64,000 nt of DNA, taken from contig NZ_PVBT01000003.1 of the NCBI RefSeq assembly GCF_002980555.1, forward strand, positions 434,001-498,000, read 5' to 3'. Origin of the DNA: Phyllobacterium myrsinacearum (GTDB lineage: Bacteria > Pseudomonadota > Alphaproteobacteria > Rhizobiales > Rhizobiaceae). Made by a program: the position numbers and the translations under genes. Below are positions 1-64,000 of the stretch, one piece after another; the first letter of the stretch is position 1; the number at the start of each line of letters is the position of its first letter. The notes beneath the pieces were generated by a model. That model searched no databases and was not told where the DNA came from. It was given only the letters and a program-made list of their open reading frames with translations.

Positions 1-3000
1 GCGTCATCAGCCGTCTCGGATTCAACCGCGAGGATCACTCGGGCAAGCAGTTGATCAAGGTCCTTGAGAGCTATCCGCGCGACGATCTTTTCCAGATCGA
101 CGTCAAGACACTGACCCGCAATGCCGAGATCATCCTGGCCTTGGGCGAGCGTCCGCGCGTGCGTGTTCTGCCACGCATCGATCCATTCGGCCGCTTTGCC
201 TCCATCATCGTCTATGTGCCGCGCGAACGTTACGATTCCATCGTGCGCGAAAAGGTCGGTTCCTATCTCGCGGCAACCTATGAGGGACATGTTTCGGCCT
301 ATTATCCGGCGTTTCCGGAAGGCAATCTGGCGCGTGTCCATTTCATCATCGGCCATGCGGAGAATGACTTCCCCAAGGTCAAGCGTGAGGCTCTGGAAGA
401 AACCGTCCGTTCGATTGTCCGCACCTGGGAAGATGCGGTCGCCGAAGTGGGCGACCGCAGCGGCCTGGCGGAATTCTCGTCTCTCGCCGCGGTATTCCCC
501 GATTCCTATCGGGAAAACTTCTCACCCGATGAAGCGCTGATCGATGCCAGCCGGATTGCCGGGCTGTCGCGGACCAATCCGCTGTTCGTTGATTTCTACC
601 GTCACCGGACCGACGGCCCGAATGCGGCGTCGCTGAAAATCTATCACTATGGCTCGGCCGTCGCCCTGTCGCAACGCGTGCCGCTTTTGGAAAACATGGG
701 CTTCCGAGTGATCAGCGAGCAGACATTCGCCCTGCCTGCCGCCGATGGAAGCCCGCTTTTCGTGCATGACATGGAATTGGTCAGCACATCGGGATCGCCT
801 ATCGATCTGAGGGACAATGGCGACCTGTTTGAAGATGTATTCCGCAACATATGGGGCGGTGCGTCCGACAATGACGGTTACAATGCGCTCGCCTTGACCG
901 GGCAGCTCACAGCGCGCCAGATCATCATCCTGCGCGCCTATGGCCGTTATCTGCAGCAGGCCGGCATTCCCTACTCGCAGGATTACATTGCCATTGCGCT
1001 CAACCGTTACCCGGCGATTGCCAAGCAATTGTTCGATCTGTTCGAGCAGCGGCTCAATCCGAAAAAAGGTGCTGCTGCGCAATCGGAACGCAAGCAGGCA
1101 ACGATTCGCGCCGCCATCGAAGAGGCGTTGCAGGGTGTGCCGAGTCTTGACGACGACCGTATCCTGCGCCGTTTCCTCAATCTGATCGAATCGACATTGC
1201 GCACCAATGCCTTTGCGCCGGAGGAAGACGGCAGCGAGCGCGTGACGCTGGCCTTCAAGCTGGACCCGCGTGCGCTGGATGATCTGCCGGAGCCACGGCC
1301 CTATCGCGAAATCTTTGTCTATGGTCCTGAAGTCGAGGGTGTGCACCTGCGCTTCGGTCCTGTCGCGCGCGGCGGGCTGCGCTGGTCGGACCGGGCACAG
1401 GACTACCGCACGGAAGTGCTGGGCCTGGTCAAGGCGCAGCAGGTCAAGAATGCCGTCATCGTACCGGTTGGTGCCAAGGGCGGGTTCTATCCCAAGCGCC
1501 TGCCGACGGGCGGCGACCGCAATGTGATCTTTGAGGCCGGACGCTCCGCCTACATCACCTTCATCGCGACACTGTTGTCGGTGACCGACAATCTGCACGG
1601 CGAAACCGTGGTGCCGCCAGACAATATCCTGCGGCTGGACGGTGACGATCCCTATTTCGTCGTGGCCGCCGACAAGGGTACGGCGACATTCTCCGACACC
1701 GCCAATGCCATCAGCCAGGCGCATGATTTCTGGCTGGACGATGCTTTTGCATCGGGCGGTTCGGCCGGTTACGACCACAAGAAGATGGGCATCACCGCTC
1801 GCGGCGCCTGGGAAGCCGTGAAACGGCATTTCCGCGAAATCGGCACGGATATCCAGAAAGTGCCGTTTATCGCCGTTGGCGTCGGCGACATGTCCGGCGA
1901 TGTGTTCGGCAATGGCATGTTGCTGTCACCGCAGACGAAACTCGTTGCCGCGTTCGACCACCGCGATATCTTCATTGATCCGGAGCCTGACGTCAAAGCC
2001 AGCCTGAAGGAGCGGCAGCGCCTGTTCAATCTGCCGCGTTCGAGCTGGCAGGACTATGACAAGTCGAAGATTTCAGCCGGCGGCGGCGTGTTCTCCCGTT
2101 CGCAGAAGTCGATCACGCTGTCGAAGGAAGCCGCCAAGGTGATCGGCCTTGCCAAGACCACGGCAACGCCGTTCGAAATCATGACGGCCATCCTGAAAGC
2201 GCCGGTCGACCTCCTGTGGTTCGGCGGCATCGGCACCTATATCCGCTCCAGCTTCGAGACGGATGCCGAGGTCGGGGATCGCGCCAATGATGCCATCCGC
2301 ATCACCGGGCTTGATGTGCGGGCCAAGGTGATCGGCGAGGGTGCCAATCTCGGCGTGACGCAGAAGGCGCGCATCGAGTTCGGTCTCGCTGGCGGACGCT
2401 GCAATTCCGACGCCATCGACAACTCAGCCGGCGTGAACACCTCCGACGTCGAGGTCAACATCAAGATTGCCCTGGCGCAGGCCATGCGTTCGGGAAAACT
2501 GCAGCGCGACAAGCGCGATACACTGCTTGAATCGATGACGGACGAAGTGGGGCATCTCGTCCTGCGCAACAATTACCTGCAGACGCTGGCTCTGTCGCTG
2601 GCGCAGCGGCGCGGATTGACCGATCTTGCCTATCAGTCGCGGTTCATGAGCGAACTGGAAGCCCGGAAGCTGTTGAATCGCAAGGTGGAAACATTGCCTG
2701 ATGACAAGGCTCTGGCCGAACGGCAGGCTGACGGCATAGCGCTGAGCCGCGCCGAACTCGGCGTTCTCCTTGCTTATGCCAAGATCGTGCTGTCCGATCA
2801 GCTGCTGGCCAGCACCCTGCCGGATGATCCTTATCTGGAGCGCGGACTGCTCGACTATTTCCCGAAGCAGATGAAGGAAGGCTATGGCGAAGAAATCCGC
2901 ACGCACCGTCTGCGCCGGGAAATCATTGCGACCCAGCTCGCCAATGATGCCATCAACCGCGGCGGCCCGACCTTTGTCAGCCGCCTCGCCGATCTGACGG

Positions 3001-3749
3001 GGCAGTCGGCACCGGATATCGTCCGGGCCTATGTGATCGTGCGCGATGGTTTCGAGGTCGATGGGCTGTTTGCCGATATCGATGCGCTCGACAATGCGTT
3101 GCCCGGCGATGTGCAGAACGGCTTTTACGCCAAGGTGGCGCAGATGCTCAACTGGACAACGGCGTGGGTTCTGCGCAACCGGACCGGTGGCATCGGCCTG
3201 GAGGCGGCAATCAAGGAAATCAAGGCGGCCCGCAGCACCCTGCAGCCCAAACTGGAGAAGCTGCTGCCGCTGTCCATGAGCAATCAGCTGCGCGACGATA
3301 CGGCCTATTACGCCGGACAGGGCGCACCTGCGCCCTTGGCGGCTCAGCTCGCCCGGCTGGAAATTGCGCCGATCATTCCGGATATCGCAGCCGTCGCCCA
3401 ACAGGCCGGTACCGACATTGCCAGTGCCGCCAAGGCTTATTTCGATATTTCCGAAGCGTTCCGCATCGGCCGTATCGTCGAAGCCGCCCGGGGCGTTTCC
3501 GTCGCGGATTACTATGACGGTATCGCGCTGGCGCGCGCATCGGACCTGATTTCGCAGGCGCGGCGCGGTATTGCCGTGGCGGCGCTCAGCGAGCATGGCA
3601 AGACGTCCGATCCGGCGAAGGAATGGCTGACGGGGCGCGGTACGCAGGTCGACGAAGTGCGTCAGCGTATGGCGAATATCGTCGAAGGCGGGGACCTCAC
3701 GGTCTCGCGTCTCGCCGTTGCCGCCGGATTGCTTTCCGACCTGTCCTAG
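1..3749 (+). CDS. gdhB: NAD-specific glutamate dehydrogenase, large type (5' truncated by window)
   Basis: Carboxy-terminal part of the very large cytoplasmic NAD-glutamate dehydrogenase, which deaminates glutamate to 2-oxoglutarate and ammonia. The frame is already open at base 3. The first start-like codon (TTG 51) has no ribosome site, so about 350 residues should lie upstream of the window, given the family's usual length near 1,600. About 1,248 residues are visible without a frameshift. The catalytic core contains AKGGFYPK (bases 1473-1496), the glycine-rich lysine segment of the active site, and GGIGTYIR (2223-2246), followed by the long helical C-terminal region. It ends in TAG 37 bp before the MFS gene. 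The symbol is the one often used for this family; family assignment is firm. Confidence 0.95.
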   Translation, partial: VISRLGFNREDHSGKQLIKVLESYPRDDLFQIDVKTLTRNAEIILALGERPRVRVLPRIDPFGRFASIIVYVPRERYDSIVREKVGSYLAATYEGHVSAYYPAFPEGNLARVHFIIGHAENDFPKVKREALEETVRSIVRTWEDAVAEVGDRSGLAEFSSLAAVFPDSYRENFSPDEALIDASRIAGLSRTNPLFVDFYRHRTDGPNAASLKIYHYGSAVALSQRVPLLENMGFRVISEQTFALPAADGSPLFVHDMELVSTSGSPIDLRDNGDLFEDVFRNIWGGASDNDGYNALALTGQLTARQIIILRAYGRYLQQAGIPYSQDYIAIALNRYPAIAKQLFDLFEQRLNPKKGAAAQSERKQATIRAAIEEALQGVPSLDDDRILRRFLNLIESTLRTNAFAPEEDGSERVTLAFKLDPRALDDLPEPRPYREIFVYGPEVEGVHLRFGPVARGGLRWSDRAQDYRTEVLGLVKAQQVKNAVIVPVGAKGGFYPKRLPTGGDRNVIFEAGRSAYITFIATLLSVTDNLHGETVVPPDNILRLDGDDPYFVVAADKGTATFSDTANAISQAHDFWLDDAFASGGSAGYDHKKMGITARGAWEAVKRHFREIGTDIQKVPFIAVGVGDMSGDVFGNGMLLSPQTKLVAAFDHRDIFIDPEPDVKASLKERQRLFNLPRSSWQDYDKSKISAGGGVFSRSQKSITLSKEAAKVIGLAKTTATPFEIMTAILKAPVDLLWFGGIGTYIRSSFETDAEVGDRANDAIRITGLDVRAKVIGEGANLGVTQKARIEFGLAGGRCNSDAIDNSAGVNTSDVEVNIKIALAQAMRSGKLQRDKRDTLLESMTDEVGHLVLRNNYLQTLALSLAQRRGLTDLAYQSRFMSELEARKLLNRKVETLPDDKALAERQADGIALSRAELGVLLAYAKIVLSDQLLASTLPDDPYLERGLLDYFPKQMKEGYGEEIRTHRLRREIIATQLANDAINRGGPTFVSRLADLTGQSAPDIVRAYVIVRDGFEVDGLFADIDALDNALPGDVQNGFYAKVAQMLNWTTAWVLRNRTGGIGLEAAIKEIKAARSTLQPKLEKLLPLSMSNQLRDDTAYYAGQGAPAPLAAQLARLEIAPIIPDIAAVAQQAGTDIASAAKAYFDISEAFRIGRIVEAARGVSVADYYDGIALARASDLISQARRGIAVAALSEHGKTSDPAKEWLTGRGTQVDEVRQRMANIVEGGDLTVSRLAVAAGLLSDLS

Positions 3750-3785
3750 AACAGGCCGAAGGGCGGATCAGGGGAAGGAAACGAC

Positions 3786-5153
3786 ATGGCTGCGTCTACA
3801 CGGGGCATCTGGGGATGGATGCTCTTCGACTGGGCGGCGCAGCCATTCTTCACCGTTGTCACGACCTTTATCTTCGGTCCCTATTTCGTCGCGCGGATGG
3901 CGAGTGATCCCGCCATCGGCCAGGCGGCCTGGGGTTATGGCATTGCCATATCCGGTCTCGTCATTGCCGTGCTGTCGCCCGTCCTCGGGTCGATTGCCGA
4001 TCAGACCGGGGCGCGCAAGCCGTGGATCGGCTTCTTTGCCGTCATCCAGATCATAGCCCTGTCGATGCTGTGGTTCGCGGCGCCAGGCTCCAGCCTGATT
4101 GCTCCTCTGATCTTCTTCTCGCTGGCATCGATTTCTGCGGAATTTTCCATCGTTTTCAACGACTCCATGATGCCGCGGCTGGTGCCGGAAAAGGACATCG
4201 GGCGCATTTCCAACATGGCGTGGGGGCTCGGCTATCTCGGTGGCATGATTGCCCTGATCTTTGTGGTCGCCTTCATGGCGGGGTCGCCGGACACCGGAAA
4301 AACCATGCTGGGATGGCAGCCAATCCTGGGGCTCGATCCCGCGGCGGGCGAGGGTGACCGCGCAACCGGACCGCTGTCAGCGCTGTGGTATCTGGTTTTC
4401 GTGCTGCCGATGTTCCTGTTCACACCTGACAGCGCAAGGGGGCTGCCCATCGGCAAGGCCGTGCGCGGGGGGCTTGCGGAGTTGAAATCCACCATTGGCG
4501 AAGTGCGCCAGCGTCCGGGCATCTTCCGCTTTCTCATTGCCCGCATGATTTACCAGGATGGTGTCAACGCCCTGATCGCGCTTGGCGGGGCATTTGCCGC
4601 GACCATGTTCGGCTGGGCGACGGCGGAGATCGGCATCTACGGCATCATCCTGAACGTCGTTGCGATTTTCGGCTGCCTTGCCGCGAGCTGGCTCGACACG
4701 CGGATCGGCTCGAAGGCCGTGGTGGTAATTTCACTGGTGCTTCTGACCATCGCGACCATCGGCATTGTCTCGACGGGGCCTGGCTATACCCTGTTCGGAT
4801 GGTGGCCGCTGACAGGCGCCGATACGGCCGGGTTGTTCAAGACACCCGCCGAGAAGGCTTTCATTGTGTTCGGGCTGCTCATCGGTGTTGCCTTCGGCCC
4901 GGTGCAGGCGTCGTCGCGCTCCTACATGGCCCGCAGCGTGTCGATCGATGAAGCGGGCCGCTATTTCGGCATCTATGCCCTGTCGGGGCGGGCAACCAGT
5001 TTTCTCGCGCCATTTATGGTTGCCACTGTGACAGCGCTAAGCGGATCGCCACGCCTCGGCATGGCGATGATCATCGTCTTCCTGCTGGCCGGACTGGCTG
5101 TCCTGTTGCGAACACCCTATCCCGCTGCAATTCCGGCAAGGCCTAGTGTCTGA
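3786..5153 (+). CDS. MFS transporter, UMF1/Atg22-like family
   Basis: Polytopic inner-membrane protein of 455 residues with about 12 predicted membrane segments. The N-terminus ([16 protein letters not shown]) is typical of the UMF1/Atg22-like branch of the major facilitator superfamily, whose bacterial substrates are mostly unknown; the yeast relative exports amino acids from the vacuole. A ribosome site (GGGGAAGGAA) ends 5 nt before the ATG at 3786. It follows the glutamate dehydrogenase by 37 bp on the same strand and could be co-transcribed. Its last 11 bases overlap the end of purH, which runs the other way. The substrate cannot be read from the sequence. Confidence 0.85.
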
Positions 5154-6759
5154 AATGGCGCATGCCGGTGAACACCATGGCGATGCCATGTTCGTCGGCG
5201 GCAGCGATAACATCCTCGTCCCGCATGGAACCACCGGGCTGGATCACTGCCGTGGCTCCGGCGGCGACCGCTGACAGCAAACCGTCGGCGAAGGGGAAGA
5301 ATGCGTCGGAGGCGACGACCGAGCCCTTGGTCAGAGGTGTTGCCAATCCGGCAGCTTCCGCGGCATCTTCCGCCTTGCGGGCGGCAATGCGCGCCGAATC
5401 AACGCGGCTCATCTGACCGGCACCGATGCCAACCGCCGCGCCATCCTTCACATAGACAATGGCGTTGGATTTGACATGCTTGGCGATGCGGAAGGCAAGC
5501 TTCAGATCGGTCATTTCCTGCTCGGTCGGCGCGCGCTTGGTCACGACCTTCAGATCGAGATCGTCGACCACGCCGCTGTCGCGTGACTGGACGAGAATGC
5601 CGCCGGCAACGGTCTTTGCGGTGATGCCGGATGCGCGTGGATCGGGCAGGCCGCCGGTGACAAGCAGGCGGAGATTCTTCTTGGCGGCAACGATTGCCTG
5701 GGCTTCCGGCGTCGCGTCCGGCGCAATGATCACTTCGGTGAAGGTCTTGACGATTTCTTCCGCCGCATCGGCATCGAGCGTCTTGTTGAGTGCAACAATG
5801 CCGCCGAAGGCCGAAACGGGATCGCAGGCCAGGGCCTTGAGGTAAGCGTCCTTCAGTGTCGCGCCCTCAGCCACGCCGCAGGGGTTGGCATGCTTGATGA
5901 TGGCAACGGCGGCCGTGCGGGCCGGATCGAACTCGGCAACGAGTTCGAAAGCTGCGTCAGTGTCGTTGATGTTGTTGTAGGAAAGCTGCTTGCCCTGCAG
6001 CTGCGTTGCCGTGGCAACGCCCGGACGCTTTTCCCCTGTGAGGTAAAAGCCCGCGGACTGGTGCGGGTTTTCACCGTAGCGCATGACGGAATGCAGGTAG
6101 CCGCCGATGGCCCGGCGCGAGGGTGTCTCGGTCATCAGCGCTTCGGCAAACCATCCTGAGATGGCCGCATCATAGGTTGCCGTGCGGGCATAGGCCTTGG
6201 CGGCGAGGCTCTGGCGGAAGGAATAGGGCAGCGATCCCTCATGCTTGTCGAGCATGGCAATCACCATCTCGTAGTCGCCCGTATCGGTGACCACGCCGAC
6301 ATAGGCATGGTTCTTTGCCGCAGCGCGGATCATGGCCGGTCCGCCAATGTCGATGTTCTCGACGATAGTGGCGTAGTCGGCACCGGAATGGCGGACTTCT
6401 TCGAAGGGGTAGAGATTGATGACCGCCAGATCGATGGCGCCGATGCCGTGCGCCTGCATGGCCTCCGCATGGTCCGGATCGTCGCGCACTGCCAGAAGGC
6501 CGCCATGGACCTTGGGGTGCAGGGTCTTGACGCGGCCGTCCATGATCTCGGGAAAATTGGTGACCTCGGAAACGTCAATGACGTGAATGCCTTCCGCCGC
6601 GATGGTCTTCGACGTTCCGCCCGTCGACAGGATTTCGATACCGTGCCGGTGCAGCGCATGGGCAAGGGCTGTCAGGCCCGCCTTGTCGGAAACCGAAATG
6701 AGCGCGCGCTTGACGGGATGAAGGTTCGGAGCGGGAATGGATTTTGCGGTGACGGCCAT
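5143..6759 (-). CDS. purH: Bifunctional AICAR transformylase / IMP cyclohydrolase
   Basis: Catalyses the last two steps of de novo IMP synthesis: formylation of AICAR with 10-formyl-tetrahydrofolate, then ring closure. The 538 residues match the family length. The N-terminal MGS-like IMP cyclohydrolase domain opens with [12 protein letters not shown] and includes [10 protein letters not shown]. The C-terminal transformylase domain carries [15 protein letters not shown] and the catalytic Lys-His in [10 protein letters not shown]. It is the last gene of the reverse-strand series htpX, rsmB, heparinase-like, purH, with a 114-bp gap before it that could hold its own promoter. Its 3' end overlaps the convergent MFS gene by 11 bp. 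Confidence 0.97.
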
Positions 6760-6873
6760 GGGAGAATTCGTCCTCAGCGGAAAAGTTTGGGGGATTTGGA
6801 CAGCCGGTTAGCACAGGCGGCCGAGGAATCCTACTTCCGATCGCATATTCAGACGAATAGAGGCGGTTTTCCC

Positions 6874-8583
6874 CTAGCCATAGGCACCGAGGGATGTCCG
6901 GGTGAACTGCCATTCGACCTCCGGCAGTTGCGCGGCACTCAGCGAAAGCGTGATCTGGCGTGTTTTGACCGGACCGCGGAACCCGGCAAAGAACAGCGAG
7001 TCTTCGATGAAGGGCTGAACGGTGGCGGAAAACATCCAGATATCGTCATTGTCCACCTGCAGGATGATCAGGCCGTTGCCATCGACGCTGACATTGACCG
7101 CCGGATGGAGATGAAAGCGGATAACCACATTCTCGCGGCCGGTTCCGCGCAGCGGATTGCGGCCAGCGGCGAAGAAACTGTCGATGCCCTCGATGACACT
7201 GCCATTGTGCGACAGGACGATCTGGCGTTCATGGTAAATGCCGAATGGCCGGACATAGCCATTGTGGTTGGCGACGAAGCCGACCGCGCCCGGCCGTTCG
7301 ATCCGCTCGACATTGACCTTTGTCGGTCCGGCGATGATCGGGGTGCCAATCATGGTGGAAAGGCCGGAGGTCGCGCTGAAGCGGCATGACGAGGTGTCAT
7401 TGATCGTCGCGGTGGAATGCGCGGCCGTAGAGCGTGCCAGCGGGCGGAATTCTTCCGGACCGTAGCGGTCGACACCGGCATTGACGATGTAGCGATTGCG
7501 CCCGGACGACATTTCGAAGGACAGGCACCCGGCATGGGCGTCGCGCGATGCGGTGACTGGCGGCGCAAGGCCGGTATCGGCAATGATGGTGGTCGAATCC
7601 ATCGAGAGCCTCTCATAACCCGAATGCAGCGCATGGGTCAGCGGCAGGCCGCCAATATCGTCATGGCGCAGAACGGCGATGACGCGTTCGGGCATGGTCG
7701 CGCCGACGCCGTTGAACAGGGCCAGATTGCCGTCGTGATGGCGGAAGAAACGCAATGCGGGCAGCATGCGCTCGATGGCTTCCATCAGCGCCTTCGGCGG
7801 TGCCTCGGTGCCGCTGGCATAGGTCTGGCGCAGCGGAAGAAGGTCGGCCAGAAGTTCGAGCACTGTCAGCGGATTGCGGGAGATATGCCCGCCGTCCGGC
7901 AGGATCTGATGAATGAGTTCCAATTCGAGATTGCGGCGGGCCGAGCGCGCCGTATTGGATGAAACGGGCAGCGCCAGCGCGGCAAAGGCAAGCGCAATGC
8001 GGGCGCGCAGCTTCTCTTCGCCGTCGTCCATCACGGCGGCCATGGTCCGCAGGTAACGCACCTGGGTGGCGAGCGAACGCATGAATTGCCGGTAGGCCCG
8101 CAAATCTGCGCCCGCCAGGATGAGGCTGGAATGCTGGAGCCAGGCGATAATGCGCTGGGCTGTGACCTCGGGAGCCCAGGCAGGGCCGCCGATCGAGCGG
8201 CCGTGGGTCGCGATCCAGTCGCTGAGCAGGGCGCGGGCATTGGCGGTGGCCAGCTCGGTGCCGGACGCACGCATATGACGCAGCCAGCCGAAATTGTGCA
8301 GCGCGGCCTGCCAGGCGGCATTGGGCGGCTCGACGACGAAGGGCGAGCGCCCGCCTGTCTCCACCACCCGGCCGGCAAGCGCAAAGCGGCCGTGATAAAA
8401 TTCTTCCGCGAGCTGCGGGTCGGCGGGGCGCAGATCCTGCGGCGCAATCAGCACGCGTTCGGGGGTGAAGCCGGTGAAACGCCAGCGGAACAGCGGCCCC
8501 ATGCGCAGGCGCCTGCGGAAACGGCGCCACAATTGCGCAGTCGCAAGTCCCCAGAGTTGCGGTGTTTCGCTAAAGGCGACCAT
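6874..8583 (-). CDS. Heparinase II/III family protein
   Basis: A 569-residue protein with the two-part layout of bacterial heparinase II/III-like proteins: an alpha-helical N-terminal half (alginate-lyase-like toroid, roughly residues 60-320) and a beta-rich C-terminal half (roughly 330-550) with the segment MDSTTIIADTG and repeated beta strands. There is no clear secretion signal; the N-terminus is arginine-rich (LWRRFRRRLRMG). The gene sits between rsmB and purH, an order I recall from many rhizobia, where it is annotated only by family. The substrate, perhaps an acidic cell-surface polysaccharide, is unknown. AGGAAA lies 9-14 nt before the ATG. Confidence 0.85.
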   Translation of the reverse strand: MVAFSETPQLWGLATAQLWRRFRRRLRMGPLFRWRFTGFTPERVLIAPQDLRPADPQLAEEFYHGRFALAGRVVETGGRSPFVVEPPNAAWQAALHNFGWLRHMRASGTELATANARALLSDWIATHGRSIGGPAWAPEVTAQRIIAWLQHSSLILAGADLRAYRQFMRSLATQVRYLRTMAAVMDDGEEKLRARIALAFAALALPVSSNTARSARRNLELELIHQILPDGGHISRNPLTVLELLADLLPLRQTYASGTEAPPKALMEAIERMLPALRFFRHHDGNLALFNGVGATMPERVIAVLRHDDIGGLPLTHALHSGYERLSMDSTTIIADTGLAPPVTASRDAHAGCLSFEMSSGRNRYIVNAGVDRYGPEEFRPLARSTAAHSTATINDTSSCRFSATSGLSTMIGTPIIAGPTKVNVERIERPGAVGFVANHNGYVRPFGIYHERQIVLSHNGSVIEGIDSFFAAGRNPLRGTGRENVVIRFHLHPAVNVSVDGNGLIILQVDNDDIWMFSATVQPFIEDSLFFAGFRGPVKTRQITLSLSAAQLPEVEWQFTRTSLGAYG

Positions 8584-8767
8584 CTCGCGGTATTTCCTCG
8601 CTTCGCCGCGTTCCGGCGCACTTCAGTCTGCTGTTATGCATGTTCGCGAAACATGTCCCGCATGGCGGAATCCTGTTCCAGCTCCCTGAAATCATTGCTT
8701 TGGTTTCACCCATCGACGACAAATCGGGACTATGCAAGTAAAACAGTTAAAATTTTAGTATTTGATT

Positions 8768-10147
8768 TTAATCTTTCCGGCGAAACCTTGCGGCGAAGAA
8801 ACCATCCATGCCCGAAAGCGCCGGATCTTCGTTGGCAAGGTCAGCGGGCGTGGAACGCACATAGCCCTCGCGGGTGATCAGTTCGGCAAGTCCTCCCACC
8901 TCGTCCCTGCTGACGGGCAAAAGTTCAATGGACGGGTTTTTGGCCAGAAGATCGTTGGCAACCTTTTCGCCTTCCAGCGGATCGAGCGAACAATTGGAAA
9001 AGACCACGACACCGCCGGGGCGAACCAGGGTGACAGCATGATCAAGCAGCTTGGCCTGAAGTGTTGCCAGTTTCTGGATATCGGCTGGTGATTTCGTCCA
9101 GGGAACGTCTGGATGCCGCCGCACAGTGCCTGTCGAGGAGCAGGGCGCATCGAGCAAAACCGCATCGAACGGCTCGGCTGGCATATAGGCGGCGAGATTG
9201 GCTTCCACGGTTTCCGCCGTCAGCTGCAGGCGCTCAAGGTTGGATCGCAGGCGTTTCAACCGGTTGGCCGACAGGTCAAGCGCCGTGACATGCGCACCGG
9301 CCTGCGCCAATTGCGCCGTCTTGCCGCCGGGAGCGGCACAAAGGTCGGCAACCCGCTTTCCCTTGATATCACCGAAGAGCTTTGCGGGAAGGCTTGCCGC
9401 CGTATCCTGCACCCACCAGTCGCCTTCCGCAAAGCCTGCAAGGCTGGTCAGCGCACCATCGACCTGGGCGATACGCACCGATCCCGTCGGCAGGGCAATG
9501 CCGCCGAGGCGCTCTGCCCATTCCTGCGGATCGCCCTTGACGGTGAGGTCAATGGGCGGTTCCTTGCTCTGTATATCCAGAATAGCTTTGGCTTTTTCCT
9601 TGCCATAGGCGGCGATCAGGCCATCTTCGAACCATGCAGGCACATTGCTCGCGTCCGAGACAATAGTCTCTCGCTCGCGCGATAGGCGGCGCAGCACGGC
9701 ATTGACCATCGATGCGAAGCGGCGATTGCGCGGATCGTTGTTGGCGGCGGTCACCGCCAGGTCGACGGCTGCACGATCGGGAATATCGAGATAAAGAATC
9801 TGTGCTGCAGCCACATGCAGCAGGTGACGCAGGGCGACGGCGTTTTCAGGCAACGGCCGGTCGATCAGCTGGCCGATGGCCGCTTCGATGGTGCCGCGGT
9901 TGCGCAGGGCAGCGCCGAGGATGGCGCGGACCAGCGACCGGTCGCGGTCGTCAAGCGCCATGTATTGCGGATGGCCGTTGCTGTTGTCGGTCAGTCCGTC
10001 CAGGGACGTCTGCTTTTCAATGACGGCGCCCAGCAGCCGGGTCGCGCATTGACGCGCCGCCAGCCCCGGCCGGTCTTCGGCCTCGTGGTGATTGGACGCG
10101 CTGTTCTTCTTGCCAGACGGCCGCTTTCTCTCCTGTGCCGCGCTCAT
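8768..10147 (-). CDS. rsmB: 16S rRNA (cytosine-C5) methyltransferase RsmB/NOL1/NOP2 family
   Basis: Predicted to methylate a cytosine of 16S rRNA with S-adenosylmethionine. An N-terminal NusB-like RNA-binding domain (about residues 20-160) precedes the methyltransferase domain, with the SAM-site segment [17 protein letters not shown], the motif DAPCSSTGT and the nucleophilic cysteine in FSNCSLDP. I chose the ATG at 10147 rather than 10153 because it forms an ATGA overlap with the htpX stop codon, a common sign of translational coupling; the product is then 459 residues. Which cytosine it modifies in this organism is inferred from family membership only. Confidence 0.93.
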
Positions 10148-11115
10148 GCCCATGGGCCTTTGCGCGAGGAACCGTCACGGCCCCAGGGGGACGGCGTTTC
10201 GTCCTCAGGCTCCTCCTGGGCAGGAGTGGCCGGCGTTGCCGTTGGCTGCGGTGCGGCGGGGCGCTGGCGGAACTCGTCCACCATGGCCTGCAGTGCTGCG
10301 ATACGGTTTTCGGTGCTCGGATGGGTGGAAAACAAATTGTCAGCTCCTTGGCCGCTCAATGGATTGATGATGAAGAGCGACGCGGAGGCCGGGTTGCGCT
10401 CGGCTTCCTCGTTGACGATCTCTTTGGCACCGCGGGCAATCTTGTTGAGCGCGGAAGCGAGCCATAGCGGATTGCCGCAAATCTCCGCGCCGCGCCGGTC
10501 CGCCGAATATTCGCGCGTCCGGCTGATGGCCATCTGCACGATCATGGCCGCGAACGGCGCAACGATCATGGCAACGAGAACGCCGATGAAACCGAGGGGG
10601 TTGTTGTTGTTGCGATTGCCGCCGCCAAAGAACATGGCGAAGTTGCCAAGCATGGAGATCGCCCCGGCGAGGGTGGCTGTGACGGTCATGGTCAGGGTAT
10701 CGCGATGTTCGACATGCGCCAGCTCATGCGCCATGACCGCTGCAACCTCGTTCGGTGACAGGCGGTGCAGCAGTCCGGTGGACGCGGCGACTGCAGCGTT
10801 CTGCGGATTGCGTCCGGTGGCGAAGGCATTCGGCTGATCATTTTCAATGAGATAGACGCGTGGCATGGGCAAGCCAGCGCGCCCGGCGAGATCGCGCACG
10901 ATTCCATAATATTCCGGGGCGCTATTCTGGTCGACTTCGACGGCGTTGTACATCCGCAGGACCATCTTGTCGGAATTCCAGTAACTGAAGAGGTTCATGC
11001 CCGTCGCAACGACGAGGGCAATCAGCATGCCGCCGGTGCCGCCAATGAGAAAACCAACGCCCATAAACAAGGCGGTCATGAAGGCGAGCAGCATTCCGGT
11101 GCGCATTACATTCAT
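10144..11115 (-). CDS. htpX: Membrane-bound zinc metalloprotease HtpX
   Basis: Inner-membrane M48 protease that takes part in quality control of membrane proteins. Two hydrophobic segments lie at the N-terminus (about residues 5-45) and two more in the middle around the NFAMFFGGG and [12 protein letters not shown] stretches. The zinc site HELAH is at residues 130-134, with the distal glutamate in the [12 protein letters not shown] segment. The length, 323 residues, is normal. The tail after residue 290 is proline-rich and acidic, as in rhizobial homologues. It is the first gene of the reverse-strand run leading to rsmB, with which it overlaps by ATGA, and is divergent from the SDHAF4-like gene across 115 bp. 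Confidence 0.95.
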
Positions 11116-11230
11116 GGTATCATTCCCTGCATTGTGAACATTTCACCTATCAAGATCATTCCTTTTGTTCGACATCTTCCGGTATATGATGGTGTTTCAC
11201 ACAGCAAGCTTCAATGATGGACAGACCGGA

Positions 11231-11464
11231 ATGACAAGCGACCAGACATCGGAGACGCCGCAGGCAGAGGCCGGCGAACAGCCGTCAGGCAAGCCTTTCG
11301 ATCAATTGCCGCCTGCCGCACAGCGTGCATTGCTGGAAGCCGAAGCGCGCCGCAAGGCCGAGGAAAAGCAGGCTGGCCAGCCGCGGGAGATCGGCGGGCG
11401 CGGTGGCAAGGATCCTGCCCGCTTCGGCGACTGGGAAATCAAGGGCCGCACCATCGATTTCTGA
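11231..11464 (+). CDS. DUF1674 / succinate dehydrogenase assembly factor 4 (SDHAF4) homologue
   Basis: A 77-residue protein ending in GGKDPARFGDWEIKGRTIDF, the conserved C-terminal signature of DUF1674, related to the mitochondrial factor SDHAF4 that protects the flavinylated succinate dehydrogenase subunit. The N-terminal half is charged, rich in Glu, Ala and Gln, and probably disordered. I start at ATG 11231; an earlier TTG at 11165 in the same frame would add 22 unconserved residues. It is divergent from htpX and ends 10 bp before the convergent MATE gene. Function is inferred from the family only. Confidence 0.85.
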   Translation: MTSDQTSETPQAEAGEQPSGKPFDQLPPAAQRALLEAEARRKAEEKQAGQPREIGGRGGKDPARFGDWEIKGRTIDF

Positions 11465-11474
11465 TCCTGTCCAC

Positions 11475-12875
11475 CTAGTGCCGGATGATTTCGATACCCA
11501 GTTTTTCCCGCCGCAGCCAACGGCTCATCAGCAAAATGGCAGCGGCAGCCAGGCCGGACAGCAGGCCGAGCCAGATGCCAGCACCTTCCAGTTTCAGCCA
11601 GAAGCCGAAAGCGACGGAGAGTGGCAAGCCGATGCCCCAATAGGCAATGGCCGCATAGATCATCGGTATCGTCGTGTCATGCAGGCCGCGCAGCATGCCG
11701 CTGGCAACAGCCTGCCCGCCGTCGAAAATCTGAAAAAGCGCAGCAAAAGCCAGGAATGACACGGCGAGGGACACGACCGGGGCATTGGCCGGATCGCTGA
11801 CATCGATGAAGGCACGGATGAGCTGGTGCGGTGCCAGCAGCATCAGCAGTGCGGTGAGGACCATGAAGCCCGTGCCTGCGGCAAACGCCACCCAGCCCGC
11901 CCGCTTGATGCCATCCTTGTCCTGCGCGCCATAGGCACGGCCGATGCGCACGGTCGCCGCCTGGCCAAAGCCCATGGGTACCATGAAGCTGATCGATGCG
12001 ATCTGGATGGCGATGGCATGGGCGGCCAGCGAATCAGGCCCGATGATCCCCATCAGGAAAGCGGCTGCGTTGAAAATCGTCACCTCGAAGCTGAGGATTG
12101 CCGCAATGGGCAGGCCAAGACGCAACAGCTCGCCATAACGGGCCCAGTCTGCACGCCAGAACCGGCCAAACAGGCGGTAGCGGCGGAACTGCCGGTCGCG
12201 CGATACGACAATAACAAGGCCGATGAACATCAGTGCGGAGGACAGCGTCGTGGCAATGCCCGAGCCGACAATGCCGAGTTTGGGGAAACCGAAATGGCCG
12301 AAGATCAGGCACCAGTTCGCCAGAGCATTGAACATGACGGCAAGGATGGCGATCACCAGTGCCCAGCCGGGACGCTCGAGTGCGGCCAGGAATGAGCGGA
12401 CGACGATGTAGCAATAGAATGGCAGGGCTGCCCATTGCAGAGCCCGGACATACGCACCTGCCTCGGCAGCGAGCGCCGGATCCTGCCCCATGGCGGTCAG
12501 GATGTGCTGGGTGTTCCACAATACGCACCAGATGGGAATGGAGATCGTCACGGCAATCCACAGGCCCTGACGCACGGTCCGGCGGATTTCCCGTACGGTG
12601 TACTTATTGCGGCCAAGCTCGCGCGCCATCATCGGCGATGTCGCCAGCATAAGACCAAGGCCAAAGATCATTGGAACGTAGTAGAGATTGGTCCCCAGTG
12701 CACCGGCAGCCAGCGTGTGTGCACTGACCCATCCCATCATCATGACATCGGTCGCCGTCATGGCCGTCTGGGCCAGATTGGTGAGAATCATCGGCCAGCT
12801 CAAGGCCAGCATCGCAATGATTTCGTCACGCCATGCACGCTTGGGTGCTGCGTTTGGGGTTGGAAGGGCGGACAT
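11475..12875 (-). CDS. MATE family multidrug/cation exporter
   Basis: A 466-residue inner-membrane protein with about 12 hydrophobic segments in two halves, typical of the NorM-like MATE exporters that expel cationic drugs in exchange for Na+ or H+. Family stretches include LAQTAMTATDVMMMGWVSAHTLAAGALG near the N-terminus (shown here only as landmarks), QPLW-type loops, and GFGQAATVRIGRAYGA in the second half. It stands alone between the SDHAF4-like gene and the toxin-antitoxin pair. The substrate cannot be predicted from sequence. Confidence 0.93.
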   Translation of the reverse strand: MSALPTPNAAPKRAWRDEIIAMLALSWPMILTNLAQTAMTATDVMMMGWVSAHTLAAGALGTNLYYVPMIFGLGLMLATSPMMARELGRNKYTVREIRRTVRQGLWIAVTISIPIWCVLWNTQHILTAMGQDPALAAEAGAYVRALQWAALPFYCYIVVRSFLAALERPGWALVIAILAVMFNALANWCLIFGHFGFPKLGIVGSGIATTLSSALMFIGLVIVVSRDRQFRRYRLFGRFWRADWARYGELLRLGLPIAAILSFEVTIFNAAAFLMGIIGPDSLAAHAIAIQIASISFMVPMGFGQAATVRIGRAYGAQDKDGIKRAGWVAFAAGTGFMVLTALLMLLAPHQLIRAFIDVSDPANAPVVSLAVSFLAFAALFQIFDGGQAVASGMLRGLHDTTIPMIYAAIAYWGIGLPLSVAFGFWLKLEGAGIWLGLLSGLAAAAILLMSRWLRREKLGIEIIRH

Positions 12876-13034
12876 AGCGGGTCTTTCCGAGGGAATTGCC
12901 TCTTATAGAGGCAGGGCGCACCATTTTCAGGCAGAAATCTTGGTATCACCAATTTCAGAAAGAGCAAAGTGCATCACGGATACAATCTGGCGTTGGTTTT
13001 ATTTGGAATGTCATCCGGCTAATACTTGGTAGAG

Positions 13035-13063
13035 TTGACATTCTGTGATTTAAAAAATACATT
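13035..13063 (+). promoter_or_regulatory. Possible sigma-70 type promoter for the toxin-antitoxin pair
   Basis: TTGACA (13035-13040) is followed after 17 bp by TACATT (13058-13063), four of six bases matching the -10 consensus. Transcription would begin near 13070, at or just after the toxin start codon, so the message would be leaderless or the toxin would start further in. No Shine-Dalgarno sequence is visible before ATG 13067. Confidence 0.35.
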
Positions 13064-13066
13064 TTG

Positions 13067-13381
13067 ATGCAGATCAAACAGACGGATACCTATCGAAAAT
13101 GGGAACGGAAACTTAGAGACGGCAGGGCAAGAGCTGCTATTGCCGCCCGGCTGTTCCGTTTGGCCAATGGTCAGACTGGCGATGTTGCGTCCGTGGGACA
13201 GGGCGTCAGCGAGCTGCGTATTCACTACGGACCCGGCTATCGCGTTTACTTCAAGCTGCACAAATCCGAGATTGTCATTCTCTTGTGTGGCGGGAACAAG
13301 AGCACGCAACAACAGGACATTCGCAATGCAAAACTGTTGGCTGCAGAATGGAAAGACGAAAATGGCGACAAAGCTTTATGA
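13067..13381 (+). CDS. Type II toxin, RelE/ParE superfamily (HigB-like, PF05973 type)
   Basis: A 104-residue basic protein that fits the phage Gp49/HigB-like killer family: the N-terminal KWERKLRDGRARAAIAARL helix and the central strands ELRIHYGPGYRVYF followed by IVILLCGG and the C-terminal helix DIRNAKLLAAEW. Members cleave mRNA at the ribosome. ATG 13067 was preferred to the adjoining TTG 13064; neither has a ribosome site. It precedes and overlaps the antitoxin gene by 20 bp. The toxin-first order is usual for this subclass (the type annotated as addiction module killer protein). Activity is inferred from the family and gene pairing. Confidence 0.88.
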   Translation: MQIKQTDTYRKWERKLRDGRARAAIAARLFRLANGQTGDVASVGQGVSELRIHYGPGYRVYFKLHKSEIVILLCGGNKSTQQQDIRNAKLLAAEWKDENGDKAL

Positions 13382-13649
13382 TTATGATCCAGCCGATGCT
13401 TTGAAATCGGATGATGCAATCGAAGTGTTCCTGGCCGATGCTTTCGAAACGGGCGACGCAGGTTATATTGCAAAAGCGCTGGGTGTCGTGGCGCGCGCCA
13501 AAGGGATGACGAGCATTGCCCGTGCAACTGGCTTGGCGCGCGAACAACTGTACAGGTCTTTGAGTGAGGACGGAAATCCGACGCTTGAAACAACCATTGC
13601 CGTCATGAAGGCGATCGGTTTCCAGATCACGGGAAAACGCGCCGCCTGA
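13362..13649 (+). CDS. Type II antitoxin, HigA-like addiction module antidote protein
   Basis: A 95-residue partner of the preceding toxin. The C-terminal half is a helix-turn-helix of the Cro/HigA kind: GVVARAKGMTSIARATGLAREQLYRSL, then TLETTIAVMKAIGFQI, matching the probable addiction module antidote family. The N-terminus (LYDYDPADALKSDDAIEVFLADAF) is the usual neutralising segment. ATG 13362 lies inside the toxin's last codons, so the two proteins are likely translated in a coupled way. It probably represses its own promoter. A 9-bp hairpin follows 8 bp after the stop. Confidence 0.88.
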   Translation: MATKLYDYDPADALKSDDAIEVFLADAFETGDAGYIAKALGVVARAKGMTSIARATGLAREQLYRSLSEDGNPTLETTIAVMKAIGFQITGKRAA

Positions 13650-13656
13650 ACGGAAA

Positions 13657-13678
13657 GGGCCACTCCGAAGAGTGGCCC
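13657..13678. terminator. Perfect 9-bp stem-loop after the antitoxin
   Basis: GGGCCACTC and GAGTGGCCC flank a four-base loop. Read on the + strand the loop is CGAA and no T-run follows. Read on the - strand the loop is TTCG closed by C-G, the very stable tetraloop, and TTTCCGTT follows. It may therefore end a reverse-strand transcript from the 13.8-kb small frame as well as, or rather than, the toxin-antitoxin message. Confidence 0.5.
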
Positions 13679-13744
13679 CGCAATTCCGTCTGGCACAAAG
13701 CTGTCGTTTGGCCTTCTTACCCCTGGACTAGCCAGGGTGCTCAT

Positions 13745-13813
13745 TCAACGGAGAGACGATCCCCGATGGAAAGCATCAGACGCCCTGTGGCAGTTTGCGA
13801 AATCACGAGACAT
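13745..13813 (-). CDS. Candidate 22-residue small ORF with an ideal ribosome site
   Basis: I do not recognise this peptide. Its ATG at 13813 is preceded at 7-nt spacing by GGAGG, within a 14-base perfect complement to the 3' tail of 16S rRNA (13828-13815). A weak promoter (TTGAAA at 13878-13873, CATTCT at 13855-13850, 17-bp spacing) lies upstream with a perfect 12-bp palindrome CTGGCGCGCCAG (13860-13871) between the two boxes, and a stem-loop lies 67 bp after the stop. The peptide is polar and basic, so not a membrane peptide. It is divergent from the CFA synthase gene. It may be a small protein or a leader; evidence is positional only. Confidence 0.35.
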   Translation of the reverse strand: MSRDFANCHRASDAFHRGSSLR

Positions 13814-14003
13814 CGGATCACCTCCTTTTCATTCGTTGAACACAAATTGAGAATGGGGTCTGGCGCGCCAGGTTTCAAGGGAAAATTTTCAATCGCCGTT
13901 TTTGGCAGCTCTTGAAAGTGCGTTGCCAGCCGGAAACGAAGCGCATAGGTTCTGCCGAACCTCCGGCCGCAGTGTGCCGGAGCACAGGATTTGGAGTTGT
14001 TGC

Positions 14004-15269
14004 ATGGCGGCACAGGAAAGCGCGGCGCGGATCATCCGCACAGTCATACACATGCTGGAGCCGCAATTTGCCGTGGAATTATGGAATGGCGAGCGTATCG
14101 GCGACATGGCAGGCCCGGTGCTTGCCATCAACGACCCGATGGCCGTGCGCCGTCTGGCGCTGAAACCCAACATCGGATCCATCGTCGAACTGTGGATTTC
14201 GGGCCAGATCGACGTGAAGAACGGCACGCTGTTCGATCTGGTCGAGCGCGGGCCCAAGGGCAAGTTCAAGCAGAAGCTCAAAACATTGCCCAAATGGCAA
14301 TTGCTGAAGGACGTGCCGGCCTTGCTGCTCGGCGGCCGCGGCACGGACGCCTCGGGCGTCGACGGACAGAAGCCGTTTGTCAGCGGCTCCGACAAGGCGG
14401 CCATTACCCACCACTATGACGTGTCGAATGAGTTCTACCAGCTCTTCCTGGACGAACGGATGGTCTATACCTGTGCCTACTTCACTGACTGGGCCAACAG
14501 TCTGGACCAGGCGCAGGAGGCCAAGCTCGACCTGATCTGCCGCAAACTGCGGTTGAAGCCCGGCGAAAAACTGCTGGATATCGGCTGCGGCTGGGGCGCG
14601 ATGCTGATCCATGCGGCCAAGCATTACGGCATCACGGGAATCGGCGTGTCGCTTTCGGAAGCCCAGACTGTCCTTGCCCGGGAGCGGATCAAGGCAGAGG
14701 GACTGGAAGACAAGATCACGATTCACGTCAAATCCTACGAACATCTCGACGAGGAATTCGACAAGATTTCATCGATCGGCATGTTCGAACATGTCGGCAT
14801 TGCCAATTACGATACGTATTTTTCCAGCGTGCACCGTTTGCTGCGGCCGGGCGGCCTCTATCTTCATCACGCCATCACCCGGCGCATGAAGCGCAACAAG
14901 AAGACGTTCGGCCGCAAGAGTGCCGAGCATCTGGCGCTGGTGAAATACATCTTCCCGGGCGGTGAACTCGACCATCTCGGCATGACCATCGAAAACCTCG
15001 AGGGGTATGGTTTCGAGGTTCACGATGTGGAAAATCTGCGCGAGCACTATGGCCGGACCTGCCGTCTCTGGGCGGAGCGGTTGCATGCCCGCTTTGACGA
15101 GGCGATTGCGGAAGTCGGTGCGCCGAAAGCCCGGCTCTGGCTGCTCTACCTGACCGGTTGCGCGCTGGCGTTCGAACGCGGGACCGTGCAGATCAACCAG
15201 ACGCTGGCATCCAAGCGCAAGCGCGGGATTTCCGCCGTACCACAGACAAGAGCCGATCTCTATCGCTAG
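14004..15269 (+). CDS. cfa: Cyclopropane-fatty-acid-phospholipid synthase family methyltransferase
   Basis: Transfers a methylene group from S-adenosylmethionine to the double bond of membrane phospholipid acyl chains, usually on entry to stationary phase or acid stress. The product has 421 residues. The SAM-binding motif LLDIGCGWGAMLIHAAK lies near residue 190, and the downstream family blocks SIGMFEHVG, LLRPGGLYLHHAIT and FPGGELDH follow in order. I chose ATG 14004 (MAAQESAARII) because GGAG sits 7 nt before it; the frame stays open 34 residues further up but without conservation. Rhizobia often carry two such genes; which one this is cannot be told. Confidence 0.9.
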   Translation: MAAQESAARIIRTVIHMLEPQFAVELWNGERIGDMAGPVLAINDPMAVRRLALKPNIGSIVELWISGQIDVKNGTLFDLVERGPKGKFKQKLKTLPKWQLLKDVPALLLGGRGTDASGVDGQKPFVSGSDKAAITHHYDVSNEFYQLFLDERMVYTCAYFTDWANSLDQAQEAKLDLICRKLRLKPGEKLLDIGCGWGAMLIHAAKHYGITGIGVSLSEAQTVLARERIKAEGLEDKITIHVKSYEHLDEEFDKISSIGMFEHVGIANYDTYFSSVHRLLRPGGLYLHHAITRRMKRNKKTFGRKSAEHLALVKYIFPGGELDHLGMTIENLEGYGFEVHDVENLREHYGRTCRLWAERLHARFDEAIAEVGAPKARLWLLYLTGCALAFERGTVQINQTLASKRKRGISAVPQTRADLYR

Positions 15270-15308
15270 AGAGCGGGTCTTGTTGGGGTTTTTGTAACGG
15301 CTTGCCGC

Positions 15309-17261
15309 TCAGCCCTTCTTGTTCTGCCGGTTGGCGATCAGGTCGTCGACGACAGCCGGATCGGCCAGGGTCGAGGTGTCGCCTAGAGAGCCGAAATCGT
15401 CCTCGGCGATCTTGCGCAGGATGCGGCGCATGATCTTGCCCGAGCGTGTCTTGGGCAGGCCCGGTGCAAACTGGATCTTGTCCGGGGAGGCAATGGGGCC
15501 GATTTCCTTGCGCACATGGGCGACAAGTTCCTTGCGCAGCTCGTCGCTGCCTTCAAGGCCAGCCATCAGCGTGACATAGCAATAGATGCCCTGTCCCTTC
15601 AGGTCGTGGGGATAGCCGACAACGGCGGCTTCCGAAACCGTGTCGTGGGATACGAGCGCCGATTCAACTTCAGCAGTGCCCATGCGGTGACCCGAGACAT
15701 TGAGGACGTCATCGACGCGGCCGGTAATCCAGTAATAGCCGTCCTTGTCACGGCGGCAGCCATCCCCGGTGAAATACTTGCCCTTGTAGGTGGAGAAGTA
15801 AGCCTCGATGAAGCGCTTGTGATCGCCATAGAGCGTGCGCATCTGGCCTGGCCATGAGTCGGTGATGCAGAGATTACCGTCGGCGGCCCCCTCCAGCACA
15901 TCGCCTTCATTGTCGACCAGCTGTGGCTGCACGCCGAAGAACGGGCGCGTGGCCGAACCCGGTTTCAGGTCGGTGGCACCCGGCAGCGGGGTGATGAGAA
16001 TACCGCCGGTTTCCGTCTGCCACCAGGTATCGACGATGGGCGAGCGTTTGTCACCGACCACCTGATAGTACCATTCCCAGGCCTCCGGATTGATCGGTTC
16101 GCCGACCGACCCGAGGATGCGCAGCGATTTGCGCGAGGTCTTCTTGACCGGCTCATCGCCGGCGCTCATCAGCGCGCGAATAGCGGTGGGGGCGGTGTAG
16201 AAGATGTTGACCTTGTGCTTGTCGATGACTTCCCAGAAGCGCGAATTGGTGGGGTAATTGGGAACACCCTCAAACATCAGCGTCGTGGCGCCATTGGCGA
16301 GCGGGCCGTAGACGATATAGGAGTGGCCGGTGACCCAGCCCACATCGGCCGTGCACCAATAGATATCGCCGTCGTGGTAGTCGAAGACATATTGGTGCGT
16401 CATCGAAGCATAGACGAGATAACCGCCCGTGGTGTGCAGTACGCCCTTCGGCTTGCCGGTCGAGCCCGATGTGTAGAGGATGAACAGCGGATCCTCGGCC
16501 TTCATCTTTTCCGGCTTGCACTCGGGCTTCACGCTGAGAATTTCCTCGTGATACCAGAGGTCGCGGTTGGGCGCCCAGCTGGTCTTGCCGCCCGTGCGGC
16601 GCACAACCAGCACGTTCTTCACCATCACATGATGTTTGGCAGCGATGTCGATGGCCTTGTCCGTATTGTCCTTCAGCGGGATCGGCTTGCCGCCGCGCAT
16701 GCCTTCATCGGCCGTGATGACGAAGGTGGATTCGCAATCGATGATACGGCCTGCCAGCGCATCGGGCGAAAAGCCGCCGAAAACGACGGAGTGGACGGCG
16801 CCGATACGCGCGCAGGCCAGCATGGCGTAGGTGGCTTCGACGATCATCGGCATGTAGATCGTCACGCGGTCGCCCTTCTTGACGCCGTGCTTTTTCAGCA
16901 CATTGGCAAGACGGCAGACCTGCTCATACAGCTCGTTATAGGTGACTTTCTTGTCGAGGTAGGGATTGTCGCCCTCCCAGATGATGGCGACCTGGTCGCC
17001 GCGCTTCTTCAGGTGCCGGTCAATGCAGTTATAGGAGACATTGGTCTGGCCGTCCTCGAACCATTTGATCGCGACCTTGCCTTCGAAGGAGGTGTTCTTG
17101 ACTTTGGTGTAAGGCTTGAACCAGTCGATGCGCTTGCCGTGCTTGGCCCAGAATTTCTCGGGATCCTTGATGCTCTGCTTGTACCAGGCGAGATATGTTT
17201 CATTGTCGATAAGCGCGTTTTTCTTCGCGCTTGGCAGCACGGGATAGACCTTCTCGGACAT
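15309..17261 (-). CDS. acsA: Acetyl-coenzyme A synthetase
   Basis: Activates acetate to acetyl-CoA through an acetyl-AMP intermediate. At 650 residues it has the family's normal length. The P-loop-like [18 protein letters not shown] motif and the C-terminal [11 protein letters not shown] motif, whose last-but-three lysine is the site of regulatory acetylation in characterised enzymes, are intact. I chose ATG 17261 over the adjoining TTG because GGAGGA lies 6 nt before it. The gene is convergent with the CFA synthase gene. The 297-bp upstream region contains a 13-bp perfect palindrome (17380-17392) and a GTAAT...GTTAC pair near 17417-17431, possible operator sites. Confidence 0.97.
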
Positions 17262-17557
17262 CAATTTCCTCCAAACCTGAGCTGACGGGCCTCCACCCGG
17301 ATGCCTCCCGGGGAGAGAGGCGCATGGCGTTCATTATCACCATGCAAATCGATGCGTAAATACAACAAATGCCCCGGAGGGAACGGCGTTCCGTCGCACA
17401 CAAACCGCTACGCGTTGTAATATTGCGTTACATTTTGTTATGGGGCGTGATCCATTTTGGACACATTTTGCCTTAGACCGTCTCTGCCTTGACTTGGGAG
17501 GATAATTTCGGCGCGCCCTGTGGACTGAAGAGCGTGCGCCCAATCAAGGACTGATGG

Positions 17558-18100
17558 ATGACGATGTTACCTTTGCGCGGCGTTGTGTTTCGCGCAAAAT
17601 CCGCCGCCCTGGCGGTTGCCCTGTTCGGGCTTGCCTTTGCCAATTCCGCCACTGCCGGCACGCTGCCGGAACCTGCCAATCCCTGGAAACGGCTTGGTGC
17701 ACACCTCTTTGACGAAGAGCATGCGCATCTGCTGGGCGATTCCCTGTTCGACAAGATCAATCCGCTCGTGCTCGCAGCCATGCCGCGCGGCAAGGCCTAT
17801 ATCCAGTACAAGGCTCCGGCCAATTGCGTGCCGGAACGGCTCAAGAATGTCTTGAACCGCGTCTCGGCCGCCTATGGCCCGATCACCGTCAATTCGACCG
17901 TGCGGTCACGCAATGCCAACCGCAGGGCAGGCGGGCGGGAAAAATCCTACCACCTGAGCTGCCAGGCTGTTGATTTCCGCGTGCATGGAAGCGCTTCCGG
18001 CCTGTTGCAGCATTTGTCGGGCAGCAAGGAAGTCGGCGGTTTCAAACGCTATCCCGCCGGTTACTACCACATCGATACGGGACCGCGCCGCAGCTGGTGA
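17558..18100 (+). CDS. YcbK/DUF882-like peptidase M15 family protein, exported
   Basis: A 180-residue protein with a signal peptide (basic start, hydrophobic ALAVALFGLAFA, cleavage after SATA). The C-terminal domain carries the zinc-site pattern of M15 D-Ala-D-Ala peptidases: SYHLSCQAVDFRV (His, then Asp after six residues) and GYYHIDTG. Such proteins trim peptidoglycan stem peptides in the periplasm, although DUF882 members are little studied. The spacing of the motifs and the size fit. It is convergent with yggS, 10 bp away, and divergent from acsA. Confidence 0.8.
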   Translation: MTMLPLRGVVFRAKSAALAVALFGLAFANSATAGTLPEPANPWKRLGAHLFDEEHAHLLGDSLFDKINPLVLAAMPRGKAYIQYKAPANCVPERLKNVLNRVSAAYGPITVNSTVRSRNANRRAGGREKSYHLSCQAVDFRVHGSASGLLQHLSGSKEVGGFKRYPAGYYHIDTGPRRSW

Positions 18101-18110
18101 CGGCACGTTT

Positions 18111-18776
18111 TCAGGTTCGGCTGCCAAAGATAGCGGAGCCGACACGCACGGATGTCGCACCAAAGCCGACGGCGGTCTCGTAATCGCCCGACATGCCCAT
18201 GGAGAGCTTTTCCACGCCGGCTTCATGCGCGATCTTTTCCAGAAGGGCAAAGTGCGGGCCAGGGTTCTCATCTGCCGGAGGGATGCACATCAGGCCTTCG
18301 ATCGCCAGCCCGTGCACCGTGCGGCAACGCTCGACAAAGGCGACGGCTTCCTTCGGCTCGATCCCGGCTTTCTGCGGTTCGGAGCCGGTATTGACCTGAA
18401 CATAAAGCTTGGGAAAGCGGTTCTGCTTCTTCATTTCGCCGGCAAGCGCCGCGGCGATCTTTTCCCGGTCGACGGTCTCGATGACATCAAACAGCGCCAC
18501 GGCGTCTTCACTCTTGTTTGATTGCAACGGCCCGATGAGGTGAAGTTCTATGCCCGTATAGTCCTCGCGCAAACCGGGCCACTTCGATTGCGCTTCCTGG
18601 ACCCGGTTTTCCCCGAAAACACGCTGCCCGGCATCCAGAACGGGACGAACCTCTGCTGCGTCAAAGGTTTTCGATACGGCAACGAGTGTCACCGAGCCTT
18701 CCCTACGGTTGGCTTCCGCTTCGGCTTTCGCAATGGCTTTGCGAACGGCAAGAAGGTTTTCAACGGCGGTCGACAT
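18111..18776 (-). CDS. yggS: YggS family pyridoxal-5'-phosphate homeostasis protein
   Basis: A 221-residue fold-type III PLP-binding protein that buffers free PLP and affects amino-acid balance. Family blocks: [12 protein letters not shown] with the PLP lysine, [40 protein letters not shown] and [29 protein letters not shown] chose ATG 18776 ([15 protein letters not shown]), the conserved start; a longer frame from 18845 adds 23 residues that do not look coding. It is divergent from leuS by 119 bp. Confidence 0.93.
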
Positions 18777-18895
18777 GGTCAAGCGTGTCCTTTTTGATGC
18801 AGTTTCGGCCAAACCCTCATTGTCAATGGTTGACGCTCTGGTCAATCCATGGTGAAGGTCCGCCCATCACTATCCTTTGCAAGAGAATCCCGTTC

Positions 18896-21520
18896 ATGGC
18901 AACCGAACGATACAATCCCCGCGTAGCCGAGAAGCATTGGCAAAAGGTTTGGGACGAAGCCAAGCTCTTCGAAACCAGCAATGACGATCCGCGCGACCCT
19001 TATTACGTGCTTGAGATGTTCCCGTATCCATCGGGACGCATCCACATGGGGCATGTGCGCAACTATGCCATGGGTGACGTCGTTGCCCGCTACAAGCGCG
19101 CCAAGGGATTCAATGTTCTCCATCCGATGGGATGGGACGCCTTCGGCATGCCCGCAGAAAACGCGGCGATGCAGAACAAGGTTCATCCCAAGGAATGGAC
19201 CTATCAGAACATCGCGACCATGCGCAGCCAGCTGAAGTCCATGGGGCTCTCGCTGGACTGGTCGCGTGAATTCGCCACCTGCGATGTCGAATATTACCAC
19301 CGCCAGCAGATGCTGTTCCTCGATTTTGTCGAGAAGGGGCTGGTGACGCGCAAATCCTCCAAGGTCAACTGGGACCCCGAGGACATGACGGTGCTTGCCA
19401 ATGAGCAGGTTATCGATGGCCGCGGATGGCGCTCCGGTGCGCTGGTGGAGCAGCGCGAACTGACGCAGTGGTTCTTCAAGATCACCGATTTCAATGAAGA
19501 GTTGCTGAGCGCCCTGGATGGTCTCGATCAGTGGCCGGACAAGGTGCGGCTGATGCAGCGCAACTGGATCGGCAAGTCCGAAGGCATGCTGATCCGCTGG
19601 GCGCTGGATGCCAAGTCGCAGATCGGCGGCGAGACCGAGGTCGAGGTCTATACGACACGGCCCGATACACTGTTCGGTGCCTCGTTCCTGGCTATTGCTG
19701 CGGATCATCCACTGGCGAAAAAAGCGGCGGAGAACAATCCTGCCCTGGCTGAATTCAACGATGAATGCCGCCGGGCGGGTACATCTCTGGCTGCGCTGGA
19801 AACGGCGGAGAAGCGGGGTTTCGACACGGGCCTGCGCGTCAAGCATCCTCTCGACGAGACCTGGACCCTGCCGGTCTATGTCGCCAATTTCGTGTTGATG
19901 GACTACGGCACGGGCGCGATTTTCGGCTGTCCGTCCGGCGATCAGCGCGATCTGGATTTTGCCAACAAGTATGGCCTGCCTGTCGTGGCTGTTGTCATGC
20001 CGGAAGATGGCGATGCGGCCACATTCCAGATCACCGAAACCGCTTACGTCGATGACGGCGTGATGATCAATTCCCGCTTCCTCGATGGGCTGTCCCCGGC
20101 AGCGGCCTTTGACGAGGTTGCCAAGCGGCTGGAAAGCCAGTCGATCGGCGGGCGCCCGCAGGGCGAACGCAAGGTGAATTTCCGCTTGCGTGACTGGGGC
20201 ATCTCGCGCCAGCGTTACTGGGGCTGTCCGATCCCGATGATCCATTGCGATGATTGCGGCGTCGTTCCGGTTCCCAAGGCGGACCTGCCGGTGAAGCTGC
20301 CGGATGACGTCGAATTCGATCGTCCCGGCAATCCGCTCGACCGGCATCCCACGTGGCGGCATGTCAATTGCCCGCAATGCGGCAAGGCTGCCCGGCGTGA
20401 AACCGACACGATGGATACATTCGTCGATTCGTCCTGGTATTTTGCCCGTTTCACGGCGCCGTGGGAGAACGAGCCGACCGATCCGAAAGTGGCCAATCAC
20501 TGGCTGCCGGTCGACCAGTATATCGGTGGTATCGAGCATGCGATCCTGCATCTGCTCTATTCGCGCTTCTTCACCCGCGCGATGAAAGTTGTCGGGCATC
20601 TCGATATCAGTGAACCGTTCAAGGGACTGTTCACCCAGGGCATGGTCGTGCACGAGACCTACCGGCTTGGCACGGGGGCCAATGGCAGCTGGGTCACGCC
20701 GGCCGAAGTCCGGCTGGAGGAAAGCGACGGCAAGCGCCGGGCGGTTCTGATTGCAACCGGCGACGAGGTTGAAATCGGCTCGATCGAGAAAATGTCGAAG
20801 TCGAAGAAGAACGTCGTCGACCCCGATGACATCATCGCGTCCTACGGCGCCGATACCGCACGCTGGTTCATGCTGTCGGATTCGCCGCCCGAGCGCGACG
20901 TGATCTGGACGGAAGCAGGAGCCGAGGGCGCGCACCGTTTTGTCCAGCGTGTCTGGCGTCTGATTTCCGAAGCAGCGCCCGTCCTGCAGGGGGCGACGGC
21001 TGCTCCTGCCTTCGACGGCGATGCGGCGGCAATTTCCAAGGCGGCCCACCGGACGGTCAAGGCCGTTGGCGAAGACATCGAGAAGCTCGCTTTCAACAAG
21101 GCTGTTGCGCGCCTCTACGAACTCGTCAATGTGCTGGCTGCTCCCTTGCAGAAGATCGGCGAAGCCGATGCGGCAACCATCGCTGCCTGCCGGGAAGCAA
21201 CGGATATGCTGATTGCCATGATCGCGCCGATGATGCCGCATCTGGCCGAGGAGTGCTGGAAGGCCCTCAAAGGCAGCGGTTTCATTGCTGACAAGGCCTG
21301 GCCGCACTACAACGACGCCCTGATCGTCGAGAACACCGTCACGATGCCGGTACAGATAAACGGCAAGAAGCGGGGTGATTTGACAATTGCCCGCGATGCG
21401 GATCAATTGACGGTCGAAAAGGCCGCTCTCGAACTTGATTTTGTCAAGGTGGTGTTGAACGGTAATCCGCCGAAGAAAGTCATTATCGTACCGCAGAGGA
21501 TCATCAATGTCGTTGCCTGA
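18896..21520 (+). CDS. leuS: Leucyl-tRNA synthetase
   Basis: Charges tRNA-Leu. The class I signatures are in place: the HIGH-type motif [10 protein letters not shown] near residue 43-52 and KMSKSKKNV near residue 632-640. Between them lies the CP1 editing domain with the T-rich [12 protein letters not shown] block. The 874-residue product from ATG 18896 ([15 protein letters not shown]) matches the family; the frame extends a further 70 codons upstream but that part overlaps the yggS promoter region and is not conserved. The 3' end overlaps lptE by 14 bp, suggesting coupled translation. Confidence 0.97.
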
Positions 21521-22088
21521 TCGTTTCCAGCCGATGTCCGGCTCCAAGCGTTTGCTGTCCGCGTGCGTTCTCGGCATGGCTCTGATCGCTGGCGGCTGCC
21601 AGGTTCGCCCGCTCTATTCCGATCCGGGTCCGGTCGCCGGAGCAGGCGCTGGCGTAAGCGGCAGCGTGCAGTCGAAACTTGCCACCATCGCCATTGCGGA
21701 AGTGGGCACGCGCGAAGCACAGCAGGTGCGCAACAATCTGATCTTCATGTTCAATCATGGAGCCGGGCAGCCTGCGAATGCCGCCTATACGCTGCAACTC
21801 GGTGTCAGCTACCAGGATCTGTCGCTTGCACTTATCCAGAACGCAACCAACGACAAATCCGGTCAGCCGACCGCCGGTTCGATGCGCATGACAGGCAGCT
21901 ATACGCTGACGCGTATTGCGGACGGCAAGGTCGTTGGCAAGGGCACCCGTCTTGTGACGGCCGACTACGATGCACCCAGACAGCGCTACGCCGTTCTGCG
22001 GGCGCAGCGCGATGCGATCAACCGGGCGGCACGGGAAGTTGCAGAGGCGTTGAATCTCAGCGTCGCACAGGACATGTCCAAGCTCTAA
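21507..22088 (+). CDS. lptE: LPS-assembly lipoprotein LptE
   Basis: A 193-residue outer-membrane lipoprotein that plugs and matures the LptD translocon. It has a lipoprotein signal peptide with the acceptor cysteine at residue 31 (ALIAGGC), directly followed by QVRPLYSD, the typical LptE start of the mature part. The rest has the alternating strands of the fold ([38 protein letters not shown]). It overlaps the end of leuS by 14 bp, and the leuS-lptE order is usual in alphaproteobacteria. Sequence is poorly conserved in this family, so context carries much of the call. Confidence 0.88.
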
Positions 22089-22109
22089 GGACATGACGGG
22101 GCGGTCCCC

Positions 22110-23270
22110 ATGCGTCTGATTTCCCTCTCGGCGGCCGGTTACCGGTCGCTGCAATCGATCCGGCTGGATATGCGCCAGCTTGCCGTGTTCGTTGGCGAGA
22201 ACGGTGTCGGAAAATCCAACCTTTACCGCGCCATGCAGATGATCAAGGCGGCGGCTGAGGGGACACTCTCCTATGAAATAGCCCGTGAAGGCGGCATGCA
22301 ATCGGCATTGTGGACCGGCAAGCGCAAACCCGGTCCGGTGCGCATGGTTTTCAGCGCCTCTTTTGACGATGACGAGGAAGCGATTCGGACCGGGCATGCG
22401 GTGCGCACGGGATTTGCGCCAACTTACAGCATCGAGATCGGATTGCGGCCTCCGGTTGCGGCAGGCTTTGCCTTTGAACCGCAGATCAAGGAAGAAAGTC
22501 TGACAATCGATTCCGGCCGCCGGCCGGTCGAGATGATGGGCCGCAAGGGCCCGGCGGTTTTTGCCCGCGATGATAGCGGCCGGCGAATTGAGCATCCGGT
22601 GCGCTTGCTTGATTCGGAAACCGCTTTGGCGGCGCTCGGCAATGCGGGGCGATATCCCGAAATCGGAGATTTGCGCGCCACGATTATGGGATGGCGGTTC
22701 TATCACGGCTTCCGCACGGACCGCGATTCGCCGGTCAGGCAGCCTGCTCTCGCAATTACCGCGCCGATGCTGGACGAAGACGGCCGGAATCTGGCTGCCG
22801 TTTTCGCCACACTGGTGCATATCCGCGGGGATACCGTTGATCTCGACCATTGCATCGCATCGGCCCTCGGCGGTGCGGTGCTTGATGTGCCGGTTCCCGG
22901 TGAAACCGCGACATTCGGCTTGCGGCTGCCGGAATTCCCGCAGCGGATCTTCCGGCCCGAAGAGCTTTCGGACGGGCAGATCCGGTTTCTCGCTCTGGCA
23001 GGCGCGCTGTTGTCCTACCGCCTGCCACGGCTTATCGCGCTGAATGAGCCGGAGACCAGCCTGCACCCGTCCATGCTTCCCGCCCTGGCGGAAATGATTG
23101 CCAATGCGGCGGAACGGACGCAGGTCTGGGTGGTCACCCATTCACGTATCCTTGCCGACGAGATAGAGGCGCGGACCGGGGCGCGGGCATTGACGGTGGT
23201 GCGAGACCACGGCGCAACGGTCATCAAGGGAATGCGCCTGTCCGGCAGCTATGCCGATGATGACGATTGA
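22110..23270 (+). CDS. AAA ATPase, OLD/RecF-like (AAA_21 family)
   Basis: A 386-residue ABC-class ATPase. Walker A is GENGVGKSNLYRA near residue 29-41; the signature-like segment EELSDGQIRFLALAGALL and the Walker B LIALNEPETSLHP follow near residues 285-320, and a VVTHSRILADEIEAR H-loop closes the core. The N-terminus (LISLSAAGYRSLQSIRLDM) is the usual RecF/OLD start. No TOPRIM domain follows, so it is an ATPase-only protein of the COG4637 kind. These are predicted to act on DNA or in defence, but this group is uncharacterised. It lies 21 bp after lptE, where holA is commonly found. Confidence 0.8.
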   Translation: MRLISLSAAGYRSLQSIRLDMRQLAVFVGENGVGKSNLYRAMQMIKAAAEGTLSYEIAREGGMQSALWTGKRKPGPVRMVFSASFDDDEEAIRTGHAVRTGFAPTYSIEIGLRPPVAAGFAFEPQIKEESLTIDSGRRPVEMMGRKGPAVFARDDSGRRIEHPVRLLDSETALAALGNAGRYPEIGDLRATIMGWRFYHGFRTDRDSPVRQPALAITAPMLDEDGRNLAAVFATLVHIRGDTVDLDHCIASALGGAVLDVPVPGETATFGLRLPEFPQRIFRPEELSDGQIRFLALAGALLSYRLPRLIALNEPETSLHPSMLPALAEMIANAAERTQVWVVTHSRILADEIEARTGARALTVVRDHGATVIKGMRLSGSYADDDD

Positions 23271-23306
23271 ACTTCGTCCGCTCCCGCTTTCCGCGTGGAT
23301 GCGCTG

Positions 23307-23329
23307 CCGGAAGAAATAATTTTCTCCGG
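23307..23329. promoter_or_regulatory. Inverted repeat with AT-rich core upstream of tauA
   Basis: CCGGA and TCCGG flank a core GAAATAATTTTC, itself symmetrical (GAAA/TTTC). It lies about 90 bp before tauA. The core GAAATA..ATTTTCTC recurs at 26262-26276 upstream of the ssu genes, so it may be a shared sulfur-response site. A second repeat CTCTAC/GTAGAG (23355-23373) follows closer to the gene. Confidence 0.35.
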
Positions 23330-23419
23330 CGGGCGGAAACTTGGCAGATCGTAACTCTACAATTCGAGTAGAGATGACCAGAGTTGGAACAGGATTGTTT
23401 CAACAGGTCAGGATCACCG

Positions 23420-24427
23420 ATGTTCACCCGCCGTCATTTCCTTGCTGCAACCACTGTTCTTTTCAGTCTCGGGGCGTTTGCTTCCGCCCGCGCGGAGGAT
23501 CTGAAGATCACCATCGGCTATCAAACGGTGGTCGAGCCGTCCAAGGTGCCACAGGCGGATGGTGCCTATGAAAAGGCCACCTCTGCCAAAATCGACTGGC
23601 GGAAATTCGATTCCGGCGCGGACGTTATTGCCGCCGTTGCTTCGGGTTCGGTTGATATCGGCTATGTCGGGTCTAGTCCGCTCGCCGCCGCTGCCAGCCG
23701 CGAGCTGCCGATCCAGACCATTCTCGTTGTCGGTCTCATCGGCGAATCGGAAGCGCTGGTCGCCCGCAATGGCTCCAATGTCGATACCATCGCTGATCTG
23801 GCCGGAAAGAAAGTCGCCGTTCCCTTTGTGTCGACGACGCATTACAGCCTGCTTGCCGCTTTGAAGCATGAAGGCGTCGATTCAAAGTCAGTCAACATTC
23901 TCAACCTGCGTCCGCCGGAGATCGCCGCGGCCTGGGAGCGCGGTGATACCGATGCGGCCTATGTGTGGGATCCGGCGCTTGGCCAGATCAGGACCAGCGG
24001 AAAAATCATCGTGGATTCCTCGAAGGTGGCGCAGTGGGGTGCGCCGACATTTGACGCATGGATCGTCCGCACGGAATTTGCCGAAAAACATCCGGACGCC
24101 GTCCGCGATTTCGTCAAGGTGACCGGGGCGGCCTATGCCGATTATCTGGCAAAGCCGGATGCGTGGTCCGCATCGTCGCCGCAGGCCGGAAAGATCAGCC
24201 GCCTGACGGGAGCAAAGGCCGATGACGTGCCGCTTCTGTTGAAGGGGTATGTTTTCCCGGCGCTGAGCGAACAGGCATCCTCCAGGTTCCTCGGCGGCGA
24301 TACGGTCAAGGCCATCGCGGCCACATCGCAATTTCTGAAGGAGCAGGGAAAGATCGACGCTGTCCTTCCCGACTACTCGAAATATGCAACGGCAAAATTC
24401 GTGGAGGCGGCGCTCGCATCGAACTGA
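23420..24427 (+). CDS. tauA: Taurine ABC transporter periplasmic binding protein
   Basis: A 335-residue periplasmic solute-binding protein. The signal peptide starts TRRHFLAATTVLF, which resembles a twin-arginine signal, with cleavage near ARAED. Stretches shared with known TauA proteins include ITIGYQTVVEPSKV, IDWRKFDSGADVI, GYVGSSPLAAAAS, VPFVSTTHYSLLAALKH and QWGAPTFDAWIV. I start at ATG 23420, 7 nt after AGGA; a GTG-like start 12 codons up would spoil the signal peptide. It begins tauABC. No taurine dioxygenase (tauD) lies in this operon. Confidence 0.92.
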   Translation: MFTRRHFLAATTVLFSLGAFASARAEDLKITIGYQTVVEPSKVPQADGAYEKATSAKIDWRKFDSGADVIAAVASGSVDIGYVGSSPLAAAASRELPIQTILVVGLIGESEALVARNGSNVDTIADLAGKKVAVPFVSTTHYSLLAALKHEGVDSKSVNILNLRPPEIAAAWERGDTDAAYVWDPALGQIRTSGKIIVDSSKVAQWGAPTFDAWIVRTEFAEKHPDAVRDFVKVTGAAYADYLAKPDAWSASSPQAGKISRLTGAKADDVPLLLKGYVFPALSEQASSRFLGGDTVKAIAATSQFLKEQGKIDAVLPDYSKYATAKFVEAALASN

Positions 24428-24538
24428 GTTCGTAACCTTGTAATGCGGGGGTGTTCATGTGTTCTTTCCGGTCTTCGGGGTTCCCTCTCCCCCGGAGGCC
24501 GGGAAGACCGTGAACGCCGCCGTTCAACCGGTGGATTT

Positions 24539-25312
24539 ATGGCACATCTCTTTCTCGATCATGTCTCTGTGCACTATGACGGTCAGGCGCAGCCTGCAGT
24601 CACCCAGACCAGCATTTCCGTCAGATCAGGCGATTTCGTTGTTCTGGTTGGCCGGTCCGGCTGCGGCAAGACCACCTTGCTCAACGCCGCGGCCGGATTG
24701 GTGCCGCCAACCGGAGGAACGGTGACCGTGGATGGAAAGACCATCACGGCGCCCGGTGCCGATCGGGCTGTGGTCTTCCAGAACGACGCGCTGTTTCCCT
24801 GGTTGAACGTGCGGGACAATGTCAGCTTCGCCCTGACGCTGCGCGGTGTGCCTTTACGGGAAAGAGACGCTGCTGCGGTCCGCCTGCTGGAGCGCGTCAA
24901 GCTGGATGGCATCGGCGGCAAGGCGATCTGGGAATTGTCGGGCGGCATGCGCCAGCGGATTGGCCTTGCCCGGGCGCTTGCGGCGGAACCGGATTTCCTG
25001 TTGATGGATGAGCCGCTGGGTGCGCTCGACGCCTTGACGCGCGAGCGCATGCAGACCCTGCTTCTCGATATCTGGGCCGCCAACGCCGTCGGTGTTCTCA
25101 TGGTAACCCATGGCATTGACGAAGCACTGCTGCTGGCGACGCGCATCGTCGTGCTGGCGCCGGGTCCGGGCCGGGTTGTCAGGGAGATCGAGGCTGGTTT
25201 TGGCCGCCGCTATGCCGGCGGTGAGCCGGTCCGGTCGATCAAGGCTGACCCGGCATTCAATCAAGCCCGTGCCGAGCTCGAAGATTCCATTCTTGAAGGG
25301 GAGGCGGCATGA
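24539..25312 (+). CDS. tauB: Taurine ABC transporter ATP-binding protein
   Basis: The 257-residue cytoplasmic ATPase of the importer. Walker A is GRSGCGKTTLLNAA near residue 37-50; the signature LSGGMRQRIGLARALA and Walker [17 protein letters not shown] follow, with the switch histidine in MVTHGIDEA. ATG 24539 is the natural start (MAHLFLDHVSVHYDG); the frame is open for 32 codons before it without conservation. The stop overlaps the tauC start as ATGA. It follows tauA by 111 bp, somewhat far, in the same direction. Confidence 0.93.
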   Translation: MAHLFLDHVSVHYDGQAQPAVTQTSISVRSGDFVVLVGRSGCGKTTLLNAAAGLVPPTGGTVTVDGKTITAPGADRAVVFQNDALFPWLNVRDNVSFALTLRGVPLRERDAAAVRLLERVKLDGIGGKAIWELSGGMRQRIGLARALAAEPDFLLMDEPLGALDALTRERMQTLLLDIWAANAVGVLMVTHGIDEALLLATRIVVLAPGPGRVVREIEAGFGRRYAGGEPVRSIKADPAFNQARAELEDSILEGEAA

Positions 25313-26160
25313 CACTCTCTGTTGAGATCAGCCGGGATGTTGCCGTTGAAAACGCCGCGGAGCGGCCCGGCGGCAAAAGGGCAAAGCCTTCAGCGAAACA
25401 GCTGGCCCGTATTGCCAGTGCGCTAACCATTGCCGGCCTGCTGCTTGTCTGGATTGCCGCGGCGCATTTCAAACTGGTTTCTCCGGTTTTTCTGCCCGCA
25501 CCCTCGGCGGTGCTGTGGAAGTTCTATTCCGTCGCAACCAATGGCTTTGTCGACGCCACGCTGTGGCAGCACCTGCTCGCGAGCCTGCTGCGCGTGTTCG
25601 CGGCCCTGCTGCTTGCGCTCATTGTCGCTGTTCCCGCTGGCATTGCCATTGGTGTCAGTGCCATAGGACGCGGTATTTTCGATCCCATCATCGAATTTAT
25701 CCGGCCCATCCCGCCGCTGGCCTATCTGCCGCTGGTCATTATCTGGTTCGGTATAGGCGAGCCATCCAAGATACTGGTGATTGCCATTGCCATGCTGGCG
25801 CCGATTGCCATTTCTACCGCTGCCGGTGTGAAAGGCGCTTCGCTTGACCGGATCAATGCGGCGCGCGCCCTCGGCGCCACGCGTGCGCAGGTCGTCCGCC
25901 ACGTGATTCTGCCAAGTGCACTTCCCTCCATCCTGACCGGCTTGCGCATTGCGCTTGGAGCGGGATGGTCGACGCTGGTTGCGGCGGAACTGGTGGCTGC
26001 CACGCGCGGTCTCGGCTTCATGATCCAGTCGGCGGCGCAGTTCCTGGTAACGGATGTCGTCATCATGGGCATTTTCATCATCGCCATCGTCGCATTCATC
26101 CTGGAAATCGGGATCAGGCGGCTGGAGCGTATGGTGGTGCCCTGGGCCGGGCGGGAATAG
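25309..26160 (+). CDS. tauC: Taurine ABC transporter permease
   Basis: A 283-residue inner-membrane permease of the BPD_transp_1 family with about six membrane segments. Its cytoplasmic coupling loop is GASLDRINAARALGATRAQVVRHVILPSALP, the EAA-type motif that contacts the ATPase. The N-terminal 40 residues are polar and lysine-rich. ATG 25309 overlaps the tauB stop codon, so translation is coupled. The operon ends here; a large hairpin follows 136 bp downstream. Confidence 0.92.
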   Translation: MTLSVEISRDVAVENAAERPGGKRAKPSAKQLARIASALTIAGLLLVWIAAAHFKLVSPVFLPAPSAVLWKFYSVATNGFVDATLWQHLLASLLRVFAALLLALIVAVPAGIAIGVSAIGRGIFDPIIEFIRPIPPLAYLPLVIIWFGIGEPSKILVIAIAMLAPIAISTAAGVKGASLDRINAARALGATRAQVVRHVILPSALPSILTGLRIALGAGWSTLVAAELVAATRGLGFMIQSAAQFLVTDVVIMGIFIIAIVAFILEIGIRRLERMVVPWAGRE

Positions 26161-26261
26161 ACAACGTCTGCAGCTCGATGGTCTTGCGGCGGGGAATCGC
26201 CCGGCCTTTGCTTCCGCCTGCGCAACGCCGAGAAAACCAATCCGCATGCGGTCTGTTATAC

Positions 26262-26276
26262 GAAATATATTTTCTC
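26262..26276. promoter_or_regulatory. AT-rich motif upstream of ssuA, repeated from upstream of tauA
   Basis: GAAATATATTTTCTC lies 106 bp before ssuA; upstream of tauA the matching string GAAATAATTTTCTC is at 23313-23326. The two differ by one inserted base. A shared position before both sulfonate operons suggests a common regulator, which is not identified here. Confidence 0.35.
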
Positions 26277-26295
26277 TATAGAAATAGTCGAGTTG

Positions 26296-26342
26296 AATAG
26301 CATTGGGGCCATTCCCGATCACGGGAGGGCCCCAATGCTATT
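26296..26342. repeat. Large perfect hairpin between the tau and ssu operons
   Basis: Two 15-base arms, AATAGCATTGGGGCC (26296-26310) and GGCCCCAATGCTATT (26328-26342), pair perfectly. Inside, TCCCG (26313-26317) pairs with CGGGA (26322-26326) around the loop ATCA. The whole folds into a two-part rod of about 20 bp. No T-run follows, so it is not a typical intrinsic terminator; it lies 39 bp before the ssuA start codon. Confidence 0.7.
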
Positions 26343-26381
26343 CCGGTGACGCTCTCCCAAACCACAGAATTGCGAGAGCCC

Positions 26382-27338
26382 ATGCCTAACCTGACGCGCA
26401 GACTATTTGCTGCTCTTGTCCTTGCAGCAACGGCTGTTGCGGCAACGGCTTCCTACGCCGCCGAGCCGCTGCAGGAGTACAAGATCGGCTTCCAGAAGAC
26501 GAGCCTACCGGTCATTGCCCAGCAGCAGAAGGTGATTGAAAAGGTCCTGGAACCCAAGGGTATCAAGGTCAAATGGGTCGAGTTTACAGCCGGACCGCCC
26601 CTGGTCGAGGCGCTGAATGTCGGCAGCATCGATGTCGGATGGGTCGGCGATGCCCCACCGATTTTCGGGCAGTCCGCGGGTTCGGCCATTGTCTATGTCG
26701 CCGCCCTGCCATCCAACGGCAAAGGCGAGGCGATTTTTGTCAAGCCGGGTTCCGCCGTCCAGTCATTGGCCGATCTGAAGGGCAGGAAAGTCGGCGTCGG
26801 CAAGGGAACCAGCGCGCATAATCTGCTGGTCGCTGCGCTTGAGAAAGCCCATATCGGCTATGACGAGATTACCCCGGTTTATCTGAGCCCGGCGGATGCC
26901 GCAGCGGCTTTTGCCAGCGACAAGATCGACGCATGGGCGGTCTGGGATCCGTTCTTTGCCATTGCCGAGACGCGCTATCAGCCGCGCATCCTCGCGCGCT
27001 CCAGCGACGTGCTGGACGTCAACACCTATTTTCTGGCCAATCGCGGCTTCGCCGCTGCGCATCCGGATGTGGTGACAACAACCATCGATGCCTTGAAGCA
27101 AGCGGCCGCATGGGCCGAGGCGAACAAGGACAAGGTGGCAGCGGCACTGCATGAGGTCACCGGCGTTCCGCTCGAGGCGCAGACCATTGCCGCCAACCGG
27201 TCGGTGTTCGGCATCTTCCCGATCACACCAGAGATCGTCGCGCATCAGCAGGAGACGGCGGACAGGTTCTTCAAGCTGAAGCTGATCCCCAAAGCCATCA
27301 GGATTTCCGATGCCGTCTGGACGGCCCCCGGCAACTGA
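26382..27338 (+). CDS. ssuA: Aliphatic sulfonate ABC transporter substrate-binding protein
   Basis: A 318-residue periplasmic binding protein with a classic signal peptide ([22 protein letters not shown], cleavage near SYAAE). Family segments: [48 protein letters not shown] and [18 protein letters not shown], all typical of SsuA. I start at ATG 26382 because the signal peptide begins there; GAGAG lies just before it. It opens the ssu operon, ahead of the monooxygenase gene. Confidence 0.92.
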
Positions 27339-27396
27339 ACGGAACAACCGGAATGCGGAGATCGACCCGCACCATGGAAAGAACTGGAACCACACC

Positions 27397-28566
27397 ATGA
27401 CGCAGCCAGCAAATGCCACGCAAGCCCCGCTTGATTTCTTCTGGTTCATTCCCACCCATGGGGACGGAACCTATCTCGGTTCGGAAACACAGCAGCGGCC
27501 GCCTGAATTTGCCTATTTCAAGGAGATTGCCCAGGCCGTCGACCGGTTGGGTTTTCCCGGCGTGCTGCTGCCGACGGGCCAAAGCTGCGAGGATTCCTGG
27601 ATTACCGCGACCGGTCTTGCCGCCCATACGGAACGGCTGAAGTTTCTGGTGGCGCTGCGTCCCGGCATCGTTTCTCCGGTCTTTGCCGCCCGGCAGACAG
27701 CCGCGCTCGACCGGCTCAGCAATGGGCGCCTGCTGCTCAATGTCGTGGTCGGCGGCAACCCGACGGAACTTGCAGGCGATGGCGTCTTCCTGCCGCACGA
27801 TCAGCGCTACGAACAGGCAGCCGAGTTCCTGAAAATCTGGCAGGGTTTGGTGACGGGCGAGACCGTCGATTTTGAAGGCAGGCATTACCGGGTTCAGGGC
27901 GGGCGGCTCGATCTGCTGCCGGTGCAGACGCCGCCTCCGCTTTACTTTGGCGGTTCGTCCGATGCTGGTCAGGATCTGGCTGCCGAGCAGGTGGACATGT
28001 ACCTCACCTGGGGCGAGCCGGTGGCGCAGGTCGCCGAGAAGATCGAGCGGGCGCGCAAGAAGGCAGCGCTCAAGGGCCGCACGCTGCGGTTCGGCATAAG
28101 GCTGCATTTCATCGTCCGCGAAACCGAAGACGAGGCCTGGGCCGCGGCGGACAGGCTGATCAGCCGTGTGACCGACGCGCAGATCGAGATCGCACAGCAG
28201 CGCTTCCTCAAGGAAATGGATTCCGTCGGCCAGCGCCGCATGGCAGAGCTGCATGGCGGACGCCGTGACAGGCTGCTTGTCGGCCCCAATCTGTGGGCGG
28301 GCGTCGGACTGGTTCGCGGCGGGGCGGGCACCGCCCTTGTCGGCAGTCCGGAAAGCATTGCTGCACGCATCCGCGAATATCAGGACGTGGGTATCGATAC
28401 GGTGATCGGTTCCGGTTATCCGCATCTTGAAGAGGCCTACCGCGTTGCCGAATTGCTGTTTCCGCAGCTGGGACTGGGCGGACGGAAGAATACGCTCCGC
28501 CAGGAGATCGCCAACGAGTTTGCCGTTGGTTTCCACGGCGCCAAACGGCTGCAGGCGTCCTCGTGA
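27397..28566 (+). CDS. ssuD: FMNH2-dependent alkanesulfonate monooxygenase
   Basis: Uses reduced flavin and oxygen to split the carbon-sulfur bond of alkanesulfonates, releasing sulfite for assimilation. The 389 residues and the TIM-barrel landmarks [34 protein letters not shown] and [14 protein letters not shown] fit SsuD of the bacterial luciferase superfamily. Start ATG 27397, with GGAA 9-12 nt before. It lies between ssuA and ssuC, whose GTG start overlaps its stop. The flavin reductase partner SsuE is not in the window and may be supplied by another gene. Confidence 0.95.
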
Positions 28567-29342
28567 GCAGGGCGCTTCAATCCATTGGCCGCAGCGCCAT
28601 AGGCTGGCTGCTTCCGGCCCTGCTGCTTGTCGGGTGGGAGATTGCGTCGCGCGCCGGTGTCATCTCGGCCAATGTCCTGCCAGCGCCCTCTGCCGTGGGG
28701 GCGGCTTTCTGGAAACTGCTTCTGTCAGGCGAACTTTTGGAAAATATCCGCATATCGACACTGCGTGCGTTGAGCGGCTTCGTTGTGGGCGGCGCCATCG
28801 GTTTTGGTCTTGGTCTTGCCAATGGCCTCTCCGCGCTCAGCCGCGGCCTCACCGATACCACCATCCAGATGATCCGCAATATCCCGCATCTGGCCCTCAT
28901 CCCGCTGGTGATCCTGTGGTTCGGCATCGATGAGGAAGCAAAACTGTTTCTGGTGGCGCTCGGGGTTTTCTTCCCGATCTACATCAACACGCTCCTCGGC
29001 ATTCAGGGTGTCGATCCGCAGTTGGTCGAAATGGGCCGCATCTACGGCATGTCCCGCTCGCAATTGTTCACGCGGGTTATCCTGCCGGGCGCCCTGCCAT
29101 CGATTTTCGTCGGGCTGCGCTATGCGCTGGGGATCATGTGGCTGACGCTGATCGTGGCCGAGACGATCTCCGCCTCCTCCGGCCTTGGCTATATGGCCAT
29201 GCAGGCGCGGGAGTTCCTGCTGATCGATGTGGTTGTCCTGTCAATTCTCATCTATGCGCTTCTTGGAAAACTCGCCGATGCCCTGGCGCGTTCGCTTGAG
29301 CGGCTTTCCCTGCAATGGCATCCCGCCTTTCAAAACGTGTGA
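28563..29342 (+). CDS. ssuC: Aliphatic sulfonate ABC transporter permease
   Basis: A 259-residue permease of the same family as TauC, with about six membrane segments and the EAA-type loop [31 protein letters not shown]. It starts with GTG at 28563, which overlaps the ssuD stop as GTGA, so the two are translationally coupled. It is 9 bp before ssuB. Pairing with SsuA and SsuB is inferred from the operon. Confidence 0.93.
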
Positions 29343-29351
29343 GGAACGACG

Positions 29352-30152
29352 ATGACCGCAGCAACCGTCACCGCCCGCCAATCCTTTGTTGAAACCACGG
29401 CCCGCGCAACCGTAACGGCACGCAAGATTGCGTTTTCGTTCCGTAACGTTACCAAACGATTCGGCGACAAGACCGTGTTGCAGGGCATCGACCTTGACGT
29501 GCATGACGGCCAGTTCGTTGCCGTTATCGGCAAGAGCGGCTGCGGAAAGAGCACATTGCTGCGGCTTTTGGCCGGGCTCGACAGGCCGACATCCGGCGAA
29601 CTCGTTCACGCCGGCGAAACCGGGGATCAGAAGCGCACGCGCATCATGTTCCAAGAGCCGCGCCTCCTGCCGTGGGCGCGGGTAGGTGCCAATGTGGATG
29701 TCGGGTTGACCGGCATCGCCAGAGGGGCCGAGGTCCGGCAGAAGAGCCTCGATATCCTTGCGGAGGTGGGACTTGCCGATCGCAGCGAAGAGTGGCCTTC
29801 AGTGCTGTCGGGCGGGCAGCGTCAACGCGTGGCCCTGGCCCGGGCGCTGGTCGGGCATCCCCGCATTCTGGCGTTGGATGAGCCGCTTGGGGCGCTGGAT
29901 GCCCTGACCCGCATTGAAATGCAGCAATTGCTGGAACGCATCTGGCTCGACAAGAAATTCACAGCGGTGCTGGTGACGCACGATGTGGCGGAAGCCGTTG
30001 CGCTGGCGGACCGTGTTGTCGTGATCGACAGCGGCCGGATTGCACTTGATCTGGCCATTCCAATGGAGCGGCCGCGGCGGCATGCCTCGCCGGAGCTTGC
30101 CTTTTTCGAGCGCCAGATCCTGGACCAGCTTTATCAGCAAAAAACACCTTGA
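29352..30152 (+). CDS. ssuB: Aliphatic sulfonate ABC transporter ATP-binding protein
   Basis: A 266-residue ATPase. Walker A is [14 protein letters not shown] near residue 60-73; then the Q-loop FQEPRLLPW, signature [15 protein letters not shown], Walker [17 protein letters not shown] and the switch histidine in LVTHDVAEA. The N-terminal 30 residues before [14 protein letters not shown] are a threonine/alanine-rich extension of no known role. GAGGAA lies 6 nt before the ATG. The gene is followed after 50 bp by the dioxygenase gene. Confidence 0.94.
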
Positions 30153-30202
30153 AGTTGAATGCACCGGGATAGACAATCCGGTTGCATAGGGAGACCCTGG
30201 CT

Positions 30203-31213
30203 ATGAGCGCCTTACCCAAAACCGATACGCTGCCGACCCTCGACTTCCGGCGGTATCACGATCCTGCGGAGCAGGAAGCGTTCTTTGAGGACTTGCGCCA
30301 TGCGGCACGAACCTATGGCTTTTTCTATCTGAGCGGTCACGGCGTTTCCGAGCAGCTGCAAAGGGATATCGTTGCTGTTTCCAAGCGGTTCTTTGCCTTG
30401 CCGGAGGCGGACAAGGTCGCCGTTGACATGGCCAACTCCCCGCATTTTCGCGGCTACACCCGCGCCGGCTGGGAACGGACCAGGGGAGAGGCGGACTGGC
30501 GTGAACAATTTGACGTGGGCGCGGAGCGGGCCGTCATCCGGCAGGATGCGACAACGCCGCCGTGGTCGCGGCTGCAGGGCCCCAATCAATGGCCGGATAG
30601 CCTGCCCGGCCTCAAATCCACCGTGCTGGAATGGCAGGGCGAACTGACGCGCATTGCCATCGAGCTGCTGCAGGCCTTTGCCATTGCGCTCGGGCAGGAC
30701 AAGGATGTTTTCGGGCCGATCTACGAAAAGGCGCCCAATCAGCACCTGAAGATCATCCGCTATCCCGGCCGCGATGCCACCGGCAGCGATCAAGGGGTTG
30801 GTGCGCACAAGGACAGCGGCTTTCTGACCCTGCTGCTGCAGGATGTGCAGGGCGGTTTGCAGGTGGAAAGGGATGGCGGCTGGATCGATGCCACACCGGT
30901 TCCGGGAACCTTCACCATCAATATCGGTGAAATCCTGGAACTGGCGTCGAATGGCTATCTCAAGGCGACCGTGCACCGCGTCGTCTCGCCGCCGTCGGGC
31001 AAGGACAGGCTGTCGGTGGCGTTCTTCTTCGGCGCCGATCTCAATGCCAACGTGCCATTGCTGACACTGCCGGATGATCTTGCGCATGAGGCGGGCGGTG
31101 CCGATGCAGACCCCGACAATCCGCTGTTCCGGGAAGTCGGGCGCAATTATCTGAAAGGCCGCCTGCGCTCGCATCCGGATGTTGCGCAGCGCCATCACGC
31201 CGATCTGCTTTGA
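30203..31213 (+). CDS. Isopenicillin N synthase-like Fe(II)/2-oxoglutarate dioxygenase
   Basis: A 336-residue oxygenase. An N-terminal DIOX_N domain (about residues 8-130, TLDFRRYHD onward) precedes the double-stranded beta-helix core. The iron ligands are visible: His202 and Asp204 in GAHKDSGFLTLLL and His258 in ATVHRVVSP; Arg269 in KDRLSVAFF is placed to bind 2-oxoglutarate. It is not TauD, which belongs to another dioxygenase family. It follows the ssu transporter genes and ends just before a strong terminator, so a role in using an organosulfur compound is a reasonable inference, but the substrate is unknown. ATG 30203 was chosen, with AGGGAGA before it. Confidence 0.85.
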   Translation: MSALPKTDTLPTLDFRRYHDPAEQEAFFEDLRHAARTYGFFYLSGHGVSEQLQRDIVAVSKRFFALPEADKVAVDMANSPHFRGYTRAGWERTRGEADWREQFDVGAERAVIRQDATTPPWSRLQGPNQWPDSLPGLKSTVLEWQGELTRIAIELLQAFAIALGQDKDVFGPIYEKAPNQHLKIIRYPGRDATGSDQGVGAHKDSGFLTLLLQDVQGGLQVERDGGWIDATPVPGTFTINIGEILELASNGYLKATVHRVVSPPSGKDRLSVAFFFGADLNANVPLLTLPDDLAHEAGGADADPDNPLFREVGRNYLKGRLRSHPDVAQRHHADLL

Positions 31214-31230
31214 GGCAGCCTCAAAAGCAG

Positions 31231-31264
31231 ATCGCCCGCTGGTGTTAAGTCAGCGGGCGATTTT
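31231..31264 (+). terminator. Intrinsic terminator after the sulfonate operon
   Basis: An 11-bp perfect stem, ATCGCCCGCTG and CAGCGGGCGAT, with a 9-base loop, followed by TTT. It lies 17 bp after the dioxygenase stop and between two convergent genes, so it may also stop reverse transcripts of the transaldolase gene. Confidence 0.85.
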
Positions 31265-31284
31265 GTAAATATGATCCAACCGGA

Positions 31285-31938
31285 TCAGGCGATCTTCTGA
31301 CCGGTCTTGGCCCAGTCGGCGAGGAAGGTCTCGAGGCCCTTGTCGGTCAGCGGATGCTTGACCAGCGCCTTCAATGTTGCCGGCGGGATGGTGGCAACGT
31401 CAGCACCGATCAGTGCGGCTTCCTTGACGTGGTTGATCGTGCGGATTGAAGCCGCCAGGATTTCCGTCTTGTAGTCGTAATTGTCATAGATCGTGCGGAT
31501 TTCGGCGATCAGGTCCATGCCGTTGATGCCGATATCATCGATGCGGCCGATGAACGGCGAGATGAATGTCGCACCGGCCTTGGCGGCGAGCAGCGCCTGG
31601 GTGGCGGAGAAGCACAGCGTGACATTGACCATATGGCCATCGGAGGTGAGCGCCTTACAGGCCTTCAGGCCGTCGAGTGTCAGCGGAACCTTGATGCAGA
31701 TATTCTTGGCGATCTTGGAAAGAACCGCCGCTTCCTTCATCATCTGCTCATATTCGACAGCGGCAACCTCTGCGGAAACCGGGCCGTCAACGATGCTGCA
31801 GATTTCCTTGGTAACGTCCAGGATACTGCGACCGGATTTAAGGATCAGCGATGGGTTGGTGGTCACGCCGTCGAGCAATCCGAGATCATTCAGTTCGCGG
31901 ATATCCTTAACATCGGCAGTATCGACAAAAAATTTCAT
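31285..31938 (-). CDS. tal: Transaldolase / fructose-6-phosphate aldolase-like protein (short type)
   Basis: A 217-residue class I aldolase of the short transaldolase (TalC/Fsa) subfamily. The Schiff-base lysine is Lys83 in NICIKVPLT; the N-terminus [32 protein letters not shown] is the family's start (landmark FFVDTAD and GVTTNPSL). Sequence cannot separate transaldolase from fructose-6-phosphate aldolase; rhizobial members of this length are usually listed as transaldolase of the pentose phosphate pathway. AGGAGGA lies 9 nt before the ATG. It is divergent from priA by 91 bp. Confidence 0.9.
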
Positions 31939-32029
31939 TGGAGCAGTCCTCCTTAAATGGGGCTAAAGGGATGGTGTCCCGGAAAAGTGGCTTTTCTTTA
32001 AACGAAAGCCGCGCCAAGGTCACGAGGTT

Positions 32030-34213
32030 ATGAAGCAAGATTCGCCTTCCGCGCAAAAAATTGTTCCAGTGCTCGTGCCCTTGCCGGCAGCGAAACCTTA
32101 CAGCTATTCCGTGCCTGATGGAATGGATGTGAAAGCCGGCTCAATTGTTCGTGTTCCCCTTGGTCCCCGCGAGGTTGCAGGCATTGTAACCGAAGGCGCG
32201 ACCGATTCGGTCGACGCGAAAAAGCTGCGGCCGATCTCGGAGCTTTTCGATTGTCCGCCGGTCGACAACGGCATGATGCGCTTCATGCGCTGGGCCGCCG
32301 ATTACACGATCTCGCCGCCGGGCATGGTGGCCCGGATGATCCTGCGCGTGCCCGCAGCCTTCGATCCCGAGCCGCCGGTGCCGGGGTTGCGGTTTTCCGG
32401 CCAGCAGCCCGAACGGATGACCGGTGCGCGCTCGCGCGTGCTTGAACTGGCCGGGGATGGTCTTGCCTGGACACGCACCGGCCTTGCCCACGCGGCAGGT
32501 GTTTCGGCAACGGTGATCGATGGGCTTTCGGCGCAGGGCGTGTTCGAGGAGGTGATGATCCCGGCGCGGCCTGTCGTTGCGCCGCCGGATCCGGACTATG
32601 CGCCGGCCGAGCTCTCCGGCGACCAGGCCGATGCGGCAAGACAGCTCGTGGACGCAGTTGCGTCGCGCGGGTTCTCCGTGTCCCTGCTGGATGGTGTGAC
32701 GGGTTCGGGCAAGACGGAAGTCTATTTCGAAGCGGTGGCCACGGCGATCGAGCAGGGAAAGCAAGTGCTGATCCTTTTGCCGGAAATTGCCCTGACACAG
32801 CAGTTCCTCGAGCGTTTCCACGATCGTTTCGGCTCAAAGCCGGCGGAATGGCATTCCGATCTCGCCCCGAAGACGCGCGAGCGTGTCTGGCGGCAGGTGA
32901 TGGAAGGCCAGGTGCGGGTTGTTGCGGGTGCGCGCTCGGCGCTGTTCCTGCCGTTTCAGGATCTGGGTCTGATCATTGTGGATGAGGAGCATGATCCGGC
33001 CTACAAGCAGGAGGACCGCGTTTTCTACAACGCCCGCGACATGGCGGTGGTTCGCGGCCATATCGGCGGCTTTCCCGTCATCCTGGCTTCCGCCACGCCG
33101 TCAGTCGAAAGCCAGGTCAATGCCCTGCAGGGACGCTATACCCGCATCCGTCTGACCGGGCGTTATGCGGAAGCGGCAATGCCGGACCTGAAAGCCATCG
33201 ACATGCGCCGTTCGCCGCCGCGCCCCGGCGGCTTCTTGTCGCCGGCTCTGGTCGAGGCGATGAACCAGACCTTGCAGCGCAAGGAACAGTCGCTGCTGTT
33301 TCTCAACCGCCGCGGTTATGCGCCCCTGACCCTGTGCCGGGTGTGCGGCCATCGTTTTCAATGCCCCTGCTGTTCCAGCTGGCTGGTCGAGCACCGGTTC
33401 CGCGGCCAGCTCGTCTGCCATCAATGCGGCCATCATGAACCGCGGCCGGAGGCCTGCCCATCCTGTGGCACGCTGGATCACCTCGTTGCCTGCGGCCCGG
33501 GTGTCGAGCGCATAGCCGAGGAGGTGGAAAAAACCTTTCCCGATGCGCGGATCATTGTCCTGTCATCCGATCTGATGGGTGTGAAACGGTTGCGCCTGGA
33601 ACTGGATGCCATTGCACGCGGCGAGGCGGATATCGTTATCGGCACGCAGCTCGTCGCCAAGGGGCACAATTTCCCCAATATGACGCTGGTGGGCGTTGTC
33701 GATGCGGATCTGGGGCTCGCCAATGGCGACCCGCGGGCGGCGGAGCGGACATTCCAGCTGCTGAGCCAGGTGACGGGCCGTGCGGGCCGCACCGGCAAGA
33801 AAAGCGTGGGCCTGCTGCAAACCTATCAGCCGGATCACCCTGTCATGCGCGCCATTGTTTCCGGCGATGCGGAGGCCTTCTATACGCGCGAAATCGAGGA
33901 GCGGGAACGATCCGGCCTGCCGCCCTATGGCAGGCTCGGCGCGCTTATTATTTCAGCGGGAACACGAGCGGAAGCGGAAAACCATGCGCGTGCATTGCGC
34001 CGTGCGGCGCCGCATTCATCCGAGATCAATGTTCTGGGTCCTGCCGAGGCGCCGCTTGCCCTTATCCGCGGGCGCCATCGTTTCCGGCTGCTGATCCATG
34101 GAACGCGCAAGGCCGATATCCAGAATTTCATTCGCGCCATTTTAAGCGCCGGACCAAAAGAGCGTGGATCAGTGCGCGTGCAGATTGATATCGACCCGCA
34201 AAGCTTTCTATAA
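32030..34213 (+). CDS. priA: Primosomal protein N', replication restart helicase PriA
   Basis: A 727-residue superfamily 2 helicase that reloads the replicative helicase at stalled forks. After the N-terminal 3'-DNA-binding domain comes Walker A in DGVTGSGKTEVYF (around residue 225), the DEEH box in IIVDEEHDPAYKQED, and a zinc-binding region with paired cysteines (CRVCGHRFQCPCCSSW, CHQCGHH, CPSCG). The C-terminal helicase lobe has GTQLVAKGHNFPNMTLV. All motifs are intact. GAGG lies close to the ATG. It precedes the F1 ATPase operon, as in relatives. Confidence 0.96.
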   Translation: MKQDSPSAQKIVPVLVPLPAAKPYSYSVPDGMDVKAGSIVRVPLGPREVAGIVTEGATDSVDAKKLRPISELFDCPPVDNGMMRFMRWAADYTISPPGMVARMILRVPAAFDPEPPVPGLRFSGQQPERMTGARSRVLELAGDGLAWTRTGLAHAAGVSATVIDGLSAQGVFEEVMIPARPVVAPPDPDYAPAELSGDQADAARQLVDAVASRGFSVSLLDGVTGSGKTEVYFEAVATAIEQGKQVLILLPEIALTQQFLERFHDRFGSKPAEWHSDLAPKTRERVWRQVMEGQVRVVAGARSALFLPFQDLGLIIVDEEHDPAYKQEDRVFYNARDMAVVRGHIGGFPVILASATPSVESQVNALQGRYTRIRLTGRYAEAAMPDLKAIDMRRSPPRPGGFLSPALVEAMNQTLQRKEQSLLFLNRRGYAPLTLCRVCGHRFQCPCCSSWLVEHRFRGQLVCHQCGHHEPRPEACPSCGTLDHLVACGPGVERIAEEVEKTFPDARIIVLSSDLMGVKRLRLELDAIARGEADIVIGTQLVAKGHNFPNMTLVGVVDADLGLANGDPRAAERTFQLLSQVTGRAGRTGKKSVGLLQTYQPDHPVMRAIVSGDAEAFYTREIEERERSGLPPYGRLGALIISAGTRAEAENHARALRRAAPHSSEINVLGPAEAPLALIRGRHRFRLLIHGTRKADIQNFIRAILSAGPKERGSVRVQIDIDPQSFL

Positions 34214-34252
34214 GCAAACAGCGGAAATGGTTAACGCAGCGGGGACGCGAAA

Positions 34253-34645
34253 ATGATGGAATTGTATTGGCCAGCCAGCCAGGGCGAATGGATCGCCTGG
34301 AGTTCTGCCGCCGTTACGGTTGTCTTCGGCCTGATCATGTTTTTTGCGCCCCGCATAGCCTTCCGGATTCTGCGCCTGCAAACCGTGCAGGCGCATCCCG
34401 AAGCGCTGTCGGAATCACGGGCAACCATGGCGGGCTTCTATCTGGGGCTTGGTCTTTGCGCCCTTGTCTTTGCGCAGCCCTTCCTCTGGATCGCGCTGGG
34501 CGTGTCCTGGGGGTTCACGGTTTTCGGCCGTCTGATTTCGATGATGTCGGACCGCGGCAATACGCTTTACAACTGGATTTCCGTTCTCATCGAACTGGCG
34601 CTGGCAGCCGGTCCCTTGCTTTTTGCCTTCGGCTTTATCACCTAG
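34253..34645 (+). CDS. Small four-helix membrane protein of unknown function
   Basis: I do not recognise the family with certainty. The 130 residues contain four hydrophobic segments (about 15-35, 57-75, 78-95 and 106-128), a short basic/polar link with LRLQTVQAHPEALSESRAT after the first, and a conserved-looking RLISMMSDRGNTLYNWIS turn before the last. It could be a DUF4345-like protein. It stands between priA and the atp operon, 39 bp after priA, a place where rhizobia often carry a small integral membrane gene. GGGGA lies about 10 nt before ATG 34253. Confidence 0.65.
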   Translation: MMELYWPASQGEWIAWSSAAVTVVFGLIMFFAPRIAFRILRLQTVQAHPEALSESRATMAGFYLGLGLCALVFAQPFLWIALGVSWGFTVFGRLISMMSDRGNTLYNWISVLIELALAAGPLLFAFGFIT

Positions 34646-34889
34646 TTCGCGCGCCTAATAGTTGAGTAGTCTATTCATAAAATAGCGGCTGCGGCAATTC
34701 TGACGCCAGTTTTCGCGGATTCGCGTGTTGCGACTCCTGCTTCTCTATGCTAGACGGCATTCAAATCTCGTCGGGGGCAGTTTCAGGGTTGTTTCCAGGG
34801 CGATAAAAAAATCAATAATGCCAAAGATTTGACCGAAAATTCCTTTTGGTTTCCCGATTTTTGGCTTCAACGCAGAGAGCTTGTCGTTC
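34646..34889 (+). promoter_or_regulatory. Upstream region of the F1 ATPase operon
   Basis: 244 bases without a gene, AT-richer near the 3' end (runs of A at 34805-34815 and T at 34856-34864). It must hold the atp operon promoter, but I cannot pick a convincing -35/-10 pair by eye: TTGCGA (34727-34732) and TATGCT (34745-34750) are only 12 bp apart. GAGAG at 34874-34878 is the likely ribosome site for atpH. Confidence 0.4.
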
Positions 34890-36979
<2,090 letters not shown>

Positions 36980-36998
36980 CCACTGACGGGATGAACGG

Positions 36999-37877
36999 AT
37001 GCCTTCGTTAAAGGATCTGAGAAACCGGATCGCCTCGGTTAAGGCGACGCAGAAGATCACCAAAGCGATGCAGATGGTCGCTGCGGCGAAGCTGCGTCGC
37101 GCGCAGGAAGCTGCGGAAGCCGCGCGTCCCTACTCGCAGCGCATGGCTGCGGTACTGGCCAACATCGCCGCCAATGTGGATGGCGATGATGCGCCCGTGC
37201 TGATGAGCGGAACCGGCAAGGACGATGTGCATCTGCTCATCGTCTGCACGTCCGAGCGCGGCCTTTGCGGTGGTTTCAATTCGCAGATCGCCCGCCTGGC
37301 CCGCGAACATGCGCGCCGCCTGCTGGCGGACGGCAAGACAGTGAAGATCATTACTGTCGGCAAGAAGGGTGCGGATATCCTGCGCCGCGATCTTGGCAAG
37401 CACATCATCGAGCATGTTGACCTGCGTGAAGTCAAACAGGTCGGGTTTGTCAATGCGGACGCGATCGGCCACAGGATCATCGCTCTTTACAACGAAGGCG
37501 CGTTTGACGTCGCCACGCTGTTCTATTCGGAATTCAAGTCGGTGATTTCGCAGATTCCGACTGCCCAGCAGCTGATTCCCGCAACCGCCATCGGCGATGC
37601 CGAACCGGAAACGGCCGGCGATGCGGTTTATGAATATGAGCCGGATCCGGCATCCATTCTTGGTGACCTGATCCCGCGCAATATTTCCGTCCAGGTTTTC
37701 CGCGCTCTCCTCGAAAACGCGGCATCGGAACAGGGTGCGCGCATGTCCGCCATGGACAACGCAACCCGCAATGCCGGTGACATGATCAACAAGCTGACAA
37801 TGTCGTACAACCGCCAGCGTCAGGCTCAGATCACCAAAGAACTGATCGAAATCATTTCGGGCGCGGAAGCGCTCTAA
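36999..37877 (+). CDS. atpG: F1F0 ATP synthase subunit gamma
   Basis: The 292-residue rotor shaft of the F1 head. The N-terminal helix [26 protein letters not shown] and the C-terminal helix [34 protein letters not shown] (landmarks: [10 protein letters not shown] and [12 protein letters not shown]) form the coiled coil, with the central Rossmann-like domain between. It follows atpA by 19 bp and precedes atpD by 18 bp. Its ATG lies 9 nt after ACGGGATG. Confidence 0.98.
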
Positions 37878-37889
37878 TCGCGAAGGTAA

Positions 37890-39476
<1,587 letters not shown>

Positions 39477-39489
39477 TCTGAAACATAAT

Positions 39490-39513
39490 GGCGGGCTCCG
39501 GCCCGCCCTTTCT
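39490..39513 (+). terminator. Stem-loop between atpD and atpC
   Basis: A 7-bp GC stem GGCGGGC/GCCCGCC around TCCG (39490-39507) followed by CTTTCT, 14 bp after the atpD stop. It looks like a weak intrinsic terminator or an mRNA-processing and stability element that could lower atpC expression relative to atpD. Confidence 0.55.
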
Positions 39514-39567
39514 TGTCAAGGCCATCCCTTCTATCAGGTCAATGACCGCAGGAATTGAGTGAATATC

Positions 39568-39975
39568 ATGGCAGAAGCCTTCCATTTTGAACTCGTGTCA
39601 CCAGAGCGTCTGCTCCTCTCGGAACAAGTCACCGAAGTTGTGGTTCCGGGTACGGAAGGCTACATGACCGTGATGGCCCACCACGCGCCGCTGATGGCGA
39701 CCGTCAAGCCGGGCGTCGTGACGGTCAAGACGCCGGATGGCAAGCCGGACAGCTATGTCGTGTTCGGCGGTTTCGTCGATGTGACGCCGGAAGGCTGCAC
39801 GCTCCTCGCGGAATCGGCGGTACATGTCACCGATATAAAGGCTGATGAACTTCAGAACCGCATCAAGGACGCCCGCGAAGATTTCGAAGACGCCACGACA
39901 CGGGAACAGAAGGCCAAGGCCGAAGATCTTCTCGGCCAGCTGACGACGCTGCAGGAAGCCATCAAGGCAGCCTGA
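39568..39975 (+). CDS. atpC: F1F0 ATP synthase subunit epsilon
   Basis: The 135-residue regulatory subunit of the F1 central stalk. The N-terminal beta sandwich starts FHFELVSPERLLLSEQVTEVVVPGTEGYMTV and the short helical C-terminus ends the protein (landmarks FELVSPERLL and PGTEGYMTVM). I chose ATG 39568 by homology; GTG 39559, three codons earlier and 5 nt after AGGA, has the better ribosome site and may be the true start. It is last in the operon, before a strong terminator. Confidence 0.95.
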   Translation: MAEAFHFELVSPERLLLSEQVTEVVVPGTEGYMTVMAHHAPLMATVKPGVVTVKTPDGKPDSYVVFGGFVDVTPEGCTLLAESAVHVTDIKADELQNRIKDAREDFEDATTREQKAKAEDLLGQLTTLQEAIKAA

Positions 39976-40001
39976 CCGGTTTCAAATCATTGATACTGAC
40001 G

Positions 40002-40027
40002 AAAGCGGGCCTTTGGTCCGCTTTTTT
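40002..40027 (+). terminator. Intrinsic terminator of the atp operon
   Basis: A 10-bp stem (AAAGCGGGCC with GGTCCGCTTT, one G-T wobble) with a three-base loop, followed by a run of T. It lies 26 bp after the atpC stop. Confidence 0.9.
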
Positions 40028-40055
40028 GTTGTTGCGTGTGCACTTGATCAGCAGA

Positions 40056-40574
40056 TCAGCCCGCCAGATGCTTGAATGCGGCGACAACCTGCTCATAGAC
40101 GTTGCGCTTGAACGGCACGATAAGGTCCGGCAGCTCGGCCATCGGCTTCCATGCCCACGCGTCGAATTCAGCGGTGTGGCCGCCGGGAGGCGGGTTGATC
40201 GCAATCTCGCTTTCATCGCCGGTAAATTCATAGGCGAACCACTTTTGCGTCTGGCCGCGATACTTTCCCTTCAGGGCAATTCCGACGAGTGCGGGCGGCA
40301 GGTCATAATTGATCCAGTTCGGCGCCTCAGCCAGCAGGGATACGGTTTTCATGCCCGTTTCCTCGTAGAGCTCGCGCCGTGCTGCGATTTGCGCATCTTC
40401 GCCCTTGTCGATGCCACCCTGGGGCATTTGCCATAGCTGGGTTGAACCCTCCATTTCATCATTGGGGATGACGATGCGATGGCCCGCCCAGACGAGTTTA
40501 TCGGCGTTGAGCACCATGATGCCGACGCAGGGCCGGTAGGGGAGTGTCTCGGGGTCGACATGTTTCTTGCTCAT
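40056..40574 (-). CDS. rppH: RNA pyrophosphohydrolase (Nudix)
   Basis: A 172-residue Nudix enzyme that removes pyrophosphate from mRNA 5' ends and so starts decay. The Nudix box spans residues 53-75 (GGIDKGED through RELYEETGM) with all acidic residues intact. It is preceded by [11 protein letters not shown] and STQLWQMPQ, typical of RppH/IalA proteins; the Bartonella homologue is called invasion-associated protein A. ATG 40574 is the conserved start (MSKKHVDPE). It is the last gene of the reverse-strand series from envC and convergent with atpC. Confidence 0.93.
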
Positions 40575-40611
40575 GCGAATACTCCGCTGGATGAGGGGAT
40601 GCTGGTGGTGC

Positions 40612-41754
40612 CTAACCCTTTTCAGGATCGCGGACAAGAGCGGAAACCGGCACGATCTCGATGCCGCGGGTCTTGGCCTCGTTGGTCCAGGCGGCCACGG
40701 CATCCACGGTCACGCTGAAGGCCGAACCGGTGCCGATCGCCGTGCCTTTGGCCCGGGCAATCCGCTCCAGCTCATCCAGCTTCTTGAGGATGCTGCCCCG
40801 GTCCTGCGTGCCGTCAATCAGCACATCGGCGGCGGCAAAGGGCGTTCCCTGCTGGCTGGCGATGGTGTCGGCCTGGCTGCGGGCAGAACTGCCGTCATCG
40901 AGATAGAGCAGCCCGCGTTTCGCGATGTCCTGCATGACAGGCGTCATGGCCTTGGCATCGGCGGTGAAGCGGGCTCCCATGTAATTTATGATGCCGGTAT
41001 AATTGGTGATGCGGCCCATGGCCTTGTGCAGATTATCCAGTGTCTCTGTAGCGGGCGCATCGACCGTCAAGGTGTTGCGGCCGGGATTGACCCGCGGGTA
41101 GTCGAAGGGCTCAAGCGGCACCTGCATCAGCAATTCATGGCCATTCTGGCGGGCTGTCTGCATCCAGCGGATCAGGCTGTTGCCTTCGGGAGCAAAAGCC
41201 AGCGTCACTTCCGCAGGGAGCGCCGCGATTGCCTGTTGCGTGCCGGTCTGGGACATGCCGAGCCCGCCAATGACGAGAGCGATCCGCGCGCCGCGGGCGC
41301 CCGACCATGACCGGGCATAGACATCGAGCGGCCGCCGTCCGTCCGGCCCGATGACCGGCAGGGAGCCCAGCGCAGTTGTCTCAAGCAGATCCCGGTCGGG
41401 GATGTGGGCGGTCAGCGGATTCTGGGTCACCCTGGCGGGATCGCCCACGACGATGATTTTCGGGCCGCCGGGACTGGTGATGACATTGCCCTGCGTAACG
41501 CCGCTTGCCGGTGTCTTGGCTGCTGGCAGTGCCGTCTCGACCGGTGGGGGCGGAGCCAGGGCGGCCTGTTTGGGCTTCTCCATCTCCGGAGGCGGATTGC
41601 GAAATCCATGGTTGCTGGTCCATGAGATCAGCAGAGCAGCGGCGCCGACGCCCAGCACGGCACCGGCGGGCAGAAGCCAGCCCGCACCAGTCTTCGGTTT
41701 TTCCTTGGGCCGTTTGCTGTTCTGTCCCAGCGGCCTGTTGATGTCGGAATTCAC
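40612..41754 (-). CDS. Divergent polysaccharide deacetylase family protein (YibQ-like)
   Basis: A 380-residue protein with one N-terminal membrane anchor (about residues 25-45, [20 protein letters not shown]), a proline-rich linker ([17 protein letters not shown]) and a periplasmic domain from about 150 of the divergent polysaccharide deacetylase family ([50 protein letters not shown]). In these proteins the usual metal site is altered and the substrate unknown. The neighbours envC and ctpA, also periplasmic cell-wall factors, are in the same order as in relatives and suggest a part in septal peptidoglycan work. Confidence 0.88.
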
Positions 41755-41805
41755 GCGCTTTGGCCGATGAGAAGAATGAAACGGACGGGATAGCCGGTGT
41801 GGAAT

Positions 41806-41847
41806 GAAAGGGGGACCAGGTGTGTAAGCGCCAGCCTGATCCCCCTT
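41806..41847 (-). terminator. Stem-loop after ctpA
   Basis: On the reverse strand a 13-bp stem (arms 41847-41835 and 41820-41808, one G-T wobble) with a 14-base loop is followed by TTCATT. It begins 7 bp after the ctpA stop and separates ctpA from the deacetylase gene. Confidence 0.65.
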
Positions 41848-41853
41848 GTCATC

Positions 41854-43179
41854 TCAGTTCGGTACGCCCTTGGACGGATCTGCCGGGAATGCCGCATTGG
41901 CCTGTTCGCCGCGCAGCAGTTTCAGGGCTTCGATCAGCTGCAGGTCGTCCTTCGGATCCGGCGGGACATAGGCGATCGAGCCCGATCCTTCCGCATCCTC
42001 CTGAACGCCCTTGATATGGCCCTTCAGGCTGGATTCGCTCATCGGCTCGGCCCGGCCCTTCAGATCGTCCGGCAGCGGCTGTTCGACCGCGATATCCGGC
42101 ACGATGCCCTTGCCCTGGATCGACTTGCCTGCCGGGGTGTAATACAGCGCCGTCGTCAGCCGCAGCGCGCCGTTCTCGCCCAGCGGAATGATCGTCTGCA
42201 CCGAGCCCTTGCCGAAGGACCGCGTGCCCAGCACCGTCGCCCGGCGATGGTCCTGCAATGCGCCGGCGACAATCTCCGATGCGCTGGCGGAACCGCCATT
42301 GATCATGACGATCATCGGCTTGCCATTGATCAGATCGCCCGGACGGGCATCGAAGCGGGTGATGTCCTGCGGATCGCGGCCGCGGGTCGAGACGATCTCG
42401 CCCTTGTCGAGGAAGGCGTCGGAGACGGCAACCGCTTGGTCCAGCAGGCCGCCGGGGTTAAGGCGCAGATCGAGCACAAAGCCCTTGAGCTTGTCGGCGG
42501 GAACCTTGCTCTGAATGTCCTTGATCGCCTTCTGCAGGTCTTCGAAGGTCTGTTCGGTGAAGGAAATGACCCTGACATAACCGACATCGTTCTCGACGCG
42601 GTATTTGACGGCCTTTACCTTGACGACATCGCGCACGATGGTCAGCTTGATCGGCTTGTCGGCGCCCTGGCGGATCAGGGTCAGCTCGATGGGAGTGTTG
42701 ACATCGCCGCGCATCTTGTCGACGGCATCGTTCAGCGTCAGGCCGCGAACCTCGGTCCCGTCGATCTGCGAGATGTAGTCGCCAGCCAGAACACCCGCCT
42801 TGGAGGCAGGGGTGTCTTCGATGGGGGCAATGACTTTCACAAGCTCATTTTCCATGGTGACTTCAATGCCGAGGCCGCCAAACTCGCCCTTGGTCTGCAC
42901 ACGCATGTCCTGGGCCTGGTCGGCATTCATGTAGGACGAATGCGGATCGAGCGATGTCAGCATGCCGTTGATGGCGCTTTCGATCAGCTTCTTGTCATCC
43001 GGCGGCGTGACATACTGGTTGCGCACGCGCTCGAAAATGTCGCCGAAAATCGACAACTGCTTGTATGTGTCACTGCCCGCAGCTTCTGCAACGGTTGTGG
43101 GCAGTGCACCCTGCACAACCACCATTGCCGTCGCGCCCAACAGGGCTCCGGCCATGAGAAGCGTTAACCTACGTATCAT
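41854..43179 (-). CDS. ctpA: Carboxy-terminal processing protease CtpA (S41 family)
   Basis: A 441-residue periplasmic serine protease. It has an N-terminal signal or anchor (LTLLMAGALLGATAMVVV), a PDZ domain at about residues 95-180, and the S41 catalytic core with the serine in NGGSASASEI (about 295-303) and the lysine of TRSFGKGSVQ (Lys324). I chose ATG 43179 (MIRRLTLLMAG), with AGGA before it; the frame is open 32 codons further but overlaps envC. It overlaps the envC end by 11 bp. Such proteases often act on cell-wall hydrolases, which fits its neighbour. Confidence 0.95.
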   Translation of the reverse strand: MIRRLTLLMAGALLGATAMVVVQGALPTTVAEAAGSDTYKQLSIFGDIFERVRNQYVTPPDDKKLIESAINGMLTSLDPHSSYMNADQAQDMRVQTKGEFGGLGIEVTMENELVKVIAPIEDTPASKAGVLAGDYISQIDGTEVRGLTLNDAVDKMRGDVNTPIELTLIRQGADKPIKLTIVRDVVKVKAVKYRVENDVGYVRVISFTEQTFEDLQKAIKDIQSKVPADKLKGFVLDLRLNPGGLLDQAVAVSDAFLDKGEIVSTRGRDPQDITRFDARPGDLINGKPMIVMINGGSASASEIVAGALQDHRRATVLGTRSFGKGSVQTIIPLGENGALRLTTALYYTPAGKSIQGKGIVPDIAVEQPLPDDLKGRAEPMSESSLKGHIKGVQEDAEGSGSIAYVPPDPKDDLQLIEALKLLRGEQANAAFPADPSKGVPN

Positions 43180-44506
43180 TTGTGGTCCTTCCAGCGAGCC
43201 TATCCGCCCACCAGGGAGCGGGATTAACAGGTTTTGTATCTTTTCGGAACTCAATGTAAAGCATTGGCGCTCCATTTCCCAACTGAACGGTGCCGGTACT
43301 CGCTACGAGTTGCTCGTTCATCACACCGACCGGCTCTCCCGCCAAAACAAACTGATTCTGCGAAACATTGATTCTCTTCATTCCCGCCAACACAACATGA
43401 TAGCCATTGCCGGCATCGAGGATCAAGAGTTGGCCATAGGAGCGAAAGGCGCCGGCATAGAGCACCACGGCGTCCGTCGGCGCGGTAATTGTCGCGCCCG
43501 CCGGAGTTTCCAGCGTGTCGCCCTGCAGCACTCCGCCCAGTCCGTCATCGTCGCCAAAATGCCGGACCAGTTTTCCGGCGCCCGGCATGGGCAGATGCCC
43601 CTTCAGCGAGGCAAAGTTCACCTTGGCCGACAGGCGTTCCTGGTTGGAGGCAAAATTGTCGGCCCGCTCCTTGCTGGCTGCAAGCTTCTGTTCTTCCTGC
43701 TGATTTGCGGCGCTGGCGGCTTTGCGCGCCTCTTCCATGTCCTGTTCCATGGAGGCGATCAATTCGCGCAGCGATGTCGCGCGCCGGGCCAGATCTTCCG
43801 CCCGCTGCTGTTCGGCCTTGCGTGTTTCCTCGGATGTTGTCTGCAGTTTCTGCTTCTCGGCCAGAAGCAGATCGAGGCGCTTCTTTTCCTCCGCTTGTCC
43901 TGACAGGGAGGCGGTCAGGCGGGTTTGTTCATCGCCAATCGATGTCCTGATCCGCGAGAGTTCCTTGAGGTCGGCAATCAGGACCTCCGTCTGCTCGCGC
44001 ATTTCCGGAACAACAGCGCCCAGCAGGACGGCGCTGCGCACCGACGCAAGGGCATCGTCGGGGCGAACGAGGATGGCGGGGGGTGGGTTGAGCCCCATGC
44101 GCTGCAAGGCGGCAAGGACCTCGGCGAGCGCCGCGCGCCGTCCTTTGAGAGAGAGCTTTATTCCGTCTTCCCGCTCGCGCAGATCGGTGAGCTTGTCGCC
44201 GATGGCAGCTATATCTTCCGTCAGTTTTTTCTCGGTCTTGGCCGACTGGATCAGCGCAGCCGTCAGGGTGGTCTGATCCTTCTTCAGATCGGCAATTTCC
44301 TTGTCGAGGGAAGCCACCTTATCAGCGGACAGGCCTATCTGGCCCGTGAGTTCGTCGAGCTGCCGGATGGTGTCAGCGCGTTTTGCATCGACCGCTTCCT
44401 GCGCATGTACCGGCGAAGCGCAGGCAACCATCAGAACAAGCAGGCCGGTGCGCATGCCGGAACACTTGTTTGGACGAATGGTTGCACCTGAAAGCCGAAA
44501 ACGCAT
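43169..44506 (-). CDS. envC: Murein hydrolase activator EnvC-like protein (coiled coil + degenerate LytM)
   Basis: A 445-residue secreted protein: signal peptide (cleavage near VHAQE), a long coiled coil from about residue 45 to 290 rich in Glu, Lys and Leu, and a C-terminal LytM/M23 domain (about 315-435). The zinc ligands are lost: the last motif reads MLYIEFRKDTKPVNP where active enzymes have LHFEVR, and HxH is absent from GNGYHVVLAGM. This is the EnvC pattern, in which the domain activates amidases without cutting peptidoglycan itself. The first Met (44506) gives a long n-region; Met18 (44455) is an alternative start. Confidence 0.9.
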   Translation of the reverse strand: MRFRLSGATIRPNKCSGMRTGLLVLMVACASPVHAQEAVDAKRADTIRQLDELTGQIGLSADKVASLDKEIADLKKDQTTLTAALIQSAKTEKKLTEDIAAIGDKLTDLREREDGIKLSLKGRRAALAEVLAALQRMGLNPPPAILVRPDDALASVRSAVLLGAVVPEMREQTEVLIADLKELSRIRTSIGDEQTRLTASLSGQAEEKKRLDLLLAEKQKLQTTSEETRKAEQQRAEDLARRATSLRELIASMEQDMEEARKAASAANQQEEQKLAASKERADNFASNQERLSAKVNFASLKGHLPMPGAGKLVRHFGDDDGLGGVLQGDTLETPAGATITAPTDAVVLYAGAFRSYGQLLILDAGNGYHVVLAGMKRINVSQNQFVLAGEPVGVMNEQLVASTGTVQLGNGAPMLYIEFRKDTKPVNPAPWWADRLAGRTTNDT

Positions 44507-44880
44507 ATGCGGACCGAAATGAATTAAGATTAGAGCCCGACAATAGGAAGACTTCGATTAATGAACTATTAACCATAGGGCATCCATGCGGGATATTCGC
44601 GCGATGCTATCATTTTAGTGCCAATCGGGATGGCGGAATTACGACCTCAGCTTCACTCTTGCGTGAAATCGCGGCAGGAACAGCCTGCATCGGGTGACGT
44701 GGCTTCGGTTTGGCGCGAACATTTGTTTTGCTTTCTCCTTTTGAGTGCTATGGGAACGGGCAGAGAACGTATCGAACGTCCTGACGCGTTGCGCAGATGC
44801 AATGATATTTCGAAGCTGACCGGAATGACCGGATTCAGATCGCAATGCGGCAGGTTCACCTTGGTTTCTGGATTTTTCAA
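44507..44880. other. Intergenic region between envC and the glycosyltransferase gene
   Basis: 374 bases between divergent genes; it must hold both promoters. A GGAAC box at 44677-44681 is followed after 16 bp by CGTG, one base short of the stress-sigma pattern seen from 47 kb on, and is not convincing by itself. The open frames inside have no ribosome site or family resemblance. I see no RNA gene here. Confidence 0.5.
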
Positions 44881-45600
44881 ATGACCGATCTGTCAGTCGT
44901 AATTCCTGCCTATAATGAATCCGGAAACATCGGCGCCCTTGTCACCGAGATCAATCAGGCCCTCTTGGGCACTGCCAGCTATGAGATACTGATCATCGAT
45001 GACGGCTCGAGCGACGGCTCGGCCGAAGAAGCGCTGAATGCCGGCCGCCACGTTCGCGTGCTGCGGCATGAGAAGCGTACCGGTAAATCCAGGGCGCTGA
45101 TCAGCGGCTTTCAGGCCGCGAGGGGGCAATGGATTGCGACGCTGGACGGTGACGGGCAGAACAACCCGCTGGACCTGGCGCGCCTTTGGCCGCGCATTGC
45201 GCAATCCCAGCCTGTGCTGTTTGCCGGGGTCCGGAAGCGCCGCAATGACGGGGTCGTGAAGCTGCTGACGTCGAAATCCGCCAATTTCATCCGCAGGCGT
45301 CTTCTCAGGGACAATTGCCGGGATGCGGGATGCGGCTTCAAAGTCCTGCCTGCGTCCGTGGCAAGAGGATTGCCCTACTTCGACAACATGCACCGTTTTC
45401 TTCCGGCTCTCTCGATCCGGGCCGGTCTGACCGTCGTCGAAGTCGATGTGGAGGACCGTCCGCGGCTGGCCGGCGTCTCCAAATACGGGTTCTTTGATCG
45501 CGCTGCGGTTGCGTTTCTCGACACTGTCGGTGTTTTCTGGCTTATCCGCCGGTACTCTGATCCGGCAGGGGTAAGCGAGATGAATAACGCTGAAAGCTGA
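44881..45600 (+). CDS. Glycosyltransferase family 2 (dolichol-phosphate mannosyltransferase-like)
   Basis: A 239-residue GT-A fold enzyme. The nucleotide-sugar site shows SVVIPAYNESGNIGALV at the N-terminus, LIIDDGSSDGS near residue 36-46 and the DxD-type LDGDGQNNP near 91-99. The C-terminal part lacks membrane segments, so it is a soluble DPM1-like type that probably moves a sugar to a polyprenyl-phosphate carrier. It is convergent with a GT39-type transferase, which uses such lipid-linked sugars, so the two may act together. Start ATG 44881; the last 59 bp overlap the opposite gene. Confidence 0.85.
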   Translation: MTDLSVVIPAYNESGNIGALVTEINQALLGTASYEILIIDDGSSDGSAEEALNAGRHVRVLRHEKRTGKSRALISGFQAARGQWIATLDGDGQNNPLDLARLWPRIAQSQPVLFAGVRKRRNDGVVKLLTSKSANFIRRRLLRDNCRDAGCGFKVLPASVARGLPYFDNMHRFLPALSIRAGLTVVEVDVEDRPRLAGVSKYGFFDRAAVAFLDTVGVFWLIRRYSDPAGVSEMNNAES

Positions 45601-46987
45601 ACGTCCTTATCTGGCCGTTGAAATTTCTCATTGGGCTGTCGACCCGGGTCATGGGGCCGGTTGCCGTCGCGTCCAGGGGCAGGAGTTCGAGCGCTTCTTT
45701 GTCCGGAGCATCGCCTCCCTCCCAGACAAGGACGATATCATCGGCCTTGCCGTTTGCCGGCGGCCAATGGAGCTGCACGGCGATGTTGGCGGCATCATCC
45801 TGCCGCTTGGACGCCAACCGTGCCGGGGCCGCGTTCTGCGCGCGAATGGCATTGGCAACCGCATCGAATGGTATTGACAGGCGATCGTCACCGAACAGCA
45901 GCACGATAGCGAAGGCAAGGGGCGCCAAGACGTAGAATCCGGCGGATATGATCAGCAGGTTTCGCGCGCCATGCTTTTGCGGGAAGTAAAGCGCCAGCAA
46001 AATGGCGGTCGGCGCCAGAATGGGCGCCATGTAACGCTCCGCCACCGAATGGTAGTCGGCAAAAAAGACAATCAAGCCGAAGGCCGTCAAGCCAAGCACG
46101 ACAGTGCGGAACAGGACTTTCCTGACATCCGTGTCGCCATCCGGAACCGGCTTCGGAGCGTCCTGCAGGCGGCCAATCAGGAAAATCACAAGAGCCGGGC
46201 CTGACCAGAGGAAGGTCGAGATGAAGAGGCTGAGAAGGCCGTCCACTCCAAACCAGGGAATATCAAACGGCTGAAGCATCGGGATCAGATGATTGAGTTT
46301 GGCCATCCGTCCGGCGGTTGCAGCCAAAGGCGCGTTCAACGAGGCCCAGGCCACGGGTGCCATGGCAAGAATGAAAATGCCAAGGGATATCAAGGCGGGC
46401 TTGCAGAAAATCTGGCGGCGAATGGCCCTGTTGAGGGCGCACGCAATCAGGAAGCTGAACAGGAACATGAAGAAGTTGTACTTTGCCAGCCCGCCAATGG
46501 CGGCCCATATGCCAAGCCAGACATAGGCGCTGTATCCCCGTCCCGACCGGATGAGGGCCAAGGCATGGATCGTCCCGATGGATGCGACAATCACCAAAAG
46601 CGTGTGTGCCGTTGTCTGGATCGACATCCAGACAATCTGTGGCAGAAGAGCGGATGCCGCCAAGGCCAACACACCGGCCCGGTCGCCGCCCAGCCGGCGT
46701 GCCGTGTCGAATGAAAGCCAGTGATAGAGGCCGAGCAGGCACAGGCGGACCAGAACCGTGGCAACCAGCCAGTTCCAGCCGGTAAGTTCAAGCGCCACCC
46801 GCACCAGCCAATTGTAAAGCGGCGGATGCGAGTTGCCGTAAATCCAGGAAAAATCAACCAATCCGACGAACTGGGCTTCATCGATGTCGAGAAAGGGCGA
46901 CAGGGCCAGCCTGAGCGCGATCAGGGCCAGCGTATAGCAGAGTATTGCAAGGGGGATTCGCCGGGCGAGATAGGTCCAGTTGATCAT
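45542..46987 (-). CDS. Glycosyltransferase family 39-like membrane protein (PMT_2/ArnT-type)
   Basis: A 481-residue polytopic membrane protein with some ten or more hydrophobic segments and a C-terminal soluble tail of about 110 residues. The first loop DIDEAQFVGLVDFSWIYGNSHPPLYNWLVR carries the acidic pair and HPPLY motif of GT-C transferases that take sugars from polyprenyl phosphate, as ArnT does for lipid A (landmarks DIDEAQ and SHPPLYNW). I start at ATG 46987 (MINWTYLARRIP); 30 further codons are open upstream. The acceptor, perhaps LPS or another envelope glycan, is unknown. Confidence 0.83.
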   Translation of the reverse strand: MINWTYLARRIPLAILCYTLALIALRLALSPFLDIDEAQFVGLVDFSWIYGNSHPPLYNWLVRVALELTGWNWLVATVLVRLCLLGLYHWLSFDTARRLGGDRAGVLALAASALLPQIVWMSIQTTAHTLLVIVASIGTIHALALIRSGRGYSAYVWLGIWAAIGGLAKYNFFMFLFSFLIACALNRAIRRQIFCKPALISLGIFILAMAPVAWASLNAPLAATAGRMAKLNHLIPMLQPFDIPWFGVDGLLSLFISTFLWSGPALVIFLIGRLQDAPKPVPDGDTDVRKVLFRTVVLGLTAFGLIVFFADYHSVAERYMAPILAPTAILLALYFPQKHGARNLLIISAGFYVLAPLAFAIVLLFGDDRLSIPFDAVANAIRAQNAAPARLASKRQDDAANIAVQLHWPPANGKADDIVLVWEGGDAPDKEALELLPLDATATGPMTRVDSPMRNFNGQIRTFSFQRYSSRLPLPDQSTGG

Positions 46988-47130
46988 CGGGCCGTCCAGT
47001 TTCAACGCTGCATGGAATCGAGAGTTGGATGCAACCTGAGCGTCAATTTCACATGTGTCGTATCCCACTACAACCAAGTGCCCGTTGCCGCAATGCTACA
47101 AATTTCCAATGGGGAATCGCGCCAATGAAT

Positions 47131-47160
47131 AAGGCCGCCGGGTTGATGCCGGCGGCCTTT
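47131..47160 (-). terminator. Stem-loop after the DUF1328 gene
   Basis: An 11-bp perfect stem AAGGCCGCCGG/CCGGCGGCCTT with a 7-base loop, 22 bp after the DUF1328 stop on the reverse strand. The T-rich tail is short (ATTCATT). It separates DUF1328 from the GT39-type gene that follows on the same strand. Confidence 0.65.
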
Positions 47161-47181
47161 CACGCATTCAAATTGTTGTGA

Positions 47182-47346
47182 CTACGCCCTGCGAAGCAGG
47201 CCTGCGATCAGGGAAATGACCAGGAGCGCGAGGAACACAAAGAAAATAATCTTGGCTATCCCGACCGAAGCCCCGGCTATTCCGCCAAAGCCAAGTGCAC
47301 CTGCCACAAGGGCAATAATGAGAAACACAACCGCATAGTATAACAT
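47182..47346 (-). CDS. DUF1328 small membrane protein
   Basis: A 54-residue, two-helix inner-membrane peptide ([19 protein letters not shown], then a glycine-rich turn [11 protein letters not shown] and a second helix ending LLRRA) of the DUF1328 family. GGGAG lies 7 nt before ATG 47346. An exact EcfG-type promoter (47399-47375) is directly upstream, so it should be part of the general stress regulon. The molecular role of the family is unknown; it is often induced by stress and adjacent to stress regulators. Confidence 0.88.
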
Positions 47347-47374
47347 TCTATTCTCCCTATCCTGTTGCATTCAC

Positions 47375-47399
47375 AACGATCTGGGAGTGCCTTTGTTCC
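47375..47399 (-). promoter_or_regulatory. EcfG-type promoter for DUF1328 gene
   Basis: Reverse strand GGAAC (47399-47395), 16 bp, CGTT (47378-47375): an exact match to the alphaproteobacterial general stress sigma consensus. It lies 29 bp before the start codon. Confidence 0.8.
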
Positions 47400-47432
47400 C
47401 TGCGGAAACCGGAATGAATGCTTTGCCGGCTC

Positions 47433-48227
47433 TTATGCCTTCGCCTTGCTGCTTTCCTTGAAGAACAGCGCCTGCGTGATCAGGGCTTTCACCATGTCAG
47501 GGTTGAAGGGCTTGGTGACAAGGAATGTCGGTTCAGGCCGTTCGCCGGTCAGGAGCCGCTCGGGAAACGCCGTAATGAAGATCACGGGAACCGCATCCTG
47601 GCTCAGGATGTTGTTGACCGCATCGATGCCGGAACTGCCATCGGCGAGCTGAATATCGGCAAGAATCATGCTCGGATGTGTTTCTGCGTAGAGTTTGACG
47701 GCCTCGTCGCGGGTACGCGCGATACCGACAACCCGATGACCCAGGCTTTCCACCATGTGTTCAATGTCCATGGCGATCAGCGGCTCATCCTCGATGATCA
47801 TGATATCGGTGGCGATCTGCTTGGAAATGCCGACAGAAGCCTCGTCGAGAAGGGTATAAAGCTCCTGCTCGTCTATATCGAGAATATCGAGGGTTTCAGC
47901 CTGGCTGAAGCCTTCAAGGCTGATGAGAAGGAAGGCCTGGCGCGCGCGGGGGGCGATGGCGGTCAGGTTTGCCGCCGCATGCTTTTCCCAGCCAAATTCC
48001 GATTGCAGCTCAAGCGGGCGGACATTGACCGAATTGAAGTGCTTGATCAGCAGTTTGTAGAGGCTGACGCGGTCAGATGTGGTTTCAGGAAAAAGGGAGA
48101 CATCGCTGATGAGGATTTCGAGCGTCGCGGCTACATAAGCATCGCCTGACGATTGCGACCCGGTAATGGCGCGGGCAAAGCGGCGAAGATAGGGCAGATG
48201 TGGAGCGATCCGAGTGGACAATGACAT
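47433..48227 (-). CDS. phyR: General stress response regulator PhyR (anti-anti-sigma response regulator)
   Basis: A 264-residue protein with the PhyR layout: an N-terminal EcfG-like sigma domain (about 1-135, LPYLRRFARAITGSQSSGDAYV and APRARQAFLLISLEGFSQAE) and a C-terminal receiver (about 141-262). The phospho-accepting Asp191 in MILADIQLADG, the acidic pair in IIEDEPL and Lys239 in LVTKPFN are intact. When phosphorylated, PhyR binds NepR and frees EcfG. ATG 48227 is the conserved start. It is divergent from nepR-ecfG across a 332-bp region with two palindromic elements and a probable EcfG promoter, so its leader would be about 210 nt. Confidence 0.97.
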   Translation of the reverse strand: MSLSTRIAPHLPYLRRFARAITGSQSSGDAYVAATLEILISDVSLFPETTSDRVSLYKLLIKHFNSVNVRPLELQSEFGWEKHAAANLTAIAPRARQAFLLISLEGFSQAETLDILDIDEQELYTLLDEASVGISKQIATDIMIIEDEPLIAMDIEHMVESLGHRVVGIARTRDEAVKLYAETHPSMILADIQLADGSSGIDAVNNILSQDAVPVIFITAFPERLLTGERPEPTFLVTKPFNPDMVKALITQALFFKESSKAKA

Positions 48228-48263
48228 TATGGTGATTTCCCGTTCCCGTTTGGGCATTGAAGA

Positions 48264-48340
48264 CAAGTGGTCCGATTCTGACATTTGCATCGCTTTGATA
48301 CAGACCATTCAGGCAAATGTCAGAATCAAAGGACCACCAG
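48264..48340. repeat. Palindromic element 1 between phyR and nepR
   Basis: Inner arms GATTCTGACATTTGC (48274-48288) and its exact complement (48313-48327) flank a 24-base centre. Outer arms TGGTCC (48268-48273) and GGACCA (48331-48336) also match, but an extra AAA separates inner and outer on the right only. It is a diverged mirror image of the element at 48354-48432. Confidence 0.8.
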
Positions 48341-48353
48341 TTAGTTTATGTTT

Positions 48354-48432
48354 CTAGTGGAACTTTGAATTTGACATTCGCGTGCCCTACGTCATGTCAA
48401 ATGGGATGCGAATGTCAAATTCGTTCCACTAG
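48354..48432. repeat. Palindromic element 2 between phyR and nepR
   Basis: Inner arms GAATTTGACATTCGC (48367-48381) and its exact complement (48408-48422) flank a 26-base centre. Outer arms CTAGTGGAAC (48354-48363) and its complement (48423-48432) match fully, with an extra TTT on the left only. The arms resemble those of element 1 (same order of blocks), placed in opposite orientation. Confidence 0.8.
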
Positions 48433-48442
48433 TACGAACCAA

Positions 48443-48467
48443 AACACTTTGGCGAAAAAAAAGTTCC
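48443..48467 (-). promoter_or_regulatory. Probable EcfG-type promoter for phyR
   Basis: Reverse strand GGAAC (48467-48463), 16 bp, TGTT (48446-48443), three of four bases of the -10. It is set back-to-back with the forward GGAAC at 48475. Transcription would start near 48436, at the edge of palindromic element 2. Confidence 0.6.
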
Positions 48468-48474
48468 CTGGCAT

Positions 48475-48499
48475 GGAACTTTTCCTTCTCTAAAGGATT
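48475..48499 (+). promoter_or_regulatory. Possible EcfG-type promoter for nepR-ecfG
   Basis: GGAAC (48475-48479), 16 bp, GATT (48496-48499). It also fits the looser GGAAC-N18-TT form reported for Sinorhizobium RpoE2. Together with the reverse GGAAC it forms the inverted repeat AAAAGTTCC...GGAACTTTT (48459-48483). Confidence 0.5.
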
Positions 48500-48559
48500 A
48501 TCGACATTAATGTGCCTGCCAAAAGCTTTTGCGACGACCGACCAGCAAAGATAGTAGTA

Positions 48560-48763
48560 ATGAACGCCAACAAAAGTCTCTCAGACGGCTCCGAAAAGGG
48601 TCGTGTCCGCCGCCGCGACGTCAGAAACGCGGAATCAGAAATCGGTTTGAAGCTGCGTGCGCTCTATGCCTCCGTACAGGAGGAGGAAATCCCGGCGCGT
48701 TTCCTGGACCTTCTGGAAAAGCTCGACGAAGCTGAACGCAACCATGCTCAGTCGTCAAAATAA
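48560..48763 (+). CDS. nepR: Anti-sigma factor NepR
   Basis: A 67-residue protein that holds the sigma factor EcfG inactive until phosphorylated PhyR binds it. The family core IGLKLRALYASVQEEEIPARFLDLLEKLDEAE forms the two conserved helices (landmarks IGLKLRALY and IPARFLDLL); the N-terminus is basic and flexible. I chose ATG 48560; a GTG at 48512 in the same frame would add 16 residues. It precedes ecfG by 11 bp, the usual arrangement. Confidence 0.93.
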   Translation: MNANKSLSDGSEKGRVRRRDVRNAESEIGLKLRALYASVQEEEIPARFLDLLEKLDEAERNHAQSSK

Positions 48764-48774
48764 CAGGCGGTCGA

Positions 48775-49326
48775 ATGGTACATGAATCCCCTGACTTCAA
48801 GAGAAATCTGATTGCGTCCCTGCCGAAGCTGCGCGCATTCGCAGTATCGCTGATCGGCAATCCTGACCGTGCGGATGATCTCGTTCAGGACACGATCATG
48901 AAAGCCTGGGCCAAACAGGATTCATTTGAAGCCGGCACCAACATAAAGGCCTGGCTGTTTACGATCCTGCGCAATGAGTTTTACAGCCAGATGCGCAAGC
49001 GCGGGCGCGAAGTGCAGGATTCGGACGGCATTTTCACCGAACAGCTGTCGGTGCATCCCTCGCAATACGGCTCGCTCGATCTGCAGGATTTCCGCAAGGC
49101 CCTGGAAAAGCTGCCGGACGACCAGCGCGAGGCCATCATTCTCGTCGGTGCGTCCGGGTTTTCCTACGAAGAGGCCGCCGATATCTGTGGATGCGCCGTT
49201 GGAACGATCAAGAGCCGCGTCAGCCGGGCAAGAACGCGATTGCAGGAACTCCTCGATGTCCAGGGCGAGGTCGATTACGGCCCCGACTCGATTGCCACGC
49301 AGGTAACGTCAAACAAATTCGCCTGA
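48775..49326 (+). CDS. ecfG: ECF-type sigma factor EcfG (general stress response)
   Basis: A 183-residue ECF15-type sigma factor. Region 2 (residues ~10-75) has ALVGNPD-like RADDLVQDTIMKAWAKQDSFEAGTNIKAWLFTILRN and region 4 (~105-160) has LPDDQREAIILVGASGFSYEEAADICGCAVGTIKSRVSRAR (landmarks RADDLVQDTIMKAW and GTIKSRVSRAR). It recognises GGAAC-N16/17-CGTT promoters, of which this region has many. It is probably co-transcribed with nepR. The 3' end overlaps a convergent receiver gene by 18 bp. Orthologues are named ecfG, rpoE1, rpoE2 or sigT in different genera. Confidence 0.95.
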   Translation: MVHESPDFKRNLIASLPKLRAFAVSLIGNPDRADDLVQDTIMKAWAKQDSFEAGTNIKAWLFTILRNEFYSQMRKRGREVQDSDGIFTEQLSVHPSQYGSLDLQDFRKALEKLPDDQREAIILVGASGFSYEEAADICGCAVGTIKSRVSRARTRLQELLDVQGEVDYGPDSIATQVTSNKFA

Positions 49327-49728
49327 TGCACCATCTTCTTTTGCCGGCGGCATCCTCTGCGCCATCCTGGCCGATGCAGCGGCGACGGCCTGCAGGATAT
49401 GAGTCTTGCCATAGGGTTTCAAAACCACGGGAACATCGGCGAAGCCGGCAATGCCGCTCCTTTGCTGATCATAGGCGGTGGCAAAGACAACCGGAATGCC
49501 CCGCTGCAGCAAAAGATTTGCGGCGTCCAGCGATGACGCGCCCCGCGCCTTGACTTCGAGAATGGCGATATCGCATGGCGGCTGGCTCTCAATCCAGAAT
49601 AGAAGTTCGGCAACGGTTGAGACGAGGTGGACGGATTTCGCACCGCATTCCTCGGCAATGCGTTCCAACTCCAGCCCGATCAGATATTCGTCCTCCAGAA
49701 CCAGAAGTCGCTTGCCGGTCAATTCCAT
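49309..49728 (-). CDS. Single-domain response regulator with Glu at the phosphorylation site
   Basis: A 139-residue stand-alone receiver. The acidic pair (Glu12, Asp13 in VLEDEYL), Thr84 in FATAYD and Lys104 in VLKPYG are present, but the phospho-accepting Asp is Glu58 (IAILEVKA). The PVVFATAYD segment resembles the FAT-GUY receivers found in alphaproteobacterial stress signalling. With Glu in place of Asp it probably cannot take a phosphoryl group in the ordinary way and may mimic the active state. It is convergent with ecfG. GGGAG lies 9 nt before ATG 49728. A 20-residue charged tail follows the fold. Confidence 0.9.
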   Translation of the reverse strand: MELTGKRLLVLEDEYLIGLELERIAEECGAKSVHLVSTVAELLFWIESQPPCDIAILEVKARGASSLDAANLLLQRGIPVVFATAYDQQRSGIAGFADVPVVLKPYGKTHILQAVAAASARMAQRMPPAKEDGASGEFV

Positions 49729-49774
49729 ATCAACTGCTCCCAAAAGCAGTGCTTATGCGCTGAACGGAATTGGG

Positions 49775-49792
49775 TGTCATTTAACTATGACA
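49775..49792. promoter_or_regulatory. Inverted repeat between the receiver and crp-like genes
   Basis: TGTCAT (49775-49780) and ATGACA (49787-49792) around six bases, about midway between the divergent start codons. It is a possible binding site for the adjoining Crp/Fnr-type regulator, although it is not the known Fnr box. Confidence 0.3.
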
Positions 49793-49869
49793 TGTCGAAT
49801 GCGAAGAATTGTCGGGTATTTCAACCGTGCCATGCTAGCGTGTTCAACAACTCACAATTGAGAAATCAG

Positions 49870-50625
49870 ATGAAAACAACGACGGCATCAGCGGTACGGC
49901 AGTTTCCCTGTGAGAAATGTCCCTTGCAGGAGTTTGCGCATTTCCAGCGGCACGAGAAGGACGAACTGGAGTTTTTGTCCGGTTTCAAGACGGGCGAACT
50001 GGTTGCCGATGCCGGCACCACATTCCTGGTTGAAGGCGCCAACAGTGCGCATCTTTTCACGGTCCTGTCCGGTTGGGCGTTTCGCTACAAGACGCTGGAA
50101 GACGGCCGCCGGCAAATTCTCAACTACGTGCTGCCGGGGGACCTCATCGGATTGCAGGGATCGCTGATGAAGGAGATGCAGCACTCGATCGAAGCCATGT
50201 CACCGGTCATCCTGTGTGTTTTCCAGCGCGACAAGCTTCCCAATCTCTTCCGTACCTTTCCCAGTCTTGCCTATGACATCACCTGGCTGGCTTCCCGCGA
50301 GGAACAGATGCTGGACGAAATCCTGCTCAGTGTCGGGCGCCGAACGGCGCTGGAACGTGCGGCCTATCTGTTTGCCTTCATCTTTCAGCGTGCCAAGTCA
50401 GTCGGCATGGTCAAGGACGACAAACTGTTCGTTCCGCTCAAGCAACAGCACGTTGCCGATACGCTTGGCCTGTCCATCGTGCATACGAACAAGACGCTCA
50501 AGAAACTTGCAGCACGCGGTGCGTTGCGCTGGGTCGACCGGGGATGCGAAGTTCTCGATGAAGCAGTCCTTCTGGATATATCGGGATGGCAAGGTTTGCC
50601 GAAGGTGCCAAGACCCTTTATCTAA
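49870..50625 (+). CDS. Crp/Fnr family transcriptional regulator
   Basis: A 251-residue regulator: cyclic-nucleotide-binding-type beta barrel (about 30-130, with VEGANSAHLFTVLSGWAFRYKTLEDGRRQI and VLPGDLIGL), dimer helix, and a winged helix (about 165-240, VPLKQQHVADTLGLSIVHTNKTLKKLAARGALRW). Two cysteines near the N-terminus (CEKCPL) recall Fnr, but the four-cysteine cluster is not complete, so oxygen sensing is unlikely. Landmarks are LPGDLIGLQG and ADTLGLSIVHTNKTL. It lies between the ecfG locus and two sensor kinases. Start ATG 49870; the signal it senses is unknown. Confidence 0.9.
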   Translation: MKTTTASAVRQFPCEKCPLQEFAHFQRHEKDELEFLSGFKTGELVADAGTTFLVEGANSAHLFTVLSGWAFRYKTLEDGRRQILNYVLPGDLIGLQGSLMKEMQHSIEAMSPVILCVFQRDKLPNLFRTFPSLAYDITWLASREEQMLDEILLSVGRRTALERAAYLFAFIFQRAKSVGMVKDDKLFVPLKQQHVADTLGLSIVHTNKTLKKLAARGALRWVDRGCEVLDEAVLLDISGWQGLPKVPRPFI

Positions 50626-50660
50626 TTTCTATATGTCGGGCCGAGCAGAAGAGGCCCGTT

Positions 50661-52094
50661 GTGGCAGGAGCGGTGCAGTTGGTGCAGTGGCGTAGAATTT
50701 TGGCGGGTTTTTCGGAGAGACCTGGGCGCGGGCTGGCCATCATCATTTCGCTTGCGCTGATCATCACTGCCGCGATGTCGACGGTCATCCTGACCCGCGG
50801 CTTCAACAATCAAATGGACGATGTCGTCGCCACCTACCGCGTCCGGGAGCAGGCGGATGGTACGCTCGCGCTGCTGAACGAAGCGCATACGAGCCAACGC
50901 GGGTATCTCCTGACGCAAAACCCGGCCTTCCTTGATCTCTACCACGCGGCGGCGTCCCATCTGGCGGAATCGCTGAATACGCTGAACGAGATGACGAGAG
51001 GCAATCCCCGCCAGCAGGCCATCGTCAGCCAAATTCAGGATTTGGCGAAGCAGAAGCAGCAAAAAGTCGAAGCCGCCATATCGATGTCCCTTGCCGGAAA
51101 CAACAGCGACGCTCTGGCTTCTCTCGGTCCTGATTTCGGCATCGGCCAGATGGACGAAATCAAAAAGACCATCAACAGTTTCCTGGGTGAAGAGGACCGC
51201 CGGCTGATTGCGCGCAACATTGCCATGGACAAGTTGCGCTTCTGGCTGACTATCGCCTCGATCTTCTCGCTCGCAGGCGCGCTGATCCTTGCCTATATCC
51301 TTGCCAGCCGCACCAAGCGCTATGTGCGCAAGCTGACGGAAGGCCAATCGACGTTGCTTTCTGAAAAATCGCAGTTGGAAGAGATGGTTCAATTGCGCAC
51401 CGCCGAACTTGAAAAGGCCATGCTGGTCGCCAAGCGGGAGAGGGCACGCGTGGAAACGCTCCTGCAGGATTCCGATCACCGCATCGGCAATTCACTGGCG
51501 ACCGTGTCATCGCTTCTTGGTATCCAGATGCGCGGCGTTTCGTCAGATGAAATCCGGGTGGCTCTCGGTGCCGCCCGTGATCGAATTCAGACGATTTCGT
51601 CGGCGCACCGCCGCCTCCGGCTGGGAAAGGACCATGAAACCGTTCGGGCTGATGAGTATTTGCCGGAGATTATCGCCGACATCAAGGAATCCCACCTTCA
51701 TGACCGGAATATCCGGATCGAAGCGCATTTCGAGCCGATTGATCTGAGCTCCCGGGATGCCACAACCCTTGGTATCATCATCGGCGAGTTGACCATGAAC
51801 GCGATCAAGCACGCCTTTCCGCATAATCGTGCCGGGCTCATTGAAATAAGCCTCCTGCACGATGCCAATGGTGTCATTGCCCTCACCATTGCGGATGATG
51901 GAATTGGTATCCAGAAAAAACTCCACAAGCGGGCATCGGGTCTGGGTTCGATGATCGTCGCGCAGCTCTGTCAGCAATTTGGCGGCGCAGTGGCCTATGC
52001 CGCCAAAGATGGCGGCGGCACGGTCGTAACGGTGACGTTCCCCTCCCTCCAAAGCGCCGCTGCGGCGGAAAATGCGAAGGCGGAAAACGAATGA
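50661..52094 (+). CDS. CHASE3-domain sensor histidine kinase, HisKA_2 type
   Basis: An inner-membrane kinase with two membrane segments (about residues 23-45 and 193-215 from the GTG start) around a periplasmic CHASE3 domain (NEAHTSQRGYLLTQNP), then a linker coiled coil, the HisKA_2 domain with phospho-His in LLQDSDHRIGNSLATV (His273), and an ATPase domain (GELTMNAIKHAFPH, DDGIGI, GLGSMIV). HisKA_2 and HWE kinases are the classes that feed PhyR. I chose GTG 50661, with GAAGAGG before it; ATG 50586 would overlap the Crp gene. With PhyR close by it is a candidate PhyR kinase. Confidence 0.9.
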   Translation: MAGAVQLVQWRRILAGFSERPGRGLAIIISLALIITAAMSTVILTRGFNNQMDDVVATYRVREQADGTLALLNEAHTSQRGYLLTQNPAFLDLYHAAASHLAESLNTLNEMTRGNPRQQAIVSQIQDLAKQKQQKVEAAISMSLAGNNSDALASLGPDFGIGQMDEIKKTINSFLGEEDRRLIARNIAMDKLRFWLTIASIFSLAGALILAYILASRTKRYVRKLTEGQSTLLSEKSQLEEMVQLRTAELEKAMLVAKRERARVETLLQDSDHRIGNSLATVSSLLGIQMRGVSSDEIRVALGAARDRIQTISSAHRRLRLGKDHETVRADEYLPEIIADIKESHLHDRNIRIEAHFEPIDLSSRDATTLGIIIGELTMNAIKHAFPHNRAGLIEISLLHDANGVIALTIADDGIGIQKKLHKRASGLGSMIVAQLCQQFGGAVAYAAKDGGGTVVTVTFPSLQSAAAAENAKAENE

Positions 52095-52101
52095 GCCGCA
52101 G

Positions 52102-52323
52102 TCAGAGTGTTGCCGCCCCGGTTTCCGGCATGTCGGCATTCAGCTGTTCCAGCGCAAGTTCGATGTCGCGCAAATTCCGGGTGAAACCGTCCTCGTTGTC
52201 CATCCCGCCTTCCGTCGCCGCGCGTTGCAATCCCCTGGCTTCGCTGAGCAGGTCGCGGAGTTTTTCGATTTTCGCGGGTCTGTCCAGACTATTGTCCGAT
52301 AGAATGTCCTTCGCTTCACGCAT
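52102..52323 (-). CDS. Small conserved-looking hypothetical protein under an EcfG promoter
   Basis: I do not recognise this family. The 73-residue product is acidic and helical, with MREAKDILSDNSLDRPAKIEKLRDLLSEARGLQ as a likely long helix (landmarks AKIEKLRDLLSEARG and RDIELALEQLNADM). There is no signal or membrane segment. ATG 52323 has a strong GGAGA 6 nt before it. An exact EcfG promoter is at 52380-52356, back-to-back with one for the HWE kinase. It is convergent with the CHASE3 kinase, 7 bp apart. It is likely a small cytoplasmic stress protein or modulator of the neighbouring kinases; that is inference. Confidence 0.75.
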   Translation of the reverse strand: MREAKDILSDNSLDRPAKIEKLRDLLSEARGLQRAATEGGMDNEDGFTRNLRDIELALEQLNADMPETGAATL

Positions 52324-52355
52324 AGACTTCTCCTTTGCATTCTTCACGCAACAGA

Positions 52356-52380
52356 AACGGCGAGGGCTATTAAATGTTCC
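52356..52380 (-). promoter_or_regulatory. EcfG-type promoter for the 73-residue protein
   Basis: Reverse strand GGAAC (52380-52376), 16 bp, CGTT (52359-52356): exact consensus. It lies 33 bp before the start codon. Confidence 0.82.
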
Positions 52381-52386
52381 AGATGG

Positions 52387-52411
52387 GGAACAAAGGGGTA
52401 TGCGTTGCGTT
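52387..52411 (+). promoter_or_regulatory. EcfG-type promoter for the HWE kinase
   Basis: GGAAC (52387-52391), 16 bp, CGTT (52408-52411): exact consensus, 62 bp before the kinase start codon. The two -35 boxes of this divergent pair are only 6 bp apart. Confidence 0.82.
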
Positions 52412-52473
52412 GATAATCGAAGCTGTTTTAACGTTCAGAGTAAGGACGGCTCGATGAGGGGCGTCATGCGACT

Positions 52474-54000
52474 ATGAAGTCAGACCACATTTCAGAAAAC
52501 ATGTCAGAATTTCTGTCGGAACCGGCTCGCCTGGATGCCCTGTCAGCGGTAAGCAATCTTGAAATACACTCGGATGGCGAGCTTCAGGGATTGGCCTCTC
52601 TGGCGTTGTCGTTTTCGAACGCCGATGTTGCGGTGATTGTGGCGGTTGGCGAGACGCAGGGACGGATACTGGCGCAGGCCGGAAACGCGCCGGGGGGAAT
52701 GTCCGATTTCTGGGTATTCGGCGCGGAAGCGCTGGTTCTGCCGGCGGGGGATGTGTTGGTCGTTCCCGATGTGATGGCCGACAAGCGCTTCTCCGGGCAG
52801 GCGGCAGGTTTGGCCGGGAACACTGTGCGGTTTGTTGCGGCCGTGCCCGTCGACATCGGCGGCGCGCGCGTTGCTGCGCTTGTCATCGCCGCGGCAGCGC
52901 CCGGGCCAACGGCAGGAGAACTGCTGCAATCACAGTTGAAACAGGTGGCCAGGCTTGCCGGGTCTTTCCTTAAACTGCAGTGTGATGCGCAAAGCCATGT
53001 TCGGTCCATTGAAACCCTCAACAGGGATGAACTGCGCAACGACATGGCGCTGGAGGTCGGCAATGTCGGCAGCTGGGTCTGGGACCTGAAGACAGGAAAA
53101 TTCACCGGCAACAAGATGGCCTATTCCATGCTCGGCCTGAGCGATGACAAGCCGATAAGCGGCGAAGATGTTTTCCGTGCCATGCATCCGGATGATTTTC
53201 CGCTGATGAAATCGGCATTCACCCGCGCCTTGGCACACGATCAGGACTATGTCGGCGAATTTCGCGCCGCGTCTTCCGGCCAATGGCTGCTGGGGCGCGG
53301 CCGTATTTTCGAGCGGGATGCCGCCGGCAAGCCGCTCGTCGCTGTTGGCGTCAACATCGATATCACCAGCACGCGAAATGCGGCCGAGAAAACCCGCCTG
53401 TTGCTGCGGGAATTGAATCACCGGGTCAAGAATACGCTGGCCATGCTGCAATCGCTGGCGCGGCAGACATTGAACCGGACCTCCGATCCGGCGGAATTCA
53501 TGGAGGCTTTCTCCGGCCGGCTGCGGGCGATCTCCGAAGCGCATACGCTTTTGTCCGATCGTGAATGGAGCGGCATCAGTCTCGTTGACCTGATCACCAA
53601 GCAGGTCGAGCCCTATGCGATCTATGATCCGGCCCAGGTCGTGCTGGAAGGCGAGGACATGATTCTGCCGCCCGATCACGCCTTGGGACTCGGCATCGCC
53701 TTGCACGAACTTGCCACCAATGCGGCCAAGCACGGTGCGCTGTCCTCCGCGCGCGGGAGGGTCCGCGTGTCATGGCAGACGGAAACCGGGCTCGATGAAT
53801 CGCGGGTGGTCATTCACTGGGTGGAATCCGATGGCCCCCGTGTCACGCCTCCTGCCGCCCGCGGGCTTGGAGAACGGCTGATCGAGCGCAGCCTGGACAA
53901 GGTTCTGTCGAGCAGCGTCCGTTTGAGTTATCCCGAAACCGGCATGGAAGTGCTGATTTCGATGCCGATCAAGGAAGGGTCAGCCGCCGTCGTTGGATGA
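52474..54000 (+). CDS. GAF-PAS sensor histidine kinase, HWE type
   Basis: A 508-residue soluble kinase: GAF-like domain (about 20-170), PAS domain (about 190-300, NVGSWVWDLKTGKFTGN, MHPDDFPLMK, VGVNIDIT), then the HWE dimerisation domain with phospho-His316 in LRELNHRVKNTLAMLQSLARQT and an ATPase domain (ALHELATNAAKHGALS, RGLGERLIERSL). Landmarks are LNHRVKNTLAM and HELATNAAKHG. HWE kinases such as LovhK and PhyK act on PhyR in relatives. An exact EcfG promoter precedes it, so the stress response would raise its own kinase level. The start ATG 52474 lacks a clear ribosome site. It overlaps the holin-like gene by 21 bp. Confidence 0.92.
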   Translation: MKSDHISENMSEFLSEPARLDALSAVSNLEIHSDGELQGLASLALSFSNADVAVIVAVGETQGRILAQAGNAPGGMSDFWVFGAEALVLPAGDVLVVPDVMADKRFSGQAAGLAGNTVRFVAAVPVDIGGARVAALVIAAAAPGPTAGELLQSQLKQVARLAGSFLKLQCDAQSHVRSIETLNRDELRNDMALEVGNVGSWVWDLKTGKFTGNKMAYSMLGLSDDKPISGEDVFRAMHPDDFPLMKSAFTRALAHDQDYVGEFRAASSGQWLLGRGRIFERDAAGKPLVAVGVNIDITSTRNAAEKTRLLLRELNHRVKNTLAMLQSLARQTLNRTSDPAEFMEAFSGRLRAISEAHTLLSDREWSGISLVDLITKQVEPYAIYDPAQVVLEGEDMILPPDHALGLGIALHELATNAAKHGALSSARGRVRVSWQTETGLDESRVVIHWVESDGPRVTPPAARGLGERLIERSLDKVLSSSVRLSYPETGMEVLISMPIKEGSAAVVG

Positions 54001-54426
54001 AGGCTTCTTCCTGGTGAGCAGCGAAAGCCCGGCAAAGGCGATGACCGGCACGGCGAGCATCAGCAATCCGCGCGATTTCAGGACGGTTGGCGCGGCGGCA
54101 AGTGCGGCAACGGTCAGCAGGGTCGATGTGTCGACCTTTGACCGCTCGCGCTGCCGTTTGTGGGCGACCGTTTCAGAAATTTTCATGGCGATATAGGCCA
54201 GAAGCGCAAGGACGATGGCGCCGCCGGCCAGGATCAGGGCCGCGTGCAGGCTGCCGATATGCTGCGCGAGCGCGATGTAGCCCGCGACAAGCAGGAAGAC
54301 GCCGGCGATCGCCAGCAGAATACCGATCAGCGCAACGAAGACCGCACGGCGCTTTGCCCGGCTCACAGCGGAACCGAGCTCTCCAGAAACGGCACTGGAC
54401 AGAAGGGGGGCCAGCAGTTTCAGCAT
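53980..54426 (-). CDS. Holin-like/YqjE-type small membrane protein
   Basis: A 148-residue inner-membrane protein with two tightly packed hydrophobic hairpins (about 30-80: VFVALIGILLAIAGVFLLVAGY and ALILAGGAIVLALLAYIAM) and a last segment near 120-138, then a short basic tail KKPSSNDGG. It resembles the phage-holin/YqjE superfamily commonly found next to DUF883 proteins; in E. coli yqjC-yqjD-yqjE is a stress-induced set. It starts 1 bp after the DUF883 stop and so shares its EcfG promoter at 54832. Its 3' end overlaps the kinase gene by 21 bp. Confidence 0.8.
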   Translation of the reverse strand: MLKLLAPLLSSAVSGELGSAVSRAKRRAVFVALIGILLAIAGVFLLVAGYIALAQHIGSLHAALILAGGAIVLALLAYIAMKISETVAHKRQRERSKVDTSTLLTVAALAAAPTVLKSRGLLMLAVPVIAFAGLSLLTRKKPSSNDGG

Positions 54427-54427
54427 G

Positions 54428-54766
54428 TCAACGGCGGGCGATCAGAGCCAGAAGAAATCCTACACCCGCAGCCACGGCAACGGTTGTCAGGGGATTTTCG
54501 CGTACGGTCTCCGTCAGCTGATCCTCAAGCGCCTTGGCCTGAGACCGGATTTCGTCCAGGGCGTCTTCGCCGCGTGCCCTGGCATGTTCAAAGGTCGAGG
54601 ATGCGTTGCTGCTTGCCTCCTTGGCCGAGGTCTTGCCAATCTTGGCGAGTGTCGCCGCAATGTTCGCAATGTCCTCTTTCAAAGCGGCAACCTGCGCTTG
54701 CAGATCCGGGTTGGATTCCGTTGCATCGTCCACGGCTTTGCGAACTTTCGAAGAAACTGACGCCAT
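54428..54766 (-). CDS. DUF883 (ElaB/YqjD/YgaM) family protein
   Basis: A 112-residue protein with a long helical, partly coiled-coil stretch (about 20-85, rich in Ala, Glu and Lys) and a C-terminal membrane anchor (NPLTTVAVAAGVGFLLALIARR). ElaB/YqjD proteins of E. coli attach to the inner membrane by such a tail and bind ribosomes in stationary phase. AAGGAG lies 9 nt before ATG 54766. The exact EcfG promoter at 54832-54808 is directly upstream and should drive this gene and the holin-like gene after it. Confidence 0.88.
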   Translation of the reverse strand: MASVSSKVRKAVDDATESNPDLQAQVAALKEDIANIAATLAKIGKTSAKEASSNASSTFEHARARGEDALDEIRSQAKALEDQLTETVRENPLTTVAVAAGVGFLLALIARR

Positions 54767-54807
54767 TAAAGCAACTCCTTGAGAAATATAAGTTTCATAG
54801 CAATGGA

Positions 54808-54832
54808 AACGCCCGGCATGCGGTTTGGTTCC
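54808..54832 (-). promoter_or_regulatory. EcfG-type promoter for the DUF883/holin-like pair
   Basis: Reverse strand GGAAC (54832-54828), 16 bp, CGTT (54811-54808): exact consensus, 41 bp before the DUF883 start codon. Confidence 0.82.
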
Positions 54833-54894
54833 ACCGGAAGGTGCAGACCGCTGCCCCTGCAGCAGCCTCTCCCGATATTGGGCTGCAAACGCCG

Positions 54895-55767
54895 TTATTC
54901 GGCACTGCCGCGCAGCAGGATTTTCTCGCTGTCGGCCTTGTAGGCTTCCTCGCTATAGGCGGGGTGGGCTTGCAGCTGCTGTTTCGTAAAGGGTGTGTAG
55001 ACGGCGATCTTGCCATCCTTGTCAGACAGAAGATCAAGATTCTCGATTGAAATGGCGATGGGTTTCTTGCCCAGTCCCAGGAAGCCGCCCACGTCCACGA
55101 CGAACGCTTCCACCTGTCCATCGGGGGTCATCAATGCGTCACCCACGGACCCAAGTGTCTCATCGTCCGAACCATAGACGGTCGTGCCGATCAGCTTCTC
55201 CGCGCTGACGGCGGTGGCCGGTACCGCTTTCAACCCGTCACGCGCGCCCGCCGTGGCCTCAGGTGCTGGCTTTGCGGGCACGGGAGCCGGCTTCAGAACA
55301 TCCGACGCTGTATTCCGGTTGAGCAAAACCGACCCGTCAAAGGCAGGCGCCTTTTCCAGCTCGTCCTTGCTGGCGGCGATCACCAGCCAACGCGTACCGT
55401 CTGCGCGGTCTGCCCAGGCGAGGTCATGCAATCCAACCGCCACATCTTTCTCACCGATACCGACAAATCCGCCGACGCCGATGATTGCCGCCTCGGCCGT
55501 GCCATTGGTGTCAAGCACCAGATCCTTGACATTGCCGATCGAAACGGAATCGTCCTTGGCCCCGTTGTAGACTTTCTGGCCGATCAGTCCGGAAGCCAGG
55601 ATTTGCCCGGACGCGGATTTGAGATAGCGCTCGGCATTGGCTGCCGGCTTTACCGCGTCGTGGAAGATGCCGTGCGTTGCCGTTGAACCCGGTTCCTGGG
55701 CCTGAGCAAAGGTGGATGCCGCAAGGACAGTGATCAAAGCGGTGGCTATCAAGAGACGTTTGGTCAT
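54895..55767 (-). CDS. Exported protein with two PRC-barrel domains
   Basis: A 290-residue protein with a signal peptide (MTKRLLIATALITVLAAST, cleavage near FAQAQE) and two PRC-barrel units: the first around residues 60-130 (LIGQKVYNGAKDDSVSIGNVKDLVLD) and the second around 185-260 (LIGTTVYGSDDETLGSVGDALMTPDGQVEAFVVDVGGFLGLGKKPIAI), joined by an alanine/proline-rich linker (landmarks VYNGAKDDSVSIGNV and VYGSDDETLGSV). It would lie in the periplasm or on the membrane. Its role is unknown. No EcfG site directly precedes it; it may be read from the promoters of the two small genes upstream on the same strand. Confidence 0.87.
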   Translation of the reverse strand: MTKRLLIATALITVLAASTFAQAQEPGSTATHGIFHDAVKPAANAERYLKSASGQILASGLIGQKVYNGAKDDSVSIGNVKDLVLDTNGTAEAAIIGVGGFVGIGEKDVAVGLHDLAWADRADGTRWLVIAASKDELEKAPAFDGSVLLNRNTASDVLKPAPVPAKPAPEATAGARDGLKAVPATAVSAEKLIGTTVYGSDDETLGSVGDALMTPDGQVEAFVVDVGGFLGLGKKPIAISIENLDLLSDKDGKIAVYTPFTKQQLQAHPAYSEEAYKADSEKILLRGSAE

Positions 55768-55825
55768 GCGAATATGATTCCTGTACAATATTGTGATGTG
55801 AAAACAGTGCCTTGAACATTCCCAG

Positions 55826-55909
55826 CTAGGAGAGATAGCCGAGGAACCAGAGAATGAGGATGATCGGTATTGGCAGGCCGATAAGCCAAAGCAAGACTCC
55901 ACGCAGCAT
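55826..55909 (-). CDS. 27-residue predicted membrane peptide
   Basis: A very short frame, ATG 55909 to TAG 55826, encoding one hydrophobic helix (starts MLRGVLLWLIGLPIPI, ends WFLGYLS). AAGGAT lies 10 nt before the ATG. A near-consensus EcfG promoter is at 55965-55941. It lies between DUF3309 and the PRC-barrel gene, on their strand. Small one-helix peptides like this are common in stress loci but are usually missed in annotation. Support is the ribosome site, the strongly hydrophobic composition and the context; expression is not shown. Confidence 0.6.
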   Translation of the reverse strand: MLRGVLLWLIGLPIPIILILWFLGYLS

Positions 55910-55940
55910 AGTGTGTTGATCCTTTCGTCGGGTCTGATGC

Positions 55941-55965
55941 AAGCAATCAGAGTTCAAATTGTTCC
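55941..55965 (-). promoter_or_regulatory. Weak EcfG-type promoter before the 27-residue peptide
   Basis: Reverse strand GGAAC (55965-55961), 16 bp, GCTT (55944-55941). The -35 is exact and the -10 matches two of four bases; it also fits GGAAC-N18-TT. Confidence 0.4.
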
Positions 55966-55966
55966 A

Positions 55967-56125
55967 TTAGATGCGGCCCAGAAGCAGCAGAATGAGCAGA
56001 ATCGCCAAGACAATTCCCAGCAAACCTGAGGGGCCATAACCCCATGCCCGCGAGTGGGGCCAGCTCGGAAAAACGCCGATCAGCGCCAGTATCAGAATAA
56101 TGATCAGGATGGTGGTCACCGGCAT
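55967..56125 (-). CDS. DUF3309 small membrane protein
   Basis: A 52-residue peptide with the full DUF3309 pattern: a first helix (TTILIIILILALIG), the turn FPSWPHSRAWGYGPSG, and a second helix ending LLILLLLGRI. ATG 56125 is the conserved start, with GGAG 11 nt before it; the much longer open frame upstream is not conserved. A near-exact EcfG promoter lies upstream (56188-56164). The family has no assigned function. Confidence 0.9.
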   Translation of the reverse strand: MPVTTILIIILILALIGVFPSWPHSRAWGYGPSGLLGIVLAILLILLLLGRI

Positions 56126-56163
56126 TCTCTGCTTGTCTCCTTTGAGCGGTCCGATGCATTGAA

Positions 56164-56188
56164 AACTTCCGATATCGATTTTTGTTCC
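56164..56188 (-). promoter_or_regulatory. EcfG-type promoter for DUF3309
   Basis: Reverse strand GGAAC (56188-56184), 16 bp, AGTT (56167-56164), three of four -10 bases. It lies 39 bp before the start codon. Confidence 0.65.
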
Positions 56189-56326
56189 GGCCACTGCGGC
56201 GTTTCCGTGCCGCGCGATGCAGCGGGAAGGGACAGGGCGCCTTGCGTTCACCGGTCCCGCCAGGCCGCATGCAACCAAATTCAGCCGGCTTCGTTTCAGT
56301 GCGTGACTGAACGGAGAGGGACTTTG

Positions 56327-56362
56327 ATGAATTTGAAGAAGCGGACTTGCCATGCCTTCTGA
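56327..56362 (+). CDS. Candidate 11-codon leader ORF before the AI-2E family gene
   Basis: ATG 56327 is preceded at 6-nt spacing by a strong GGAGAGGG. The frame ends at TGA 56360, 11 bases inside the permease gene, which starts at 56352 with only a weak ribosome site. Such an overlap would let ribosomes finishing the leader start the permease. The peptide itself (MNLKKRTCHAF) is not recognisable. Confidence 0.35.
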   Translation: MNLKKRTCHAF

Positions 56363-58304
56363 GACTGTGAGGGAGGTGTCGCCGCGCGCCGTCGAGCGCG
56401 TCAGTCAAAAATCAATTTATGCGCCTGCGCCCGCCGATGACGGGCGAATGCAGTTCCCGCCCATCATTGTGGCCATTGCGGTCGTCGCAGCGCTTTACTT
56501 TGCCCGGGATATTTTTGTTCCGCTCGCGCTTGCGCTGCTTTTGACCTTTGCCTTGTCGCCGCTGGTCACGCAGCTTCACCGCTTTGGTGTGCCGAAGATT
56601 CTGTCGGTTGTCAGCGTGGTGCTCACCGCCTTTATCGCCATATTCCTGTTTGCCACCATTGTGGTCGGTCAGTTGACGGTTCTGGCGCAGAACCTGCCGA
56701 GCTATCAGTACAACATTGAGGCCAAGATCAGGACGATCAAGGATGCACAGTCCGGCAACGGTATTTTTGACCGTGGCGCGCGCATGTTCAAACGGCTCAA
56801 CGAAGAAATCGGCCGTTCCGATGAAGTGGAGCGGTTTCCCGCACGAGACGGCGCAGAGGCGCAGGCGCAACACCCTCCAGAAAACGTCGCGCCGGACAAT
56901 CAGGCAGGAAGCCCGTCACCCTTGGGCAAAGACAATCCGGACAAGCCTGTTCCGGTTGAAATCCGCAATCCGGCGCCTGATCCCCTGCAAGTGCTGCAAA
57001 CCGTTGCCGCGCCTTTAATCCAGCCGTTGGCAACGATTGGCATTGTCGTGGTGTTTGTCATCTTCATGCTGCTGCGGCGCGAAGATCTGCGCGACCGTTT
57101 CATCCGGCTTGTCGGCGCCAGCGATATTCACCGCACCACCACGGCCTTGCACGATGCGGGAAAGCGGGTCGGGCAGTACCTCCTGATGCAGCTGGTGATC
57201 AATATCTGCTTTGGTGTTCCGATCGGCATCGGTCTTTGGCTGATTGGTATTCCCAACCCGATGCTGTGGGGCCTTCTGGCCATTGCCCTGCGTTTTGTCC
57301 CCTATATCGGACCATTCATTGCCGCATCTTTCCCGCTCATGCTGGCGCTGGCGGTCGATCCCGGCTGGATGCTGTTGCTGTGGACCGCGGCCTTGTTCAT
57401 TGTTCTCGAACTGATCAGCAACAATGTCATGGAGCCGGTGCTTTATGGCTCGAGGACGGGCCTCTCGCCGGTTGCCATCCTGCTTGCGGCCATTGTCTGG
57501 ACCTGGATATGGGGGCCCATCGGGCTGCTGCTTTCCACGCCGCTGACGGTCTGCCTTGTCGTGCTCGGGCGTCACGTGCCGCGCTTCGAATTCCTGGATG
57601 TGCTGCTCGGCAACGAACCCGTCTTGTCGCCGCAGCAACAGCTTTACCAGCGGCTGCTGTCGGGCGACCCTGATGAAGCGACGGAAAAAGCGGAAGACTA
57701 TCTGCAGTCGTCGGCAATCGCTGACTACTACGCATCGGTTGCTGTTCCTGCCCTGTCTCTCGCCGAGCATGACCGGGGGCGCGGTGTGCTGGATGCTCCG
57801 CGTCGCAGCCGGGTGGCGCAGAGCATGATGCGCCTTGTGGAAAATCTCTCGGAACATCAGGACGTGGAAGGGGAGGACGGTGAAGATCAGGTTGAACCGG
57901 CAAAGAGCAAGCGCAGCAAGAGCGAAGGGCCAAGGACGATCATTTCCGCGGGCGGGCGGGGCGATCTCGACGACGCGGCGGCGGTGATCATTGGCGATAT
58001 CCTGGAGCGGCGTGACTTCGAGGTTCGCGACATCACGCATGACGAACTGGAAGCTGTGAATATCGCCAAGCTCGATCTCGCGGATGCGGATGCGATCTAT
58101 ATCAGCTATCTCAACATGTCCTCGGTGGCCCATGCGCGCTATCTCGTGCGCCGCATTCGCAGGCGGAATGCGCGCATCAAGATCATCGTCGGATTCTGGG
58201 CCGACGATGCGGGCGGCATCGATGGTGAAAAGATCGTTGGATCAAGCCGGAACTGTCATTTCGCCTCAACCGTCGAGGCGGCGATCAAACATGTCGCCGG
58301 GTGA
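56352..58304 (+). CDS. AI-2E family permease with extra C-terminal domain
   Basis: A 650-residue inner-membrane protein. Residues ~30-430 form the AI-2E (YdiK/TqsA) transporter domain: hydrophobic segments at about 35-85 and 90-115, a long polar periplasmic or cytoplasmic insert with an acidic, proline-rich part (about 165-210), then five further segments, including FGVPIGIGLWLIGIPNPMLWG and EPVLYGSRTGLSPVAILLAA. Residues ~445-650 are soluble: a helical linker, then an alpha/beta segment (GPRTIISAGGRGDLDDAAAVIIGDILERRDFEVRDI, VGFWADDAGG) that looks like a Rossmann or B12-binding-type fold. Landmarks are VLYGSRTGLSP and IIVGFWADDAGG. Substrate unknown. Confidence 0.85.
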   Translation: MPSETVREVSPRAVERVSQKSIYAPAPADDGRMQFPPIIVAIAVVAALYFARDIFVPLALALLLTFALSPLVTQLHRFGVPKILSVVSVVLTAFIAIFLFATIVVGQLTVLAQNLPSYQYNIEAKIRTIKDAQSGNGIFDRGARMFKRLNEEIGRSDEVERFPARDGAEAQAQHPPENVAPDNQAGSPSPLGKDNPDKPVPVEIRNPAPDPLQVLQTVAAPLIQPLATIGIVVVFVIFMLLRREDLRDRFIRLVGASDIHRTTTALHDAGKRVGQYLLMQLVINICFGVPIGIGLWLIGIPNPMLWGLLAIALRFVPYIGPFIAASFPLMLALAVDPGWMLLLWTAALFIVLELISNNVMEPVLYGSRTGLSPVAILLAAIVWTWIWGPIGLLLSTPLTVCLVVLGRHVPRFEFLDVLLGNEPVLSPQQQLYQRLLSGDPDEATEKAEDYLQSSAIADYYASVAVPALSLAEHDRGRGVLDAPRRSRVAQSMMRLVENLSEHQDVEGEDGEDQVEPAKSKRSKSEGPRTIISAGGRGDLDDAAAVIIGDILERRDFEVRDITHDELEAVNIAKLDLADADAIYISYLNMSSVAHARYLVRRIRRRNARIKIIVGFWADDAGGIDGEKIVGSSRNCHFASTVEAAIKHVAG

Positions 58305-58339
58305 CATCTGCGCCATCCGGGAAAGCTTTTCCATTGGCG

Positions 58340-58364
58340 GGAACCAAGACGACTCTGTCACGTT
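58340..58364 (+). promoter_or_regulatory. EcfG-type promoter with no gene directly after it
   Basis: GGAAC (58340-58344), 16 bp, CGTT (58361-58364): exact consensus. Transcription would begin near 58371 and meet a strong terminator ending at 58437. Confidence 0.75.
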
Positions 58365-58370
58365 TCACAA

Positions 58371-58437
58371 AAGCTGGCCACACGTTGACCGGCACGTTCA
58401 GAACCCGGTGCCTGTTCCCCCGTGGGCACCGGGTTTT
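58371..58437 (+). ncRNA. Predicted EcfG-dependent small RNA, about 67 nt
   Basis: Inferred from an exact EcfG promoter (58340-58364) and an intrinsic terminator (58402-58437) with no coding frame between. The predicted RNA has a 5' hairpin (GCTGG at 58373-58377 with CCGGC at 58389-58393, loop of 11) and the terminator hairpin, whose 12-base loop holds five consecutive C. In outline it resembles GsrN of Caulobacter, a stress-sigma-dependent RNA with an exposed C-rich loop, but I cannot show homology. The start is estimated from the promoter and could shift by a few bases. Confidence 0.5.
58402..58437 (+). terminator. Strong intrinsic terminator of the predicted small RNA
   Basis: An 11-bp perfect stem, AACCCGGTGCC (58402-58412) and GGCACCGGGTT (58425-58435), with a C-rich 12-base loop, followed by TT within a TTTT run. 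It is 98 bp after the AI-2E gene and could also end that message. Confidence 0.85.
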
Positions 58438-58496
58438 CGCTTGGATTCACAAAATTATCCTTTTAATTCAATATTTTGAATTTATCCGGTTTCACG

Positions 58497-58521
58497 GGAA
58501 CCGTAGATGTCATCGGCCGTT
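58497..58521 (+). promoter_or_regulatory. EcfG-type promoter for csbD
   Basis: GGAAC (58497-58501), 16 bp, CGTT (58518-58521): exact consensus, 35 bp before the CsbD start codon. Confidence 0.85.
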
Positions 58522-58556
58522 TACCTCGGGTGAGTGAACTTTGAAGGAGTGTACCG

Positions 58557-58748
58557 ATGGGTAGCACAGGTGACAAGATTTCCGGGCTCGCCAACAAGGC
58601 GGCGGGCAATATCAAGCAGGCTGCCGGCAAGGCAACGGGTTCCCGGAAGCTGCAGGCTGAAGGCAAGGCCCAGGAACTGAAGGGCGATGCCCAGCAGATG
58701 AAGGGCAAGGCCAAGGATGCGGTGAAGAAGGTGGTTGACCGCGCCTGA
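58557..58748 (+). CDS. CsbD family stress protein
   Basis: A 63-residue hydrophilic protein rich in Lys, Ala, Gly and Gln with the CsbD repeat pattern (DKISGLANKAAGNIKQAAGKATGS, then LQAEGKAQELKGDAQQMKGKAKDAV). Landmarks are AAGNIKQAAGKATG and AEGKAQELKGDAQQ. CsbD proteins are among the most strongly induced general stress proteins in Bacillus and in alphaproteobacteria, with no known molecular role. GAAGGAG lies 8 nt before ATG 58557. The exact EcfG promoter upstream and its own terminator (58773-58802) make it a single-gene unit. Confidence 0.92.
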   Translation: MGSTGDKISGLANKAAGNIKQAAGKATGSRKLQAEGKAQELKGDAQQMKGKAKDAVKKVVDRA

Positions 58749-58772
58749 TTGTGTTCCATGGCTGAAATTGGG

Positions 58773-58802
58773 ACCGGCTCGTCATCGAGCCGGTTGCTTT
58801 TT
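58773..58802 (+). terminator. Intrinsic terminator of csbD
   Basis: A 9-bp perfect stem ACCGGCTCG/CGAGCCGGT with a four-base loop, then TGCTTTTT, 24 bp after the csbD stop. Confidence 0.9.
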
Positions 58803-58933
58803 GGGCCATGACCGGTGGTTCCGGACTGCAATCCAAATTCGTGGTTTGGGCCAAAGGAGTGGTGTGATATCTTGTTTTTTCGCAACCTTCTCCGCCGCCA
58901 GCAGTTTTGACTGGTGATATACAGGAGGAAAGC

Positions 58934-59176
58934 ATGAGCCAACGTGCGATTGATTTCGTCAACCACTGGATAGAGGCCAATGTTCATGCCACGCGTCCGG
59001 CGGACATGGCCCATCATGATCCAAGGCCCAAGCAACTGGTCGGCAAATGCACCGCTGCAGCGGAAGCCGCCGGTATTTCAAGGGAAGAGATTCTGGACGG
59101 ATTGGGCGACCTGGAAATTTGCATGATCGCCGCCATCGACCGGGCTGCCCTGGCCGCAGAGCGCAAACGCGCCTAG
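58934..59176 (+). CDS. DUF768 family protein
   Basis: An 80-residue protein that fits DUF768, a rhizobial family of unknown function: MSQRAIDFVNHWIEANV at the start, a middle region of charged residues, then AAAEAAGISREEILDGLGDLEICMIAAID, typical of the family's C-terminal helices (landmarks AIDFVNHWI and AAGISREEILD). ATG 58934 has GGAGGAA 6 nt before it. It is convergent with dnaE2, 12 bp apart. No EcfG site is visible upstream. Confidence 0.82.
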   Translation: MSQRAIDFVNHWIEANVHATRPADMAHHDPRPKQLVGKCTAAAEAAGISREEILDGLGDLEICMIAAIDRAALAAERKRA

Positions 59177-59188
59177 GCAGGATAGGCT

Positions 59189-62100
59189 CTAATGAAAATC
59201 CCGGGATTTTGGCAGAATCCGGACCTTGCGCGGATGACGGGCTCTCGGCTGATCGGGGACCGGATGGACCACTTCATCGGCATGCGATACCGGCATGGGC
59301 GGCAATTGTTCCGAAAGACGATAGAGATCGGCCGTGCGGTCAATCAGTTTGCGGGCAACGATATGCGTGACATTATCGCTGCTCTGGACCGTTCCCTCGA
59401 TCAGGATAAGGCGGGAACTCATCACTTCCTTGCGGTACGCCGCCATTGTCTTCGACCAGACGATGATATTGGCAATGCCGGTTTCATCCTCGATCGTCAT
59501 GAAGACAACGCCTTTGGCGCTGCCCGGCCTTTGGCGGACCGTGACCACGCCGGCAAGCTTGACGCGCCTGTTGCTGGCCAGCGCTGTGGCTTGCCTGCAG
59601 GTTAAGGCACCTTCGCCGGCCAGCATGTCCCGCAAAAACTGCAGGGGATGGCCCTTGAGCGAAAGCCGGAGGGATTCATAGTCGGCAATGACATGTTCTG
59701 CCATCTGCATAGGCGGCAGCCGTGTCTCCGCTTCCATCGCAAGCTCGTTGGTTTCAGCAATCTGGAAGAGTGGCAAGGTTGTATTGTCGGGAAATCTGCG
59801 CACGGCCCACAATGCTTCGCGCCGGTCAATGGCGAGGGAACGAAACGCATCCGCATCGGCGAGCAGGACAAAGGCGCGGCGCTCCAGTCGCGTCAGGCGG
59901 CGAACCTCTTCAATGTCCGCATAGGGTTTTTTCCGCTTTGCGCAAATTTCGTCGGCCCAGGCTTTCGAAAAGCCGTCGACCTGCCGAAAGCCCATGCGCA
60001 TGGCAGGATTTCCGTGGCTTTTCTTTTCCAGCGTGTTGTCCCATTCGCTGAAATTGACATCGACAGGACGCACGTCGACATCGTGCTCGCGTGCGTCGCG
60101 GATGATCTGGGCCGGGGCATAAAAACCCATGGGCTGCGAATTGAGGAGGGCAGCAGCAAACACTTCCGGATGGTGGTATTTGATCCAGGAGGAAACGTAG
60201 ACGAGAATGGCAAAACTCGCCGCATGGCTCTCCGGAAAACCATATTCCCCGAAACCTTTGATCTGGTTGAAGCAGTTTTCGGCAAAGCTGCGCTCATAGC
60301 CGCGGCGCACCATGCCCTCGACCATCTGCTCCTGCATCTTGTGAATGGTACCGCGATTGCGGAAGGTTGCCATGGCACTGCGAAGTTTGTTGGCCTCATC
60401 GGGGGTGAAACCCGCCGCTTCAATGGCAATGCGCATGGCCTGTTCCTGAAACAGGGGAACGCCCAATGTTTTAATCAGAACATTTTTCAGTTCATCCTTG
60501 TCGCCATATTTGGGAGAAGGCGATGGGTAATCGACATTCTCGATGCCTTTGCGCCGCCGCAAATAGGGATGCACCATGTCACCTTGTATCGGCCCTGGGC
60601 GCACGATGGCGACCTCGATGACCAGGTCGTAAAACTCCTGCGGGCGCAGGCGTGGCAGCATGTTCATCTGGGCACGGCTTTCCACCTGAAACACCCCAAG
60701 GGAGTCCGCCGCGCACAGCATGTCGTAGACCTTCAGATCGCCTTGCGGGACAGTCGCAAGTTCTAAGCGCTCGCCCTCCTTATGCAGATGAATGAGATCA
60801 AAAGCCTTGCGGATGCATGTCAGCATGCCGAGTGACAGCACATCGACCTTCATGATCCGCAGCGTATCGATATCGTCCTTGTCCCATTCGATGAAGGAAC
60901 GGTCCTCCATGGCCGCAGGTCCGATGGGAACGGTTTCGTCAAGCCGCTCCCGTGTCAGGACGAAGCCGCCGACATGCTGCGAGAGATGGCGCGGAAAACC
61001 GAGCAGTTCCGTCGCCAGTTTGACGGCGCGGCGGATCATGATGTTGTCGGGGTCAAGACCCGCCTGCCGCACATGCTGCCGGTCAACGGTGGAGCCCCAG
61101 CTGCCCCAGACCGTGTTGGCAAGCGCAGCCGTCACATCTTCGGTCAGCCCCAGGGCCTTGCCAACATCGCGGATGGCGCTGCGCGGGCGGTAGCTGATCA
61201 CGGTCGCGACGATGGCCGCACGGTCGCGGCCGTAGCGGCCGTAAACCCATTGCATGATTTCCTCGCGCCGTTCGTGCTCGAAATCGACATCGATATCGGG
61301 CGGTTCCTTGCGCTCGGCCGAGAGAAAGCGTTCGAACAGCGCATTGCCGTTCGTCGGATCGACAGCGGTGATGTGCAGGCAATAGCAGACGGCAGAGTTG
61401 GCGGATGAACCCCGGCCCTGGCACAGGATGTTCTGCGACCGCGCATAGGTGACGATATCATGCACCGTCAGGAAATACGGCGCATATCCCAAAGTTCCGA
61501 TCAGCGTCAGTTCCTTGTTCAGAAGGTCGCGAACCATTTCAGGAATGCCGTCGGGATACCGTTTCGCCGCCCCCTTCCATGTCTCGTCGGCGAGGTGCTG
61601 CTGCGGGGTCTTGCCGGGGGGCACCGGCTCATCGGGATAATGGTATTGCAGTTCACCAAGGGAGAAGGTGACGGGCGCGGTGAAACAGCGGATTTCCGCA
61701 AGGGCGGATGGAAAATGCCGGAAAAGATGCTGCATTTCTTCAGCCGATTTCAGATGCCTTTCCGCGTTCTTCTCCAGTCTGCGCCCAGCCGTATCAATGG
61801 TGACATGGTCGCGGATGCAGGTCAGCACATCCTGCAGCGGACGGCGGGAGGCGGTGTGGTAGAGCACATTGTTGATCGCCAGCAGCGGAACACCGGCCGT
61901 GGCGGCGATGCGCTCCAGCTTTTCGCCATGGCGCCGGTCAGCGCCGTCATAGGACATGGCAAGACCAAGCCAGATGCAATCAGGTGCAACGACGCCTAGT
62001 TTTTTCAGTACAGGTCCGAGATTTTCATCCGGCTGTCCTGATGGCATGACCACCGTCTGGAAATCCTTGGCGCGGAAAAGGAAATCCTCCAGCACCAGAT

Positions 62101-62440
62101 GGCACTCGCCCTTGATCCCCGCCCGCGTCTTCCCCTCGCTCAAAAGGCGGCACAGCTGCCCGTAGGCCGGGCGGTCGCGCGGATAGACGACCAGATCGGG
62201 CGTGCCGTCGATGAACATCAGCCGGCAGCCGATAAAGAGATTGAGCTTTATCCCCTGCTCCTGCGTCAGTTCCTGATGCGCCTTATAGGCCCGCACCACC
62301 CCGGCAAGCGTGTTGCGGTCGGCGATGCCTATGCCCTCAAGGCCGAGCAATGCCGCTGCCTGCACCAATTCCTCCGGCTGCGAAGCGCCTTCGAGAAAGG
62401 AGAAATTGCTGGTGACGGCAAGTTCCGTATAGCCGGGCAT
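59189..62440 (-). CDS. dnaE2: Error-prone DNA polymerase DnaE2 (ImuC)
   Basis: A 1,083-residue C-family polymerase alpha subunit that carries out mutagenic lesion bypass in the SOS mutasome. An N-terminal PHP domain (YTELAVTSNFSFLEGASQPEELV, GIADRNTLAGVV) is followed by the palm with catalytic aspartates in PPDIDVDFEHERREEI, the GQGSSANSAVCY-type region (CQGRGSSANSAVCYCL), the helix-hairpin-helix and an OB fold near the C-terminus (VKLAGVVTVRQRPGSAKGVVFMTIEDETG). Landmarks are PDIDVDFEHERR and RGSSANSAV. Its ATG shares a base with the imuB stop (TGATG), so translation is coupled. Confidence 0.96.
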   Translation of the reverse strand: MPGYTELAVTSNFSFLEGASQPEELVQAAALLGLEGIGIADRNTLAGVVRAYKAHQELTQEQGIKLNLFIGCRLMFIDGTPDLVVYPRDRPAYGQLCRLLSEGKTRAGIKGECHLVLEDFLFRAKDFQTVVMPSGQPDENLGPVLKKLGVVAPDCIWLGLAMSYDGADRRHGEKLERIAATAGVPLLAINNVLYHTASRRPLQDVLTCIRDHVTIDTAGRRLEKNAERHLKSAEEMQHLFRHFPSALAEIRCFTAPVTFSLGELQYHYPDEPVPPGKTPQQHLADETWKGAAKRYPDGIPEMVRDLLNKELTLIGTLGYAPYFLTVHDIVTYARSQNILCQGRGSSANSAVCYCLHITAVDPTNGNALFERFLSAERKEPPDIDVDFEHERREEIMQWVYGRYGRDRAAIVATVISYRPRSAIRDVGKALGLTEDVTAALANTVWGSWGSTVDRQHVRQAGLDPDNIMIRRAVKLATELLGFPRHLSQHVGGFVLTRERLDETVPIGPAAMEDRSFIEWDKDDIDTLRIMKVDVLSLGMLTCIRKAFDLIHLHKEGERLELATVPQGDLKVYDMLCAADSLGVFQVESRAQMNMLPRLRPQEFYDLVIEVAIVRPGPIQGDMVHPYLRRRKGIENVDYPSPSPKYGDKDELKNVLIKTLGVPLFQEQAMRIAIEAAGFTPDEANKLRSAMATFRNRGTIHKMQEQMVEGMVRRGYERSFAENCFNQIKGFGEYGFPESHAASFAILVYVSSWIKYHHPEVFAAALLNSQPMGFYAPAQIIRDAREHDVDVRPVDVNFSEWDNTLEKKSHGNPAMRMGFRQVDGFSKAWADEICAKRKKPYADIEEVRRLTRLERRAFVLLADADAFRSLAIDRREALWAVRRFPDNTTLPLFQIAETNELAMEAETRLPPMQMAEHVIADYESLRLSLKGHPLQFLRDMLAGEGALTCRQATALASNRRVKLAGVVTVRQRPGSAKGVVFMTIEDETGIANIIVWSKTMAAYRKEVMSSRLILIEGTVQSSDNVTHIVARKLIDRTADLYRLSEQLPPMPVSHADEVVHPVPDQPRARHPRKVRILPKSRDFH

Positions 62441-63996
62441 CAGGCAAAAAGCCCATGCAGGTACCAGCGCGGCGTGGTCTGGCCGCGCTCATACAGGCCT
62501 TCGCGAAAGACCCAGAAACGGTGCCCCCGGTTGTCTTCGAGGCGGTAATAATCCCGTGTCAGGGCCCCGGCATGTTCCCGCCACCATTCCGGCGCGATGC
62601 GCTCCGGCCCTTCGGCGAGGACGATAGTGTGCCGGACCCGCCGCCAGACGAATTGTGCCGGGGCGCCATCGGGAATTCCCGCCGTCGTTTCAATCTGTTC
62701 CGGCGGCTGGAACAGCCGGACCGGACGCTCGGGCGGCTCGCCCGGGTGCTGAACGGGCGCCCATTCGACCGGCGGATTTGCGGCGGTGTGAACAGCCGGT
62801 TCCAATGAAACGGCGCGCTCGGGAATATGTGTGTCGACGGGATGCGGGCGCAGGACCCGCCCTGTCCCGAGACGGATCGACAGGCGGTCAATCAGCCCGC
62901 CAATCTCCTCGGTTTCCTGAACCGTGCTGTCGAGGCTTTTCTGGATGGTTTGGGTTCGCTCGGCCCGCACTGCCGCAAGACGGATGATGTCAAAACCGTA
63001 ACCGGCATCAAGCGGTTCGGCGAGTGTGGAAAGCCGCTCCTTCAACAGCCTGAACAGGGTTTTGGTGTCGGTCAGCGGCCGTCCGGCCTGAATGCCGATC
63101 CGCCTGACCTCGCCATCGACACGGAAGAACGAAGCCTCGACTTCCCGCGCGCCCTCGACACGCTGCTGCAATTGCCGGAAAAGTTCGTCGCCAAGTGCAT
63201 GCAGCACCCGCTCAACGCTGTCCATGACAATCAAGGGTTCGGCCATGCGCCGCTCGACCATGCAGGCGGGTACGACGCACCGGGGGGAGATCGGGTGGTG
63301 CGCATATCCGAAAAGAGCGTCGAGGCGCTCGACCAGCCCGGCGCCGAAACGCGCGGCAAGGGCCGCACGGGGAAGCACTTCGACATCGCCGATGGTGCGC
63401 AGCCCGGCTCTCTTCAATCCGGCCAGATGAACATCTTCGATCTCGAGGCTGACGAGACGCAAGCGGCGCAGTTTTTGTGTGAGCGCGGAATCCTCGATCA
63501 CGTCTCCCGCCGAATGACGTGCGAAAGCATGGGCCGCCGCCGCATTGCCTGTAATGGCCGAGCGGACCACCACGCCATGCTGGCTCAGGCGCTGGTGGAT
63601 ATCCCGGCGCAACTGATGCTCGTCACCGAAGAGATGCACGCAGCCGGTGATGTCGAGCATAAGCCCGTCGGCACCGTCAAGCGCGACCAGCGGCGTATAG
63701 CGGTCGCACCAGTCGGCCAGTTTTTCCAAAAGGGCGGCGTCCTTGCGCGGAGACGCGAAGGCGATGTCGAGATTTTCGAACTGCGCCCGGGCGTCGGTCA
63801 AGGCCATGGTCTTGAACAGGCCGGCCTTGGCGGCGCGTTCGTCAAGGGCTGTCAGGCGCAAGGCATTGGCAACCTTGTCAACGACAATCAGAAACTGGCC
63901 GGACTCAGCCCGTTGCGGATTTTCGCGTTTGAGGCGGTCGGTGGGCAGGTGTGGAAACCACAGCGCCAGAAACCGGTTCGATCTGTCTGAAAACAT
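62440..63996 (-). CDS. imuB: ImuB, DNA polymerase Y-family protein of the SOS mutasome
   Basis: A 518-residue Y-family polymerase-like protein that links DnaE2 to the sliding clamp; members lack the catalytic acidic residues. The N-terminus RFLALWFPHLPTDRLKR is the family's start, ADWCDRYTPLVALDGADGLMLDITGCVHLFG is the palm region, and VERRMAEPL opens the little-finger domain (landmarks TPLVALDGADGLMLD and LALWFPHLPTDRL). ATG 63996 lies 4 bp from the window edge, so a few more residues upstream cannot be excluded. imuA, usually directly upstream with a LexA site, would lie outside the window. Confidence 0.93.
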   Translation of the reverse strand: MFSDRSNRFLALWFPHLPTDRLKRENPQRAESGQFLIVVDKVANALRLTALDERAAKAGLFKTMALTDARAQFENLDIAFASPRKDAALLEKLADWCDRYTPLVALDGADGLMLDITGCVHLFGDEHQLRRDIHQRLSQHGVVVRSAITGNAAAAHAFARHSAGDVIEDSALTQKLRRLRLVSLEIEDVHLAGLKRAGLRTIGDVEVLPRAALAARFGAGLVERLDALFGYAHHPISPRCVVPACMVERRMAEPLIVMDSVERVLHALGDELFRQLQQRVEGAREVEASFFRVDGEVRRIGIQAGRPLTDTKTLFRLLKERLSTLAEPLDAGYGFDIIRLAAVRAERTQTIQKSLDSTVQETEEIGGLIDRLSIRLGTGRVLRPHPVDTHIPERAVSLEPAVHTAANPPVEWAPVQHPGEPPERPVRLFQPPEQIETTAGIPDGAPAQFVWRRVRHTIVLAEGPERIAPEWWREHAGALTRDYYRLEDNRGHRFWVFREGLYERGQTTPRWYLHGLFA

Positions 63997-64000
63997 GATT

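Follow-up and report, generated by a model that had tools for sequence, protein, structure and literature searches.

Does the short interval between an AI-2E family transporter gene and csbD in Phyllobacterium myrsinacearum hold a small RNA gene of the general stress response, and if so, how does it relate to small RNAs described from other alphaproteobacteria? An earlier note on this DNA, made from the letters alone, had proposed a stress-sigma-dependent small RNA here and had pointed to GsrN of Caulobacter, without claiming homology. To our knowledge, which messages the alphaproteobacterial stress response places under RNA control is largely an open matter outside Caulobacter, and in the literature collection searched no paper mentions both Phyllobacterium and EcfG. 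The following features belong to the window, by which we mean the whole stretch of 64,000 nucleotides analysed.

47433..48308, minus strand, phyR (Pfam PhyR_sigma2, PhyR_sigma-like and Response_reg)
48563..48763, plus strand, nepR (Pfam NepR, 56.3 bits)
48781..49326, plus strand, ecfG, general stress sigma factor (Pfam Sigma70_r2 and r4_2; the name rests on its place directly after nepR)
56352..58304, plus strand, AI-2E family transporter gene (Pfam AI-2E_transport), upstream of the RNA in 21/21 genomes
58340..58364, plus strand, EcfG-type promoter GGAAC-N16-CGTT (GGAAC at 58340-58344, 16 nt, CGTT at 58361-58364)
58371..58437, plus strand, predicted small RNA of about 67 nt (fold, blastn, covariance model R1)
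58373..58393, plus strand, 5' hairpin, variable in sequence, its structure kept via compensatory changes
58400..58437, plus strand, 3' hairpin, terminator-like (fold, covariation)
58413..58424, plus strand, 3' loop UGUUCCCCCGUG with C5 at 58417-58421, likely the seed for pairing
58497..58521, plus strand, second EcfG-type box, exact, the presumed csbD promoter
58557..58748, plus strand, csbD (Pfam CsbD, 66.9 bits)

The exact GGAAC-N16-CGTT promoter of the earlier note can be read directly in the sequence, and the predicted RNA start, 58371, is placed 7 nt after CGTT. The 67-nt unit folds into two hairpins, as had been claimed, at -32.3 kcal/mol (z -2.83; 1/200 shuffles equally good), and the 3' hairpin by itself (42 nt) gives z -4.28, with none of 200 shuffles equally good. 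The five C claimed for the terminator loop are present. The accompanying claim of a perfect 11-bp terminator about 40 bp past the start holds for the stem, in which AACCCGGTGCC (58402-58412) pairs perfectly with GGCACCGGGTT (58425-58435), but the stem begins about 31 nt past the predicted start and the U-tail is modest: UUUUCGCU in the window, and 2-6 T per 8 nt over the 21 Phyllobacterium genomes. A simple terminator scan of the window did not list the hairpin at 58400-58437. The U-tail is the weakest element of the unit, and the 3' end of the RNA may differ from that predicted, or transcription may continue towards csbD.

The statement that no coding frame is present needs rewording, as mechanical ORFs (58301-58537 and 58084-58479) do overlap the unit, and in this genome four of the six frames lack a stop. 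Over the 21 species, however, the unit changes in length by 1-3 nt, which is out of frame, and, with frames numbered from the RNA start, every one of the six meets a stop codon in at least three species; for these two reasons we conclude that the unit is non-coding. The predicted RNA measures 65-68 nt in all 21 genomes. No Rfam family matched the window at gathering score, and a relaxed search (E up to 10) at 58200-58600 returned three matches far under their cut-offs, which were judged chance. A search of a plasmid collection gave no match.

Searches with blastn found the unit in 21/21 Phyllobacterium genomes, plus one short match among 100 relatives (L022, in G067), which was dropped, having only the loop stretch in common. 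A pattern for the 3' hairpin retrieved 16 records from GTDB 220 (one genome per species), 14 of them Phyllobacterium and two entered as 'Rhizobiales bacterium'. The covariance model R1 gave one strong match in each of the 21 Phyllobacterium genomes (E 8.6e-11 to 4.9e-16), as is expected of a model built from those same 21 sequences. Directly upstream of the RNA an exact EcfG box occurs in every genome, with N16 in 15 and N17 in 6.

The pattern of conservation within these sequences is uneven. Mean pairwise identity is 97-100% in the box columns and 45.7% in the promoter spacer; it is 74-85% in the 5' stem, 43% in the 5' loop and 48% in the linker, then 92-95% in the 3' stem, 98.4% in the 3' loop and 34.5% in the flank just past the stem. 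The 3' loop is identical in 20/21 genomes and reads UGUGCCCCCCGUG in the remaining one; termination does not require so constant a loop, which points to a partner. A run of four C occurs in the 5' hairpin of one genome only (1/21; L009). Base pairs are kept in 98.4% of cells against 95.4% in shuffles (18 distinct rows), and 16 cells show double changes against 5.7 in shuffles (0/500 that high), under controls that take no account of kinship between species; the consensus structure is that of RNAalifold from the same alignment, so that the slide control favours it. By hairpin, 95.8% of cells are paired in the 5' hairpin, with changes on both sides in 2/8 pairs, and 100% in the 3' hairpin, with double changes in 3/13 pairs. 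Two other counts do not stand out: five pairs carry a double change, a figure reached by 30/500 shuffles, and there are 15 further pair types, reached by 146/500.

The unit also has a fixed place. In 21/21 genomes nepR precedes it on the same strand, at a distance of 7.36-9.77 kb. Downstream, csbD follows on the same strand in 20/21 (no match at 1e-5 in G020), and between RNA and csbD stands the second exact box, again in 20/21 (in G010 it is not exact). Exact EcfG boxes (N16 or N17) number six in the window as a whole, where 100 shuffles averaged 0.91 and never gave six, and all six fall between 47.3 and 58.6 kb, around phyR-nepR-ecfG. The proposal of a stress-sigma-dependent small RNA is thus strongly supported by comparison: presence in 21/21 genomes, an exact EcfG box, covarying stems, a near-invariant C-rich loop and linkage to nepR. 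We regard it as very probable that a real, genus-wide, EcfG-linked small RNA gene lies here.

Other observations concern the same neighbourhood. At 52356-52411 two divergent exact EcfG boxes stand 6 bp apart within a mechanical ORF (52091-52477, no Pfam match), and close pairs of this kind are also seen in L024, L025 and L031. On the minus strand a DUF883-like gene (54428-54832) is preceded by an exact EcfG box and is probably a further stress-response gene. The C-terminal stretch of the AI-2E protein resembles a B12-binding domain, at a score under the Pfam cut-off (29.8 vs 32.1 bits).

Small RNAs near this stress locus have been described in other genera. ReC64 of Rhizobium etli has an EcfG promoter and lies near phyR-nepR-ecfG, behind phyR and the kinase gene tcrY (PMC3892343, PMC2881028, PMC4167512). 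According to PMC3892343 it is EcfG1-dependent, with a mapped start and a length of 88 nt by Northern blot; PMC4167512 describes over-expression in salt shock and predicts SigA and RpoH motifs, whereas PMC3892343 shows EcfG dependence. We compared 16 regions around nepR (312,715 bases) that represent 13 other genera, of which ten belong to the same family and three to further families in the order. NepR had been matched in 20 genomes outside the genus; 13 of these were the source of the regions, three of the 13 supplying two each. Three regions, L117 (G029), L119 (G023) and L113 (G022), show an EcfG box followed by a predicted RNA of 109-133 nt with three hairpins, at least four consecutive C in all three loops, and C5-6 in the terminator-like loop. 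These RNAs lie beyond phyR and an HWE kinase gene. By their position L117 and L119 may be ReC64, although the lengths differ (88 vs 109-133 nt). By blastn the L117 RNA (L117:12657-12789) has matches in 36/394 family genomes, covering 11/109 genera, and none in eight sampled Phyllobacterium genomes. Rfam gave no match at the three-hairpin RNA in L129 or at three other loci of its kind. A covariance model of the three-hairpin RNA, R2, from which L113 was excluded and which does not match L113, matches L125 (E 7.7e-10). L122, which has C-rich loops behind an EcfG box, was not counted as a relative, since its fold barely improves on shuffled sequence (z -0.56; 52/200 shuffles equally good).

Like ReC64, the Phyllobacterium RNA has an EcfG box and lies near phyR-nepR-ecfG, and like the RNAs of L113, L117 and L119 it carries a C-run in a terminator-like loop. 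Unlike ReC64, as placed in the cited accounts beyond phyR and a kinase gene, it sits on the ecfG side; the next large ORF on the phyR side of the window (45542-47077) resembles a mannosyltransferase gene, not a kinase gene. Where the three-hairpin RNAs have three C-loops, the Phyllobacterium unit has two hairpins and a single C-loop.

Applied beyond the genus, R1 gave matches in 33 genomes out of 386 from the rest of the family (E up to 0.1, best 2.2e-4); from the rest of the order, 11 out of 396 genomes matched (E up to 0.01, best 8.0e-5). Such weak matches were read where a locus had been extracted, and the 33 read (L061-L083 and L245-L254, L061 being a second match in a Phyllobacterium genome) were rejected as homologues, as none is preceded by an exact EcfG box in the 90 nt before it; in L075 there is a degenerate box. 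Among L063, L066, L067, L069, L076, L079, L245 and L248, Rfam identified the matches in L066 and L079 as ar14 and gave no family at the matched site in the others. At L069:1150-1580, in another genus, an EcfG box stands upstream of a DUF2171 gene with two C-loop hairpins in its 3' region, the last of which contains the same loop stretch, CCUGUUCCCCCG, as Phyllobacterium; this is a possible 3'UTR-derived RNA with the same seed, found post hoc via a weak model match. Another family shows the Phyllobacterium order at L128:11300-11519: an EcfG box, a hairpin with a C6 loop and a strong GC hairpin stand just ahead of a second EcfG box and a csbD-like gene (identified by eye).

The relation to GsrN is a different matter. 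As described in PMC5869019, GsrN is about 100 nt long and has six C in its 5' loop; it is processed to a stable 5' form, the full-length RNA being stabilised by Hfq, and it base-pairs with katG, which it activates, its C-rich loop meeting a G-rich message. Its BLASTn matches are confined, in that account, to Caulobacteraceae, and candidates elsewhere were named by position, promoter and partly transcription. The Phyllobacterium RNA resembles the GsrN so described in its stress-sigma promoter, its exposed C-run and its 3' terminator-type hairpin, and its distance from nepR recalls the predicted relatives of GsrN, which typically lie near the stress locus. The described features nevertheless set it apart, and membership is not supported: we do not class the unit as GsrN because its conserved C5 is in the 3' hairpin (the 5' loop being variable), because it is predicted at 65-68 nt, and because katG (catalase-peroxidase, TIGR00198) was found in only 2/21 Phyllobacterium genomes, the window's own not among them. 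Our best guess is an analogy of function, a C-rich loop under a stress sigma factor.

Could the hairpins belong to a neighbouring gene instead? A long csbD leader starting from this promoter, with the hairpins as a leader element or partial terminator and two tandem stress promoters serving csbD, would agree with the strand and near-constant presence of csbD and with the weak U-tail; we think it improbable, given the exact box that separates hairpin from csbD in 20/21 genomes and the unconserved sequence directly past the stem. Still harder to credit is that the hairpin does no more than terminate AI-2E transcription, next to a promoter arisen by chance. It does share the strand of the AI-2E gene and lies about 100 bp past its stop codon, and that gene is placed alike in all 21 genomes, but the box is exact in every one of them at nearly fixed spacing, a second covarying hairpin is present, and the loop is conserved at least as well as the stem, where a plain terminator needs no fixed loop.

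A closer competitor concerns origin: the unit could be a Phyllobacterium descendant of GsrN/ReC64 that moved across ecfG and was cut from three C-loop hairpins to two with one C-loop. Promoter class and neighbourhood are shared, the terminator-like loop has C5-6 as in L113, L117 and L119, and the longer RNA is without a blastn match in the sampled Phyllobacterium genomes. Because the best match of R1 in the 16 regions falls on the last two hairpins of the L117 RNA (24.3 bits, E 0.0066), we grant shared descent with the L117-type RNA some probability. That match, however, begins 65 nt past the L117 box, and the L119 and L113 RNAs are both missed by R1; R2 in turn misses the Phyllobacterium unit, since up to E 1 it matches nothing in the window and its best match in the window's own genome (E 0.29) lies elsewhere, and the unit and the longer RNAs stand on different sides of the stress locus. 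Matches of R2 in 16/21 Phyllobacterium genomes (E up to 1, 13-24 bits, best 3.1e-4) were rejected, the five with loci lacking an EcfG-like box within 90 nt upstream. On this evidence we consider descent unlikely. The reading that we prefer, and hold to be probable, is that 58371-58437 encodes a small RNA that acts in trans in the general stress response of Phyllobacterium, pairing by its 3' loop, specific to the genus and working like GsrN/ReC64 as their minimal counterpart.

An association between C-rich loops and EcfG boxes supports a common mode of action with RNAs of the GsrN/ReC64 type. The window and the 16 regions together hold 121 terminator-like hairpins; a C5 loop occurs in four, all just behind an EcfG box, and apart from the window's own these belong to RNAs placed as ReC64 is described. 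Seven of the 121 begin 10-150 nt behind an exact box, and the C5 loop is found in 4/7 of these vs 0/114 others (p 4e-6), one of the four cases not being independent, as the window was chosen for its C-loop; without the window's own hairpin the counts are 3/6 vs 0/114 (p 7e-5). Loops with four or more C number 6/121. When the 135 nt following each box were considered, a loop with C4 or more was found behind 7/82 exact boxes vs 68/2550 random windows (p 0.008), and two or more such loops behind 4/82 vs 2/2550 (p 1e-5), the random windows in both tests being unmatched for intergenic position. With its box, its non-coding nature and its C-run loop, the Phyllobacterium RNA fits the functional class of EcfG-controlled small RNAs with C-rich loops.

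The RNA unit, its conservation, promoter box, non-coding nature and structure are established by sequence comparison; from them we infer its transcription, EcfG dependence, 3' end, loop base-pairing, direction of regulation and targets. Under stress, PhyR would free EcfG from NepR, and the freed EcfG would transcribe the RNA from 58340-58364. The transcript would fold into two hairpins, the 5' one free in sequence and the 3' one terminator-like; the loop of the latter, UGUUCCCCCGUG, would base-pair with G-rich stretches (core GGGGGAA) at or near the ribosome sites of several messages and so alter their translation, repression being the more likely outcome. That the RNA acts through this loop seems to us somewhat better than an even proposition. 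The pattern GGGGGAA-N2-14-ATG occurs at 84 sites in the window's own genome, against 19 for the reversed pattern; these sites are leads only, as purine-rich ribosome sites alone could explain the excess. The window itself yields six rows of 7-nt loop matches before possible starts. One ORF, 3786-5153 (455 aa), has AGGGGAA before its start and CACGGGG (3799) just inside, both of them short loop complements and likely due to chance.

Elements of this scheme have parallels in other small RNAs, which we offer as analogies. RpoE2 motifs are reported in PMC3616915 upstream of 23 small RNAs in Sinorhizobium meliloti, with array evidence in eight intergenic regions, and Bsr6 of Brucella is described in PMC12772402 as needing the general stress sigma factor RpoE1, with an RpoE1 box in its promoter and its function unknown; both are like the Phyllobacterium RNA, by description, in their stress-sigma promoters. 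The hairpins of ar14/NfeR1 are of free sequence, and three of them show CCUCCUCCC, a conserved C-rich motif directed against ribosome sites, which the redundant loops block (PMC10746234). The manner of presenting a conserved C-rich motif is shared, whereas the promoter of ar14/NfeR1 is another and Phyllobacterium has a single conserved C-loop; for ar14 (Rfam RF02344) the window gave no match at gathering score, and 58200-58600 gave none with E raised to 10. For a terminator loop as seed, LhrC of Listeria is a precedent: it is stress-induced, and a UCCC motif in its terminator loop aids pairing with the ribosome site (PMC4132741), although, as described there, it belongs to another phylum, answers to another regulator and has three redundant sites.

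We also put forward, at somewhat less than even confidence, a tentative picture in which the stress loci of the Rhizobiaceae would carry a fast-changing class of small RNAs driven by EcfG. What stays constant in them would be a C-run displayed by the terminator-like loop, the end of the RNA thus doubling as its targeting seed. Phyllobacterium may have the smallest form, 67 nt with a single seed, replacing ReC64/GsrN and acting on other targets now that katG is mostly gone. An RNA of this size with one near-invariant seed, in a genus where katG is so rare, would offer a clean test of the role of the C-rich loop.
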